A stretch of 64,000 nucleotides of DNA from Pseudonocardia sp. CNS-004 (GTDB lineage Bacteria > Actinomycetota > Actinomycetes > Mycobacteriales > Pseudonocardiaceae): assembly GCA_001942185.1 (NCBI GenBank), contig MKJV01000095.1:1-64000 (forward strand), given 5' to 3'. The stretch's first letter is position 1; every line of letters starts with the position of its first letter. Under the pieces are notes generated by a model that saw only the letters and a program-made list of their open reading frames with translations, ran no database searches and was not told where the DNA came from. Both the position numbers and the translations under genes were made by a program. Shown piece by piece: positions 1 through 64,000 of this stretch.

Positions 1-1
1 A

Positions 2-106
2 ACCTGGAACGACAACCCCCGCCCCTACGTCTGGACCAAGACCGCCGACCAGATCCTCGACAGCATCGCCCGCTACTGCGCCCGGATTAACGACTCAGGA
101 CACTAG
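2..106 (+). pseudogene. IS630-family transposase, C-terminal fragment
   Basis: The first 34 codons read in one open frame ending in TAG. They contain WNDNPRPYVWTKTADQIL followed by an RYCARI-type end, the usual C-terminus of IS630-family DDE transposases. The 5' part lies beyond the window edge, so I cannot tell whether the full gene is intact. The stop codon overlaps the stop of the convergent adenosine deaminase gene in a shared CTAG, leaving no room for a terminal inverted repeat. Confidence 0.75.
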
Positions 107-1191
107 GCCATGAGTGCGGCGTAGCCGGGCTTGATCACCTCGTTGATCAGCGCGAGCCGCTCGTCGAAGCCGATGAAGGCCGACTTCATCGCGTTGACGG
201 TGAACCACTGCAGATCGGACCAGCCGTAGCCGAAGGTGTCGGTGAGAGCGGTCAGCTCACTGGTCATCGACACGTCCGACATCAGCCGGTTGTCGGTGTT
301 GACGGTGACCCGGAACCGCAGCTGCGTGAGCAACCCGATCGGGTGATCTGCGAGAGATTTCGCGGCGCCGGTGTGCACGTTCGACGTCGGGCACATCTCC
401 AGCGGGATCCGCTTGTCCCGCACGTACGCGGCGAGCAGGCCCAGCCTGGGGCGGCCGTCGGCACCCAGCGTGATGTCGTCGACGATGCGCACCCCGTGCC
501 CCAGCCGGTCGGCACCGCACCACTGCAGCGCCTCCCAGATCGACGGCAGGCCGAACGCCTCGCCCGCGTGGATCGTGAAGTGGGCGTTCTGCTGGCGGAC
601 GTACTCGAAGGCGTCCAGGTGCCGCGTGGGTGGGAACCCGGCCTCGGCGCCCGCGATGTCGAACCCGACCACGCCCAGGTCGCGGTAGCGCACCGCCAGC
701 TCCGCGATCTCACGCGAGCGCGCCGCGTGCCGCATGGCGGTGAGCAGGCAGCCGACCCGGATCCGCCTGCCCCGCTCTGCCGCGCGCGCCGCACCCACCC
801 GGAAGCCCTCCAGCACCGCCTCCACCACAGCGTCCAGCTCGAGACCGGCCTCGACGTGCAGCTCGGGGGCGAAACGCACCTCCGCGTACACGACACCGTC
901 GGCCGCGAGGTCCTGCGCGCACTCGGCCGCCACGCGGATCAGCGCATCCTGGGTCTGCATCACGGCGACCGTGTGCCCGAAGGTCTCCAGGTAGCGCACC
1001 AGCGACCCGGAGTGCGCCGCGGCGAGGAACCACCCGCCGAGCTCGCCGGCGTCCGTGCTGGGCAGGTCGCGATACCCCATGGCGTCTGCCAGCTCGATCA
1101 CGGTGGCGGGCCGCAGCCCGCCGTCGAGGTGATCGTGCAGGAGCACCTTGGGGGCGTCGCGAATGGTGTCGACGGTGAGCGGCGCGGGCAC
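103..1191 (-). CDS. add: Adenosine deaminase
   Basis: Hydrolytic deaminase converting adenosine to inosine in purine salvage. From the chosen GTG start the zinc-binding HDHLDGG motif is at residues 19-25. Further along are HAGE (catalytic Glu), a GHGVRI block and CPTSNVHTG, the conserved family motifs in the right order. The frame stays open 45 codons upstream, but that extension has no family similarity, so the GTG just before [13 protein letters not shown] is preferred. The gene lies close to cdd, deoA and a nucleoside ABC transporter on the same strand, separated from them by one convergent gene. Confidence 0.93.
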
Positions 1192-1361
1192 CCGGCCAAC
1201 GCTAGAACACGGACCCACCTCAGGGCTCTCGGGCGCAATGAGCTGCTCCGATCGGGCTATGACACCTCCGAACGGGGAGCCGCGGACGGGTGACGCAGCG
1301 TGGTCGCTACCCTCAATGGGCACCACCCGATGTCCGGCTCAGAGGAAGCTCCCCCGCCGCC

Positions 1362-2411
1362 ATGAGCAATGACTCCACCCTCTCGTTCGACCGCATGCGC
1401 GGCATGCTGATGCGCGCCGCGGAGATCCGCGACAGCGAGCAGCAGCAGATCTTCGACTCGCTCGACGAGATCCACGCTCGGCTCGCGGCCCTGGACGCTC
1501 TCGGCACCGTGCGCAAGCGCCTCACCGAGCTCCCCGACCGCACCGAGGTCAGCGTCCTCGCGGAGCGCCTCGACGAGACGGTCGCCAAGCTCGACGCGCA
1601 GGACGCGTCCATCGCGAGCGTGCTGCGGGCGGTGGAGGCGATGCCGGACAAGCTGGCGAAGCCCATCGCGCAGCTCGACGGGCGCCTCGACGGCATGGCG
1701 GGCCGTCTGGAGGGCGTCTCCGGGCGGATGGACGGGCTGGACGACCGGCTCGGCGGCCTGCACAAGCGGCTCGACGACCTCGACAACCGCCTCGACCGGC
1801 ACGAGATGCGCCTCGACGCGATGCCGTCGTCGGTGGGCGCGCCGATCAAGGAGCGGGTCGACGGGATCGAGCGCACCGTCCGCGAGCAGCTCGACAACGC
1901 ACTGCGCTCGGTCGACGAGTCCGGCGAGGGCCTGCGCAACCTCCTCGGCGACACCAGCATCGGCCTGCACCGCAGGCTGGAGGACCTGGCCGCCCGCCCC
2001 GCCGTCGACCCGACGGAGCCGCTCACCGGCCTCGAGAAGCGCCTCGAGAACCTCGCAGCGCGCCTCGACGCCATCGAGGAGGGCGTCTCCGGGCGGCTCG
2101 GCCACCTCGGCGGAACGCTCGACGAGCGGCTCGCCAAGCTCGATGCCGCGCTCGTCGACCGGCCCGACACCACGGCCCTGCGATCGCTCGTGGAGCGCGC
2201 CAACTCCGAGTCGGAGCGGCGCAACGCGGGCCAGCTGGACGAGGCCATGGCCACGTTCGCCGAGCTCATCCTCGGCCGCGGCCCGTCGGTGCACCAGATG
2301 CCGCCGCCCCCGCCCCGCCAGACCCCGCGCCGCAACCGCAGCAAGGTCACGGTGAAGAGCCCCAACGGCGCGTCCGCCCACGACACGGTCACCGACGACC
2401 CCGACGTCTGA
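1362..2411 (+). CDS. Coiled-coil hypothetical protein
   Basis: Protein of 349 residues with ATG start and an AGAGGAAG ribosome site about 14 bases upstream. Most of it is charged heptad-like sequence with recurring RLD, LDGRLDG and RLDDLDNRLDRHE segments, typical of a long alpha-helical coiled coil. A proline- and arginine-rich tail follows (PPPPPRQTPRRNRSK). There is no signal peptide, membrane segment or enzymatic motif. It is transcribed divergently from add and convergently with deoA. Function is unknown; a structural or scaffold role is only a guess. Confidence 0.7.
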   Translation: MSNDSTLSFDRMRGMLMRAAEIRDSEQQQIFDSLDEIHARLAALDALGTVRKRLTELPDRTEVSVLAERLDETVAKLDAQDASIASVLRAVEAMPDKLAKPIAQLDGRLDGMAGRLEGVSGRMDGLDDRLGGLHKRLDDLDNRLDRHEMRLDAMPSSVGAPIKERVDGIERTVREQLDNALRSVDESGEGLRNLLGDTSIGLHRRLEDLAARPAVDPTEPLTGLEKRLENLAARLDAIEEGVSGRLGHLGGTLDERLAKLDAALVDRPDTTALRSLVERANSESERRNAGQLDEAMATFAELILGRGPSVHQMPPPPPRQTPRRNRSKVTVKSPNGASAHDTVTDDPDV

Positions 2412-2565
2412 GCCTCCGAGCCCGCGACTCGCGCGCACTCAGCCCGCGACTCGCGCGCACTCACAGCGCGACTCGCGGGTGAGTTGAGCCCAACCCCCGC
2501 GAGTCGCGGTCTCGATGCACGCGAGTCGCGGGCTCGATGCATCTGAGCGCGGGCTCGGTGCGTCG
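2412..2565. repeat. Dyad-symmetric cluster of GACTCGCG-core repeats between convergent genes
   Basis: Two perfect 22-bp tandem units (2419-2440 and 2441-2462) built around GCGACTCGCGCG are followed by a third partial unit. Mirrored units with GCGAGTCGCGG and CTCGATGCA then continue to about 2560. The junction forms a 13-bp perfect stem, CGCGACTCGCGGG at 2467-2479 with its complement at 2496-2508. It fills the spacer between the convergent coiled-coil gene and deoA, so a bidirectional terminator role is plausible. The same GACTCGCG core recurs in the hairpin at 18144-18186. Confidence 0.7.
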
Positions 2566-3839
2566 TCAGGCGCGGATCGTGCCCGTCAGCAGGGGCGGGC
2601 GGGTCGTCGGCTCGTCGGAGACCAGCACGTTGCCGTTCAGCGCCTCGCGGGCTCCGGGGACGGTGGCGGGGGTGTCGGTGCGCAGCTCCAGCAACGGTTG
2701 TCCGGCCTCGACCTCGTCGCCGACGTCCGCCAGTAGCCGGATCCCCGCGGCGGCCTGCACCGCGTCCTCCTTGCGGGCCCGGCCTGCCCCGAGCCGCCAG
2801 GCCGCCACCCCGACGGCGTAGGCGTCCAGCCGGGACAGCACCCCTGACCGGTCGGCCACCAGTTCCTCGACGTGGGAGGCGGTGGGCAGGGGCGCGCCCG
2901 GGTCGCCGCCCTGCGCGGCGATCATCCGCTCCCACACCTCGTACGCCTTGCCGGAGGCGAGCACCTGCGCCGGGTCGCGTCGGTGATGCCGGCGAGCGCG
3001 AGCATCTCCCGGGCCAGCGCCACCGTCAGCTCGACGACGTCGGACGGGCCGCCGCCGCGCAGCACCTCGACGGACTCGGCCACCTCCAGCGCGTTGCCCA
3101 CCGCGCGGCCGAGCGGAACGGACATGTCGGTCAACAGGGCCGTGGTGGCGAGGCCGTGCGCCGTCCCGATCGCGACCATCGTCTCGGCGAGCTGACGCGC
3201 CCGCTCGGGCGTCTTCATGAACGCGCCGGACCCGAACTTCACGTCGAGCACGAGGCCGCCGGTGCCCTCGGCGATCTTCTTGCTCATGATCGAGCTGGCG
3301 ATCAGCGGGATCGACTCGACCGTGCCCGTGACGTCGCGCAGCGCGTACAGCTTGCGGTCGGCCGGGGCCAGGGTCGGGGTCGTCGCGCAGATCACCGCGC
3401 CGACGTCCGCGAGCTGCGCCGCGATCTCCTCATCCGAGAGTGACGCCCGCCAGCCGGGGATCGACTCCAGCTTGTCCAGCGTGCCGCCGGTGTGGCCGAG
3501 CCCGCGCCCGGACAGCTGCGGCACCGCGGCACCGCAGGCGGCCACGAGCGGTGCGAGCGGCAGCGTGATCTTGTCGCCGACGCCGCCGGTGGAGTGCTTG
3601 TCGACCAGCGGACGTCCGACGTCACCGAAGGAGAGCACCTCACCGGAGTCGATCATGGCCTGGGTCCAGTGGGCGATCTCGCCCGCGTCCATCCCGTTGA
3701 GCAGGATCGCCATGGCCAGCGCCGCCATCTGCTCGTCGGCGACCTCGCCACGGGTGTAGGCCGCGACGACCCAGTCGATCTGCGAGTCGGTGAGTCGCGC
3801 TCCGTCCCGCTTGTTGTGGATCACCTCGACAGCGTGCAT
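2566..3839 (-). CDS. deoA: Thymidine phosphorylase (frame break near 2977)
   Basis: Pyrimidine-nucleoside phosphorylase splitting thymidine or deoxyuridine to base and deoxyribose 1-phosphate. The N-terminal part (3839 down to about 2980) has KHSTGGVGDK (phosphate binding), SGRGLGHTGGTLDKLE and a KFGSGAFMK block. The C-terminal domain continues from LASGKAYEVWERMI in another frame. One missing G near 2977 (GCGACCCGG where GCGGACCCGG is needed) restores an uninterrupted product of about 424 residues, normal for the family. It follows cdd on the same strand, separated by a REP-like element. Confidence 0.9.
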
Positions 3840-3855
3840 GGCCCCAACCTATGTG

Positions 3856-3902
3856 GACGAGCGGCACTTCCGTACCGCTCTGTCGGACCAGGGTGCCGTT
3901 AG
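3856..3902 (+). repeat. REP-like palindromic element, copy 1
   Basis: A 47-bp element starting GACGAGCGGCACT and containing TCGGACCAGGGTGCCG. GCGGCAC pairs with GTGCCG to form the hairpin. It takes up almost all of the spacer between the cdd stop and the deoA start. The same element, 40 of 47 bases identical by my alignment, lies in the opposite orientation at 63595-63641 inside imuB. Confidence 0.7.
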
Positions 3903-3906
3903 TACG

Positions 3907-4304
3907 TCAGGCGGGAAGATCCTCGGGGCCGAACGCGTCCGGGAGGACATCGCTCAGCGGGAGGATGCCCGCGGGGTGTCCAGGAGGCAGTCGGGGCCGC
4001 CGAACTCGTAGAGCACCTGGCGGCAGCGGCCGCACGGCATCAGCAGCTCGCCGGTGCCGGAGCGGCAGGCGACGGCGAGGAAGCGGCCGCCGCCGGTGAG
4101 GCGCAGCTGCCCGGCCATCGTGCACTCGGCGCACATCCCGAGGCCGTAGGAGGCGTTCTCGACGTTGCACCCGGTGACGACGCGCCCGTCGTCGCACAGG
4201 GCGGCAGCGCCGACGTGCAGCCGGGAGTACGGCGCGTAGGCCGACCCGGCGGCCGTGACCGCCGCGTCGCGCAGGCCCGGCCAATCGGGTTCAGTCACCT
4301 TCAC
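3907..4304 (-). CDS. cdd: Cytidine deaminase (frame break near 3972)
   Basis: Homotetrameric zinc deaminase converting cytidine or deoxycytidine to uridine forms. The catalytic CAE is at residues 58-60 and PCGRC, with the two other zinc cysteines, at 90-94. FGGPDCLLDTP follows. Without correction the frame stops at 3954. Adding one G near 3972 restores the usual C-terminus LPLSDVLPDAFGPEDL and a length of about 132 residues. Its start overlaps the preceding permease stop by 14 bases, so it belongs to the transporter operon. Confidence 0.92.
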
Positions 4305-5550
4305 CTCGCCGGTACTCGAGGCCGATCGCGGCCGGGGGTCGCAGGTGCTGGGACGCCACCGCGAGCACGAGCAGCGTCACCAGCTGCGGCGCGTAGGAGG
4401 CGAACTCGCGCGGCACCTCGGGGATCGCCCAGTACACGGCGTAGACCACCACGCCCGCCCCCAGCGCGACGGCGGCCGAACGCCAGTTCCGCCGTGCCGC
4501 CCAGAACACCGCCAGGATCACCGCGAGGATCGTGGTGGCGTAGAGCAGCGCGTGCACCGCCTCGCCGCCCGCGCGCAGCTGCACGCCGTCGACGTACCCG
4601 AAGAGGGCCGAGCCCGCGAGCAGGCCGCCCGGCCGCCAGTTGCCGAAGATCATCGCGGCCAGGCCGATGTAGCCGCGGCCACCGGTCTGCCCTTCGAGGT
4701 ATCCGAGCTGGCCCGGGTTGAGCGTCAGCGCCGCCCCGCCGAGGCCGGCGAGCGCACCCGAGATGATCACCGCGAGGTACTTGTAGGTGAACACCTGCAC
4801 GCCGAGCGACTCGGCGGCCACCGGGTTCTCGCCGCAGGAGCGCAGCCGCAGCCCGAACCGGGTGCGCCACAGCACGAAGTAGCTCAGCGGCACGAGGAGG
4901 AACCCGATCACGACGAGCGGGGTGAGGCCGGAGACCAGGCCGCCGAGCAGCCCCGCCGCGTCGGACAGCAGCACGCGTTGCTGCCCCTCCAGGGCGGCGA
5001 GCCCGTCGGCCAGCGGCTGGATGGAGAACGTCTCGAAGCCCTCGATGCGCGGTGACTGCCGCGGGTTCTGCGAGAGCGGAACGAAGATCAGCGAGGAGAG
5101 GTACTGCGTGATCCCCATGCCGAGCAGCGTGATCGCGACGCCGGACACGATGTGGTTGACGCCGAACGTCACGGTGGCGACCGCGTGCAACAGGCCGCCG
5201 AGCGCACCGAACACGAGCCCGCCGATCACCGCCGCCCACGGACCCCAGTAGAAGCCTGCCCACGCGGCTCCCCAGGTGCCGAGGATCATCATGCCCTCGA
5301 GCCCGATGTTGATGATCCCCGAGCGCTCCGACCAGAGCCCACCGAGCGCGGCGAACAGGATCGGCAGCAGGAGCCGGACGGCGGCCTGGGTGGTGCCGCT
5401 GGAGGTCAACTGGTACTGGCCGGTGAGCGTGGTGGTGATCGCCAGGACGCCCACACCGATCGCGACGACGAGCGCGGCGCGCGCCCACCCGGGCATCCGC
5501 CGCCCGTTGCGCGAGGTGGGGGCGACAGGCGCGGTGTCGACGGCGGTCAT
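4291..5550 (-). CDS. Nucleoside ABC transporter permease (second)
   Basis: Inner-membrane permease of 419 residues, related to YufQ/NupQ of the BMP-type nucleoside importers. Many hydrophobic segments are visible, along with family blocks such as SGIINIGLEGMMILG, GVNHIVSGVAI and GENPVAAESLGV, the last typical of branched-chain and nucleoside permeases. The ATG overlaps the stop of the first permease (ATGA), showing translational coupling. Substrate is inferred from the salvage enzymes encoded immediately downstream (cdd, deoA). Confidence 0.9.
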   Translation of the reverse strand: MTAVDTAPVAPTSRNGRRMPGWARAALVVAIGVGVLAITTTLTGQYQLTSSGTTQAAVRLLLPILFAALGGLWSERSGIINIGLEGMMILGTWGAAWAGFYWGPWAAVIGGLVFGALGGLLHAVATVTFGVNHIVSGVAITLLGMGITQYLSSLIFVPLSQNPRQSPRIEGFETFSIQPLADGLAALEGQQRVLLSDAAGLLGGLVSGLTPLVVIGFLLVPLSYFVLWRTRFGLRLRSCGENPVAAESLGVQVFTYKYLAVIISGALAGLGGAALTLNPGQLGYLEGQTGGRGYIGLAAMIFGNWRPGGLLAGSALFGYVDGVQLRAGGEAVHALLYATTILAVILAVFWAARRNWRSAAVALGAGVVVYAVYWAIPEVPREFASYAPQLVTLLVLAVASQHLRPPAAIGLEYRRGEGD

Positions 5551-6635
5551 GACGCCACCTCCGCCGGCGCGGACGCCGCGGCGCGCAGCTGCGCGGCGAC
5601 GCGTCGCTGCTCCGCCGCGAGCTCGTAGCGGCGGACGATCTCGTAGGCGACGATCACGGAGAGCACCACCGATCCCTGCATGATCAGCACGATCTCGCGC
5701 GGTACTCCGACGTTGTCCAGTGCCAGCGCCGACTTGTCCAGGAACGCCCACAGCAGCGCGCCGAGCGCGACACCGACGGGGTGGTTGCGCCCGAGCAGAG
5801 CCACCGCGATCCCGGTGAACCCGTACCCCTGCGGCGAGGTGAGCGTGTAGGCGTAGTCGCGGCCGAGCAGCTCGGGCAGGCCGACGAGGCCGGCCATCGC
5901 ACCGGAGAGCAGGAGCGCGACGATCACCATCCGGCGCGCGTCCACCCCGCCCGCCGCCGCCGCGGTGGGCGACTCGCCCGATGCCTTCAGCTCGAACCCG
6001 AAGCGCGTGCGGTTGAGCATGAACCCGTAGGCCAGCCCGAGTGCGGCAGCGACGAACACGAACCCGAAGATCGTGCCGCTCGCCCCGAAGGAGATGCCGG
6101 CGAAGTGCCCGGTGGGCTCGATCGGGTCGGTGGAGATGTTGTTGCCCTGCAGCACGCCGAACGAGTCGGTGCTGATCAGGTAGGCGATCAAGCCGGTCGC
6201 GATGAAGTTCATCATGATCGACGAGATGACCTCGTGCACGCCGCGGTACGCCTTGAGCAGCGCGGGGACCGACGCCCAGAGCGCACCCACCGCCGCGCCG
6301 ACCAGGATGATCACCAGCGTGTGCACCACCGGCGGGAGCGCGAGCGCGCCGCCGACGATCGCGGCCACGCATGCCGCGAGCCGGAACTGGCCCTCGATGC
6401 CGATGTTGAACAGCTTCATCTGGAAGCCGATCGCCACGGCGAGGCCCGCGATGTAGTAGATCGCCGCGCTGTTGACGATGTCGACGGCGGTGGTGCCCTC
6501 ACCGACCTGCGTGACCATCACCGTCAGGGCGGTGATCGGCGAGTCACCGCTGATCAGCAGCGCCACCGCGCACAACAGTGCGGCGAAGACGATCGCCAGC
6601 ACGGGCGGCAGCAGGACCGTCCGGAGGTGCGTCAC
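5547..6635 (-). CDS. Nucleoside ABC transporter permease (first)
   Basis: Permease of 362 residues, YufP/NupP-like, with about nine hydrophobic segments and the conserved FNIGIEGQFRLAA and VHEVISSIMMNFIA blocks. The GTG start at 6635 overlaps the ATPase stop (GTGA) and the stop overlaps the next permease start. It is the heterodimer partner of the permease at 4291-5550. Confidence 0.9.
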   Translation of the reverse strand: MTHLRTVLLPPVLAIVFAALLCAVALLISGDSPITALTVMVTQVGEGTTAVDIVNSAAIYYIAGLAVAIGFQMKLFNIGIEGQFRLAACVAAIVGGALALPPVVHTLVIILVGAAVGALWASVPALLKAYRGVHEVISSIMMNFIATGLIAYLISTDSFGVLQGNNISTDPIEPTGHFAGISFGASGTIFGFVFVAAALGLAYGFMLNRTRFGFELKASGESPTAAAAGGVDARRMVIVALLLSGAMAGLVGLPELLGRDYAYTLTSPQGYGFTGIAVALLGRNHPVGVALGALLWAFLDKSALALDNVGVPREIVLIMQGSVVLSVIVAYEIVRRYELAAEQRRVAAQLRAAASAPAEVAS

Positions 6636-8193
6636 GCCGCGCCCTCCGCATCTGCGCCGGTCATCGCGGCCCCCAGCTCCTCGGGTGTGACGGTGGCCGG
6701 GTCGGCGTCGGCGACCAGTCGCCCCCGCAGCATCACCTTGATCGTGTCGGACAGCCCGATCAGCTCGTCCAGGTCGGCGCTCACCAGCAGCACCGCGAGG
6801 CCGTCGGCGCGGGCGCGCCGCAGCACGTCCCAGATCCCGGCCTGCGCGCCGACGTCCACCCCGCGGGTCGGGTGTGCGGCGATGAGCAGCACCGGGTCGC
6901 CGGAGAGCTCCCGGCCGACCACCAGCTTCTGCTGGTTGCCACCGGAGAGCGCCGCCGCCGGCACGTCGACGCCCGGTGTGCGCACGTCGAACTCCTCGAC
7001 GATCCGCTCGGTGTCGCGGCGGGCCGCCGCCCGGTCGAGCACGCCGAGGAACCCACCGGCTGAGACCGGCTTGCGGGTCTGGTGGCCGAGGATCCGGTTG
7101 GCCCACAGCGGCTGGGTGGCCAGCAGCCCGTGGCGGGTGCGGTCCTCCGGCACGTAGCCGATGCCGGCCTCGCGGCGCCGCAGTGTGTGGGAGCGGGTGA
7201 TGTCCGTACCGGAGAGCACCACGGTGCCCCCGCTCGCCCGTTGCATCCCCATGATCGTCTCGACGAGCTCGGTCTGCCCGTTGCCCTCCACACCGGCGAT
7301 CCCGAGCACCTCGCCCGCGCGCACGACCAGGTCCACGCCGTCGAGGACCGGGCGGCCGCCGCCTTCCGCGTCGAGCCGGATCCCGGTCAGGCGCAGCACC
7401 TCGCGATCGGTGACGGTGGACTCGCGCGTCTCCGGGCTCGGCAGCTCGCTACCGACCATCATCTCCGCGAGCTGGCGGCTCGTCACCGTCTTCGGGTCGG
7501 CGCTGCCGACGCAGGCGCCGCGCCGGATGACGGTGACCGTGTCGGCGATGGCCCGCACCTCGTCGAGCTTGTGGGAGATGAAGACGAACGTGAACCCCTC
7601 CGCCCGCATCCTGCGCAGCGTGGCGAAGAGCTCGTCGACCTCCTGGGGCACCAGCACGGCCGTCGGCTCGTCCAGGATCACCGTGCGCGCACCGCGGTAG
7701 AGCACCTTGAGGATCTCCACCCGCTGCCGGTCGGCCACCCCGAGGCGCTCGACGAGCACATCCGGCCCGACCTGCAGGCCGACCGTGCCCTCGAGCTCCG
7801 CGATGCGCTGCCGGGCCGCGGTACCCATGCCGTGCAGCGCCTCCGCACCGAGCAGGATGTTCTCCGCGACGGTCAGGTTGTCGGCCAGCATGAAGTGCTG
7901 GTGCACCATCCCGATCCCGGCTCTGATCGCGTCGGCGGGCGACCTGAAGCTCACCAGCTCGCCGTCCACGGAGATGGTGCCCTCGTCGGGTTGCTGCATC
8001 CCGTAGAGGATCTTCATCAGCGTGGATTTGCCCGCGCGTTCTCCCCGCACAGGGCGTGCACCTCGCCGCGGCGCACCTGCAGTGAGATGTCGCTGTTGGC
8101 GACGACGCCGGGGAAGCGCTTGGTGATCCCCGCCAGCTCGACGGCAGGGGGCACGCGCTCCCCGTGCGGTGGCGCGGTGTCGGCTACAGCCAT
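6632..8193 (-). CDS. Nucleoside ABC transporter ATPase, two ABC domains (frame break near 8035)
   Basis: Double ABC ATPase of about 520 residues (YufO/NupO or RbsA-like). The first domain has Walker A broken by the frame shift (CGEN|GAGKST), then [30 protein letters not shown] Walker B and FISHKLDEV. The second domain has [12 protein letters not shown] and [16 protein letters not shown], and an AAHPTRGVD block in the Walker B region. A missing G at about 8035 separates the first 53 codons, which start at ATG 8193. It energises import through the two permeases encoded next. Confidence 0.9.
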
Positions 8194-8234
8194 TCCCTCC
8201 AGCCTTCCGGGGATCGTCGCGGGGGAGACGGCAC

Positions 8235-8265
8235 GGGGGCCGGGATCCGTGTGGACCCGGCCCCC
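8235..8265 (-). terminator. Strong hairpin between binding-protein gene and ATPase gene
   Basis: Ten-base stem GGGGGCCGGG paired with CCCGGCCCCC, loop of 11 bases with an inner TCC/GGA match. It lies in the 102-base gap downstream of the binding-protein stop (8296) and upstream of the ATPase start (8193). It has no T tract. Such hairpins often stabilise or partly terminate the abundant binding-protein transcript; that role is inferred here. Confidence 0.6.
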
Positions 8266-8295
8266 GATGATGCCCCAGGCGCGATCTCTCGCGCG

Positions 8296-9447
8296 TTACT
8301 GCCGCTCGCTGGGCACCTGGATCGAGCCGCTGATGATGGCGGCCTTGTAGGCGTCCAGCTGCTCCGTGATGTCGTCGATCTTGCCGCCGGATGTGGAGTA
8401 CCCCACGCCGTCGACGGAGAGGTCGAACGCCTCCGGCAGCACGCTCGTGTCGCCCGCCGCCACCGCGTTGATGTAGTTGAACACGGCGACGTCGACCCGC
8501 TTGAGCATCGAGGTCATGATCACCTCGTTGACCGGCGGTGCGACGGTGTTGTACTGGTCGGAGTCGACGCCGATCGCGAACTTCGGCGCATCCGGCGCGT
8601 TCGCCGCGTTGACGGCCTCGAACACGCCCTGCCCGGAGGCGCCCGCGGCCTGGTAGACGATGTCGGCGCCGCCGTCGAGCTGGCCGCGCGCCACCTCGGT
8701 GCCCCGGGCGGAGTCGTTGAAGCCCGAGAAGTCACCGGCTGGGCTGATGTAGTCGACGTCGACCTCGATGCTCGGCGCCACCGCCTTGGCGCCGGCCACG
8801 TAGCCCGCCTCGAACTTGTGGATCAGCGGCACGTCGACGCCACCCACGAAGCCGATCTGGCAGGACGTCGTCTTCAACGCCGCAGCGGCGCCCACGAGGA
8901 ACGAGCCCTGCTCCTCGGCGAAGACGAGCGGGGTGACGTTCGGCAGCTCGACCGTGGCATCGTCGACGATCGCGAACTGCACGTTCGGGTTCTCGGCGGC
9001 GACGGTCTGCAGGGCCGTCGCGTACTTGAAGCCGACCGCGATGATCGGGTTGAAGCCGTCGGCGACGAGCTGGCGCAGGCGGGTGGCCGCCGCGTCCTCG
9101 CTCTCGTTCTCGGCCGCGGCGAGCTCGCGGGTGTTGGCCTGCTGCAGGCCCAGGTCGCTGATCGCCTTCTCGAGCCCGGCGGCGGCGGAGTCGTTGAACG
9201 ACAGGTCGCCGCGACCGCCGATGTCGTAGGCCAGGCCGACCTTCAGCGCACTCGCATCGGCGTTGGGGGCGATCGGCGCCGGGGTGGCAGCCCCACCCGC
9301 CGCGGCCGGCGGGGAGTTGCGGGTGCACTCGGTGGCGGCCCCACCACCACCGCCCTGCTGCGTACCGGTGTCGCGCGCGCAGCCCGTCACCACCAGCGCG
9401 CTGGTCAGCACTGCTGCTGCCAGCACGAATCCTCGACTGATCCGCAA
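8296..9447 (-). CDS. BMP-family nucleoside-binding lipoprotein
   Basis: Extracytoplasmic solute-binding lipoprotein of 383 residues. The TTG start at 9447 is chosen because AGGAGAGG lies about 8 bases upstream. It gives a short signal peptide, MRISRGFVLAAAVLTSALVV, with lipobox Cys at residue 23. An upstream in-frame ATG at 9591 would bury the signal. BMP/PnrA features include LAYDIGGRGDLSFNDSA and IYQAAGASGQGVFEA-like blocks. It heads the operon for two permeases, an ATPase, cdd and deoA, so nucleosides are the likely ligand. Confidence 0.92.
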   Translation of the reverse strand: MRISRGFVLAAAVLTSALVVTGCARDTGTQQGGGGGAATECTRNSPPAAAGGAATPAPIAPNADASALKVGLAYDIGGRGDLSFNDSAAAGLEKAISDLGLQQANTRELAAAENESEDAAATRLRQLVADGFNPIIAVGFKYATALQTVAAENPNVQFAIVDDATVELPNVTPLVFAEEQGSFLVGAAAALKTTSCQIGFVGGVDVPLIHKFEAGYVAGAKAVAPSIEVDVDYISPAGDFSGFNDSARGTEVARGQLDGGADIVYQAAGASGQGVFEAVNAANAPDAPKFAIGVDSDQYNTVAPPVNEVIMTSMLKRVDVAVFNYINAVAAGDTSVLPEAFDLSVDGVGYSTSGGKIDDITEQLDAYKAAIISGSIQVPSERQ

Positions 9448-9641
9448 GGGAGACCTCTCCTGATCCGGCGGGACGACGGTGGGGAACCGTATCCGAGACC
9501 TCCGGCTGTTCACATGATCGCCCTCGGGGCGTGACCGAATCGTCGACTCCGGAGCGTGACCGGTCGGCATCGTCCCCGAATGGATGATCATCGCTGTCAG
9601 CTGTCGACACGCTCGGGCAGGACCGATCTACAGTCGATGGC

Positions 9642-10805
9642 GTGCGATGGGTCACGGTGGTGGCGCTGGTGCTCGCACTGGCGTGGCCGCCCGCGACAGT
9701 CGCGGCTGCGCCGGTGGCGAGTGTGACGGCGGGGTGCTCGGGTCAGCAGACCCCGCCCGGCCCGACCATCGAGGAGGAGGAAGCCGACCCGGCGCCCGCC
9801 CCGCTCGCCTGGCCCGCCGCACCTGTCGGCGGGCCGAAGATGGGGGCCTGCGGCCGGATCGGCCCGGACGGCGCCCCCGACCTCACCGCCGAGTCGTGGG
9901 TGCTCGCCGACCTCGACACCGGCGCCGTGCTCGCCGCACGCGCCCCACACGCCCGGCACCGCCCCGCGTCCACGCTCAAGGTGCTCACCGCGCTCACCGC
10001 CGTGCGATCGCTCGACCCGGACCAGGTGGTCGCCGGCACCGTCGAGGACCAGTCCATCGACGGCAGCAAGGCCGGCATCGGCCCCGGTGGGCAGTACACC
10101 GTGCGCCAGCTGCTCGCAGGCCTGCTGCTCAACTCCGGCAACGACACCGCCAATGCGCTGTCCCGCGCCATGGGCGGGGAGGACCGCACGCTCGCGGCGA
10201 TGACCGACGTCGCCCACCGGCTCGGCGCCCTCGACACGCGACCCGCCACCCCGTCCGGCCTCGACGGACCGGGCATGGCCTCCTCCGCGTACGACCTCGC
10301 CCTGCTGTTCCGGGCGGCGATGCGCGAACCGCTGTTCGCCGAGACCACCCGCCTGGGCTCGATCCCGTTCCCCGGCTACGCCGAGCACCCCGGGTTCGTG
10401 CTCTACAACAGCAGCAAGCTGCTCGCCCGCTACGAAGGCACGATCGGCGGGAAGACCGGCTTCACCGAGGCCGCCCGGCACACGCTCGTCGGTGCCGCGG
10501 AACGCAACGGGCGCCGGCTGGTGGTGGCGCTGATGCGCGGCGAGCAGACCCCCGTCCCGATGTGGAGGCAGGGCGCCCAGCTGCTCAGCTGGGGGTTCGA
10601 GCTTCCGGCCACGACCCCCGCCGTCGGGCAGCTGGTGGAGGAGGCACCGCCGCCGCCCGCACCGGAGCCGCCCGTCGAGGCGGCCGACACCGCCACCACC
10701 ACCTTCGCCCTCCCGGCGGCACCCCTGATCCTCCCGATCGGGCTCGGGGTCGTCGCCGTGACCGGGATGATCATCGGCGGACTCGCGCTACGCCGCCGCC
10801 ACTGA
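9642..10805 (+). CDS. D-alanyl-D-alanine carboxypeptidase (class C low-molecular-weight PBP)
   Basis: Cell-wall serine carboxypeptidase trimming the terminal D-Ala of peptidoglycan stem peptides. GTG start, N-terminal signal sequence (residues 1-23) and a proline/acidic linker. The catalytic triad motifs are SxxK at 110-113 (STLK), SGN at 165-167 and KTG at 271-273. A proline-rich stretch leads to a C-terminal transmembrane helix near residues 358-382 and a basic RRRH end, as expected of a DacA/PBP5-type membrane-tethered enzyme. Confidence 0.93.
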   Translation: MRWVTVVALVLALAWPPATVAAAPVASVTAGCSGQQTPPGPTIEEEEADPAPAPLAWPAAPVGGPKMGACGRIGPDGAPDLTAESWVLADLDTGAVLAARAPHARHRPASTLKVLTALTAVRSLDPDQVVAGTVEDQSIDGSKAGIGPGGQYTVRQLLAGLLLNSGNDTANALSRAMGGEDRTLAAMTDVAHRLGALDTRPATPSGLDGPGMASSAYDLALLFRAAMREPLFAETTRLGSIPFPGYAEHPGFVLYNSSKLLARYEGTIGGKTGFTEAARHTLVGAAERNGRRLVVALMRGEQTPVPMWRQGAQLLSWGFELPATTPAVGQLVEEAPPPPAPEPPVEAADTATTTFALPAAPLILPIGLGVVAVTGMIIGGLALRRRH

Positions 10806-10842
10806 CGAACCCCGCGCAAGACTCGCCGTACCGAGACGTGCC

Positions 10843-12013
10843 TCAGGCGCGTTGCCGGGCGGGCGCGATGAACTCGAGCTCCGGGCTGCACCGCGCCGAT
10901 CCGTCGTCGGCGTCGCCGAGGTAGAACCGGGTGGCCATCGTGCACCGCTGGAGGTCCATGACCGAGCGCCAGAGCGTCCGGACCGGGTAGCCGTGGTCCG
11001 TGCGACCGTCGAAGCCCACGGCATCGAGCGTGTCCCGCATGGCGTCGGCGGAGAGGTCTGCGCCCGCACCGCGCTCGGCGAGCGTGCGGTAGCGCCGGTA
11101 GCTCAGCATCGTCTCCGCGTTGTCGGCCGGGAGGTCGGCCGGGTCGGGGTGGCGGTGCAGGAGGTGGTTGGTCACGCAGAGCGCGCCGCTGTCGACCCGG
11201 ACGGCGCGCTCGTCCCCACCCGGCCCGCGCTCCCACACGAATGCGTCCCCCGACCGGTCGGCGATGATGTAGTGCAGCGGGACGCCGAGGTCGTACTGCT
11301 TGGCGGCGAACAACGCCTCCAGCGCCTCGGCGGCGTTCGCGCACGTGTCCAGCAGGAAGCGGGGTAGCTGAGCGCTCGCCAGCCCCACCTGCGGGCCCGC
11401 GTCCACGGGCGCGGAGACCGATTCGGCATCGGCGATCAGCAGCGCGACCCCGAGCCCGTGCTCGTTGACCCCCTCCATCGCGCCGTCCAGCTCGTTCATC
11501 GTGAGCACGGTGGTCACGGGACCGTCGTCGGGGACGCTCGTGATCGCGTACGGGCGGGCCGACATCGGCAGCTCGGTGCCCTCGTCGGGGGCGGGCGCGC
11601 CGTCCAGCATGGCGAACATGGCCGAGGCGCTCACCGTGAAGAAGTCGTAGTTCCGGCCGAGCACCGCGCGGCGTCGACGGTGGCGGCGGGCGGGTAGAAG
11701 CTCGCCGAGCACGCCGACCCACGCGGGATCCCGCCCGTGCCGTCGAGGTGGACCTCGTCGGTGTCCGGGTCGAGGCCGAGCTGCTCCGCGGCCCCCCGCA
11801 TGCGCTCCAGGTGCTGCGGCCAGTTCCGGGCGAACCAGGCCCGCCGGGCGCGCGCTTGACAGGATCTGCGGGCGTGGGCGTCCAGCCGTAGGTCCGTTGC
11901 GCCTCGGCGGCGAGCGCCCGGCCGATGTCGGCCTGGCTGCCGGCCGCGGTGACGTGCCGCACGGTCATGAAGTCCGCGGCGGTGCCGGCGACGATCTCGC
12001 TGATGACGGGCAT
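10843..12013 (-). CDS. C45-type linear amide C-N hydrolase / acyltransferase (two frame breaks)
   Basis: Ntn-hydrolase fold protein related to acyl-CoA:6-aminopenicillanic acid acyltransferase. From ATG 12013 it reads MPVISEIVAGTAADF, jumps frame near 11850 to AWFARNWPQHLERM and again near 11685 to VLGRNYDFF. A GSACSA segment just before the second break could supply the nucleophilic Cys, and LGRNYDF, NELDGAMEGVNEHGLGVALL and TNHLL are family-like blocks. After two single-base corrections it is about 390 residues. There is no signal peptide. Substrate unknown. Confidence 0.75.
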
Positions 12014-12036
12014 GTCGTACTCCTCGTCGGTGGTGG

Positions 12037-12636
12037 TCAGGAACGGGCGGCGCGCCACATGGGCCAGATGTCCGGGCCCTCGGGCAGCCGGACCGGGTCG
12101 CCGACGGAGCGGAACCCGTGCCGCTCGTAGAGCGCCTTGCTGCCGGGTGAGGACGCTTCGAGGTAGGCGGGCAGGCCCTCGGTGTCGGCCGTGGCGAGGC
12201 GCTCGCGCAGCAGCGCGCCCCCGAGCCCGCGGCCCTGCATCCCGGGCACGACACCGAGGAACACCAGGTACAGGTGCGCTGCACCGGCCGGGCAGCGCGC
12301 GGCGGTCAGCTCCAGGAACGTGCCGAGCCGCTCGAACGGGGGCGGCTCCTCGGCCCGGACGGGCGCGCCTGCCGGCCTCGGGAGCCAGACGGCGGCCGCC
12401 GACCCGTCGGCGGCGACGGCGAGCTCGCCGTGCTCGGCCGAGGCCTCCGCGGCGCTGCCGAACACGGCACCCGCGTGCGTGGCGTACCGGTCGCCGGGCA
12501 GCAGCCAGCGCGCCAACGGATCGTCGGCGAACGCCGCCGTCAGCACCTGGATCGCCACCGGGACGTCGGCTGTGGTCGTGGTCGTGCGTACACCGTAAGA
12601 GTGATGGAGCAGCGAGGACGGCGTCGCGTAGTGCAC
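12037..12636 (-). CDS. GNAT family N-acetyltransferase
   Basis: Acetyl-CoA-dependent N-acetyltransferase. Motif A is visible as LVFLGVVPGMQGRGLGGALL (acetyl-CoA pyrophosphate loop QGRGLG), and ALYERHGFRSVG near the C-terminus is the motif B Tyr region. The start is uncertain: the frame is open to 12699, and the GTG at 12636 is chosen because it lies closest to the conserved domain. Substrate unknown. It shares a spacer with the divergent GntR/TetR regulator gene. Confidence 0.8.
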   Translation of the reverse strand: MHYATPSSLLHHSYGVRTTTTTADVPVAIQVLTAAFADDPLARWLLPGDRYATHAGAVFGSAAEASAEHGELAVAADGSAAAVWLPRPAGAPVRAEEPPPFERLGTFLELTAARCPAGAAHLYLVFLGVVPGMQGRGLGGALLRERLATADTEGLPAYLEASSPGSKALYERHGFRSVGDPVRLPEGPDIWPMWRAARS

Positions 12637-12697
12637 TTCCTGAATCCGGAGGTTATCCCGGATGTTGAACGGTGGGGATATCCCGAGAACGCCTACC

Positions 12698-12713
12698 ACC
12701 GCACTAGTACGGT
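12698..12713. promoter_or_regulatory. Putative operator with ACTAGT core
   Basis: ACCGCACTAGTACGGT is a 16-bp palindrome with one mismatched pair, centred on ACTAGT. It ends 6 bases before the GTG start of the GntR/TetR-type regulator, in the spacer shared with the GNAT gene. This position suits autoregulation. The link to this regulator is inferred from position and symmetry only. Confidence 0.45.
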
Positions 12714-12719
12714 TGTGCC

Positions 12720-13624
12720 GTGGAGGACAGCGTGCCGGCGTACGTGCGGATCGCGGCCGTCATCCGGCACCGCATCGCGACGGGCGACCTGCGCCCCGGC
12801 GATCGCGTGCCCTCCACCCGGCAGGTGGTGCGCGACTTCGGGGTGGCGATGGCCACCGCGACCCGGGCGCTGGCCGTCCTGCGGGACGAGGGGCTCGTCG
12901 TCACGCGGTCCGGGTCCGGCACGGTCGTGCGGGCGCCCGACGCGCCGGCCCGCCGCCGCGCGCCCGACCACGAGCTGAGCACGGCCCGGATCGTGGCCGC
13001 GGCGATGACGCTCGCCGACGCGAGGGGCTCGACGCCGTCTCGATGCGCCGGCTCGCCGCGGAGCTGGGCACCGCCCCGATGTCGCTGTACCGCCACGTGG
13101 CGGGCCGGGATGCGCTGGAGCTCATGCTGGTGCGTGCCGTGTTCCGGGCCCACCCGCTGCCCGAGCCGGGGCCGCCGGGCTGGCGGGCGAAGCTCGAAGC
13201 GGTGAGCCGCCAGCAGTGGCGGGTCTACCGCACCCACCCGTGGATGCCCGAGCTGATCTCCATCACCCGGCCGGTGCTCATCCCGGAGGCGATGGCGCAC
13301 ACCGAGTGGACGCTGAAGGCGCTCGACGGGCTCGGGCTCACGCCCGCCGAACGCGCCCGGGAGTCCATCACGCTCCCCGCGCTGGTCCGCGGGCTCGCGG
13401 CGAGCGCCGCGGCGGAGCTGCGGGCCGAGCGGGAGACCGGGCAGGGCAACGACCAGTGGTGGTCCACGCTGCAGGGCGAGGTGGACGCCGTGCTGCGGTC
13501 GGGCCGGTTCCCGATGCTCGCCGCGCTGCCGGAGCGCGCGGTCCGGGATCTCGACGGGCTGCTGGAGCACGCGCTGGGCCGGCACCTCGACGGCCTGCAG
13601 ATGCGGCTCTCCCGCGGCCGCTGA
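12720..13624 (+). CDS. Hybrid regulator: GntR-type HTH plus TetR-type HTH and C-terminal domain (frame break near 13025)
   Basis: Residues 1-75 form a GntR winged helix (RIATGDLRPGDRVPSTRQVV, then VTRSGSGTVV). A second helix-turn-helix of TetR type follows (ARIVAAAMTLAD, EGLDAVSMRRLAAELG, MSLYRHVAGRDAL), then a TetR_C-like ligand domain to residue about 300. The shift between the parts is repaired by one G near 13025 (GCGAGGGGC where GCGGAGGGGC is expected). Regulators with this two-HTH architecture are known in actinobacteria. Likely local targets are itself and the divergent GNAT gene. Confidence 0.85.
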
Positions 13625-13630
13625 GCCGTC

Positions 13631-14661
13631 CTACGAGCGGCCGGCGCGGCGGTGCCGCAGGAAGCGGCTGCCCAGCCAGCCCGTCAGCAGTCCCGCACCG
13701 AGCAGCCCCGCCGCCGCTCCGCCCGACGGGCCACCGCGCACCACCACCTCGGAGTGCAGCACGGGGGGGTGGGGCACCGGCACCTCTTCCTGCTCGTTCT
13801 CCCGCGCGGTGGCGGCCCACGCGGTGACGAAGAGGACGAAGCGGGACGCGAAGTACACGAAGACGAGCAGGCCGAGGAACGAGCCGAACACTGCGCCGCT
13901 CGGCGACGACGTCACGCTGGCCAGGTAGTAGGTCATCACGATCTTGAGCACTTCGAATCCAACGGCACCCAGGACCGCGCCTTGGCGGCGCTGCGGAGCG
14001 TGGCGTGCTCGCGTGGGAGTCGAGCGATCACCCAGAGGAAGATCAGCCAGTTCGCGAGGAGCCCGAGCAGGAACCCGAGGATCCCCAGCAGGAACCGTGC
14101 CCACCCCTCGTCGCCCAGCCCGACGAGGTGCAGCAGGGTCTCGGCGAACCCGGCCACCACGCCCGTGATCGCGAAGGAGCCCACCAGGGCCAGACCCAAC
14201 CCGCCGAGCGTGAGCAGATCGAACAGCATGCGCTTCGGCAACGCAGGCGGCACCGAGACCTGCGCCCATTGCTCCGAGAGGGCCTCCCGCAGGTTCGACA
14301 TCCAGCCGATGCCGGAGTACAGGGCGCCGAGCAAACCGATCACACCGACCGCCGTCCGGGAGGCGATCGCCTGATCGATGATGGGGTTGATGATCTCGCC
14401 GAGGCCCGGCGGGACGTTCTCGCTGATGCCCTGCTGTAGTTCGGCGAGCAGGTCGGGGTTGAAGAACAGCACGTACCCGGCGACGGCGAAACCGATCATC
14501 AACAGAGGCACGATCGACAGCACGCTGAAGAACGTGATCGCCGCGGCGTAGTGGTTCCCGTGCCGCTCGGTGTAGCGGGCGCCCGCGCGGACCAGGTGGT
14601 CGAGCCACTCGTGGCGCGCCCGCAGCCGCTCGACCATGGAAGGCTTCTCCGGTGCGGCCAC
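13631..14661 (-). CDS. YihY/BrkB family membrane protein (frame break near 13980)
   Basis: Polytopic inner-membrane protein of about 343 residues formerly called RNase BN-like. The N-terminal block RYTERHGNHYAAAITFFSVLS is the family signature, followed by about six hydrophobic segments and FLGLLVFVYFASRFVLF. A missing G near 13980 splits it after RSAAK. The GTG start is 12 bases after the trpS stop, so it belongs to the trpS operon. Transport function is not established for the family. Confidence 0.88.
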
Positions 14662-14673
14662 GATGTCACCCCA

Positions 14674-17034
<2,361 letters not shown>

Positions 17035-17085
17035 GGAGGCCGAACTCGGTCGACGCCGACGGCCCCACCTCCTAGCGTCCGCGAA

Positions 17086-18102
17086 GTGACGGATGTCCTC
17101 GTGGTGGGTGCGGGGATCGTCGGCGCGTCGATCGGCTACCACGCAGCCCGGCTCGGGGCGACCGTCACGATCGTGGACAGGACGCTGCCGGGCGCCGGTG
17201 CCACCGGCGAGTCGTTCGCGTGGATCGGCGCGACGGAGCGCGCGCCCGGACCGGGCGCCGCCCTGCACGCCGCCGCGACCAGGGAGTACCGGCGACTGGC
17301 CGCCGAGCTCCCTGCCGTGCACGTGCGGTGGGCGGGCTCGCTGCAGTTCGGCGGGCGCACGCCGCTGGGTGACCTCGAACCCGGGCGGCACCGGGTCGAC
17401 GCCGGGCAGATCGCCGCCCTCGAGCCGAACCTGCGCACGCCCCCGGCAGCGGCGGTGCACGTTCCCGGCGACGGAGCGGTCGACCCGGTGGCCACCACCG
17501 ACGCCATGGTCGCTGCCGCCCGCGAGCGGGGCGCCCGGCTCGTTCCGGGCACGGCGGTGACCGGGCTGCGGGTCGTGCGCGGCCGGGTCGCCGGTGTCGA
17601 GACGACGAGCGGTTTCCTCGAGGGCGGCGCAGTGGTGCTGGCGAACGGCGCGGACGTGGCCGTGCTCTGCCCGTCCCTCGGCGTCGCGCGGTCACCGGCG
17701 ATCCTGGTGCGGCTCGCCGGCCCACCGGATCTCGTGCGGACGATCGTGGCGATCCCCGACCTGGACGTGCGAGCCACGGGCGACGGCGGGCTGGTGGCTG
17801 CCGTCGAGTACACCGGGGAGACGTCCGCCGCCGAACTCGCGCGTCCGCGGAACGCACCCGCGCCGGATCACCGGGCTGTTCCCCGGCGCGACGACGTCCG
17901 GGTGCTGGGCGCGCGGGTCGGGATGCGGCCGATGCCGGCCGACGGGAACCCGGTGATCGGCCCGCTGCCGGCGGTCCACGGCGGTTACGTGGCGGCGACG
18001 CACTCCGGCGTGACGCTCGCGCCCGCCGCCGGGCGGCTGGTCGCCGAGGAGCTGGTACACGGCGTCGAGGCACCGGAGCTGGTGAGCTGCCGGCCGCGGT
18101 GA
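17086..18102 (+). CDS. FAD-dependent oxidoreductase of the DAO family
   Basis: Protein of 338 residues starting at GTG 17086. The Rossmann FAD motif VLVVGAGIVGASIGYHAARLGATV is followed by VDRTLPGAGATGESF, typical of D-amino-acid oxidase/glycine oxidase-like flavoproteins. A C-terminal FAD contact MRPMPADGNPVIGPLP and GVTLAPAAGRLVAEEL complete the domain. No signal peptide. It follows the alcohol dehydrogenase by 51 bases and may be cotranscribed. Probably oxidises an amine or amino acid; substrate unknown. Confidence 0.85.
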   Translation: MTDVLVVGAGIVGASIGYHAARLGATVTIVDRTLPGAGATGESFAWIGATERAPGPGAALHAAATREYRRLAAELPAVHVRWAGSLQFGGRTPLGDLEPGRHRVDAGQIAALEPNLRTPPAAAVHVPGDGAVDPVATTDAMVAAARERGARLVPGTAVTGLRVVRGRVAGVETTSGFLEGGAVVLANGADVAVLCPSLGVARSPAILVRLAGPPDLVRTIVAIPDLDVRATGDGGLVAAVEYTGETSAAELARPRNAPAPDHRAVPRRDDVRVLGARVGMRPMPADGNPVIGPLPAVHGGYVAATHSGVTLAPAAGRLVAEELVHGVEAPELVSCRPR

Positions 18103-18143
18103 CCCACCCCGGATGCCCCTGCGCCCCGACTCCCGTGCACCCA

Positions 18144-18186
18144 GACCCCGACTCGCGGATCCCGGGGGCAACCGCGAGTCGGGGTC
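18144..18186. terminator. Perfect 15-bp hairpin between convergent genes
   Basis: GACCCCGACTCGCGG (18144-18158) is the exact reverse complement of 18172-18186, with a 13-base loop. It lies between the convergent oxidoreductase stop (18102) and dehydrogenase stop (18209), consistent with a bidirectional terminator. It shares the GACTCGCG core with the repeat cluster at 2412-2565. Confidence 0.7.
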
Positions 18187-18208
18187 TCCGCGCGGGTGAG
18201 TCGCTGCG

Positions 18209-19248
18209 TCAGGGCTCGAGCGACACCACGGTCATGCCGGCGGGCGTCGGGCCGTCCATCGCCGCCAGGGCGGCGCCCGCCTCCTCCAGCGGCACGACCC
18301 GTCCGACCAGGGCCGCCGGGTCGACACCCGCGGCCGCGATGAGGTCGAGGAGGCCGCGGTACTCGTGCGCGGCGATGCCGTGGGAGCCGTGCAGCGACAG
18401 CTCCCACGCGAGCACGCGGTCCATCGGCAGCGGCGGTGTGGAGTCCGCGCCGAGCAGCAGGCCGACCTGCACGTGCCGGCCGCGGCGACGCAGCGACAGC
18501 ACCGAGGCCACGGCGGTGGCGGGCGAACCGAGCGCGTCGACGGAGACGTGCGCGCCTCCTCCGGTGATTTCGTGGATCACGGCCGGGACGTCGCCCGCAG
18601 CGGAGGCGTCGACGACCGCCTCGGCCCCGCGTTCGCGGGCCAGCTCCGATGCCGCCGCCGACACATCGACGGCCACGACGCGGGCACCGAGTGCGTCCCG
18701 AGCAGCACCGCCGACAGGCCCACCCCGCCGCACCCGTGGACGGCGAGCCACTCCCCCGCGGCCAACCGGCCGTGGGCGGTCAACGCCCGGTAGGCCGTCG
18801 CCACCCGGCAGCCGAGGCCCGCGGCCGCGACGAACGACATCGACCCGGGCAGCCGCACCAGGTTGAAGTCGGCCGCTCGCACGAGCACCTGCTCGGCGAA
18901 CGACCCGTGGTGGGTGAAGCCGGGCTGGGTCTGGCCGGGGCAGACCTGCGGATCCCCGGCACCGCAGTAGGCGCACACCCCGCACCCGCAGACGAACGGC
19001 GCCGTGACCCGGTCACCCGGCCGCCACGAAGTGACGTCCGCGCCGACGCGGGCGACGACGCCCGCGAACTCGTGCCCCGGCACGTGCGGCAGCGCCACCG
19101 GGTCGTGGCCCCGCCACGCGTGCCAGTCCGACCGGCAGACGCCGGTGGCGCGCACGTCGAGCACCACGCCGTCCGGTGGGCACCCCGGCTCGGGCACGTC
19201 CCGGACCTCCAGTGGCCCACCGACGCTGTCGAAGACGACGGCACGCAT
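18209..19248 (-). CDS. Zinc-binding alcohol dehydrogenase (frame break near 18700)
   Basis: Medium-chain dehydrogenase of about 346 residues. It has catalytic zinc ligands CRSD and [12 protein letters not shown], structural zinc cysteines in [17 protein letters not shown], the glycine motif [11 protein letters not shown], then [19 protein letters not shown] in the second frame. One missing base near 18700 separates nucleotide-binding strands 1 and 2. It resembles the zinc alcohol dehydrogenases annotated as alcohol or threonine dehydrogenase-like; the substrate cannot be read from sequence. Confidence 0.9.
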
Positions 19249-19315
19249 TCAGCGACCCGCACCGGCGAGCTGCATCGACCGCCGTCGTGTCCGCCTCGGA
19301 TCGATCACGCGGTCG

Positions 19316-21882
19316 TCAGGGGCAGCAGCGGGGTGCGGGCCGCTGTGCCGGCGCCAGGCGCTCCACGGGCTCGCGGTAGGTCGTGCTGCGCTGGCGGACC
19401 GGGCGACCCGCAGCCTCCGCGATGGCCGTCAGCTCCGTGACGGTGCGCGCGGACCCGTTCTCCGACCCCGCCATCCGGCTGATCGTCTCCTCCATCAGCG
19501 TGCCGCCCATGTCGTCGGCGCCGCCCCGGAGGATGTCGGCGGCGAGGTCGTCGCCGAGCTTCACCCACGAGCACTGGACGTGGTCGATCCGCCCGTGCAG
19601 GGCCAGCCGGGCGAACGCGTGCACCGCGCGGTTGTCGCGCACGGTGGGGCCGGGGCGGGCGATGCCCGCGAGGTAGATCGGCGCGTTGTGGTGCACGAAC
19701 GGGAGCGGCACGAACTCGGTGAAGCCGCCCGTCTCGTCCTGCAGGGCGGCGAGCGTGCGCAGGTGGCCGAGCCAGTGACGCGGCTCGTCGACGTGGCCGT
19801 ACATCATCGTGGACGACGACGGGATGCCCAGCCGGTGCGCGGTGCCCACCACCTCCAGCCACTGGGCGGCGGGCAGCTTGCCCTTGGTGAGCACCCAGCG
19901 CACCTCGTCGTCGAGGATCTCGGCGGCCGTGCCCGGGATCGAGCCGAGCCCGGCGTCACGCAGCTCGGTGAGCCACTCCTCGATCGACACGCCCGCCTTC
20001 GCCGAGGCGGACACGATCTCCATCGGTGAGAACGCGTGGACGTGCATGCCCGGCACGGCGGCCTTCACCGCGCGCACGAGGTCGGCGTAGAAGGTGACCG
20101 GAAGCTGCGGGTCGATCCCGCCCTGCATGCACACCTCGGTGGCGCCCGCCTCTGCCGCCTCGACCGCGCGGGAGGCGACCTCGTCGAGGGAGAGCCGGAA
20201 CGCGTCGGTGTCGCGCTCGCGCTGCGCGAAGGCGCAGAACCGGCAGCGACGTAGCAGACGTTCGAGAAGTTGATGTTGCGGTTGACGACGTAGGTGACCT
20301 CGTCGCCCACGACGTCCGCGCGCACGGCGTCGGCGAGGCGGGCGAGCTCCTCGAGGGCCGGGCCGTCGGCGGTGAGCACGGCCATCGCCGCGGCCTCGTT
20401 GGCCGGGTCGAGCAGCCCCGCCGGGTCGGACGCCGCCAGCGCCAGCCCGGCGCGGACGTCGGCGTCGAGGCGCTCCGGTGCGGTTCGGCGGGTGGCGGCC
20501 AACTCCTCGGCGACCGCGTCCCAGTCGCCGTAGACGGACGCGAAGTCGCCGCGCCGGTCGGCCGTGCGGCCCTCCGTGTCGATCGCCGTGTTCAGGTCGA
20601 CCCGGCCGGTGGAGTCGAACCCGCCGTCCGGCTCCTGCCACGGCCGCCCCACGACCGCAGCGCTCTCGTCGGCGAGCCCGGTGTCCGGGTCGGCGAGCGC
20701 GGCGACGTGCGCGGAGACCCGCGAGTCGATCCACGGCGAACCGGCCAGCACGTACTTCGGGTAGACCGCGAGCCGCTCCTGGATCCGGAAGCCGGCCGCC
20801 GCCGAGCGCGTGGCGAGCTCGTCGATGGCGGGCCACGGCAGCTCCGGGCTGACGTGGTCGGCCGTGACCGGGGAGACGCCGCCCCAGTCGTCGATCCCGG
20901 CGCGCAGCATGAGCGCGAACTCGTCGCCGATCAGGTTCGGCGGCGCCTGGATCCGCATCTTCGGTCCGAGCACGATCCGGGCGACGGCGATCGTGGCGGC
21001 GAGGTCGTGCAGGTCGGCGTCCGGGTCGTTCCTCATCGCCGTGTCCGGCTTGGCACGGAAGTTCTGGATGATCACTTCCTGGATGTGCCCGTGGGCCCGC
21101 GCGGCCGTCCGGATCGCGAACAGCGACTCGGCACGCTCGGTGCGGTTCTCGCCGATCCCGATCAGGATCCCGGTGGTGTAGGGGACACCGACGCGGCCCG
21201 CGTCGGTGATCGCCCGGACCCGGACGGCGGGCTCCTTGTCGGGGCTGCCGTAGTGCGGCCCGCCGGGCTCGCTCCACAGCCGCTCGGCCGTGGTCTCCAG
21301 CATCATCCCCATGCTCGCGGCCACCGGCTTGAGCCGCGTGAGCTCGGCCCAGGACAGCACTCCGGGGTTGAGGTGCGGCAGCAGGCCGGTCTCCTCCAGC
21401 ACGGCGATCGCCGACGCGCGCACGTAGTCCAGGGTGGAGTCGTACCCGCGCTCGTCCAGCCACTCCCGCGCGGCGGGCCAGCGGTCCTCCGGCCGGTCGC
21501 CGAGGGTGAACAGCGCCTCCTTGCACCCGGCCGCCGCCCCGGCCCGCGCGATCTCGAGCACCTCGTCCCGCTCCAGGAACGCCGCGGGCAGCCGGTGCGG
21601 CACCGTGGCGAACGTGCAGTAGTGGCAGCGGTCCCGGCACAGCCGGGTGAGCGGGATGAACACGTTCTTCGAGTACGTGACGACGCCCGGCCGCCCCTCG
21701 GCCACCAGGCCGGCGTCCCGCACCCGCGACGCCACCGCGAGCAGCGCGTCGAGCTGCTCACCGCGCGCGGCGAGCAGCACGGACGCCTCGGCGACGTCGA
21801 TCGTGACGCCGTCGCGCGCCCGCCGCAGCGCACGACGGAGGGCGGCATCGGACGGCGCGGTCTCGCGGGGCACCTCGACCAT
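19316..21882 (-). CDS. fbiC: FO synthase, two radical SAM domains (frame break near 20248)
   Basis: Bifunctional CofG/CofH fusion making 7,8-didemethyl-8-hydroxy-5-deazariboflavin, the chromophore of F420. The N-terminal CofG half has radical SAM cysteines at residues 82, 86 and 89 (CRDRCHYC) and [20 protein letters not shown]. The CofH half has CYVGCRFCAF, split by the frame break, and [14 protein letters not shown]. Correcting one missing G within the second cluster codons gives about 855 residues, normal for actinobacterial FbiC. Its presence indicates F420-dependent metabolism in this organism. Confidence 0.95.
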
Positions 21883-21971
21883 GAGGTGAACAGTAGGTCG
21901 GCCGGGCCGACGAGGTCGACCTGCTGCGCGCCGCTACACATCACAGCGCAGCACGGGAATACGCCGTCTGG

Positions 21972-23017
21972 CTAGGCGATGACCCGCGCGAGCTGCGCGA
22001 CCAGACCGTCGATCACCGACGGCAGGCTGAGCACCGTGCCCCACGTCCACGCGGCGGAGATCAGGGGGTCGTCGACGAACACCGAACGCCCCGCCTGCAC
22101 GACCTCCAGCTGCGAGTACAGCGGGGCGCTCTCGATGTCCTGCCGCATCTCGGGGGTGAAGCCGATGTTCCACAGCAGGACGTCGCGGTCGAGGAGGGCC
22201 ATCTCCTCGTCGCTGATCGTGGCGCCGTCCATGTCGCCCGCCAGCTCGCCGATCTCGGGCGGGATCGTGAACCCGAGCGCCGCGACCAGCTGCGAGCGCG
22301 GATCGTTGGGCGAGCGCACGAAGGACTGCCCGCCCTCGAACCGCTCCGCGACCACGGCGGTGCGCCCTTCGAACAGCGGGTTCGCCTCGCGGGCCGCCTC
22401 CAGCTGGGCGTCGACGCCTGCGATCAGCTGCTCCGCCCGCTCCGGGACGCCGAACGCACGGCCTGCGAGGCGCGTGTACTCGTCCCACGGCGCGCCCCAC
22501 TCCGGGTAGCCGGCCGGCGGGGCGACGGTGGGGGCGATCCGCGACAACGTCTGGTACTGCGTGTCGTCCATCGAGGTGTACAGCCCGATGATCAGGTCCG
22601 GGGAGAGCGCGGCGATCTCCTCGTACCTGTAGTCGGGGGTGCCGGTGAACGCGCCCCGGTTCAGCACCGCGGGCTGCGCGGCGCCGAGCTCGTCCTGCGC
22701 CCACGGCCAGGTGGCGTACGGGTGATCGCCGTACCAGTCCGTGACCCCCACCGGCCGGACCCCCATCGCGAGCACCGGGTCCTGGTCGCTGAACCCGACC
22801 GTGACGACGCGTTGCGGGGCGCTCGCGATTTCGGTGACGCCCTTGCTGTGCTCGACGGTGAGCGGGAACCCGCCGGGCGCACCGGCGGCGCGGCCGCCGC
22901 AGGCGCCGCGGCGTCCGGGCCGCCGCCGCACGCCGTCAGCAGGCCGAGCGCACCCACGCCCGTGAGCAGCCCGCGGCGGGTGAGTGATCCGGCGGGACGC
23001 GGCACGGCAGTTGGCAC
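21972..23017 (-). CDS. Iron-siderophore ABC transporter substrate-binding lipoprotein (frame break near 22890)
   Basis: Periplasmic-binding-like lipoprotein of the FecB/FepB cluster, about 348 residues. The signal has a twin arginine (TRRGLLTG, residues 13-20) and a lipobox Cys at 30 (LLTAC), suggesting Tat export. Mature-domain blocks include PQRVVTVGFSDQDPVLAMG, ALSPDLIIGLYTSM and an AAWTWGTVLSLPSVIDGL end typical of the class. One base is missing near 22890 in the linker. No permease or ATPase is adjacent. A candidate iron box lies just upstream. Confidence 0.9.
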
Positions 23018-23038
23018 GGAACCCTCCAGGTGATCGGC

Positions 23039-23057
23039 GGTGGTGAGGCTAGCCTGA
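23039..23057. promoter_or_regulatory. Putative IdeR/DmdR-type iron box
   Basis: GGTGAGGCTAGCC at 23042-23054 matches 11 of 13 bases of the IdeR/DmdR consensus core GGTTAGGCTAACC and contains the perfect palindrome AGGCTAGCCT. It lies 22-40 bases upstream of the iron-siderophore binding protein start (23017, minus strand), where a repressor would block transcription. The DHFR-like gene on the plus strand starts about 100 bases away and could also be affected. Confidence 0.6.
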
Positions 23058-23155
23058 CCGGTGTCACCGGATCACACGGGCAACGGCGTCTTTGTTCAAG
23101 AGCGAGACCCGCCCGGGCGCTAGCGTCCGTCCCGACGGTCGACCGAGGAGCGGAG

Positions 23156-23752
23156 ATGGCCAGAGTTGTCATGCAGGCGGTCGTGTCGGTGGACGGCTTC
23201 ATCGCCTATCCCGACGACACGGTCGGACCGCTGTTCGACTGGTACGCAGGCGGTGACACCGAGCTGTCCGCCACGGCGAGCGGCTGGACGTTCCAGGTCT
23301 CGCGGACGTCAGCCGACCACGTCCAGCCGTTCTGGGACGCCATCAAGGTGACGGTGATCGGCCGACACCTGTTCGACACCACGAACGGCTGGGACGGCAA
23401 ACCGGCAGCCGGGGACCAGCTGGTCGTCGTCACCCACCGCCCGCTGCCCGAGGAGTGGCTCGCCGCGCACCCGGACGCCCCGTTCCACACCGCCGACTCG
23501 GTCGAGTCGGGCATCGCGCTCGCCAAGGAGCTCGCGGGCGACGGTCTCGTCGACGTGACCGCGGGCGACCTCGGCGGGCAGGCGTTCTCCGCGGGCCTGG
23601 TCGACGAGGTCGCCATGGACGTCGTCCCGGTGGTGCTGGGCGAGGGGGTGCGCTTCTTCGGCAGCCACACCGGCACCGTCCTCCTCGACGACCCCGACGA
23701 GGTGGTGCAGGGCACGCGCGTGCTGCACCTGCGCTATCGGGTCAAGCGCTGA
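23156..23752 (+). CDS. Dihydrofolate reductase family protein (RibD C-terminal-like)
   Basis: Protein of 198 residues, ATG preceded by GAGGAGCGGAG. It starts MARVVMQAVVSVDGFIA, then VTVIGRHLFDTTNGWDGKP, and ends with MDVVPVVLGEGVRFFG and RVLHLRYRVKR, the usual pattern of the RibD_C/DHFR-like reductases common in actinobacteria. NADPH-dependent reductase of unknown substrate. It lacks features of canonical FolA, so thymidylate-cycle activity is not claimed. Confidence 0.85.
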   Translation: MARVVMQAVVSVDGFIAYPDDTVGPLFDWYAGGDTELSATASGWTFQVSRTSADHVQPFWDAIKVTVIGRHLFDTTNGWDGKPAAGDQLVVVTHRPLPEEWLAAHPDAPFHTADSVESGIALAKELAGDGLVDVTAGDLGGQAFSAGLVDEVAMDVVPVVLGEGVRFFGSHTGTVLLDDPDEVVQGTRVLHLRYRVKR

Positions 23753-23778
23753 CCGGACGGCTCCCCCCGGAAGTGTCG

Positions 23779-24838
23779 TCAGGACCCGCGCGCCGGATCC
23801 CCGGCGAGCGGGCGCCCGACCGGTGCCGACGGCGCGGTGACGGACCGGCTGCCGCGACGCTGGACCACAGCACCGGCGATGACCAGCACGGCCGCGAGGC
23901 CGATCGAGAGCCACAGTTCCCGCCGCCGGCCGGGCAGGATCGCCATCGCCAGCAGGATGCCGGCGATCCCCACGATGGTCACGACCGTCAGGTACGGGAA
24001 GGCCCACATCGGCGACTCGAGGCGGGACTCGGTGCCCTTCGCCCGTAGTGCTCGTCGGGTGGCGAGCTGTGTGATGGCGATGACCAGGTACATCATCAGC
24101 GCGATCGCTCCGCTGGAGGCGAGCAGGTAGGTGAAGATCTCCGGCACCACGTAGTTCACCAGGACGGCGGCCGCACCGATCACGGTCGACGCCAGCACCG
24201 CGGCCCGCGGCGTGCCGTTGGAGGCCGTCGAACCCAATGGTCGGGGCGCGTCACCGCGCCGGGCGAGCGAGAACATCATCCGCGAGGCGGTGTAGACGGC
24301 CGAGTTCAGGCAGCTGCAGACGGCCACCAGCACCACCATGTCCATGATCACGGCTGCGCCGGGGATGTTCATCCGTTCCAGCGCGGCTGGTAGGAACCGC
24401 CGGCGGCGAGGTCGGGGGCGTTCCAGGGCACCAGTGCCACGACGACGAACACCGACCCGATGTAGAACAGCGCCAGCCGCCAGACCACGGCCCGGATGGC
24501 CTTGCGGATGTTGCGCCGGGGGTCGTCGGACTCGGCGGCGGCGATGGTGACGATCTCGCTGCCCTGGAAGGCGAACATCGCGGTCAGCAGCCCGGTGAGG
24601 ATCGCGATGCCGCCGCCCGGCAGGAATCCGCCGTTCACCCACAGGTTCGACACCCCGCTGACGTCGGAGCCCGGCAGCAGCCCGAGGATGGCGGCGACAC
24701 CGATCACGATGAACGCGACGATCGTGACCACCTTGATCAGGGCGAACCAGTACTCGAACTCGCCGTAGTTGCGCACCGCCATCAGGTTCGTGCCCACGAG
24801 CAGGGCGATGACGACGAACGCGGGGACCCAGGTCGGGG
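23779..24838 (-). pseudogene. APC-family amino acid permease, 5' end missing (also a frame break near 24392)
   Basis: Reads WVPAFVVIALLVGTNLMAVRNYGEFEYWFALIK from about 24830, then AFQGSEIVTIAAAESDDPRRNI, RMMFSLARRGDAP and a basic C-terminus. These are the middle and end of a GABA/amino acid permease of the AnsP/GabP type. The first third (several helices and the start codon) is absent. The homology ends abruptly near 24838, where an unrelated gene fragment begins on the other strand. One further base is missing near 24392. Non-functional as it stands, or misjoined. Confidence 0.8.
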
Positions 24839-25810
24839 GCCTACCTCAACGGCTACGCGAAGTACTACGCCGCCGCCGGCTGGGCGACCTACGAACGCCA
24901 CGTCTTCCGCTGGGCCGAGGGCCGCGGCTACGACGTCGACCTCCTGGTGCAGGAGGACCTCCACGACGACGCCGGGGCGCTGTCGCCGTACCGGTGCGCG
25001 CTGTTCAGCGGCCACGACGAGTACTGGACCGCCGCGATGCGCACCCACGTCGACGACTACGTCGCCGCGGGCGGGCGCGTCGCCCGGTTCGCCGGGAACT
25101 TCATGTGGCAGATCCGGCTCGACCACGACAACACCCGCCAGATCGCCTACAAGTACGACGCCGCCCACCGCGACCCGGTCGCCGGCACCGACGCGCGGCA
25201 CCTGCTCACCGGTGCCTGGGAGGACCCCGCCGTCGGCAACCCCGGCGCGACGACGTTCGGGGTCAACGCGCTGCGCGGGATGTACGCGGGGTTCGGCGCC
25301 TTCGCGCCGCGGTCCTCGCGCGGCTACACCGTCTTCCGCCCCGAGCACTGGGCGCTCGAGGGCACCGGGCTCGGCTACGCCGACACCGTCGGCGACGAGG
25401 CAGCCGTCTTCTCCTACGAGGTCGACGGCCTCGACTACGAGTTTCGCGACGGCCTCCCCCACCCCACGGGGACCGACGGGGCCCCCGACGGACTCCAGAT
25501 CATCGCCATGAACTGGTCCACCGCCGCCGAGGACGGCCGTGATGTCGACCGGAGCTACTTCATGCTCGGCGACGGCGACGCCCGCTACCGCGCCGGCATC
25601 GCGGGCGAGGACTACACCGAGCAGAACCGGCGGCGGTTCGCGCGCGGTGCGGGGATGATCGTGTCGTTCGCGCGGGGCGCGGGCGAGGTGTTCACCGCCG
25701 GCACCTGCGAGTGGGCCAACGGTCTGCGCATCGGCGACCCGGGCATCACCGCGATCACCGACAACGTGCTGCGCACCTTCCTCGGGTCGTCGCGAGGCCG
25801 GATCAGCTGA
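24839..25810 (+). pseudogene. N,N-dimethylformamidase beta-subunit-like protein, 5' end missing
   Basis: Open from 24839 with no plausible start: the first residues AYLNGYAKYYAAAGW are internal to a larger protein. Visible blocks are DLLVQEDLHDD, LFSGHDEYWTAAMRTHVDDYVAAGGRVARFAGNFM-like sequence and GTCEWANGLRIGDPGITAITDNVL. These resemble the C-terminal domain of the DmfA2-type large subunit family, widespread in actinobacteria without known amidase activity. An internal ATG at 24947 exists but would cut the domain. It abuts the truncated permease head to head. Confidence 0.7.
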
Positions 25811-26390
25811 CTCCCGCCGGCGCGGCAGTCCTCTTCTTGCGCTGGTTGGCATGGAAACGTGCCTTCTTCTCACGATTCCCGCACGTGTTCATGTCACACC
25901 ATCTGCGGCTGCGGCTCCGGCTGGTGTCGAAGAAGGCGGCCCGGCAGGTCGGCGATGCGCACAAGGCCAGCTTTCCGTCTCGTTCGCCCGCGATGATGCT
26001 GATCGCGTCGGCGGCGATCACACTGAGGGCATCTTCTACGCAGGAATCCGAGCCGAGCCGCCACTGACGATTTCCCTCGGGCGTCAGGACGGCCGAGGCC
26101 CGACCCCGAACGCTGAAGTCGTTGATGATTCGAACTGCAGCCGCCGGGAGAGCTTCGTGGATCGCGGACGCCGTGGCGGCGGCGTGAATTGCCTCCCTCA
26201 GTTCCCGAGCGAGTTCGAGCTGGGCGGTGGTGCAGGAGTCCACGGCCAGGCCGTTCACCACCAGCCAGTCGACGAGTCGCTGCGGGGTGGGAATGCGCTC
26301 CACGGCGTCGCCGTGACGCTCCGACAGAGTCCCGGTGAAGCTGGTGGCCAGCACGTTACCGAGGCGAAAGTCGGGAAACGCAGCACGCAT
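25803..26390 (-). CDS. CGNR zinc-finger / ABATE-domain regulator
   Basis: Protein of 195 residues. The N-terminal ABATE-like region (FTGTLSERHGDAVERIPTPQRLVDWL) precedes a stress-regulator-like helical part. The C-terminal finger is CASPTCRAAFFD, then SRRWCDMNTCGNREKKARFH, the CGNR motif with four cysteines. Such proteins are predicted DNA-binding regulators in actinobacteria. It overlaps the convergent dimethylformamidase-like fragment by 8 bases. Confidence 0.88.
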   Translation of the reverse strand: MRAAFPDFRLGNVLATSFTGTLSERHGDAVERIPTPQRLVDWLVVNGLAVDSCTTAQLELARELREAIHAAATASAIHEALPAAAVRIINDFSVRGRASAVLTPEGNRQWRLGSDSCVEDALSVIAADAISIIAGERDGKLALCASPTCRAAFFDTSRSRSRRWCDMNTCGNREKKARFHANQRKKRTAAPAGVS

Positions 26391-26504
26391 GGCACCACCC
26401 TAGTCTCGAGCGTCCGTTCGAGGACCGCATCCGGCACGCGGCCCGTCGCGGGAGCTCGCGATCAACAGCACCTGGTCGTTGCACGCCGACGGGTGGCCAT
26501 GCTA

Positions 26505-26523
26505 GAACCGGCTATGCCGGTTC
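26505..26523. promoter_or_regulatory. Inverted repeat upstream of epoxide hydrolase
   Basis: GAACCGGC-TAT-GCCGGTTC, a perfect 8-bp inverted repeat with a 3-base loop, 41 bases before the ATG of the epoxide hydrolase gene. It could be an operator (for example for the divergent CGNR regulator) or an RNA hairpin in the leader. No binding protein can be assigned. Confidence 0.45.
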
Positions 26524-26564
26524 CACGCAGGTCGTGCCCGGCTCCGCGACGGCCAGGAGGTCTC

Positions 26565-27739
26565 ATGCCCCGCCCGACCAGCGACGTCCACGCATTCGAA
26601 GCCCACGCGCCCGAGGCCGACCTCGACGATCTGCGTGCGCGACTGGCCGCGGCGCGGCTACCGGAGGCAGAGACGGTCCCTCGCGCCGCACCCGATCCCC
26701 GCCGGTGGGAACAGGGCGTTCCGCTCGCCGATCTCGTCGATGTCGTGGACTACTGGCGCACGGGGTACGACTGGCGGTCGTTCGAAGAGCGCGTCAACCG
26801 CATCGGCCAGTTCCGCACGACCATCGATGATCTGGGGATCCACTTCCTGCACCGCCGATCCGCGCGCGCGGATGCCACTCCTCTGATCTTGACGCACGGC
26901 TGGCCGGGCAGCATTGCCGAGTTCGTCCACGTGGTGGACGAGCTGGCGGATCCGAAAGATGCGGACACGCCGGCGTTCCACATCGTCGTCCCGTCGCTAC
27001 CGGGCTTCGGTTACAGCGACAAGCCGGTCACCACCGGGTGGGGAACCGAAAAGATCGCGGCCGCATGGGTGGAGCTGATGGGACGGCTCGGCTACAGCGA
27101 GTTCGCAGCCCACGGCGGCGACTGGGGAGGCAATATCACCACGGTTCTCGGCGGCAGGTTCCCGGCGCACGTCCTCGGCATCCACACGACGTTCGCGGAG
27201 GGGCCGCCCGGGTTGACAACGGCCGGGCTGACGGCGGTCGAGCGCAGGTGGGCCGAGGAGACCCGCGACTCTACGAAGGCCCCCGCGGGGCGTACGCGAA
27301 GCAGCAGGCGAGCCGGCCACAGACCATCGGCTACTCGCTCGTCGACTCACCGGTCGGGCTTCTCGCCTGGATCCTCGACAAGTTCGCCGAGTGGTCGGAC
27401 ACCGAGGACAGCCCGTTCGAGACGATTTCCAGGGACAGGATTCTCGACGACGTCACCCTGTACTGGCTGACGCGGACCGGCGCATCGGCGGCCCGCATCT
27501 ACCACGAGAGCCACAACTCGCTGGACCCCGAGCTCCGGGTCGACGTCCCGGCGGCCATCAGCATGTATCCCCGCGACATCGAGAAGTGTCCGCGCCCCTG
27601 GGCGCAGGCGCGGTACCGCCAGATCGTCCGATGGAGGACGCCCGAAACCGGGGGGCACTTCCCGTCGCTGGAGGTTCCCGAGTTCTTCGTCGAGGACCTG
27701 CAGGAAGGCCTTGCGGCCGTCCTGGCCGCTCATCGGTGA
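26565..27739 (+). CDS. Epoxide hydrolase, alpha/beta-hydrolase type with N-terminal EHN domain (frame break near 27272)
   Basis: About 391 residues after one correction. The EHN domain (residues 8-120) has PDPRRWEQGVPLADLVDVVDYW-like sequence and the oxyanion motif HGWPGS at 111-116. The nucleophile Asp is at 186 in HGGDWGGN, and PGFGYSDKP precedes it. The charge-relay end is read in the second frame after RLYEGPRGAYAKQQ. The ATG has CCAGGAGG 5 bases upstream. Related to juvenile-hormone-type and microbial epoxide hydrolases opening epoxides to diols. Confidence 0.88.
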
Positions 27740-27757
27740 ACGTGGCCGGGTGCCGGC

Positions 27758-28411
27758 TCAGCCGCCGAGCTGGGGCATCCGGGGCAGCTCGGGTGCCGCG
27801 GCGAACAGGTCGAGGTACATGCCCGCAGCGACGAACAGCCCGACCCCCCCGAGCACGACGCCGCCGAACGCCACGGCTCGCACCCACTCGCGGGCGGTGG
27901 GCTGCCCCGAGCTCGCAGCCAGCAGCACGCCTCCGATGACGACGGCCACCAGCGCGACCGCACCGTTGACGAGCGCGGCCGTGTCCCACGGCGCGCCGTA
28001 GAAGGCTTCGACCTGGTCGATCCCGGCGCCGCCCGTACTCGCCTGGATCTGGCCGACGATCTCCGCGCGGGCGCGCAGCATGTCGCCGACCCCGGTGCCG
28101 GTGAGCGAGGACAGCCCCAGCCCGGCGCTCACGACGGCCGCGGCACCGGCCACGAAACCGTCGGCCGTGCCGGCGGGGTCGTCGTTCCCCTCCGAGCCGG
28201 AGTCGCCGGTCGGCGGTTCCTCGGCGACGGGGCCCTCCGTGACGGGGTGCCCGGTGACGGCATCGGTGGCGGTTCGCTCGGGTTCCGGAGAGTCGGAGCC
28301 CGCGGGCTCGGTCGATGGCTCCCGCGCTTCCTCGACGTTCAGTTCGTCGTCGGCCTGGTGCTCCGGCGCGCGGTCGGTGGTCGTGGTGTTGCTCGTGTTG
28401 TCCAAAGCCAT
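27758..28411 (-). CDS. Hypothetical membrane protein with acidic N-terminal region
   Basis: From ATG 28411 it has 217 residues. Residues 1-85 are a disordered Glu/Asp/Pro/Thr-rich stretch, followed by four hydrophobic segments (AGAAAVVSAGLGL, ALVNGAVALVAVVIGGVLL, AVAFGGVVLGGVGLFVAAG and neighbours). A DMLRARAEIVGQIQAS loop lies between the first and second. No enzyme motif. The frame extends 60 codons further upstream but that part is antisense-like and overlaps a ybaK-tail repeat. Function unknown. Confidence 0.65.
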   Translation of the reverse strand: MALDNTSNTTTTDRAPEHQADDELNVEEAREPSTEPAGSDSPEPERTATDAVTGHPVTEGPVAEEPPTGDSGSEGNDDPAGTADGFVAGAAAVVSAGLGLSSLTGTGVGDMLRARAEIVGQIQASTGGAGIDQVEAFYGAPWDTAALVNGAVALVAVVIGGVLLAASSGQPTAREWVRAVAFGGVVLGGVGLFVAAGMYLDLFAAAPELPRMPQLGG

Positions 28412-28487
28412 TGCGCGGCACCATACGGACGGACCAGGGCTCCGTGCAGGCGGGGCACCGCACCGTCGAGCTGCGATCCGCGAACCG

Positions 28488-28545
28488 CCGCCGGGCCGGG
28501 CTCGGCGAACGTCACGGGGAACGCCGCGTGCGCGAACCCGTCGAG
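28488..28545 (-). repeat. ybaK 3'-end repeat, copy E (degraded)
   Basis: On the minus strand this reads FAHAAFPVTFAE and then loses similarity, matching FAHAVFPTTFAE in the better copies and AHAVFPTTFTE in intact ybaK at 33543-34031. Same orientation as all other copies. It lies between the acidic membrane protein and the EamA transporter, with no ybaK body attached. Confidence 0.5.
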
Positions 28546-28609
28546 TCCTGCGAGCGATGAGTTCAGGTCCGACGACCGGTCTGACCTGCATCCCTTCCAG
28601 GAGGCTCCT

Positions 28610-28696
28610 ATGGGCACCGACGACGTGCAGCGGGTCCTCGACGCTGCCTGCGACCTGTTCGCCCGGCAGGGTCGGCCGGAAGGGAGCACCAGGTGA
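28610..28696 (+). CDS. 28-codon leader ORF, probable TetR N-terminal remnant
   Basis: ATG with an excellent CCAGGAGGCTCCT ribosome site encodes DDVQRVLDAACDLFARQG and stops after 28 codons. The sequence looks like helix 1 of a TetR regulator (compare ILDAACDLFARQG). Its TGA overlaps the GTG/ATG starts of the EamA transporter, so translation of the transporter is probably coupled to it. Either a regulator deleted down to its first helix or a new upstream peptide. Confidence 0.5.
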   Translation: MGTDDVQRVLDAACDLFARQGRPEGSTR

Positions 28697-29696
28697 TGCT
28701 CGGGGTGGTCCTGGCGGTGGTCGCCAGCCTGGCGTATGGGCTCAGCGACGTCCTCAGCGGCTCGGCCGTGCGCCGCCATTCGACGGCGTCGGTGGCACTG
28801 TGGTCACAGCTCACCGGACTGGCACTGCTCGGGCTGGGCGCACTGGTCGTACGTCCGCCGATGAGCTGGCCGGTCCTCGGTTGGGGCCTCGCCGCAGGCG
28901 CGCTCGCCGCCGTCGCGCTGCTGCTGTTCTACACCGCGCTGCAGCGGGGCCGGACCGCGGTCGTCGGCCCGGTCGCCGGCTCCGGGGTGGTGGTCCCGGT
29001 GGTGGCCGGCCTGCTCGGCGGAGAGCCGCTGGCCTGGCCGGCCGCCATCGGGGTGGCGGTGGTCGTCGCCGGCGTGCTCGTCGTCGCCGCGACAGGCGAC
29101 GGCGACGGCCCGGACGTCAGCGGCTCCCCCGGGCCGGTCGACCGGCCCGGCCGCCGACTGATCCGCTCCACGCCCCGCCCGGCCCACCCCGTCCCGGCCG
29201 ACGACCGGTGCCCCGTCCCGGCCGACGACCGGTGCGTGCCGGAGCTCGGCACGAGCTCGACGCGCTCCTCGGTGGTGCTCGCGGCGCTCGCTGCTGCCGG
29301 GTTCGGGGGTTTCTTCGTCCTGCTCGACCTGGCGACGGCCTCGGCCGGAGGGGCCGTCGCGCCGGCTCGACCCTCGCCGCGGCTCTCGCGGTCCAGGCCG
29401 GAGCGGTTGCAGTGACCCTCCTCGCCGCGGTCGGGCACACCCGCGCCTGCCTCGCGCCGCGCCCGCCGCTCCTGCTGGCGGCCGGGGCGGTCGGACTCGT
29501 CGACGTGGTGGGCGACCTGGCGCTGGTCGTCGCGATCGGGATCGGACCGCTCGCCGTCGTCGGTCCGCTGGGCTCGCTCGACCCGGTCGTGACGGTGCTG
29601 ATCGCCGTCGGGGTGCTCGGGGAGCGGCCGCGCGCACTGCAGGTGGTCGGTGTCGCGGCGGTACTGGTCGGCATCGTCCTGGTGGCCACGGGCTGA
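28696..29696 (+). CDS. EamA/DMT-family transporter (frame break near 29362)
   Basis: About 333 residues with ten hydrophobic segments in two EamA repeats. The first repeat starts GVVLAVVASLAYGLSDVLSG, and FYTALQRGRTAVVGPVAGSG is the characteristic segment. A polar linker with a duplicated PVPADDRC follows. The second repeat continues in another frame (GSTLAAALAVQAGAVAV, then IGPLAVVGPLGSLDPVVTVL). One base is missing near 29362. Probable drug/metabolite exporter, substrate unknown. Start overlaps the leader ORF. Confidence 0.82.
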
Positions 29697-29723
29697 CCCC
29701 GCCCGCACCAGTGCGAGCAGTGC

Positions 29724-29777
29724 TGCGCGACGTCCGCAGGCTCCCCGCCGGTGATCTTCACCAGCTCGGCGTAGGTC
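29724..29777 (-). repeat. ybaK 3'-end repeat, copy D
   Basis: The minus strand reads LTYAELVKITGGEPADVAQ, 14 of 17 residues matching TFAELVAVTGGEPADVA of copy C. Same orientation as the other copies. It sits between the EamA stop (29696) and the C-terminal end of the GvpU-like gene, which runs into it without a stop codon in its own frame. Confidence 0.55.
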
Positions 29778-30290
29778 AAGGGCGCGACGCGCCGGTGATG
29801 GCCCACCGACATGCCCGAAGGACCACCCCGAGACCTCTGACAACCGTCCCCGCCAAGGCATTCCGCCGGGGGGAAGAGCACTGGCTCCGGGGGCGAGCAC
29901 CCGTGCATCGCTCAGGTGGATGTAGGTGGTGCGGTCCTCCTGGGCGAGCAGGTGTCGGTAGCGTTCGGAGAGGCCCTCCATCACGTTCTGAGCTGCAAGG
30001 CGCTCCTCGCGGTGCCTCTCCAGCGACTCGCTGACGCCTCGGAACAGCCTCGCCCAACCACCGTGCTCGTCGTCGATGGAGCCGCCGGTGTGCACCGTGA
30101 ACGCGGCACGGGCCGCGTGCTCGACCTCGTCGAACCACTGCCAGTCAGGAATGATCGTGCCACCCACGACCAAGCCACCCAGGGTGAGCACGACGGTGGG
30201 GCCGCCGTCCTGCCGCACCCGCAAAGCGTTGATCTCGCCGACCAGCACTTCCAGCGCTCGGTCGATCTCGGCGCCCCCGTTGCAGGCCAT
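29776..30290 (-). CDS. GvpU-like protein, 3' end unclear
   Basis: ATG at 30290. Conserved-looking blocks are VVLTLGGLVVGGTIIPDWQWFDE and, near the end, TTYIHLSDARVLAPGASALPPGG and WRGRLSEVSGWSFGHV. This resembles GvpU-type gas-vesicle accessory proteins, which also occur outside gvp clusters. No other gvp genes are nearby. After GHV the frame has no stop until deep inside the antisense of the EamA gene. The nearest stop in a shifted frame is at 29776, next to ybaK-tail copy D, so the 3' end may be rearranged or shifted. Confidence 0.5.
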
Positions 30291-30521
30291 ACCTCAATCC
30301 TCGTCAGCCCGTCAAGGCGAGTGACCTGGGATGCATCATCACCGATGAGGCGGCGACGGCGGCGGTCGGGCTGGGCGGGCAGAGGTCACGCTCACCGATC
30401 GCACGGTCGTCGTTGCGGGCCTGGAAGAACAGCGCCGCTACCTCAGGGCCCCCAAGGGCCCACTCCTGTCGGCAGCCCACGTTCGCAGGTGAGCGAAGCC
30501 CCGGCCGTCACCCCGAACCAT

Positions 30522-30731
30522 CTAGTCGGCCGCCCGCAGTGGCTCGACCCGCTTGAGGAACGAGCGGACGGCCAGGTGGTCGGCGAGCGGCTGCTTGTGC
30601 TCATCGCAGGCCACCCAGACCTTCTCGCGGTCGGGGGCGTGCAGCTTGGGGTTGTTCCACACAACCGCCCAGATCGCGGCGGCCCGGCACCCCTTGGCCG
30701 CGCAGATCGCTGGGCTCTCCCGGTCGCTCAC
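30522..30731 (-). CDS. Small conserved-looking protein of 69 residues with paired cysteines
   Basis: GTG start at 30731. Blocks CAAKGCRAAAIWAVVWNNP, then KVWVACDEH and FLKRVEPLRAAD resemble a small protein family common in actinobacteria (CxxxxC ... CxxH pattern, a possible zinc site). No membrane segment. The 230-base stretch to 30290 on its 3' side shows no convincing gene. Function unknown. Confidence 0.65.
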   Translation of the reverse strand: MSDRESPAICAAKGCRAAAIWAVVWNNPKLHAPDREKVWVACDEHKQPLADHLAVRSFLKRVEPLRAAD

Positions 30732-30902
30732 CGGGCGAGTCTGGCAGGCCGGCATAGACCTGCAAGCAGCAGAGATCCGCACGTCGTCGGCCCGCTCGCA
30801 GCGACCTTCCCGTGAGGATCCAACGACGCGAAACAACTCGGTCGTCCGCGAGAAAGGGATCGCGGGCGCCGCATCAACCCGCGCTGGACGTGCCGGTGCC
30901 GC

Positions 30903-31416
30903 CTACCACAGCAGCTCACCCTCCAGCCGGTTCGCCGGACTGCTCCCGGATCCCACATCTCGCCCGCGCCGCACCTGAATCCGCTGCCGTCCAGCCGACT
31001 CCTTCGGCAACCGCAACCGCAGCACACCATTCTCCAGCTGCGCGGTGCACGCCTCCGCGTTCACGTCACTGGGCAACGCCACCCGGTAGTCGAACCGCCC
31101 CCGCCGCGACTGCTGCTGCTCGCCCTCACCCTGCTTCGCGCCGTACTGGCCGGTGATCTGAAGCTCGTTGCGCTGCAGATCCACCGTCACGTCCTCCGGC
31201 CCCACCCCCGGCACGTCAGCCTCGACCCGGAACTCCTCCTCGGTCTCCTGCACATCGACCGGCGCGACCAGGACTGCACGCTGATCCTCGCCGCATCCGG
31301 GAGCGCCGTGGTCAACATCCTGCTCATCTGATCGAACAGGTCATCGAACCCGACCAAGCCCCCGAACGGTCCCACCGCCGGACACCAGAACGTCCACGCC
31401 GCGCCGGCATAGTCAT
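30903..31416 (-). CDS. Hsp20/alpha-crystallin small heat-shock protein (frame breaks near 31370 and 31270)
   Basis: ATP-independent chaperone preventing aggregation. The alpha-crystallin domain reads VQETEEEFRVEADVPGVGPEDV, with VALPSDVNAEACTAQLENGVLRLRLPK near its end, ending in RIQV-type sequence. The N-terminal arm FGGLVGFDDLFDQMSRML is in a second frame and the first residues (MTMPARRG) in a third. Two single-base losses restore about 171 residues. No HrcA or HAIR-like operator was recognised upstream. Confidence 0.8.
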
Positions 31417-31659
31417 GATCGACCTCCTCACCGAGACCTTGAGCCGAACGGGTTCCCGGCGGTCGCAGGGCCTACACGGCCCTCGCGCCGGCCCTCGCGG
31501 AAGGCAGTCCGCGGTTGTGTGTGGGTGCGTTCGCGGGCGGCTTGCTGCCGGGCACGTCGCTGCCGTTCGTGAAGCTGAGCGGCCCGCGGTGGACGCAGGT
31601 GTTCGAGCTCCGCCCGAGCAATCCCACCCCTGCGAGCGATGGGCGACCATCGGCAGTAT

Positions 31660-31890
31660 CAAGGTCCTCGTCGTCACGCTGGTATGCCCTCGACGTCACT
31701 TGCGTGCCGACGAACACGACCGTCAGATCGATCCGTCCCGATCTCGGGTCCGCCGGATAGCTCTCGATGGCGGGCGCGCCGCACGCCGCGGCGTTCGACC
31801 GCGCCGTTGGTCAAGGGCGTCGGGTAGCCGTGCCTGCGATGGCCGCCGCGGATGACGACGCAGATGATGTTCCACACCGCCAGGTCGTCA
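31660..31890 (-). pseudogene. GNAT acetyltransferase remnant
   Basis: The minus strand reads DDLAVWNIICVVIRGGHRRHG (acetyl-CoA loop region of the VWxIxCFxVRxGxRRxG type). After a frame change comes GAPAIESYPADPRSGRIDLTVVFVGT, both diagnostic of one GNAT subgroup. The N-terminal half is absent and the C-terminal half degrades. Its truncated 5' edge lies about 30 bases from ybaK-tail copy C. The rest of 31417-31917 shows nothing else I can assign. Confidence 0.6.
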
Positions 31891-31917
31891 AACGGTCGGA
31901 TCGGCCGGGGGTTGTTC

Positions 31918-32017
31918 AACGTCCGCCGGCTCGCCACCCGTGACCGCGACCAGTTCGGCGAACGTACTCGGAAATACAGCGTGCGCGAACCGCTCGATCT
32001 GACATCGTTCTGCAACC
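31918..32017 (-). repeat. ybaK 3'-end repeat, copy C
   Basis: The minus strand reads QIERFAHAVFPSTFAELVAV then TGGEPADV, matching the end of ybaK. Homology to copy B continues upstream of the coding match (GATCTGAC.TCGTT), so the repeat is about 95 bp. The identity to copy B is roughly 80-85 percent by eye. It lies 80 bases before the antitoxin start, with copy B 15 bases after the toxin stop. Confidence 0.65.
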
Positions 32018-32098
32018 TGCTGTCGTACCGGCATCCAGCGCCGACCCGCGGCTGCGGATCGGCCGAGGATGTCGTCGCCCCGGGCTATCGTTCTGGCA

Positions 32099-32433
32099 TG
32101 ACCGCCGCCGAGTCCGCTCCGGCACCCGATCGGCCGCCCTTCGCCGACGCCTCCCCGGCGCAGGTGCGGGCCGCTCTCCTCCCCGAGGACGCGACCGAGT
32201 TCGACCGCCAGTGGCAGGACGTCATGGCCCGCGCGACCCGTGAACTCGACCTCACCGAGGTCCACCGAACGCTGAACACCTGGCGGCGAGTGGCGTGGGT
32301 GACCACGGCAACCGGCCCGGAACGCTACCGCGCCGTGCTCGCCAGCGCCGAAGAACGACGCCACACCGGAGAACGCCACCCCCAGGCCACACCCTGGCAC
32401 CAGCTGAAAGCGGAACTCGGACTACCGGAGTGA
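32099..32433 (+). CDS. DUF6247-like protein, probable antitoxin
   Basis: Protein of 111 residues starting at ATG 32099. It begins MTAAESAPAPDRPPFADASP, then VRAALLPEDATEFDRQWQDVM, LDLTEVHRTLNTWRRVAWVT, and ends HQLKAELGLPE. The pattern matches small actinobacterial proteins that usually precede a RelE/ParE-like toxin. It is helical and acidic with no recognised DNA-binding motif. Its stop overlaps the toxin GTG (GTGA), the usual coupling of type II toxin-antitoxin pairs. Confidence 0.75.
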
Positions 32434-32681
32434 CGTACTCACTCGACGTCGATCCGCTGGCCGAGCAACAGATCGCAGCGCTGCCACAGAACGCGCTGGC
32501 CGTACTGGCCGACGGACTCACCGTCCTCGAACTGGTTCCCTGGAACGGGCTACCGGTCAACCACTCCAATCCGGATGGCCCTGTGCGCCAGCTCCCGTTC
32601 GGCAGCCTCGGGATGATCACCTACCTCATCCTCGACGACCAACAGCGGGTGGACCTGTTGATCGTCACCTGGGCCGGCTGA
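32430..32681 (+). CDS. RelE/ParE-superfamily toxin-like protein
   Basis: Protein of 83 residues with GTG start overlapping the upstream stop. It reads YSLDVDPLAEQQIAALP at the N-terminus and ITYLILDDQQRVDLLIVTWAG at the end. This is the small alpha/beta pattern of RelE/ParE toxins: a helix-rich start, then beta strands with an Arg-containing final strand. Likely an mRNA interferase or gyrase poison neutralised by the preceding protein; activity is inferred from fold and gene order. Confidence 0.75.
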   Translation: MTYSLDVDPLAEQQIAALPQNALAVLADGLTVLELVPWNGLPVNHSNPDGPVRQLPFGSLGMITYLILDDQQRVDLLIVTWAG

Positions 32682-32695
32682 ACGTCCCTTCCACC

Positions 32696-32800
32696 TACGC
32701 CACGTCCGCCGGCTGCCGCCAGTGACCGCCACCAGCTCCGCGAACGTCGTGGGATACACCGCGTGCGCGAACCGCTCGATCTGACGTCGTTTCGTTACCC
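32696..32800 (-). repeat. ybaK 3'-end repeat, copy B
   Basis: The minus strand reads QIERFAHAVYPTTFAELVAV then TGG, and after one missing G, EPADVA and a stop. It is the closest relative of copy C and forms with it a direct repeat flanking the toxin-antitoxin genes. No ybaK body precedes it. The following 32801-33018 stretch contains a short minus-strand reading (MPLPVAQIQFRLVSELSA) that I cannot assign. Confidence 0.65.
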
Positions 32801-33018
32801 GCGAGCGGCGCGGTCCTGACGGTCGGGACTCAGCGGCGAGTTGCCTCGAAGAACATGCGCTCGCGCCCGAGGGCGGACTGCACCGAGCGCCGATAGCTCG
32901 CTGACCAGCCGAAACTGAATCTGAGCGACGGGCAGCGGCATTGCGTGGGTACGTCCTGGATACGGGGTGAGCTTGTTACCGCGGCGCTCACTCCGTCGCC
33001 TCCCGACGGTGACACGGA

Positions 33019-33372
33019 TCAAGGCATGTGGGCGAGCACGTTGACCACGGTGCCGCTGGGATCCTCCACGAAGAAGCGACGCACGCCCCACGGCTCGACG
33101 GTGAGCGGATACACGACGCGCAGTCCGCGACGCACGGCCTCGGCATGCGCGGCATCAACAGCCTCCGGGTCACCGACGTCTATCCCGAAGCGCGGTGGCG
33201 GGTTCTCCATCCCTCGTGGAGGGATGAGGACCTGCGCCGTGGGGTTGGTCGGCGAGGCGAGGCCAAGGACTGGGTCTTCCATCGTGACTTTGAACCCGAG
33301 GACCTCGACGTAGAAGTCCCGGGAGGCGGCGAGGTCGTCCCCATCGGCGTACGCAACGATTCTTTTGATCAC
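33019..33372 (-). CDS. VOC family (glyoxalase-like) protein
   Basis: Protein of 117 residues from GTG 33372. Pattern: [59 protein letters not shown], and EPWGVRRFFVEDPSGTVVNVLAH. These are the two beta-alpha-beta-beta-beta halves of a vicinal oxygen chelate domain with the typical terminal DPSGTVVNVL. Possible role in antibiotic or aldehyde detoxification; metal and substrate unknown. Confidence 0.85.
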   Translation of the reverse strand: MIKRIVAYADGDDLAASRDFYVEVLGFKVTMEDPVLGLASPTNPTAQVLIPPRGMENPPPRFGIDVGDPEAVDAAHAEAVRRGLRVVYPLTVEPWGVRRFFVEDPSGTVVNVLAHMP

Positions 33373-33542
33373 AGGCCCAGGATGGCAGCTACACGCCCGC
33401 CTGGCTTGGACAAATGGGAAGCCACCCCACCGAATGGTGCCAGGCGTTTGAGTGACGGCGAGGCTCCGTTGCCGCGCCGTAGAGCAGGAGATTCGAGTCG
33501 CCGCGCCTGAGCGAGCCCCACGGACCCGACGCCGACACATTT

Positions 33543-34031
33543 CTACGCCACATCAGCCGGCTCGCCGCCTGTGACGGCGACCAGTTCCGTGAACGTGGTT
33601 GGAAATACTGCGTGCGCGATCCCGCCTGCCGCCCACACCTCGTCGTAGGCCTCGAGCGCCCGGTCGACGAGCGTGCGCAGCGGCTGCGGGTGCCCGACCG
33701 GGGCGACGCCGCCGATGGTCTGCCCGGTGGTGGTGCGCACGAACTCCGGCGTCGCTCGCCGCACGCGCCTCGCACCGACGATCTGGGCGACCTTGGCGGT
33801 GTCCACGCGGTGCGCACCCGAGGTCAGCACGAGCAGCGGGTCGCCGTCGGCGTCGAAGACCAGGGAGTTCGCGATCTGGCCCACCTCGACGCCCAGTGCG
33901 TCCGCGGCGGCCGCGGCGGTGGTGACGGCGTCGGGGAGTACTCGCATCCGAGCCACTCGGGACGGGTCGGCGCCGCCGGCGGTGAGTGCGGCGACGACGA
34001 GTTCGACGTTGCGGTGGGTCGCGGTGCTCAC
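33543..34031 (-). CDS. YbaK/EbsC-type aminoacyl-tRNA deacylase (repeat copy A at its 3' end)
   Basis: Trans-editing domain protein of 162 residues, GTG start. Blocks: GVEVGQIANSLVFDADGDPL, a catalytic-type Lys in DTAKVAQIVGARRVRRATPE, TTGQTIGGVAPVGHP, and the tail GIAHAVFPTTFTELVAVTGG then EPADVA. YbaK-family proteins hydrolyse mischarged Cys-tRNA(Pro) or similar. It is the intact source-type gene for the tail repeats B to E. It starts 21 bases after the pseudokinase stop and is probably cotranscribed with it. Confidence 0.9.
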   Translation of the reverse strand: MSTATHRNVELVVAALTAGGADPSRVARMRVLPDAVTTAAAAADALGVEVGQIANSLVFDADGDPLLVLTSGAHRVDTAKVAQIVGARRVRRATPEFVRTTTGQTIGGVAPVGHPQPLRTLVDRALEAYDEVWAAGGIAHAVFPTTFTELVAVTGGEPADVA

Positions 34032-34052
34032 CCCTGCATCACATCACGGGCG

Positions 34053-35295
34053 TCATCCGGATTGTCCGGCGACGCGGGTGCCGGTGAGCGCGCTCCCGTC
34101 GGAGGCCCGCACCACGCAGTGCACGGCCCGGTCGCCCGCGCCGAACGCGGCCTCGGTGGGCACCAGCGCCACCAGCCGCAGGCCCGATCGCCCGGCCGGC
34201 TCGACCACCGTCTCGAAGGCCGGCTCGCACGCGGCCGCGGCGAACCGGACGAGGGAGTCCCGCCCCGGGTAGCGCGTGGCGGCAGCGCCGAACGGGTCGA
34301 GAGAGGCGATGATCTCCGCACCGTGCGGGCCTGCACAGTCGGCAGCGGCCGGCACGCCGCCCGCCGCGGGCGCGGTGACCAGGCACCCGCCCGCCACGTC
34401 GGCGTCGGGGCCGTAGTCGACGACCGGGATCCCGCGGCCCCGCCAGCGCCAGCCCGCGACCAGCCCGGCGAGCAGGCCGAGTGCGGCGCCCACACCCGCC
34501 CACCACCAGCGGCGGCCGCGGCCCGGCACCGCGTCGGCGTGCCTGCGGGGCCGCCTCGAGGTCGGCGGCCACCTGGCGCGCCGTCGGCCGGTCTCGCGGC
34601 TCCGGGCGCAGCAGCCCGGCGAGCGCGCTCGCCAGCGCGCCACCGCCGAACACCGGGACGACGCCGTCGGCGGGCGGGCGGCCGAGCACCGCGACGTGCA
34701 ACACGGCGCCGAGTGCCCAGAGGTCCGCCTCCGGTGTGGTCGGGCCACCGCCGCGCAGCTCCGGCGCGAGGAACGCGGGATCGCGGGTGGTGCGCAGCGG
34801 GTCGACGGCCTCGGTGACACCGGCCCCGGCCAGCCGGACCACCCCGTCCGGGGCGATCAGGACCGTGTGCGGGCCGACGTCACCGTGGACGATCCCGGCG
34901 GCGTGGGCCGCCTGCAGCGCCGACGCCAGCTGCCGGGCCATCGCGGACGCCGCCCGCTCGTCCAGCGGGCCGTCGGCCTTCACCCGCGCGGCCAGCGTGG
35001 GGGCGTCGACGAGCTCGGTGACGATGTGGTCGACGTCGCCGTCGGTGACCACGTCGTGGACGACGACGATCCCCGGATGGTCGAGCCTGCCCGCGGCCCG
35101 CGCCGACCGCAGCACCTGCTCCCGCACCCGCGGCCGCTCGTCCAGGTCGGTGGGCAGCCGCAGTTCCGCGACGCACACCTGGCGCCCCGTCACGCGGTCG
35201 GCGGCGCGCCACACCGGACCCGCTGCGGCGCCGCCGATCGCCCCCAGTACGACGTACCGACCGCCGATCACGCGGGTGGGACTGAATCCCGTCAT
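34053..35295 (-). CDS. Membrane-anchored serine/threonine pseudokinase (net frame change near 34545)
   Basis: N-terminal Hanks-type fold: glycine loop GAIGGAAAG, LDHPGIVVVHDV, HAAGIVHGDVGPHTVL, APELRGGGPTTPEADLWALGAVL. Key catalytic residues are replaced: the VAxK lysine is Ala43, HRD is HGD at 137-139, the catalytic-loop Asn is Thr144 and DFG is AGA at 156-158. A single transmembrane helix (GVGAALGLLAGLVAGW) is followed by an extracytoplasmic domain with DVAGGCLVTAP and CAGPHGAEII, similar to septum-formation-type domains. The change of frame near 34545 needs two losses or one insertion. Confidence 0.8.
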
Positions 35296-35333
35296 GCGGT
35301 GGCACCAACCGGTGGACGGATCATGATCGGCGT

Positions 35334-37986
<2,653 letters not shown>

Positions 37987-38012
<26 letters not shown>

Positions 38013-38795
38013 CCCTCGCCGTGAGTGGATACGGGTGCTGGAGCACTCGTATCCACTCAGAGGTGGTTGAGGCCTCCGGGGTGAGCACGTCGAACACCGC
38101 CTCCGCCTCGTCGCGGGCGACGTACATCCGCCAGGCCGTGTCGGCGATGTCGTCGGGGTCCAGGGTGGGCAGCGTCGCGCCCTGGCCGGTGAACGCCCGG
38201 TGGATGTCGCCGCGCTCGATCAGCCCGCCGATCGTGAGCGTGGCCGCGTAGACGCCCCGGTCGCGCACGGCCGCGGCGAGCGTGAGGACGTACATGCGCA
38301 GTGCGGCGGAGGCCGGGGCGAGCGTGCCCAGCATCGGCATCGGCCGCAGGCCGCTGAGGCCACCACCGAAGATCAGGCGCCGTCGCCGCGCTCCAGCATG
38401 CGCGGCAGCGTCGCGGCGACGACGTCGGCGGCGGGCAGCACCGTGGACTCGAACGCCGCCCGGACGTCGGCGACACCGGCGTCGGGCAGCGCGACGATCC
38501 CTCCGCCGAGGTCCGCGGTGGCCGGTCCGTAGTAGACGGTGTCGATGTCGCCGAGGTCGGTGGCGATCCGGGCGAGCACGTCGCGCGCCTGCGCGGGGTC
38601 GGTGACGTCGGCCGCGTAGCTGCGTGACTCGATCCCGTCGGCCGCGAGGTCGTCCCGGTACCCGGCGTGCCGGGCGGCGGTGCGCGACACGAGCGCCACG
38701 GCGAAGCCCTCGCGCCCGAACCGCCGGGCCATCGACATCCCGAGCCCCGGCCCCACGCCGAGCACCGCGATCACCTTGGAAGAAGTTGAGGTCAT
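37987..38795 (-). CDS. SDR-family protein lacking the catalytic Tyr/Lys (frame break near 38376)
   Basis: Rossmann N-terminus VIAVLGVGPGLGMSMARRFG and AVALVSRTAARHAGYRDDL are short-chain dehydrogenase NAD(P) motifs. YAADVTDPAQARDVLARI follows. Where YxxxK should occur the second frame reads GTLAPASAALRMYVLTL, with neither residue. ATG 38795 is preferred to TTG 38801 because AGGAAG lies 6 bases upstream. The frame runs to 37987, through the hairpin and into the icd end. A stop at 38057 in a shifted frame would be more natural. Expression is probably controlled by the divergent TetR. Confidence 0.75.
38023..38058. terminator. Long hairpin downstream of icd
   Basis: GAGTGGATACG (38023-38033) and CGTATCCACTC (38048-38058) are exact reverse complements. 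The inner bases extend the pairing with a G-T wobble and GTGCT/AGCAC, giving a near-continuous stem of about 16-17 pairs with a tiny loop. It lies 10 bases after the icd stop in the convergent spacer, consistent with a bidirectional terminator. Confidence 0.7.
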
Positions 38796-38805
38796 GCTCA
38801 ACTTC
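38782..38805. promoter_or_regulatory. Putative TetR operator over the SDR start codon
   Basis: GAAGTTGA and TCAACTTC form a perfect 8-bp inverted repeat with an 8-base spacer that contains the SDR start codon. A further half site GTCAACTTCC lies near 38829, just before the divergent TetR gene at 38848. The arrangement suits repression of the SDR and autoregulation by that TetR. Confidence 0.55.
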
Positions 38806-38847
38806 CTACCGCTAACCTGAGCAGGTCGTCAACTTCCGGGACGGGGC

Positions 38848-39465
38848 ATGGCTCTGCGCAAGGACGCCCAACGCAACCGCGAGCGGCTCGTCGACGCGGC
38901 GCGCGCGGTCTTCGCCGAACGCGGTCTCGACGTGGCCCTCGACGAGGTCGCCCGGCGGGCCGGGGTGAGCATCGGAACCCTCTACAACCGCTTCCCCACC
39001 CGCGCCGACCTGGTGCGCGCGGTGTTCGCCGACCGGGCGGAGACCGTCGTCCGCATCGCCGAGCACGCACTGGGGACGGACGACGCCTGGGCCGGGTTCA
39101 CCCACTTCGTGGAGCAGGTCTGCCGGATGCAGGCCGCCGACCGCGGATACAACGACCTGGCAGCGCGCAGCCTCCCCCAGGCCGCACCGACGCCGGAGCA
39201 CGTCCGCGGGTACGAACTGATGACCGAGGTCGTCGAGCGGGCGAAACGCAGCGGGGCGCTGCGGCCGGACTTCGTGCTCTCCGACATGGCGTTCGTGACC
39301 TGGGCGATCACCCGCACCATCGAGGCCACCGCCGACGTCGACCCGCAGGCGTGGCGGCGCCACCTCGGCTTCGTCCTCGACGGCCTGCGCGCGCCCGCCG
39401 CGCACCCGCTCCCCGTGCCCGCCCTCACAGACGAGCAGGTCGGCCGGATCATGCGCGACTGCTGA
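38848..39465 (+). CDS. TetR/AcrR family regulator
   Basis: Protein of 205 residues. The N-terminal helix-turn-helix is RLVDAARAVFAERGLDVALD, then EVARRAGVSIGTLYNRFPTR, the canonical TetR DNA-binding domain. The ligand domain from residue 65 has no assignable family. ATG 38848. It is divergent from the SDR gene with a 52-base spacer carrying GTTGA-type half sites. Its 3' end overlaps the convergent saccharopine-dehydrogenase-like gene by 17 bases. Confidence 0.92.
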   Translation: MALRKDAQRNRERLVDAARAVFAERGLDVALDEVARRAGVSIGTLYNRFPTRADLVRAVFADRAETVVRIAEHALGTDDAWAGFTHFVEQVCRMQAADRGYNDLAARSLPQAAPTPEHVRGYELMTEVVERAKRSGALRPDFVLSDMAFVTWAITRTIEATADVDPQAWRRHLGFVLDGLRAPAAHPLPVPALTDEQVGRIMRDC

Positions 39466-40460
39466 CGCCCGCGGACCTCAACGCATCGGGGATGCCCGCG
39501 AGCTCGGGGAGCTCGTCGACGTGGTGCACGCCGGGCGGCAGCCCGCCGTCGAGCAACCGGGCGGTGACGTGCGCGGCGACCAGACCGGTGACGCGGCTCT
39601 GCTCCCGCCCGCTCAGCACGCGGGTCGCCTGCCGGCCGCCACGACGGGCGTCGACGCGGACGGCGAACCGGTCGCCGCCCAGGTGCACGCCACCGAACCC
39701 GCCGGCGAACAGCCGAGCAGCGCGCGGGTGCCGGGCCACCGGCCGCAGCACGCGACGCAGCCCGAACAGGCCGGCCGTCAACAGCCGCAGGTCGAGCGCG
39801 AGACGGGTCGTCACGTCGGGGATCCCGAGGGTCCGGCGGAGCGAGTGCTGGTCGGAGAAGGGGAACGGGTGGACCGTCCGCGTGCCGAACCCCGGCAGCT
39901 CCACGCGTTGCGGGCGGGCTGCAGCGGGCACGGGGGCGGCGAGCCCGGCCACCGTCCAGCGCACCGCGTCGGCGCCGTGGTGCTCCCCCGCGCCAGGAGC
40001 ACCGCGATGTCGACGCGCTCCGCGCCGCCCAGCTCGTCGACGGCCTGGCGGGCCAGCAGGTTCGTCAGGCCCGGCGCGAGTCCCACGCTCAGGACGGCCG
40101 TGGCCGCGTGGCCGACCGCCAGTTCGACGAGCCCCTCGACCTCCCGGAGCAGCGGCCAGGACGCCCCGACGTCCACCACGTGCACGCCGCTCGCGAGGCA
40201 GGCCCGCGCGATCCGCGCGTCCGGCGGTTCGACGCAGAGCACCACGGCCGAGATGCGCTCGTCGGCGAGCACGCGCTCGAACCCGGCCACGTCGCCGACG
40301 TCCACGCGACGCGCGCGCCCGCCCCCACCGACGCCGCGAGCGTGCGGGCCCGCTCGGCGTCCCGTCCGGCGACCACGACGCGACCGGGCAGCCGGGTGGC
40401 GAGCTCCCGGGTGGCGGCGGCGCCCACCGCGCCGTACCCACCGACGACGAGGACGTTCAC
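39449..40460 (-). CDS. Saccharopine dehydrogenase-like NAD(P)-binding protein (frame breaks near 40310 and 39990)
   Basis: About 337 residues after two corrections. The N-terminal Rossmann motif VLVVGGYGAVGAAATREL and VVVAGRDAERARTLA is followed, in a second frame, by VVLCVEPPDARIARACLASG, VHVVDVGA and VLSVGLAPGLTNLLA. The third frame gives the C-terminal part (FPFSDQHSLRRTLGIPDVTT). This fits the saccharopine reductase-like oxidoreductases of actinobacteria with unknown substrate rather than a lysine-pathway enzyme. Confidence 0.8.
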
Positions 40461-40526
40461 CGTGCCACTTCTACCACGGCAGCGCGGGCCGAAATCCGGT
40501 TGCGGACGGCCGTAACGTGGTCAGAC

Positions 40527-41312
40527 GTGCTCAGGCCCTACCTCCACCTGGTCAGGGCGGGATTCCGGCGCCACTCCATCTACCTCGCGGCGAGCCTCGC
40601 AGGCCTGTTCACGAACACCGTGTTCGGGCTCCTGCGGGTCGCCGTGCTGCTCGCCGTCGTCGGGCAGACGGGTAGCGCGGCGGGCTACGACGCCGCCGAC
40701 ACCGGCACGTTCGTGTGGCTGGGGCAGGGTCTGCTCGCGGTCGTCATGATCTGGCCGGACCGGGAGCTCGCCCAGCGGGTGCGCTCCGGTGACGTCGCGA
40801 TCGACCTCGGCAGGCCGTGGAACCTCCAGCCCGCGCTGCTGGCGCAGGACCTCGGCAGGGCCGGCCACGCCATGCTGATCCGGTTCGGGCCCCCGGTGCT
40901 GTTCGGCGCGCTCGTCCTGCCGTTCCGGTGGCCGCACAGCCCGTGGACGGTGCTGGTCTTCGCGCTGTCCACCGTGCTGGCCGTGGTGATCAGCTTCGCC
41001 GCCCGCTTCCTGCTCGACCTGACCGCGTTCTGGCTGCTCGACAACCGCGGCGTCGCCACCGTCTACGCGGCGGCGACGGGCGTGCTGTGCGGGCTGACCG
41101 TCCCGGTCGCGTACTTCCCCGACCCGATCCGGATCGCCCTCTACGCCACCCCGTTCCCGGCGATGCTGCAGACACCGATCGACGTGTTCGGCGAACGCGG
41201 CGCCACCGCGGCCCTGCTCGGCCACCAGGTGCTCTGGGCGGCGCTGCTGCTGGCGGCGGGGCAGCTCGTGCTCGCCAGGGCCACCCGCAAGCTGGTGGTG
41301 CAGGGTGGATAG
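40527..41312 (+). CDS. ABC-2 type exporter permease, subunit 1
   Basis: Membrane protein of 261 residues, GTG start, six hydrophobic segments. LVRAGFRRHSIYLAASLAG, IDLGRPWNLQPALLAQDLG and VPVAYFPDPIRIALYATPFPAM match the ABC-2 permeases of the DUF990-like pairs found with a single ATPase. Its stop overlaps the next permease start by 8 bases. Export substrate unknown. Confidence 0.88.
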   Translation: MLRPYLHLVRAGFRRHSIYLAASLAGLFTNTVFGLLRVAVLLAVVGQTGSAAGYDAADTGTFVWLGQGLLAVVMIWPDRELAQRVRSGDVAIDLGRPWNLQPALLAQDLGRAGHAMLIRFGPPVLFGALVLPFRWPHSPWTVLVFALSTVLAVVISFAARFLLDLTAFWLLDNRGVATVYAAATGVLCGLTVPVAYFPDPIRIALYATPFPAMLQTPIDVFGERGATAALLGHQVLWAALLLAAGQLVLARATRKLVVQGG

Positions 41313-42105
41313 CGTCCGGATCCTGCTGCGGCTGCTCCGATCGCGGGTGCGCAGCCAGCTCGCCTACCCCACGTCGTTCGCCCTCGACGCGCTCGGGCAG
41401 GCGATCGCCCAGGCCAACGAGCTCGCCGTGATCCTCATCGTGTTCGCGCAGGTCGACTCGCTCGGCGGCTTCTCCCGCGAGGAGGTGCTGCTGCTCTACG
41501 GGCTCGCCGGGATCTCGTTCGGCCTCGCCGACCTCGCCGTCGGCCAGCTCGACGAGCTGCCCCGCTGGATCCGCACCGGCGAGCTGGACGTGTTGCTCGC
41601 CCGGCCGCTCGGCGTGCTCTCCCAGCTCGTGACGAGCGATCTGCAGCTGCGACGGCTCGGCCGAGCCGGGGTCGGCGTGCTCGTGCTCGCCGCGGTGCTG
41701 GCGTACGGGCAGGTGGAGCCCACACCCGTGAACGTGCTGCTCGTCCTCGTCACCCCGCTGGTCGGCGCGACGATCACCGCATCCGTCTGGGTGATGACCT
41801 GCTCGATCTCGTTCTGGGTCGTCGAGGGCCGCGAGCTGGCCAACGCGTTCACCTACGGCTCGACGCTGACCACGGCTTACCCGATCACCGTGTTCGGACC
41901 GTGGTTGCGCCGCCTGTTCTGCTACGCCGTGCCGTCCGCGTTCGTGGCGTACTTCCCCACCCTGGCGCTGCTGGACCGGCCCGACCCGCTCGGGCTGCCG
42001 CACGCCCTGCGCTACGCCGCACCACTCGTCGCCGTCGCCGCCGTGCTGGTCGCGGCGCTCGTCTGGCGCACCGCCGTCCGCCGCTACCAGGGAGCTGGAT
42101 CATGA
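41305..42105 (+). CDS. ABC-2 type exporter permease, subunit 2
   Basis: Membrane protein of 266 residues with GTG start. RSRVRSQLAYPTSFALDALG, a FGLADLAVGQLDELPRWIRT segment and LLARPLGVLSQLVTSDLQLR characterise the second subunit of this permease pair. Six hydrophobic segments. Its stop overlaps the ATPase start (ATGA), so the three genes form one tightly coupled operon. Confidence 0.88.
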   Translation: MDSVRILLRLLRSRVRSQLAYPTSFALDALGQAIAQANELAVILIVFAQVDSLGGFSREEVLLLYGLAGISFGLADLAVGQLDELPRWIRTGELDVLLARPLGVLSQLVTSDLQLRRLGRAGVGVLVLAAVLAYGQVEPTPVNVLLVLVTPLVGATITASVWVMTCSISFWVVEGRELANAFTYGSTLTTAYPITVFGPWLRRLFCYAVPSAFVAYFPTLALLDRPDPLGLPHALRYAAPLVAVAAVLVAALVWRTAVRRYQGAGS

Positions 42106-43052
42106 CCGCCGTCGTCCGGACCGAGGGTCTGCGCCGGGAGTTCACCGTCGGCCGCCGCTGCGCGCGGCGCCGCATCGTGGCGGTGAGCGACGTCGACCTG
42201 CAAATCGAGCCGGGCGAGGCGGTGGGCTTCCTCGGCCCGAACGGCGCAGGCAAGTCGACGACGATCAAGATGCTGACCGGCATCCTCGTCCCGACCGCCG
42301 GCCGGCTGCGCGTCTGCGACCTGGACCCCACCCGGCAGCGCCGCGAGCTCGCCCGCAGGCTCGGCGTCGTGTTCGGGCAGCGCAGCCAGCTGTGGTGGGA
42401 CCTCCCGCTGCGCGAGAGCTTCGACCTGCTCGGCGCGATCCACCGCGTACCGGGGGCGGAGCACCGCGCGCGGCTGGAACGGTGCGTGGACGTGCTGGAG
42501 CTCGGCCCGTTCCTCGACGTGGCGGTGCGCCAGCTGTCACTGGGCCAGCGGATGCGCGGCGAGGTGACCGCCGCCCTGCTGCACGGCCCCCAGCTGCTCG
42601 TACTGGACGAGCCGACCGTCGGGCTCGACCTGGTGAGCAAGGAGCGGCTGCGCACGTTCCTGCAGGAGGTCAACGTCGTCGACGGCATGACGATCCTGCT
42701 CACCACCCACGACCTGCCGGACGTCGAGCGGCTCTGCAGGCGCGTCGTGGTGATCGATCACGGCCGGGTGGTCGCCGACGACGCGATCGACGCGCTGCGC
42801 GCCCGCTCCGGGGGTGCGCGCGAGGTCGTGGTCGAGCTGGCGGAGCCCGCCGCCCCGCTGACCGGCATCGCCGGGGTGAGCGAGGTCCGCGTCGAGGCCG
42901 ACGGCGTGCGCCAGCGGCTGGCGTTCGCCCCCTCCGACACCACCGCGGCCGCGTTGATCGCCGCGGTCGCGGAACGGGTGGAGCTGCGCGACGTCACCGT
43001 CGTCGAACCGTCGATCGAGGACCTGGTGCGCACGCTCTACGCGCAGAACTGA
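42102..43052 (+). CDS. ABC exporter ATP-binding protein
   Basis: ATPase of 316 residues. Walker A GPNGAGKST (with KSTTIKML), a Q loop region VFGQRSQLWWDLPLRESFDL, signature LSLGQRMRGEVTAALLH, Walker B LLVLDEPTVGLD and switch TTHDLPDVE. The C-terminal 90 residues form an extra domain typical of drug/sodium exporter ATPases (NatA/DrrA-like). It powers the two preceding permeases. Confidence 0.93.
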   Translation: MTAVVRTEGLRREFTVGRRCARRRIVAVSDVDLQIEPGEAVGFLGPNGAGKSTTIKMLTGILVPTAGRLRVCDLDPTRQRRELARRLGVVFGQRSQLWWDLPLRESFDLLGAIHRVPGAEHRARLERCVDVLELGPFLDVAVRQLSLGQRMRGEVTAALLHGPQLLVLDEPTVGLDLVSKERLRTFLQEVNVVDGMTILLTTHDLPDVERLCRRVVVIDHGRVVADDAIDALRARSGGAREVVVELAEPAAPLTGIAGVSEVRVEADGVRQRLAFAPSDTTAAALIAAVAERVELRDVTVVEPSIEDLVRTLYAQN

Positions 43053-43061
43053 CGCCTCGGG

Positions 43062-44374
43062 TCACGCTCCCGCGGATGCGGCCACCCCCGGGATCCGCCC
43101 GTGCCGGAACGCGTCCACGAACAGGGCGTGGTCCTCCCGCACCCGCGCGGCGTAGTCGTGGGCGAACGCCACCACCCAGGCCACGAACTCGTCGTCCCGC
43201 CCGGCGACGACCTGCGCGATCGCCTCCTCGGTCTGGAACGGCACCAGCGAGTGGTCGGCATCGGAGTCGGCCACGCAGTGCACCTTCGCGGTCGCCCGCC
43301 CGAGGTAGTCCACCACCGGGGCGATCTCGGCCGGTTCGGTGAGCTCCGACCAGTCCAGGTCCGCCTCGTACGGCGACACCTCGCTGACCACGAACCCGAC
43401 GCCGTCGAGGTCGGTCCAGCCCAGCAGCGGGTCGGCGTGCGCCTGCAGGGCGCGCTGCGACACCGCGGTGCGGTGGCCGTGGTGGCGGAAGGCGCCGGCG
43501 ATCGCCGGGTCGGTCACCACCCGCGACGGCGCGGCCACGTTGCCCTGCTTCATCGACAGCACCACGTCGTTGTCCAGCGCCTGGTTGTAGCCCTCGATCA
43601 ACACCGTGTACGCGGGTAGCCCGGCGCTGCCGATCCCGAACCCGGATCGCCCCGCCACGTCCTTCACCGCGTAGGCGACCCCGCGGAACCGCTTCGCCTC
43701 GGGGATGGTGTCCAGGTAGCGGGCGAACGCCGCCGTCACCGCCGAGCGCTCGCGTCCTCGAGCCTGCGCAGGCCGGGCCCGTCCCGCAGCACCCGGTCGA
43801 AGCCCTCCGTCTCGGTGATCGTGTCGAGCAGCCCGACGCGGGTGCGCAGCTTCGCCAGCTCCAGGACCTGGTGGACCGCGCCTTCCGTGGTGTCGAGCCG
43901 CAGCGAGAAGCCGCGGTCGTCGGCCTGGTCGACGAACCAGCGCACCTGGTCGAGGTAGGCCCGCACGAACCGCTCCACGAGCCGGGAGATGTCGGCGTCC
44001 GAGATCGCCTTGCTCCAGCCCAGCAGCGCCATGCTGGCGGCGAACCGGGTGACGTCCCAGGTGAAGTGCCCGACGTACGCCTCGTCGAAGTCGTTCACAT
44101 CGAAGATCAGCACCCCGTCACCGTCCATGTAGGTGCCGAAGTTCTCCGCGTGCATGTCGCCCTGGATCCAGACCCGGCTCGTCCGCTCGTCCGCCCACGG
44201 GTCGGCGCGCTCCGCGACGTCGGCGTAGAACAGGCACGCGCTGCCGCGGTAGAACGCGAACGGGTCGGCGGCCATCTTCCGGAACTTCGTCCGGAACGCG
44301 GCCGGGTCGGCGGTCATGAGGTCGGCGAACGCCTCGACCAGCGTGTCGACGATCCGTTCCGAGCGGTCGGTCAT
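43062..44374 (-). CDS. DUF2252 family protein (frame break near 43742)
   Basis: About 437 residues after one correction. Kinase-like-fold hallmarks of DUF2252: FYRGSACLFYADVAE, VWIQGDMHAENFGTYMDGDG, VLIFDVNDFDEAYVGHFTWD and, in the second frame, VAYAVKDVAGRSGFGIGSAG and VLSMKQGNVAAPSR. HAENFG and DVNDFDE correspond to the catalytic-loop and metal-binding regions of aminoglycoside-kinase-like proteins. Activity unknown. It starts close to the CMD-like gene on the same strand. Confidence 0.88.
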
Positions 44375-44381
44375 CCCCCGA

Positions 44382-44969
44382 TCATGCCGGGAACTCGACG
44401 CCCCCGGCGCCGTCCGGTAACGGCACCCGCAGCACCCGCATCTGCATCGCGAGGAGCGAGTAGTAGCCCACGAGCGTGGTGAGCTCGACGGCACCCGCCT
44501 CACCGAGCGCGGTGACGGCGGCGACCCAGGCCTCGTCGTCGACGTCGCCGGTGGCGAGCAGCTGCGCGACGACCGCGGCGGCCGCCCGCTCCGCCGGGTC
44601 GTCCGGCTCCGCGGGCGCACCGGTGCGGATCGCCTCCACCAGATCGGCGGGCAGCCCGGCGGCGGCCGCGAGCGGGGCGTGGGCGTGCCACTCGAAGGCC
44701 GAACGGTGGTGTGCGGCCACCTGGAGCGTCGCGAGCTCCCGCACCCGCTCGGTGAGCACGCTGCGGTAGCGCAGCGCCGACCCCACCGACTGCAGCGCCG
44801 CACCGGACCGCGGCGCGCGCAGCATCGCGTCGAACGGGCCCTGCAGGCTCCCGTCGGCGGCGACGCCGACCCGGCCCGGCGGGTCGGCGAGCGCGTCGTA
44901 GACGGCCCGCTGGTCGGCGTCGAGCTCGTCGGGGCGAAGCGGGCGCAACCGGCGCGGGGGCATCCTCAC
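44382..44969 (-). CDS. Carboxymuconolactone decarboxylase-like protein
   Basis: Protein of 195 residues. Blocks SLQGPFDAMLRAPRSGAALQ, LTERVRELATLQVAAHHRSA and FEWHAHAPLAAAAGLP are typical of CMD-domain proteins with the EWxxH pattern. The CxxC peroxidase motif of AhpD is absent. GTG start overlapping the DUF3017 stop (GTGA) places it third in the folD operon. A member of the gamma-carboxymuconolactone decarboxylase-like group with unknown substrate. Confidence 0.82.
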   Translation of the reverse strand: MRMPPRRLRPLRPDELDADQRAVYDALADPPGRVGVAADGSLQGPFDAMLRAPRSGAALQSVGSALRYRSVLTERVRELATLQVAAHHRSAFEWHAHAPLAAAAGLPADLVEAIRTGAPAEPDDPAERAAAAVVAQLLATGDVDDEAWVAAVTALGEAGAVELTTLVGYYSLLAMQMRVLRVPLPDGAGGVEFPA

Positions 44970-45256
44970 CCGCCGTTCAGGAGGCTCGCGGTGATCGTCA
45001 TGGCCAGCACGGCGATCACCGTACCCAGGCCGCCGTAACAGAGCACGTCGATCGGGCGGCTGCGGATCGCGAGCAGCCCCACCCGTTCGGTCGGCAGCAA
45101 CAGCCGCAGCACCGCCGCGACGATCAGCGCACCCCCGAGCAGCACCGCCCCCTCCCGCCAGTGCTGGGTGAGCGTCCTGACCATGCCCGCCCCCGCGATG
45201 AGCAGGACGAACGTCATGGGCGCGTACACCGGCAGGCGGGAGCGGAGGTCGGTCAT
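44966..45256 (-). CDS. DUF3017 membrane protein
   Basis: Protein of 96 residues with three hydrophobic segments ([54 protein letters not shown]) and an [19 protein letters not shown] loop. A DUF3017 protein directly following folD is a conserved arrangement in actinobacteria. ATG overlaps the folD stop (ATGA). Function unknown. Confidence 0.88.
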
Positions 45257-46112
45257 GACCGTTCGCCGACCGCCCGTTCGGCTGCCTCGACCACGTTGGT
45301 CAGCAGCATCGCCCGCGTCATCGGGCCGACCCCGCCCGGCATCGGCGCCAGCAGCCCGGCCACCTCGGCCACCTCGGGCGCGACGTCGCCGACCAGCCCG
45401 GCCTCGGTACGCGTGACGCCGACGTCGAGGACCGCGGCACCCGGACGCACCATGTCGGCGGTGATCAGCCCCTGCACACCTGCCGCGGCGACCACGACGT
45501 CGGCGCGGCGCACCTCCGCGGCGAGGTCCTTCGTGCCGGTGTGGCACAGCGTCACCGTGGCGTTCTCGGAGCGGCGGGTGAGCAGCAGCCCCAGCGGCCT
45601 GCCGACCGTGACGCCACGGCCGACCACCGTGACCCGCGCACCGTTCAGCTCCACGCCGTAGCGGCGGCACAGCTCGACGATCCCGCGCGGCGTGCACGGC
45701 AGCGACCCGGCTCGCCCAGCACGAGGCGCCCGAGGCTCACCGGTGCCAGGCCGTCGGCGTCCTTCAGCGGGTCGATCCGCTCCAGCGCCGCCCCCGAGTC
45801 GAGCCCCTTCGGCAGGGGCAGCTGCACGATGAAGCCCGTGCAGGCCGGGTCGGCGTTCAGCTCGTCGATCGTCCGCTCGACGTCCGCCTGCGAGGCATCG
45901 GCAGGCAGCTCCCGCTGGATCGAGGTGATCCCGACCTTCGCGCAGTCGCGGTGCTTGCCCCGCACGTAGGAGTGCGAGCCCGGGTCGTCGCCGACGAGGA
46001 GCGTGCCCAGCCCCGGCGTCACGCCGCTCGCCCGCAGCTTCTCGACCCGCCCGGCCAGCTCGCCGAGCAGCTCCTGCAACGTGGCCTTGCCGTCCATCAC
46101 CGTCGCCGTCAC
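45253..46112 (-). CDS. folD: Methylenetetrahydrofolate dehydrogenase/cyclohydrolase (frame break near 45705)
   Basis: Bifunctional one-carbon enzyme interconverting methylene-, methenyl- and formyl-THF. [17 protein letters not shown] contains the catalytic-site Tyr and Lys. [13 protein letters not shown] follows, then in the second frame [18 protein letters not shown] (NADP loop) and [22 protein letters not shown] 46112 is chosen because GGGAGG lies about 9 bases upstream. One base is missing near 45705. Product about 286 residues, normal for FolD. Confidence 0.95.
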
Positions 46113-46230
46113 GAGTCCCATCCTCCCAGCCGGACAGCCGATGTTCATCGGCCGGTGCACCGAGCCCTCTCCGACAACTGTCCCGGCCGGGTCACACCAA
46201 TCGTTGCGGCTCTCACGCACCGGAGCGACT

Positions 46231-46260
46231 TCACACATCCCGGATGGGCTAGGTGTGTGA
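46231..46260. terminator. Inverted repeat between response regulator and folD
   Basis: TCACACA (46231-46237) and TGTGTGA (46254-46260) pair, with an inner CATCC/GGATG match, just 7 bases after the response-regulator stop. It can form a terminator-like hairpin separating that operon from folD, or an operator for the folD promoter, which must lie in 46113-46267. No T tract. Confidence 0.5.
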
Positions 46261-46267
46261 GGTCGCC

Positions 46268-46930
46268 TCATCGTCCGTCCCCGGGGGTGATCAGGCCCGT
46301 CTCGTAGGCGATCACCACCAGTTGGGATCTGTCGCGCGCCTCCAGCTTGGCCAGCAGGCGGCCGACGTGGGTGCGCGCCGTGGCCGGGCTCATGAACAGG
46401 CGCTGCGCGACCTCGGCGTTCGACCGGCCGGCACCGACCTCGGCCAGCACCTCCCGTTCGCGCTCGGTCAGCACGTCGAGCCGCTCGGCCGTGCGGGGGC
46501 GAGGGCCCAGCGCCGCGGCCCGCATCACCCTCCGGGTCACCGCGGGCGAGAGCAGGGCCTCGCCACGGGCGACGATCCGCACGGCCTCGCGCAGGTCCTC
46601 CGGGCCGGTGTCCTTGAGCAGGAAGCCCGCCGAGCCGGCACGCACCGCGTCCAGGATGTGCTCGTCGGTGTCGAAGGTGGTGAGCACGACGACCTGCACC
46701 TCCCGCAGCCGCGGGTCGCCGACGATCCGCCGGGTCGCGGCGATGCCGTCACCGCCCGGCATCCGGATGTCCATCAGCACGACCTCGGGCCGCTCCCGTG
46801 CGACGAGCGCGACGCCGGACTCGGCGTCGCCCGCCTCCCCGACCACCGTGATGTCCTCGGCGCGTTCCAGCAGGGCCCGCAGACCCGCCCGGACCAGGTG
46901 CTGGTCGTCGACGATCGCCACCCTGATCAT
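46268..46930 (-). CDS. NarL/LuxR-type response regulator
   Basis: Two-component response regulator of 220 residues. Receiver domain [20 protein letters not shown] with phospho-acceptor Asp54 ([13 protein letters not shown]), a Thr-Thr switch pair in [13 protein letters not shown] and Lys in [11 protein letters not shown]. The C-terminal LuxR helix-turn-helix is [20 protein letters not shown], then [16 protein letters not shown]. Its start overlaps the kinase stop, so it is the cognate partner of the adjacent histidine kinase. Confidence 0.95.
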
Positions 46931-48044
46931 GCGCGCACCGGGATACGTGCCTCGACCACGAACCCCTGCCCCGGCAGGGACCGGACGTCCAGGCCGCCGC
47001 CCAGCAGCGCCAGCCGCTCCCGCATGCCGACGATGCCCCAGCCCCGCGTTCCGGTGGCGCCGGTCTCGCCGCCGCGGCCGTCGTCGCTCACCCTGATCAC
47101 CACGGCGTCCTCGCGGTGGTCCAGTTCGATGCGCACCGTGGTGGCGTCCGCGTGCCGCAGCACGTTGCTCAGCGCCTCCTGGATCACCCGGTAGGCGGTC
47201 GCGTCCGCGATCGCCGGCAACGCCGCCGGGCCGCCGTCGGTGCGCACCCGCACCTCGAGCCCGGCTGCGGTGACGGTGTCCACCAGCGCGCCCAGCCGGT
47301 CGAGGCCGGGCGCAGGGGCGTCCTCGGTCCCCGGATCGCGCAGGGCGTGCAGGGTGGCCCGCAGCTCCCGGCCGACCTCGCGGCAGGCCGCACGGGCCGC
47401 GGCGAGGGAGCGCTCGGCGGTGGCGGGGTCGTCGGTCAGCGCCTCCCTGGCCACATCGGTGTGCAGCGAGATCACCGACACCGTGTGCGCCATCAGGTCG
47501 TGCAGGTCCCGTGCGATCCGCACGCGCTCCTGCTCGACCCTGGCCGCCGCCTCCCGCTCGCGTTCCAGCTCGGCGGCGCGGGCCTGCTTGACCAACTCGG
47601 CACGCCAGGCCCGGCGGGAACGGACGCTGTCGCCGAGCGCGACGACCGCGGCCATCAGCGCCGCCGACGTCGGCACCTCCAGCCCCAGGACGAAACCGGC
47701 GTCGTCGCCCTGCCCGATCCGCACGGCGGTGGAGATCACGAGCAGCCCGGCGGCCGTGCCGACCGCCCAGTACAGCCGCCCGTACTCGGCGGCGGAGAAC
47801 AGGGCGGCGGCCACCGGGACGGCGAGCCCGATCGGCGGGTAGGACAGCGCGTAGTAGCCGAGCAGCGCGACGACCGTGGCGAGCAGGGTCGCCACCGGCC
47901 AGTGGTGGCGCACCAGCATCAGCCCGCCGAAGAGCGCGCCGAACGCGTACGCACCGGCCCGGGCACGGAGGGACCGCCGACGTTCGCGGTGATGGCCGTG
48001 CCGACCGCGACCAGCACGAGCATGCCGAGCCCGAGGTCGGCCAC
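46927..48044 (-). CDS. Two-component sensor histidine kinase, HisKA_3 type (frame break near 47960)
   Basis: N-terminal membrane region with four to six helices, then a coiled linker (RAAELEREREAAARVEQERV). The H-box is RIARDLHDLMAHTVSVISLH and the ATPase domain has VIQEALSNVLRHADAT (N box) and VSDDGRGG (G box). The first helices lie in another frame upstream of about 47960. The true start is uncertain: the frame has no ATG near a good ribosome site, and GTG 48044 is provisional. Its stop overlaps the regulator start. Confidence 0.88.
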
Positions 48045-48102
48045 GAGCTGCCGGCGGTCCCGGTCCGGGGTTCGATCGCGACGCTCCTTCCGTACGGGCC
48101 GG

Positions 48103-48555
48103 CTACCGCGGGCCGAGCCCGGGAACGATCCTGGCCAGCAACCAGGCGACAGCGCCGGTCGCCACGCCGGTGAAGGCCCCGGTGACCAGGCTGCTGCCGA
48201 ACGCGACCACGCGCACCAGCACGGCTTCCCCCGCGGGCGGCAGCACGCCCGCCAGGTTGCCACCGAGGCCCGGCGGGTCGCCTGCAAAGGCCACCGCCCA
48301 CAGCAGCTGGTGGGTCACCGCGAGCAGGACGCCGTAGCCGACGCCCACGACGAGCAACGTCAGGAACGGGTGGGGCACCCGCCTGACCAGCACGAACCCG
48401 ATCCACACCGCGATCGGCACGAACACCAGCAACGCGTTGACCGCCGGCCCGACCAGGTCGAGGTCGTGCGCGACGACCCTGGGCACACCGAGCAGCGCGA
48501 GCCCGACGACCACCACGGGGGAGACACCGAGCGCGCGTCGGATCCGGTCGCTCAC
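48103..48555 (-). CDS. Membrane protein of 150 residues, two-component operon
   Basis: Four hydrophobic segments (GVSPVVVVGLALLGV, ALLVFVPIAVWIGFVLV, PFLTLLVVGVGYGVLLAV and a C-terminal GAFTGVATGAVAWLLARI). Basic SDRIRR start. The GTG overlaps the preceding gene stop (GTGA). It precedes the histidine kinase in the same operon, so it may be its input or its target. No family assigned. Confidence 0.7.
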   Translation of the reverse strand: MSDRIRRALGVSPVVVVGLALLGVPRVVAHDLDLVGPAVNALLVFVPIAVWIGFVLVRRVPHPFLTLLVVGVGYGVLLAVTHQLLWAVAFAGDPPGLGGNLAGVLPPAGEAVLVRVVAFGSSLVTGAFTGVATGAVAWLLARIVPGLGPR

Positions 48556-49058
48556 GCCGCGCCCACCTCGAGCACCTTGGCCCGGTAGCACCGCAGGAAA
48601 CCGATGAAGGCCAACGTCGCGGTGACCCCGCTGAACGCGAGCCGGAACCAGTGGCCGGTCTCGAATTCGACGGCCGTCTGCCGCAGGAATTCCACGGAAT
48701 GGACGGCTGCGCCCTCCTCGAACATGAGGTCGTTGCGCGGCCAGAAGTACAGCGCGGAGAACAGGAACTCGCCGATGAGCAAGGTGCCGAGGCTGCCCGC
48801 CACCCACCACCGCGCCTGCCGGACCCGCCACAGCAACAGCAGGCTGGCCACGGCCGCGACCACGGTGGCCGCACCCATCGGCGGGAAGAAGTCCGCCGGT
48901 CCGGTCACCGCGAAGAAGTCGACGGCGCCGGCCAACGAGGCGGGCGGGTCGTGGAAGACGTTGGGATAGATGACGATCGTCTCGACCGCGATGCCACCGA
49001 AGGCCACCATCGCGATCCAGACGTAGCCACCCGGAACAGCAAGGGTGATATTTCGCAT
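48552..49058 (-). CDS. Hypothetical membrane protein, first gene of two-component operon
   Basis: Protein of 168 residues from ATG 49058. Four hydrophobic segments: YVWIAMVAFGGIAVETIVIY, GAATVVAAVASLLLLW, WWVAGSLGTLLIGEFLFSA and FSGVTATLAFIGFLRCY, plus YPNVFHDPP and FWPRNDLMFEEG loops. The pattern resembles DUF1772-like integral membrane proteins. An in-frame GTG 22 codons upstream exists but is less likely. Overlaps the next gene by 4 bases. Confidence 0.72.
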   Translation of the reverse strand: MRNITLAVPGGYVWIAMVAFGGIAVETIVIYPNVFHDPPASLAGAVDFFAVTGPADFFPPMGAATVVAAVASLLLLWRVRQARWWVAGSLGTLLIGEFLFSALYFWPRNDLMFEEGAAVHSVEFLRQTAVEFETGHWFRLAFSGVTATLAFIGFLRCYRAKVLEVGAA

Positions 49059-49245
49059 GGGTTTCCGCTTCTCCAGAAAGAGGTTCGACCCCTGCGAACG
49101 TATGTCGGATGCCCCGTGCGCCACATCCGCACGTGAGCGCCACCCGTATACGCATCTCGGCGTACGCCGCCCGACGAGCCCGAGCAGTACTCCACGGTCG
49201 CCGCTACGGCGGCAGCGTGCTGATCGGGCGATCGATCACCGCTGT

Positions 49246-49851
49246 CTAGGCAACGCGGAGACCGTGGGCAGCCGCGAACGCGATGGCCTGCTCGACATCC
49301 ACCGAAGCACCCGCGAGCCGGGCCTGGACCAAGCCGTTCGGGTCGATCCGGGCTCCGCGCAGGTCGGCACCCTCCAACCGGGCCCGCAGCAGGCGGGCTC
49401 CGGTGAGGTCGGCGCCCTGCAGGTCGGTATCCCGGAGGTCGGCCTCCACCAGGTTGGCCTCCCGCAACCGCAGCCCGGACAGGTCCGTCTCGCGCAGGTC
49501 GACACGGCCGAGGGCGGCGAGCGAAAGGTCGCAGTCGGTGAAGGTGATCGGGCGCAACCGGCTGTCGATCAGCGACGTGCCCAGCAGCGAGCAGCCGCGG
49601 AACGTCGCGCCCACGAGCGTGGCCCGCACGACCTGGCAGGTGCGGAACGCGCCGCCGCGGTGCACCGACTCCGCCAGGTCAACACCGGTGAAGTCGCACT
49701 CGTCGAACGTGCACGCCTCGGTGACCAGCCCGCGCAGGTCCGCCTCCTCGAACCGGCAGCGCACGAACCGGCGGCGCCGCCACGGAGCCTCCCCCGCCCG
49801 CACCTCGGACAGATCGAGCGCGATGTACTCCGCGTCGTCGGACAGGTCCAC
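49246..49851 (-). CDS. Pentapeptide repeat protein
   Basis: Protein of 201 residues, GTG start. From about residue 30 it is built of A(D/N)LxX repeats (FEEADLRG, ATLVGATFRG, ADLRDTDLQGADLTGARLL, ARLEGADLRGARID), forming a right-handed quadrilateral beta helix. MfpA/Qnr-like proteins of this type mimic DNA and protect gyrase, but most family members have no known role. It is shorter than two-lobed Qnr proteins and lacks an evident loop insertion. Confidence 0.88.
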   Translation of the reverse strand: MDLSDDAEYIALDLSEVRAGEAPWRRRRFVRCRFEEADLRGLVTEACTFDECDFTGVDLAESVHRGGAFRTCQVVRATLVGATFRGCSLLGTSLIDSRLRPITFTDCDLSLAALGRVDLRETDLSGLRLREANLVEADLRDTDLQGADLTGARLLRARLEGADLRGARIDPNGLVQARLAGASVDVEQAIAFAAAHGLRVA

Positions 49852-49933
49852 CCGGGCAGCCTGCCAGTCCTCTGCTCGTCATGGCCGGGCCGGGCTGCCG
49901 CCAGCGGCGACGTCCGGCGCAGGGGTGTCTACT

Positions 49934-51340
49934 GTGCCTGTGCTGCGCCTCGAGGACCTCCGCTCGCTGCCGCTGTTCGGCGACCTGTCCGACGACCAGA
50001 TCACGCAGCTGATCGCGGCCGGCACGGTCGTCCGGATCGAACCCGGTGTCGAGCTGTTCCACGAGGGTGAACCGGCGGACTCGTGGTGGGCGCTGGTGGA
50101 CGGGGCGATCGAGCTCAGCCGTCGCGCCGGCCGCGAGGAGACGGTGGTCGGCCGGATGGACGTGCCGGGCAGGTGGGCGGGTGGGTTCCGCGCCTGGGAC
50201 GAGGGCGGCGTCTACCTCGCGACCGGCCGCGGACAGGTCGCCGGGCGGGTGCTCCGGGTGCCCGCCGCGGCGCTGGGTGAGCTGGCGAGGGCCTGGTTCC
50301 CCTTCGGCAGCCACCTGATCAGCGGTCTCTACCGCACGGCGCGCTCGATCGAGTCGACCGCGCGCCAGCACCAGTCGTTGGTGGCGCTGGGCACGCTCGC
50401 CGCGGGTATCGCCCATCAGATCAACAACCCGGCCGCGGCCGCCACCAGGGCGATCGACGAGCTCCATGCGACGTACCGGACTCTGGTGTCGTCGCAGGTC
50501 CTGCTCGCCGGCGACGAGCTCTCCGCCCGGCAGTTCGCCGCGCTGGACGCCCTTCGTGGCGAGCTCGGCTCCCACCCGGCCGCCTCGGACCCGCTCACCA
50601 TGTCCGACCTGGAGGGTGACCTCGAGGACTGGCTCGCCGACCACGGTGTCGAGCGAGAGTGGCTACTCGCCCCGGCGCTGGCCGCGGCCGGGGCCGACAC
50701 CGCCTGGTGCGAGCGGGCGGCGGCCGTGATCGACGGACCGGCCCTCGGGCCGGGCCTGGAGTGGGTGGCGAGCACGCTGTCGGCCACCGCGCTGCTCGCC
50801 GAGCTCAAGGAGTCGACCGCCCGGATCTCCGAGCTGGTCGCCACCGTGAAGTCCTACTCCCAGATGGACCGCGCGTCGAGGCAGCGCGTCGACGTGACGA
50901 GCGGACTCGACAGCACACTCGCGATGCTCGGCGACCGGATCACCGGTGGTGTCACGGTCGTCCGCGACTACGGGTCCGACGTGCCGCCGATCGACGCCTA
51001 CGCGAGCGAGCTGAACCAGGTCTGGACCAACCTGATCGACAATGCGCTCGACGCGATGGACGGGGCGGGAACGCTCCGGCTGACGGTGCGCGCCGAGGGC
51101 GACACCGTGGCGGTGTCGATCGCCGACACCGGACCGGGGATGTCGCCCCAGGTCGCGGAGCGCGCGTTCGACGCGTTCTTCTCGACCAAGGACGTCGGCA
51201 AGGGCACGGGACTGGGCCTCGACATCGCGCGACGCATCGTCGTGGAGCGCCACGCGGGGACGGTCACGATCGACTCCCGCCCGGGCGCGACCACCCTGCA
51301 CGTCCGGTTGCCTCGCTCGGGTGCCGCTGCCGGGTCGTGA
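49934..51340 (+). CDS. Histidine kinase with N-terminal cyclic-nucleotide-binding domain
   Basis: Protein of 468 residues, GTG start. Residues 8-125 form a cNMP-binding fold (LPLFGDLSDDQITQLIAAGT, ELFHEGEPADSWWALVDGAI). The H-box is LGTLAAGIAHQINNPAAAAT with His161. A long helical insert (residues 175-290) separates it from the ATPase domain: NQVWTNLIDNALDAMDGAGT, ADTGPGMSP, STKDVGKGTGLGLDIARRIV. No membrane segment, so it is cytosolic, and there is no adjacent response regulator. The class is seen in actinobacteria; the ligand is unproven. Confidence 0.88.
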   Translation: MPVLRLEDLRSLPLFGDLSDDQITQLIAAGTVVRIEPGVELFHEGEPADSWWALVDGAIELSRRAGREETVVGRMDVPGRWAGGFRAWDEGGVYLATGRGQVAGRVLRVPAAALGELARAWFPFGSHLISGLYRTARSIESTARQHQSLVALGTLAAGIAHQINNPAAAATRAIDELHATYRTLVSSQVLLAGDELSARQFAALDALRGELGSHPAASDPLTMSDLEGDLEDWLADHGVEREWLLAPALAAAGADTAWCERAAAVIDGPALGPGLEWVASTLSATALLAELKESTARISELVATVKSYSQMDRASRQRVDVTSGLDSTLAMLGDRITGGVTVVRDYGSDVPPIDAYASELNQVWTNLIDNALDAMDGAGTLRLTVRAEGDTVAVSIADTGPGMSPQVAERAFDAFFSTKDVGKGTGLGLDIARRIVVERHAGTVTIDSRPGATTLHVRLPRSGAAAGS

Positions 51341-51453
51341 TCCCCCGTACCGGTTCCTCATCGCTGTCACGCGGTGGACCAGCTGATCGACGCGCTCCTA
51401 CCGAGCTGGCCCTGCCGGCATCCACGCGTGGGTGCGCGCGCCGAGCCGGGGCG

Positions 51454-54794
<3,341 letters not shown>

Positions 54795-54802
54795 CCCGGT
54801 AG

Positions 54803-54818
54803 TCGAACAGGTGTTCGA
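54803..54818. promoter_or_regulatory. LexA-type SOS box of dnaE2
   Basis: TCGAACAGGTGTTCGA has perfect TCGAAC/GTTCGA arms with a 4-base spacer, the actinobacterial LexA operator form. It ends 8 bases before the dnaE2 GTG start. DnaE2 is a known member of the mycobacterial SOS regulon, so DNA-damage induction is expected here too. Confidence 0.88.
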
Positions 54819-54876
54819 GATCATCTCAACCGTCCGACCAGGGGAATCGGTCACACCACGGGGCGTGGCGCCGGGG

Positions 54877-55767
54877 TCACGCGCGGGCGAGCGCGTCGGC
54901 CGCCGCCAGCATTTGCGAGCCCACCGGCTGCAAGCCGATCGCCGTCGCCAGCAGACCCGTCGAGACCCTTTCGACCACTCCCCACTCCCAGATCGCCACC
55001 GGGTCGCAGCCGGTGCGCGCGGCGAGCCGCCGGGCGCGCTCGCGCGGGTCGCCCGCCATCAGCTCGACCGGGTCCTCGCGCATCAGGACGCCCAGGTCGT
55101 ACTCCGGTTCGGCGAGCAGGCCGTCCGGGTCGACCAGGGCGAACCCGCCGTCGCGGGTCTGCAGGGTGTTCCACTGGTGCACGTCGCCGTGCACCAGCAC
55201 GGCCCGGTCGGGCGAGTGCGCGGCGATCCGCCGGTCCGCGCACGCGAGCGCGTGGTCGACGGCGGCGCCGGAGCACGGCCCGCCCAGCTCGGTCCACATG
55301 CCGACGATGTGGTCGGCGAGCCACCGCCCCTTCTCCGCACCCGTGCGCAGGCCCGAGTCCGGGGCGGGGCGCCAGAGCCGGGCGGCGAGCGCGCACATGA
55401 TCGCGAGCCGCCGCTCGATCGGCACGCCCAGCTCGTACAGCGACGGGCCGAGCCGGTCGAGCAGCAGTGCGCCACGGTCGGCGTCGGAGGCGAGCAGCCG
55501 CACGCAGCCCGCGCCGTCCGCGAGCCGCAGCACGGTGATCTCGTCCGCGGCCTGCCCCGGGCGCGGGACGAGCAGCTTCAGCACGGCAGGTGTGCCGTCG
55601 GCGAGCTCGGCCTCGGCGACGTAGGCCTCGGTCGGGTCGGGGTACGCACGGCCGACCGTGATGCCCCAGTCCCGCTCCAGCCCGGCGACCAGCTCGGGCA
55701 GCCCGGCCACCCACGCGCCTGCGCCCGCCTGCTCGGCCTTGGCCCGCACGACGTCCGGCAGCTCCAC
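54877..55767 (-). CDS. Aminoglycoside phosphotransferase-family protein (APH(6)-like)
   Basis: Protein of 296 residues from GTG 55767. AVLKLLVPRPGQAADEITVL contains the ATP-binding Lys. LVHGDVHQWNTL is the catalytic Brenner motif, and LVDPDGLLAEPEYDLGVLM holds the metal-binding Asp. The last pattern resembles streptomycin 6-kinase-type APH(6) proteins. Chromosomal relatives are common in actinobacteria and many do not confer resistance. The frame is open 63 codons further upstream through repeat DNA, which is not counted. Confidence 0.82.
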   Translation of the reverse strand: MELPDVVRAKAEQAGAGAWVAGLPELVAGLERDWGITVGRAYPDPTEAYVAEAELADGTPAVLKLLVPRPGQAADEITVLRLADGAGCVRLLASDADRGALLLDRLGPSLYELGVPIERRLAIMCALAARLWRPAPDSGLRTGAEKGRWLADHIVGMWTELGGPCSGAAVDHALACADRRIAAHSPDRAVLVHGDVHQWNTLQTRDGGFALVDPDGLLAEPEYDLGVLMREDPVELMAGDPRERARRLAARTGCDPVAIWEWGVVERVSTGLLATAIGLQPVGSQMLAAADALARA

Positions 55768-55836
55768 CCCGCGGAGAGTAGGGCGCCCGCAGGGTCGTCG
55801 CGAGCGAGTAGCCGGGCACCCGCCAACCGGCAACGT

Positions 55837-55966
55837 GATCACCGGAAGTGGTTCGAGGGCGCCGGATATGACGCCCCGGCACCACTTCCGCCGATCATGC
55901 GCACGTCGATCGTCAACGGTGGTGCCACGACGACCGATCAGTCGCCCCGCCACCATTCCCGGCGAT
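55837..55966. repeat. Two adjacent imperfect inverted-repeat elements
   Basis: Unit 1 (55837-55896): GATCACCGGAAGTGGT pairs with ACCACTTCCGCCGATC, 14 of 16 bases, with an inner GGGCG/CGCCC stem. Unit 2 (about 55907-55966) is similar in layout (GATCGTCAACGGTGGT to CCACCATTCCCGGCGATC) but diverged. They occupy the 321-base gap between the APH-like start (55767) and the small membrane protein (56089). No gene is evident in the gap. Both genes point away from it, so promoters must also lie here. Confidence 0.6.
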
Positions 55967-56088
55967 CACGAGCCCCGCCGGCTCAGCGCCCCGGCCCTGA
56001 CCGCTACGACCACCGGCGGAGCCCGGCTCGACTCGTCCACGTAGAAGCACGGACGCGGCGCCGCCGCGGAGTCGCCATCATCCCCCGT

Positions 56089-56558
56089 GTGGAACGGCCC
56101 CGAAGAGTCGTGATCACCACGGTGGTCGGGCGGACGATCGGCGTCGGCGCCGCGGCGGGGGCGACGGCAGGAGCGCTCACCGTCGTCGTGATGCTCGTCG
56201 GAGGCATCATCCGCACCTCCCCGGGGATCCATGAAGCGGTCGAGTTCGTGTTCCAGCTCTCGCCGTGCTGGTGTACACCGCACCGGTGGGGGCGATCGCC
56301 GGGGCGCTCGCGGGCCTCCCCGCCGGCCTGCTGCTCGCCGTGTTGCGCCCAGCGGCGGCGGTCCACCGGACCGCGGCTCGGGTCACTGCCGCGGCAGCCT
56401 GTTTCGCGGTCGTGGCCGGGTTCACCGGCCTGCTCGCCGCGCTCGGCACCACGCCGATCTGGATCGTGCTGCTCACCGGTGCGGCACTGGTGGTGGCCCC
56501 GGTGGCGGGCGCCTGGAGCGGCCCGTACCTCCTCGCGACGTCACCGGACCATCACTGA
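56089..56558 (+). CDS. Small hypothetical membrane protein (frame break near 56262)
   Basis: About 156 residues after one correction, GTG 56089. Hydrophobic segments are GVGAAAGATAGALTVVVMLV, then in the second frame VLVYTAPVGAIAGALAGLPA, ARVTAAAACFAVVAGFTGLL and IWIVLLTGAALVVAPVAGAW. Four membrane helices, no family recognised. Its end overlaps the convergent thioredoxin gene by 7 bases. Confidence 0.6.
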
Positions 56559-56884
56559 ACCGGCAACGGCAGGTGCTCGGCGATCGCCCGCAGGATCGCC
56601 GCCTTCGGCCGCGCCCCGACGACCTGGGTGGCGACCGTGCCGCCGACGTAGAGGTTGAGCGTGGGCATCCCGAGCACGCCGGCCGCCTGTGCCGTGCGCG
56701 GGTTCACGTCGACGTCGAGCTCGGCGACGACCAGCTGCCCCGCCAGCTCCTCGGCGATCTCGGCCAACACCGGCTTGATCATCTTGCAGGGCGGGCACCA
56801 GTCGGCGGTGAAGTCCAGCAGCACCGGCAGCTCCGCGCGCAGCACGAGCTCGTCGAACGTGTGGTCGGACACCGTGGTGATCAT
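56552..56884 (-). CDS. Thioredoxin
   Basis: Protein of 110 residues. TADWCPPCKMIKPVL carries active-site Cys30 and Cys33, with Pro between them replacing the usual Gly-Pro pair (WCPPC instead of WCGPC). Cis-Pro loop GMPTLNLYVGG. Disulfide reductase of the cytosol. ATG overlaps the MerR stop (ATGA), so it is translated with the regulator, which suggests a redox-responsive unit. Confidence 0.92.
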   Translation of the reverse strand: MITTVSDHTFDELVLRAELPVLLDFTADWCPPCKMIKPVLAEIAEELAGQLVVAELDVDVNPRTAQAAGVLGMPTLNLYVGGTVATQVVGARPKAAILRAIAEHLPLPVQ

Positions 56885-57261
56885 CAGTTCTCCTCCGAGA
56901 AGTGGCAGCGCGGCACGGGCGGGTCGGCGAGCTGGGCCACGAGCGCACGGCGCACGGCGTGCAGGCGGGCGATCCAGTCGTCCACCTCCGCCAGCTTGCG
57001 GAGCTGCACGGCGCGCGAGTCCTCGCAGCTCGCGCCCGTCGGGTGGCCGGCACGCAGGCACTCGACGAACGGCCTCGTCTCCTCGAGCGCGAACCCGAGG
57101 TCGACCAGCGACCGGATCTCGCTCACGAGCGCCACGTCGCGCTCGTCGTAGTCGCGGTAGCCGTTGGCCCGGCGCCGCGCCGCGAGCAGGCCGAGCTCCT
57201 CGTAGTGCCGCAGCGTCCGAGGGCTCACCCCGGCCCGCCGCCCCAGCTCTCCGATCCGCAC
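56884..57261 (-). CDS. MerR family regulator paired with thioredoxin
   Basis: Protein of 125 residues from GTG 57261. The MerR winged helix is VRIGELGRRAGVSPRTLRHY with EELGLLAARRRANGYRDYDE, followed by the dimerising helix. Cysteines at 68, 79 and 119 (FVECLR, GASCED, PRCHF) could sense thiols or metal. Coupling to thioredoxin by a 1-base overlap suggests control of the redox state. The frame is open 13 codons upstream without a better start. Confidence 0.88.
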   Translation of the reverse strand: MRIGELGRRAGVSPRTLRHYEELGLLAARRRANGYRDYDERDVALVSEIRSLVDLGFALEETRPFVECLRAGHPTGASCEDSRAVQLRKLAEVDDWIARLHAVRRALVAQLADPPVPRCHFSEEN

Positions 57262-57307
57262 GGAACCGACGCTAAACCCTGCCACCGACGTGAAGGCCAC
57301 ACCCGTT

Positions 57308-58367
57308 TCAGCGGGGTGGGAGCTCGCCCGAGCCCCTGCGGATCAGCGTCGTCGGCACCAGGCGCACCGCCGGCGGGCTCGTGTCGCCGCCGATCCGGGC
57401 GAACAGCAGGGCGGCCGCGGTCCTCCCGACCGCCGCCGGGTCCTGCGCCACGACCGTGACGCCCGGAGACAGGAGGTCGGCCAGCAGGAAGTCGTCGAAC
57501 CCGACGAGCGCGACCGACCACTCCGCACCGAGCCTGCGCAGCGCCCGCACGGCGCCGACCGTGATCAGGTTCTGCGCGGTGAACAGCGCGGTGGGTGGGT
57601 CGGGCCGGGCCAGCAGCGCCGTGACGGCACCGTCGGCGTCCGCGGACTCCCGCAGGTCGTGCACCACCAGGCCGGGGTCGACGGGCAGGTCGAGCGCGTC
57701 GAGCGCATCGCGGTAGCCCTTGTAGCGCTGCTCCGCGGTGCGGATCGAGCGCCGGTCGCCCAGGAACGCGATGCGCCGGTGCCCCGCCGCGGCGAGGTGC
57801 CGCACACCCTCGGCGGCCCCGAGCGCGTTCGTCGTGATGACGGAGTCGGCGGCGAGGTTGCGCGCCTCCCGGTCGACGCAGACCACGGGGGTCCCGGCCG
57901 GCAGCTCCTCCGCGAGGTAGGACTGGTCGTCCCCGGCCGCGCGATCAGCAGCCCGTCGGCCCGCCGCGCGCCGAACTCGCGGGCGAGCGCCCGCTCCCGG
58001 ACCGGGTCCTCGTCGATGCTCGCCGAGAACACCACGACGCCCCGCGCCCGCGCCTCGTCCTCGACGGCCCGTTGCACCGCCGCCGAGTACGGGTTGGCGA
58101 CGTCCTCGAGCAGCAGGGCGATCGCCGCGGTCCGCCCGTCGCTGCGGCGCAGGAGCCGGGCGCCGAGGTGCGGGCGAAAACCCAGCTCGTCGATCGCGCG
58201 CTGGACGCGGACGGCGAGCGCGACGGAGACCCCCGGTTCCTCGTTGACCACGCGCGAGACCGTCTTGAGGCTGCGTCCGCGCGCTGCGCGACGTCTCGCA
58301 TGGTCGGGCGGCGACCTCGTACCGGGGCGGTCTGCACGTGACCAGCTTCGTCCTTCCTCGCTGACAT
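57308..58367 (-). CDS. LacI family repressor (frame breaks near 58285 and 57938)
   Basis: About 353 residues after two corrections. The N-terminal HTH is RGRRPTMRDVAQRA, continuing in the next frame as SRVVNEEPGVSVALAVRVQR (hinge). ELGFRPHLGARLLRRSDGRT and GVVVFSASIDEDP are the ligand domain, then GVRHLAAAGHRRIAFLGD and ALVGFDDFLLADLLSPGVTV. ATG 58367 lies inside a palindrome that is likely its own operator. It is divergent from a sugar ABC operon, which it presumably represses. Confidence 0.9.
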
Positions 58368-58377
58368 CGTTGTCAGC
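58360..58377. promoter_or_regulatory. LacI-type operator 1, over the repressor start codon
   Basis: GCTGACATCGTTGTCAGC: 7-bp arms GCTGACA and TGTCAGC around TCGT. The CG-centred form is typical of LacI-family sites. It covers the LacI start codon (58367), consistent with autoregulation. It shares GACA.CGTTGTC with the second site at 58438. Confidence 0.7.
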
Positions 58378-58437
58378 GTAACCACCTTGTTACGGCATAT
58401 CCCCTTGTGCAGCAATGCTGGAGGGGACCAGAGTTCC

Positions 58438-58449
58438 GACAACGTTGTC
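58438..58449. promoter_or_regulatory. LacI-type operator 2, upstream of the sugar-binding gene
   Basis: GACAACGTTGTC, a perfect 12-bp palindrome 31 bases before the ATG of the sugar-binding lipoprotein gene. The core matches operator 1, so one repressor probably controls both promoters and may loop the intervening 60 bases. Confidence 0.75.
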
Positions 58450-58480
58450 CCCCACGTCAGTGCTGACGAGAGGTCGTGCG

Positions 58481-59548
58481 ATGAACAAGGCAGGGAGTAC
58501 CCGCACCCGGGTCACCGCGCTCGCCGTCGGGGCCGTGGCGGCCCTCACGCTCACCGCCTGCGGCGGCGGCTCCGGCGAGGGCGGAGGAGGCGGCGGCGAT
58601 CGGCCGATCGTCGGCCTCATCACCAAGACCGACACGAACCCCTTCTTCGTCAAGATGAAGGAAGGCGCGCAGCAGGCGGCCGACGCGGCCGGTGTCGAAC
58701 TGCAGACGTTCGCGGGCCGCCAGGACGGCGACAACGAGACGCAGGTGCAAGCCATCGAGACGCTGATCTCCGCGGGCGCGGCCGGCTTCCTCATCACGCC
58801 CAACGACTCGGCGGCGATCGTGCCCACGCTCGACCGGGCGCGGCAGCAGGGTCTCTACGTCATCGCGCTCGACACCCAGACCGAACCGCCGGACGCCGCG
58901 GACGCCACCTTCGCCACCGACAACTTCCAGGCCGGCCTGCTCATCGGGCAGTGGGCGAAGGCGAAGTTCGAGGCGGCGGGCACGCAGGCCCGGATCGCGA
59001 TGCTCGACCTGTCGCCCAACCGCCCCACCGTCGACGTCCAGCGCGACCAGGGCTTCCTGCAGGGCTTCGGGATCGACGTCGGAGACCCCACGCAGATCGG
59101 TGACGAGTCCGACCCGCGCATCGTCGGCCACGACGTCACCGACGGCGCCGAGGAAGGCGGCCGCACGGCGATGGAGAACCTGCTGCAGCGCGACCCGTCG
59201 ATCAACCTCGTCTACACGATCAACGAGCCGGCAGCCGCAGGCGCCTACGAGGCGATCAAGGCCGCCGGGCGGGAGAACGACATCGAGATCGTCTCCGTCG
59301 ACGGTGGCTGCCCCGGCGTCGAGAACGTCAAGTCCGGGATCATCGGGGCCACCTCGCAGCAGTACCCGCTGAAGATGGCGTCGCTGGGGGTCGAGGCGCT
59401 CGCCGCGCACGCCACCAGCGGCACCGAGGCGCAGCCGAGCGCGGGCAAGGACTTCACCGACACCGGCGTCACGCTCATCACCGACGAGCCGCAGCCGGGC
59501 GTCGAGTCCCAGGACACCGCGTTCGGGCTCGAGAACTGCTGGGGCTGA
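58481..59548 (+). CDS. Sugar ABC transporter substrate-binding lipoprotein
   Basis: Protein of 355 residues. The signal (residues 1-26) ends in lipobox TLTACGGG with Cys27 and a glycine-rich linker. The ribose/fructose-binding type I fold has [40 protein letters not shown] and [11 protein letters not shown]. First gene of a binding-protein/permease/ATPase operon controlled by the LacI protein. Closest in layout to FrcB-type fructose or related pentose/hexose systems; sugar not determined. Confidence 0.92.
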
Positions 59549-59553
59549 TCCGG

Positions 59554-60604
59554 GTGGCAGAGACCGACGACAGCCGGGGCCCGGTCGCCACCGCGGCCGG
59601 GCCGGCCCAGGGGTTCGAGGAGCGGCGGGCCGACACCCCGCTGCAGCGGTTGCAGCACGTGCTGCACGCCCGCCCGATCCTCGGCCCGCTGGCCGTGCTC
59701 CTGCTCGCGATCATCGCGTTCTCGCTGGTGAGCGACCGTTTTCTGACCGCGGCCAACCTCGGGCTGGTGATGCAGCAGGTCACCGTCATCGCCGTGCTCG
59801 CGCTCGGCCAGACGCTGGTGATCCTCACCGCCGGCATCGACCTGTCCGTCGGCGCGATCTCCGTGTTCTCCTCGATCATCATGGCCAACCTGGCCACCGA
59901 CCTGGGGATGCCCGGCGTTCCCGCGCTCCTGCTCGGGATCGTGTGCGGCACCGCGATGGGCGCGTTCAACGGCTTCCTGGTGACCCGGATCGCGCTGCCT
60001 CCGTTCATCGTCACGCTCGGCACGCTCTCGATCTTCTTCTCGCTCAACTCGGTGGTGTCGCGCAGCGAGACCGTCCGGGGCACGGACATGCCGTCGCTCA
60101 TGACGTGGACGGGCACGACGTTCCCGATCGGCGACTTCCGGATCACCTACGGGTCCGTCCTCATGCTGCTGCTCTTCGCGTTCTTCTACTACGCGCTGGG
60201 GTACACCGCGTGGGGCCGGCACGTCTACGCCACGGGCGACGACATCGAGGCCGCCCGGCTGGCCGGCATCCGGACCAACCGCGTGCGGTTCTCCGTCTAC
60301 GTGGTGGCCGGGCTCATCTACGCCATCGGCGCGTGGATCCTGATCGGCCGGCTGGCGTCGGCGAGCCCGAACGTCGGCATCGAGTACAACCTCGACTCCA
60401 TCACCGCCGTCGTCCTCGGCGGCACCAGCCTGTTCGGCGGTCGCGGCCTGGTGCTCGGCACGCTGGTCGGCGCCTCATCGTCGGCGTGTTCCGCAACGGG
60501 CTGCAGCTCGGCGGCGTCGAGTCGTGTGGCAGGGCTTCGCCATCGGCCTGCTGGTGCTCGTCGCGGTGTCCATCGACCAGTGGATCAGGAAGGTCCGCGC
60601 ATGA
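59554..60604 (+). CDS. Sugar ABC transporter permease (frame breaks near 60473 and 60525)
   Basis: About 350 residues, GTG 5 bases after the binding-protein stop. Eight to ten hydrophobic segments. RbsC/FrcC-like blocks LGQTLVILTAGIDLSVGAIS, NGFLVTRIALPPFIVTLGT, YATGDDIEAARLAGIRTNRV and VVLGGTSLFGGRGLVLGTLV. The C-terminus needs two single-base corrections (IVGVFRNGLQLGGVES, then QGFAIGLLVLVAVSIDQWIR). Its stop overlaps the ATPase ATG. Confidence 0.9.
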
Positions 60605-61380
60605 ACGGGAGCAAGCCCGTCCTCGAGGCGCGCGGGCTCGTCAAGCGGTACGGGCCCGTCACCGCGATCGCCAGCGGCGACCTCGAGCTCTACCCCGGTG
60701 AGATCCTCGCGATCATCGGCGACAACGGCGCCGGCAAGACCAGCCTGATCAAGGCGCTGTGCGGGGCACTCATCCCGGACGCGGGCGAGATCTACCTCGA
60801 CGGCGAGCGGGTGCACTTCCGCAGCCCGATGGACGCCCGCCGCGCCGGCATCGAGACCGTCTACCAGACCCTCGCCGTGGCCCCGGGCCTCGACATCGCC
60901 GACAACCTGTTCCTCGGCCGCGAGGAGCGCAAGCCGGGCGTGCTGGGCTCGGTGTTCCGCATGCTCGACCGCAAGCACATGCGGTCGGAGGCGCAGCGGC
61001 ACATGACCGAGCTCGGCATCACCACGCTGCAGAACATCGGCCAGGCCGTGGAGAGCCTGTCCGGCGGGCAGCGCCAAGGCGTGGCCGTGGCACGGTCGGC
61101 GGCGTTCGGCAGCAAGGTCGTGATCCTCGACGAGCCGACGGCCGCGCTGGGCGTCAAGGAGGGCAACCGGGTGCTGCAGCTGATCCGCGACGTCCGCGAC
61201 CGCGGCCTCCCGGTGATCCTGATCAGCCACAACATGCCGCACGTCTTCGAACTGGCCGACCGGATCCACATCCAGCGGCTCGGCCGCCGCGCCACCGTGA
61301 TCACGCCGCAGTCGCACTCGATGACCGAAGCAGTGGCGATCATGACCGGCGCCGCGGAGCCTCCCCCACCGGTGGCCTGA
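60601..61380 (+). CDS. Sugar ABC transporter ATPase, single domain (FrcA-like)
   Basis: Protein of 259 residues with one ABC domain, unlike the two-domain RbsA. Walker A IIGDNGAGKTSLIKAL, Q-loop GIETVYQTLAVAPGLDIADN, signature ESLSGGQRQGVAVARS, Walker [14 protein letters not shown] and HNMPHVFELADRI switch. Single-domain ATPases with this permease type are typical of FrcA. ATG overlaps the permease stop. Confidence 0.92.
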   Translation: MNGSKPVLEARGLVKRYGPVTAIASGDLELYPGEILAIIGDNGAGKTSLIKALCGALIPDAGEIYLDGERVHFRSPMDARRAGIETVYQTLAVAPGLDIADNLFLGREERKPGVLGSVFRMLDRKHMRSEAQRHMTELGITTLQNIGQAVESLSGGQRQGVAVARSAAFGSKVVILDEPTAALGVKEGNRVLQLIRDVRDRGLPVILISHNMPHVFELADRIHIQRLGRRATVITPQSHSMTEAVAIMTGAAEPPPPVA

Positions 61381-61399
61381 AGGAGGCACACTGCTCCGT

Positions 61400-62811
61400 A
61401 TGCGGACCGTGTGCGTGCTGGCACTCGTGGCGATCACGACGGTGGCGTGCGGAGCACCGGCCGCCACCCCTCCCGCACCCCCTGCGCCGGATCCGGGGTT
61501 GCCGTCGCGGCTGGTCGAGCAGGTCACCGGCGACGGCGCGCTGACCCACCTCGAGGAACTGCAGCGCATCGCCGACGCACACGGCGGCAACCGGGCCCTC
61601 GGCACCCCGGGCTACGACGCCAGCGTCGACCACGTCGTGGAGACGCTGCGCGGAGCCGGGTACGACGTGCAGACCCCGACGTTCACGGCACGCCGGTTCG
61701 AGGCGCACCGACAAGAGCTCACGGTGGGCGGGGAGCCGGTGGAGGTCGCGGCGCTCGGGTTCTCCCCCACCACACCGGAGGGCGGCGTCACCGGTCCGCT
61801 CACGCTGATGGTGGGCGAGGGCTGCGACCCGGCCGACGCCGCCGCGGTCACGCCCGGGTCGATCGCGCTCGTCCGGCGGGGCACCTGCCCGTTCGCGCAG
61901 AAGGCCGCGCACGCCGCCACAGCGGGAGCGGCCGGCCTGATCGTGATCAACAACGAGGAGGGCCCGCTGGAGGACGGCACCCTCGGCGAGTCCGCCACCG
62001 GTGTGGTGCCCACGGGCGGGGTGTCGCGCGCGGCGGGCGACGCGCTGGCCGGCCGCGCCGGGGCACCCGTCACCCTCACGCTCGTGACCACGACCGAGGA
62101 CACCCAGAGCCGCAACGTGCTCGCCCAGACCCGCACCGGGAACCCGGACGAGGTCGTCGTCGTGGGCGCCCACCTGGACTCGGTGCCCGAGGGTCCGGGC
62201 ATCAACGACAACGCATCCGGCGTGGCCACGCTGCTGGAGACGGCCGTCCATCTCGGCGCGTCGCCGCCGGTCGCGAACGCCGTGCGGTTCGCCTTCTGGG
62301 CGCCGAGGAGGTCGGGCTGGTCGGCTCCACCACGTACGTGCGGGATCTCCCGGAGGAGGAACGCATGCGGATCGCGCTCTACCTCAACCTCGACATGGTC
62401 GGCTCCCCGAACGCCGGCTACCTCGTCTACGACGGCGACGACTCCGACCAGGTGGGGGCCGGGCCCGGCCCCGCGGGCTCGGCCGCCATCGAGCGCGCGC
62501 TCGTGGAGGGTCTGGCCGCCGCGGGCGTGCAGGCCGCGGGCACCGACTTCAGCGGCCGCTCCGACTACGGCCCCTTCATCGAGCACGGCATCCCGGCAGG
62601 CGGGCTGTTCACCGGGGCCGAGGAGCCCAAGTCGGCGGAGGAGGCGCAGCGCTGGGGCGGCACCGCGGGCGAGGCGTACGACCGCTGCTACCACCAGTCC
62701 TGCGACCGCCTCGACACCCTCGACCGCACCGCGCTGGACCGCAACACCGACGCCTTCGCCGCCACGCTGGCCCGGTTCGCCCTCTCGACGGAGGAGCTCG
62801 CCGCGGGCTGA
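61400..62811 (+). CDS. M28 family zinc aminopeptidase lipoprotein with PA domain (frame break near 62302)
   Basis: About 470 residues. Signal with lipobox Cys17 (ITTVACG), protease-associated domain (SIALVRRGTCPFAQKAAHAA, GLIVINNEEGPLED) inserted before the catalytic core. Zinc ligands: His in VVVGAHLDSVPEGPG, bridging Asp in INDNASGVATLLE, AEE catalytic pair after the break (GAEEVGLVGS), Asp in LNLDMVGSP and His in CYHQSCDRL. Streptomyces griseus aminopeptidase-like. It follows the sugar operon by 19 bases with an AGGAGG site. Confidence 0.92.
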
Positions 62812-62831
62812 CCGGCCGGCGCCGCAGCCCG

Positions 62832-62888
62832 CCCACGCGACCCGCCTCCGCCCACGCAACCCGCCTCCGCCCACGCAACCCGTCGACG
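62832..62888. repeat. Three 19-bp tandem repeats in convergent spacer
   Basis: Three head-to-tail units of CCCACGC(A/G)ACCCGCCTCCG, the last ending CCCGTCGACG. The rest of the 258-base spacer to 63069 is similarly low in complexity. A longer pair, GTCGACGG(G)GCGCGC followed by a GGTGCG(G/C)C, occurs near 62883 and again near 63012. No gene was seen between the M28 stop and the imuB stop. Confidence 0.65.
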
Positions 62889-63069
62889 GGGCGCGCCGAC
62901 CGACACGAGGTGCGGCGGCCGGAGCGAGGTGCGCCGCGCCCAGGTCACGCAACCCTCGCCACCCATGCACCCCCTCGCTGCCCACACACCCCCTCGCCGC
63001 CGACGCACCCGGTCGACGGCGCGCACCGGCCCGAACGGGGTGCGCCGTGGGCTGTGCGGCGTCCCGGTG

Positions 63070-64000
63070 TCAGTCGTACTCGCCGATCACCCACCACCTC
63101 CCTTCCCGGAAGAGGAGCAACAGCGCCTCACCGTCGTGCAGGCTGACCTGCAGGCGGCTGGCCTCCGCACTGCCTGCCACCCACCACCGCGCTCGCACCG
63201 GCCACGGCCCTGCCCATCCCCGCACCTGCCGTGGCCCGCCGCCGTCGACCGCGACGGACGCAGGCAGCCCGAGAAGCAGGTCGGGGGCGCTGAGCCGGAC
63301 CGGGCTGCCGTCGGCGGCGGTCAGCTCGGCCGGGAGGGGTTGCGGCGGCACCGTGGCAGGCGAGGGCGCGGGGAGCCGACCCGGCCACGATGGCGGCGGC
63401 TCGCGGGGCGTGGCGCGGCCGGTGGGAGGCCGTGGGGCCGGGACCCGACGGCGCTGTTGGTGGTGCGCATGCGCTCCGCCTCGGGCAGGTCGGCCGCGGA
63501 GGTCCGCCCGGTGCGGCGCACGACGTCCTCCGGCCACCCGGCGGGGGCGACGAGCGGACCGGAGCTCGCCCACGTGTGCTCCCCACCCTTCGGGCGAGCG
63601 GCACTCTGGTCCGAGAGAGCGGGACGAGAGTGCCGCTCGTCCGAACCGGAAGCGGGCGCGGGGAGGCCCGTGTCGCGGGCGCACCCCCCGGCACGAGACG
63701 GGCCTGTTCCCCGGGGTCGCGGCCACCCACCAGCACCGCTGTGACCACTGATTCCGGCCCCAGCAGCGCCTGCACCCGCACCAGCGCCCGCCCCGCGCGC
63801 TCGTCGGCCTCCCCGACGTCACCCCACAGGCCCATCTGGAGCGCCCCCGCGGTGACGGTCTCCTCCGGGACGAGCCGGAGGCGGGCCACCGCACCGTCGG
63901 CCCCCTCCGGCAGGTCGCCGGACCGGCGACGGCGGGTGAGCCACGCGTCGAGCTGCCACCGGACGCGGTCGACGGTGCCGGCCGGGGTGAGCGGCTCGGC
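63070..64000 (-). CDS. imuB: ImuB-like Y-family polymerase homolog, C-terminal part (partial, disturbed)
   Basis: From the right edge it reads EPLTPAGTVDRVRWQLDAWL, LRLVPEETVTAGALQMGLWG, GRALVRVQALLGPESVVTAV and GGRDPGEQARLVPGG. The last part is WPGRLPAPSPATV, GWAGPWPVRARWWV and EGRWWVIGEYD before the stop. This is the C-terminal half of the DnaE2 accessory ImuB (DNA polymerase Y family, catalytically inactive). Between ARLVPGG and WPGRL there are about 280 extra bases containing a REP-like hairpin, with two frame changes. Usually adjacent to dnaE2; here 8.3 kb away. Confidence 0.82.
   Translation of the reverse strand, partial: PSRSPRPAPSTASGGSSTRGSPAVAGPATCRRGPTVRWPASGSSRRRPSPRGRSRWACGVTSGRPTSARGGRWCGCRRCWGRNQWSQRCWWVAATPGNRPVSCRGVRPRHGPPRARFRFGRAALSSRSLGPECRSPEGWGAHVGELRSARRPRRVAGGRRAPHRADLRGRPARGGAHAHHQQRRRVPAPRPPTGRATPREPPPSWPGRLPAPSPATVPPQPLPAELTAADGSPVRLSAPDLLLGLPASVAVDGGGPRQVRGWAGPWPVRARWWVAGSAEASRLQVSLHDGEALLLLFREGRWWVIGEYD
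63595..63641 (-). repeat. REP-like palindromic element, copy 2, inside imuB
   Basis: CGAGCGGCACTCT pairs with AGAGTGCCGCTCG, a perfect 13-bp stem with a 19-base loop. Read on the minus strand it matches 40 of 47 bases of the element at 3856-3902. It lies within the imuB reading region, in the extra segment between the conserved core and the C-terminal domain. Confidence 0.7.

What the first reader, a model, noticed from the sequence alone, without database searches (positions are those of the whole stretch)
31918..32800. Toxin-antitoxin pair bracketed by ~95-bp direct repeats
Copies B and C of the ybaK tail are the most similar pair (about 80-85 percent by eye, extending past the coding match through GATCTGAC.TCGTT). 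They flank only the DUF6247-like antitoxin and the RelE/ParE-like toxin, 80 bases before and 15 bases after. This is the layout of a compact mobile or amplifiable TA cassette with its own attachment-like repeats.
Basis: partly seen in the sequence, partly recalled or inferred. Interest (0 to 1): 0.6.

Follow-up and report, generated by a model that had tools for sequence, protein, structure and literature searches.

The report
Toxin-antitoxin pair in repeat-bounded insertion array
A small toxin-antitoxin gene pair in a Pseudonocardia-type bacterium sits between copies of the tail end of a neighbouring housekeeping gene, and these copies look like scars of repeated DNA insertions at that one gene, since two relatives show the same kind of scar around different genes.

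Summary
The repeats are real: copies B and C (85% over about 85 nt) bracket an intact DUF6247 / RelE-fold pair. They belong to four ybaK-tail copies, all in ybaK orientation; the two farther copies are weaker and the other units hold non-TA genes. Of 52 Pseudonocardia ybaK loci scanned, only this one and G104 have clear downstream copies; G193, with only a ybaK remnant, has two such sites. G104 and G193 carry a Phd/ParE-type pair (G193's broken) and, in G193, an ATPase remnant. Five junctions beside different cargo share one element, GTCAGATCGAGCNNYTCNCGCACGC, absent from ybaK itself. In several pairs of close relatives with loaded loci the last 60-85 nt of ybaK look exchanged, near where the tail copies begin. 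G185 has the same pair right after ybaK, plus the element, but no tail copy. Best reading: serial accretion of att-flanked islets at the ybaK 3' end, each bringing its own ybaK tail; the TA pair is cargo. No recombinase was found at the locus, so site-specific integration is inferred; homologous recombination is the main rival. A self-mobile or amplifiable TA cassette is not supported.

The parts
33543..34031 (-). ybaK (aminoacyl-tRNA editing family), the insertion target; its last 79 nt (33543-33621) are the reference tail
   Evidence: PF04073 E=9.6e-26; single complete copy in the assembly
33019..33372 (-). glyoxalase-family gene, cargo next to ybaK
   Evidence: PF00903 E=3.8e-14; in G185 it lies directly before the DUF4383-like gene instead
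32770..32802 (-). junction element of site C, containing GTCAGATCGAGCGGTTCGCGCACGC with the tail start
   Evidence: alignment and profile, exact pattern search
32696..32772 (-). ybaK tail copy C
   Evidence: profile E=2.1e-14; best match is the ybaK/TA border of L198 (G169), 89.7% over 107 columns
32430..32681 (+). RelE-fold toxin-like gene, 83 codons
   Evidence: AlphaFold2 pLDDT 96.2; Foldseek best hit M. tuberculosis RelE1 9g12_B, TM 0.83, E=8.1e-5; dN/dS 0.12 against G185
32098..32433 (+). DUF6247 antitoxin-like gene, 111 codons
   Evidence: PF19760 E=2.9e-27; dN/dS 0.17 against G185
31988..32020 (-). junction element of site B
31917..31990 (-). ybaK tail copy B
   Evidence: profile E=1.5e-15
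31704..31909 (-). fragment of an acetyltransferase-like gene (named by eye) just after tail B
   Evidence: 79.8% over 208 nt to the P. humida (L202) hotspot at +10163..10370
30903..31253 (-). HSP20-family ORF
   Evidence: PF00011 E=2.6e-19
29799..30290 (-). GvpU-like ORF
   Evidence: NF041667 E=4e-12, 46.5 bits, below the 70-bit cut-off
29727..29782 (-). ybaK tail copy A (degraded at its start)
   Evidence: profile E=5.9e-8; best match is the ybaK tail of L198, 88% over 60 nt
28693..29696 (+). EamA transporter gene, frameshifted here, open over 342 codons in L198
   Evidence: PF00892 E=1.4e-10; 90% over 1054 nt to L198, where it follows ybaK after a TA remnant; frames
28500..28542 (-). ybaK tail copy Z (short)
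   Evidence: profile E=0.001

Best explanation
The ybaK 3' end is an attachment site. Small integrative islets enter there, each carrying a substitute ybaK tail that restores the gene; the old tail, preceded by the islet's own end (the junction element), is pushed downstream. Repetition gave this order from ybaK outward: ybaK, glyoxalase, element+tail C, TA pair, element+tail B, old genes, tail A, EamA, tail Z. Islets of this kind that lack a recombinase are called CIMEs (cis-mobilizable elements) and their stacking accretion. The TA pair is retained cargo and perhaps a stabiliser of the locus. Shown: the tail copies, their common orientation, the shared junction element, the same kind of arrangement around another TA pair in G104. 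Supported but not proven: exchange of the ybaK tail in loaded loci. Inferred: that a site-specific recombinase acting in trans or since lost did it, and that the pair works as a toxin-antitoxin.
For: Five sites beside different neighbours share 12 invariant bases GTCAGATCGAGC plus CGCACGC at the tail start (window B and C, G104, G193 twice); with at most 1 mismatch the pattern gave 8 places in 6 of 390 family genomes, the 5 exact ones all at the ybaK locus of 3 genomes. Tail copies in C, B and G104 begin at the same profile position, 36-37 of 114. Change-point test on 46 close ybaK pairs (200 codon-block shuffles each, no correction for multiple tests): 6 pairs with p<=0.03 lose identity over the last 62-85 nt, and in all 6 both members have more than 1 kb between ybaK and fbiC. 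Body minus tail identity has median 8.0 points in 17 pairs with long gaps and 1.75 in 11 pairs with gaps of 500 bp or less. Tail C plus TA matches the ybaK-TA border of L198 and G185, as expected if C is a displaced former ybaK end. Fully matching literature for the concept: PMC5704250 passages and PMC9513070 passages and section 14.
Against: No intact element and no attP found: nothing in plasmids or phages or viral contigs. G185 has an N-terminal, not a C-terminal, ybaK fragment after the element. Most loaded loci have no second tail. Five further pairs with p<=0.045 break elsewhere in ybaK. The long-gap and short-gap pairs come largely from different sub-clades and share genomes, so they are not independent.
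Confidence: 0.5

Rival explanations
1. One ancestral junction (element fused to a ybaK tail) arose once; later copies spread by homologous recombination between ybaK tails of different strains (unequal crossing-over and replacement of the ybaK-fbiC interval), without any site-specific enzyme.
For: No recombinase found; the ybaK-fbiC interval differs in length from 2 bp to over 15 kb among 42 of 52 loci in which fbiC was found, as in ordinary hotspots exchanged through flanking core genes; the G104 repeat is 95% identical to its own ybaK tail; some break points lie elsewhere in ybaK.
Against: The element stays conserved for about 27 nt while the sequence just before it differs completely between sites; homologous exchange through the tails does not by itself swap cargo exactly up to that point.
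Confidence: 0.28
2. A trans-acting gene-cassette system: short cassettes made of a gene plus one recombination site, moved by a recombinase encoded elsewhere, analogous to integron cassettes or Xer-moved dif modules.
For: Units of 0.6-2.2 kb with one site each and no recombinase inside; a variable 6-nt stretch between two conserved blocks in the 25-nt element.
Against: Only 3 of 62 genomes carry the exact element; cargo orientation is not fixed (the TA pair is opposite to ybaK in the window, the Phd pair parallel in G104); no circle or donor array seen; the element has no dyad visible by eye.
Confidence: 0.12
3. Tandem duplications of ybaK with its flank followed by decay left only the tails.
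For: G185 has a 95-nt N-terminal ybaK fragment after the pair and G193 an N-terminal remnant.
Against: Tail starts coincide in C, B and G104 and are preceded by the same non-ybaK sequence; independent decay would not end at one base.
Confidence: 0.06
4. One reading: a self-contained mobile or amplifiable TA cassette with its own attachment repeats.
For: Layout at B and C; a second TA pair bracketed likewise in G104.
Against: Repeats are ybaK tails, also bound non-TA genes, and were not found beside 23 other DUF6247 loci; no recombinase; longest perfect repeat 25 nt.
Confidence: 0.04

Closest known systems
CIME accretion (cis-mobilizable elements stacked at a gene 3' end; described in PMC5704250)
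   Same: Elements without integration or transfer genes, bounded by att-like direct repeats, stacked next to a gene end that serves as target.
   Different: Units here are 0.6-2.2 kb; no related intact element or recombinase was found; the target ybaK was not found as an attB in the library searched.
Decayed actinomycete integrative elements (AICE remnants; PMC9513070, section 14 read)
   Same: Cargo remnants between direct repeats at a protein-coding gene, several elements at one site, partly pseudogenised cargo.
   Different: The Streptomyces remnants keep truncated integrases and an intact relative exists in another strain; here neither was found.
Integron gene cassettes and Xer dif modules (general knowledge; for dif modules only a search listing was seen, PMC7399989)
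   Same: Small gene units with one site each, moved by an enzyme not encoded in the unit; TA genes are known cargo of both (recalled).
   Different: No recombinase identified, and the site is a gene tail plus a 25-nt element rather than attC or dif (judged by eye).
RelBE/ParDE-type toxin-antitoxin modules
   Same: RelE fold of the toxin, overlapping genes, antitoxin first.
   Different: Antitoxin family DUF6247 has no paper in the library; toxin sequence is not matched by Pfam up to E=1; activity untested.

Membership tests
CIME / att-flanked islet | bounded on both sides by attL- and attR-like direct repeats | tested here: met
   Tails C and B, with the junction element before each
CIME / att-flanked islet | no integration or transfer genes inside | tested here: met
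   Only two small genes between the repeats; recombinase searches negative at the locus
CIME / att-flanked islet | derived from, and mobilizable by, an integrative element with the same att specificity | tested here: inconclusive
   No such element found in 62 genus genomes or in plasmid, phage and viral collections with the searches used
CIME / att-flanked islet | insertion restores the target gene 3' end | tested here: inconclusive
   Tail exchange in 6 of 46 pairs at the expected place; 5 other pairs break elsewhere
Type II toxin-antitoxin module (RelE superfamily) | RelE-like toxin fold | tested here: met
   sequence profile finds archaeal RelE 1wmi only weakly, E=0.046
Type II toxin-antitoxin module (RelE superfamily) | conserved adjacent antitoxin gene | tested here: met
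   Toxin homologue beside DUF6247 in 20 of 25 loci examined at E<=0.01
Type II toxin-antitoxin module (RelE superfamily) | toxicity neutralised by the antitoxin | not testable with these tools
   Needs expression tests
Integron cassette | attC site and IntI integrase | not tested
   No attC model was run; the site looked unlike attC by eye

The most novel reading that the evidence does not exclude
Pseudonocardia has an integrase-less gene-cassette system: units of one to a few genes, often toxin-antitoxin pairs, ending in a 25-nt site fused to a ybaK tail, are inserted next to the ybaK gene by a recombinase encoded elsewhere, each insertion replacing the tail of ybaK and moving older units away from it, an integron-like growing array built on a housekeeping gene.
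Probability: 0.15. Interest if true: 0.75.

Novelty: new variant of a known kind. Interest (0 to 1): 0.45.

Why it matters
If right, the 3' end of ybaK, a translation-quality gene, is an integration site in Pseudonocardia that keeps a layered record of past insertions, readable as tail copies. It would give a defined 25-nt site with which to look for the missing recombinase, and a natural case in which TA genes sit as the best preserved cargo of a decaying island. It also warns that repeats around a TA pair can be scars of the host locus and not part of a TA transposon.

Tried and rejected
Integrase next to a tail-like hit in G169 (C9:80144; integrase at C9:80945): the hit lies inside a frame that reads like a DNA ligase (by eye) with profile E=0.33, so rejected as chance.

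A fifth tail in the window at 27355-27405 (E=0.98) and a remnant in P. humida (L202, E=0.77) are at the level of a minus-strand chance hit (E=0.75) in the same scan. The own-tail BLAST of P. humida gave E=8.7e-9 for the remnant, but a minus-strand match in the same locus reached E=1.3e-6; left open.

One-mismatch copies of the element in G014 and G004 are not at their ybaK; the one in G346 was not followed. With 3 mismatches allowed the pattern gave hits at a rate not far from its reversed control (20 places shown; control hits in 6 of 62 genomes).

tblastx of six loci against the window timed out after three (partial output used for L195 and L196). An ORF list of the hotspots by length was mostly wrong-frame and not used. 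The glyoxalase dN/dS was out of frame and is discarded. PADLOC had no match for the pair.

Rows dropped: matches within 130 nt or 12 nt of each locus's own ybaK end; G165 (ybaK found) was not fetched, so 52 of 53 ybaK loci were scanned; fbiC distances use 42 of 52 loci; 18 of 20 toxin homologues were aligned (one split frame, one cut off).

Full report
OBSERVATION. The window lies in a 9.2-Mb draft assembly (G000, 156 contigs, 83% complete) of the genus that holds the Pseudonocardia hits. ybaK (PF04073) is at 33543-34031 on the minus strand. Copies of its last 75-80 nt follow it in the same orientation. B and C are 85% alike over about 85 nt by BLAST (E=1.4e-19 against the whole assembly; next unrelated place E=0.017). 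A profile of 52 ybaK tails finds C (E=2.1e-14), B (1.5e-15), A (5.9e-8) and Z (0.001) downstream of ybaK. The pair between B and C is intact: DUF6247 antitoxin and an 83-codon partner that overlaps it. The partner was modelled from an alignment of 18 homologues with pLDDT 96.2; its best Foldseek match is M. tuberculosis RelE1 (TM 0.83, E=8.1e-5) and E. coli RelE follows. dN/dS against G185 is 0.17 and 0.12, close to ybaK's 0.13.

WHAT THE REPEATS BOUND. From ybaK outward the units hold a glyoxalase gene, the TA pair, a mixed unit (acetyltransferase-like fragment, HSP20 ORF, GvpU-like ORF) and a frameshifted EamA gene. So the repeats are not specific to TA genes. Conversely, DUF6247 genes occur 64 times in 30 of 62 genus genomes; of 25 of these loci scanned, only the window has tail copies, G185's locus shows ybaK itself, and the best other hit has E=0.027.

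OTHER GENOMES. ybaK was found in 53 of 62 genus genomes; 52 loci were scanned with up to 16 kb downstream. At E<=0.01 only the window and G104 have downstream tail copies. In G104 (a Pseudonocardia MAG, contig of 5.7 kb) ybaK is followed by a Phd/YefM antitoxin (PF02604) and a ParE-type toxin (PF05016) and then by a tail copy 95% identical over 81 nt to its own ybaK. G193 has only an N-terminal ybaK remnant, by eye joined to the end of a Phd-type antitoxin, then the toxin (82% to G104's), a first site with a tail, an ATPase remnant (AAA_14; DUF4143 below cut-off) and a second site with almost no tail before fbiC. G185, a near-complete relative, has ybaK, the homologous DUF6247/RelE-fold pair (684 nt at 90%), the junction element with one altered base in its first block, and then about 95 nt of ybaK N-terminus nearly identical to its own (by eye).

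THE JUNCTION ELEMENT. Upstream of the tail, five sites (B, C, G104, two in G193) share GTCAGATCGAGC without exception, then NNYTCN, then CGCACGC where the ybaK match starts. ybaK does not have the first part. Sequence further upstream differs by site. The pattern with up to one mismatch occurs at 8 places in 6 of 390 family genomes; the five exact ones are these sites. It was not found in viral contigs; the 96-nt site had no match in plasmid or phage records.

EXCHANGE OF THE YBAK TAIL. In 46 pairs with ybaK bodies at least 85% identical, a two-segment model was tested with 200 shuffles each. Six pairs with p<=0.03 keep 87-94% identity up to 62-85 nt before the end and 68-79% after it; all six join loci with over 1 kb between ybaK and fbiC. 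Five other pairs with p<=0.045 break elsewhere (101, 241, 256, 271, 459 nt before the end). The window itself gives p=0.03, 0.06 and 0.23 against its three nearest relatives. Median body-minus-tail difference is 8.0 points for 17 pairs with both gaps over 2 kb, 1.75 for 11 pairs with both gaps at most 500 bp; these groups are phylogenetically uneven and share genomes. This supports, without proving, that insertions replace the ybaK tail.

HISTORY OF THE LOCUS. fbiC (named by eye and by similarity) follows ybaK within 500 bp in 20 of the 42 loci where it was found, within 2 kb in 11 more and farther in 11, so the interval is a variable-gene hotspot. In the window the glyoxalase and DUF4383-like genes, neighbours in G185, are separated by 4.5 kb that hold C to Z. 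Tail C with the TA pair resembles the ybaK-TA border of G169 (89.7% over 107 columns) and tail A its ybaK tail (88%), better than the window's own ybaK tail. C and A are therefore best read as ends of former ybaK copies pushed outward.

MECHANISM. Serial insertion at the ybaK 3' end, each islet supplying a new tail, explains the orientation, the shared starts, the shared element and the tail exchange. The missing piece is the enzyme. Tyrosine recombinases are present in each of the 13 genomes searched but not in their ybaK stretches among the hits listed (capped; complete lists for six genomes). Large serine recombinases are in 38 of 62 genomes and never in the fetched ybaK stretches. A panel of 34 recombinases found none in 52 loci plus G193, while finding 35 of 35 recombinase loci as a control. 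So the site-specific step is inferred, and exchange by homologous recombination after one founding junction remains a real rival.

KNOWN SYSTEMS. The review PMC5704250 (passages) defines CIMEs as elements that lost integration and transfer genes but kept attL and attR, and describes their accretion; PMC9513070 (passages and section 14) describes decayed actinomycete elements whose cargo stays between direct repeats at protein-coding genes. The present locus fits that kind. Searches for ybaK as an integration site returned one unrelated paper each: in PMC4129442 (passages) ybaK is cargo of an island; the other was seen in the listing only. No paper in the library names DUF6247.

VERDICT.

Noticed in passing
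L196 (G185), about 28-88 nt after the ybaK stop: A short palindromic insert (TAGGAG...CTCCTA, by eye) at the end of the toxin gene replaces its last three residues; looks like a miniature inverted-repeat element.
   Followed up: no
L161 (G193:C320) 688-1107: An N-terminal ybaK remnant runs into the end of a Phd-type antitoxin, so both ybaK and the antitoxin are broken while the toxin frame stays open.
   Followed up: partly
ybaK-fbiC interval in Pseudonocardia (L195-L244): Length varies from 2 bp to over 15 kb in 42 loci: a gene-content hotspot of the genus.
   Followed up: partly
L065 and L078 (Micromonospora), just after ybaK: Short direct duplications (34 and 37 nt) of the ybaK 3' flank, 60-110 nt downstream.
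   Followed up: no
L202 (P. humida, G167), 2099-2130 nt after ybaK: Possible remnant of a ybaK tail, at chance level in the profile scan (E=0.77).
   Followed up: partly
Genus-wide DUF6247 loci: DUF6247 genes and a RelE-fold partner form a widespread, undescribed TA-like family, up to 7 copies in one genome.
   Followed up: partly
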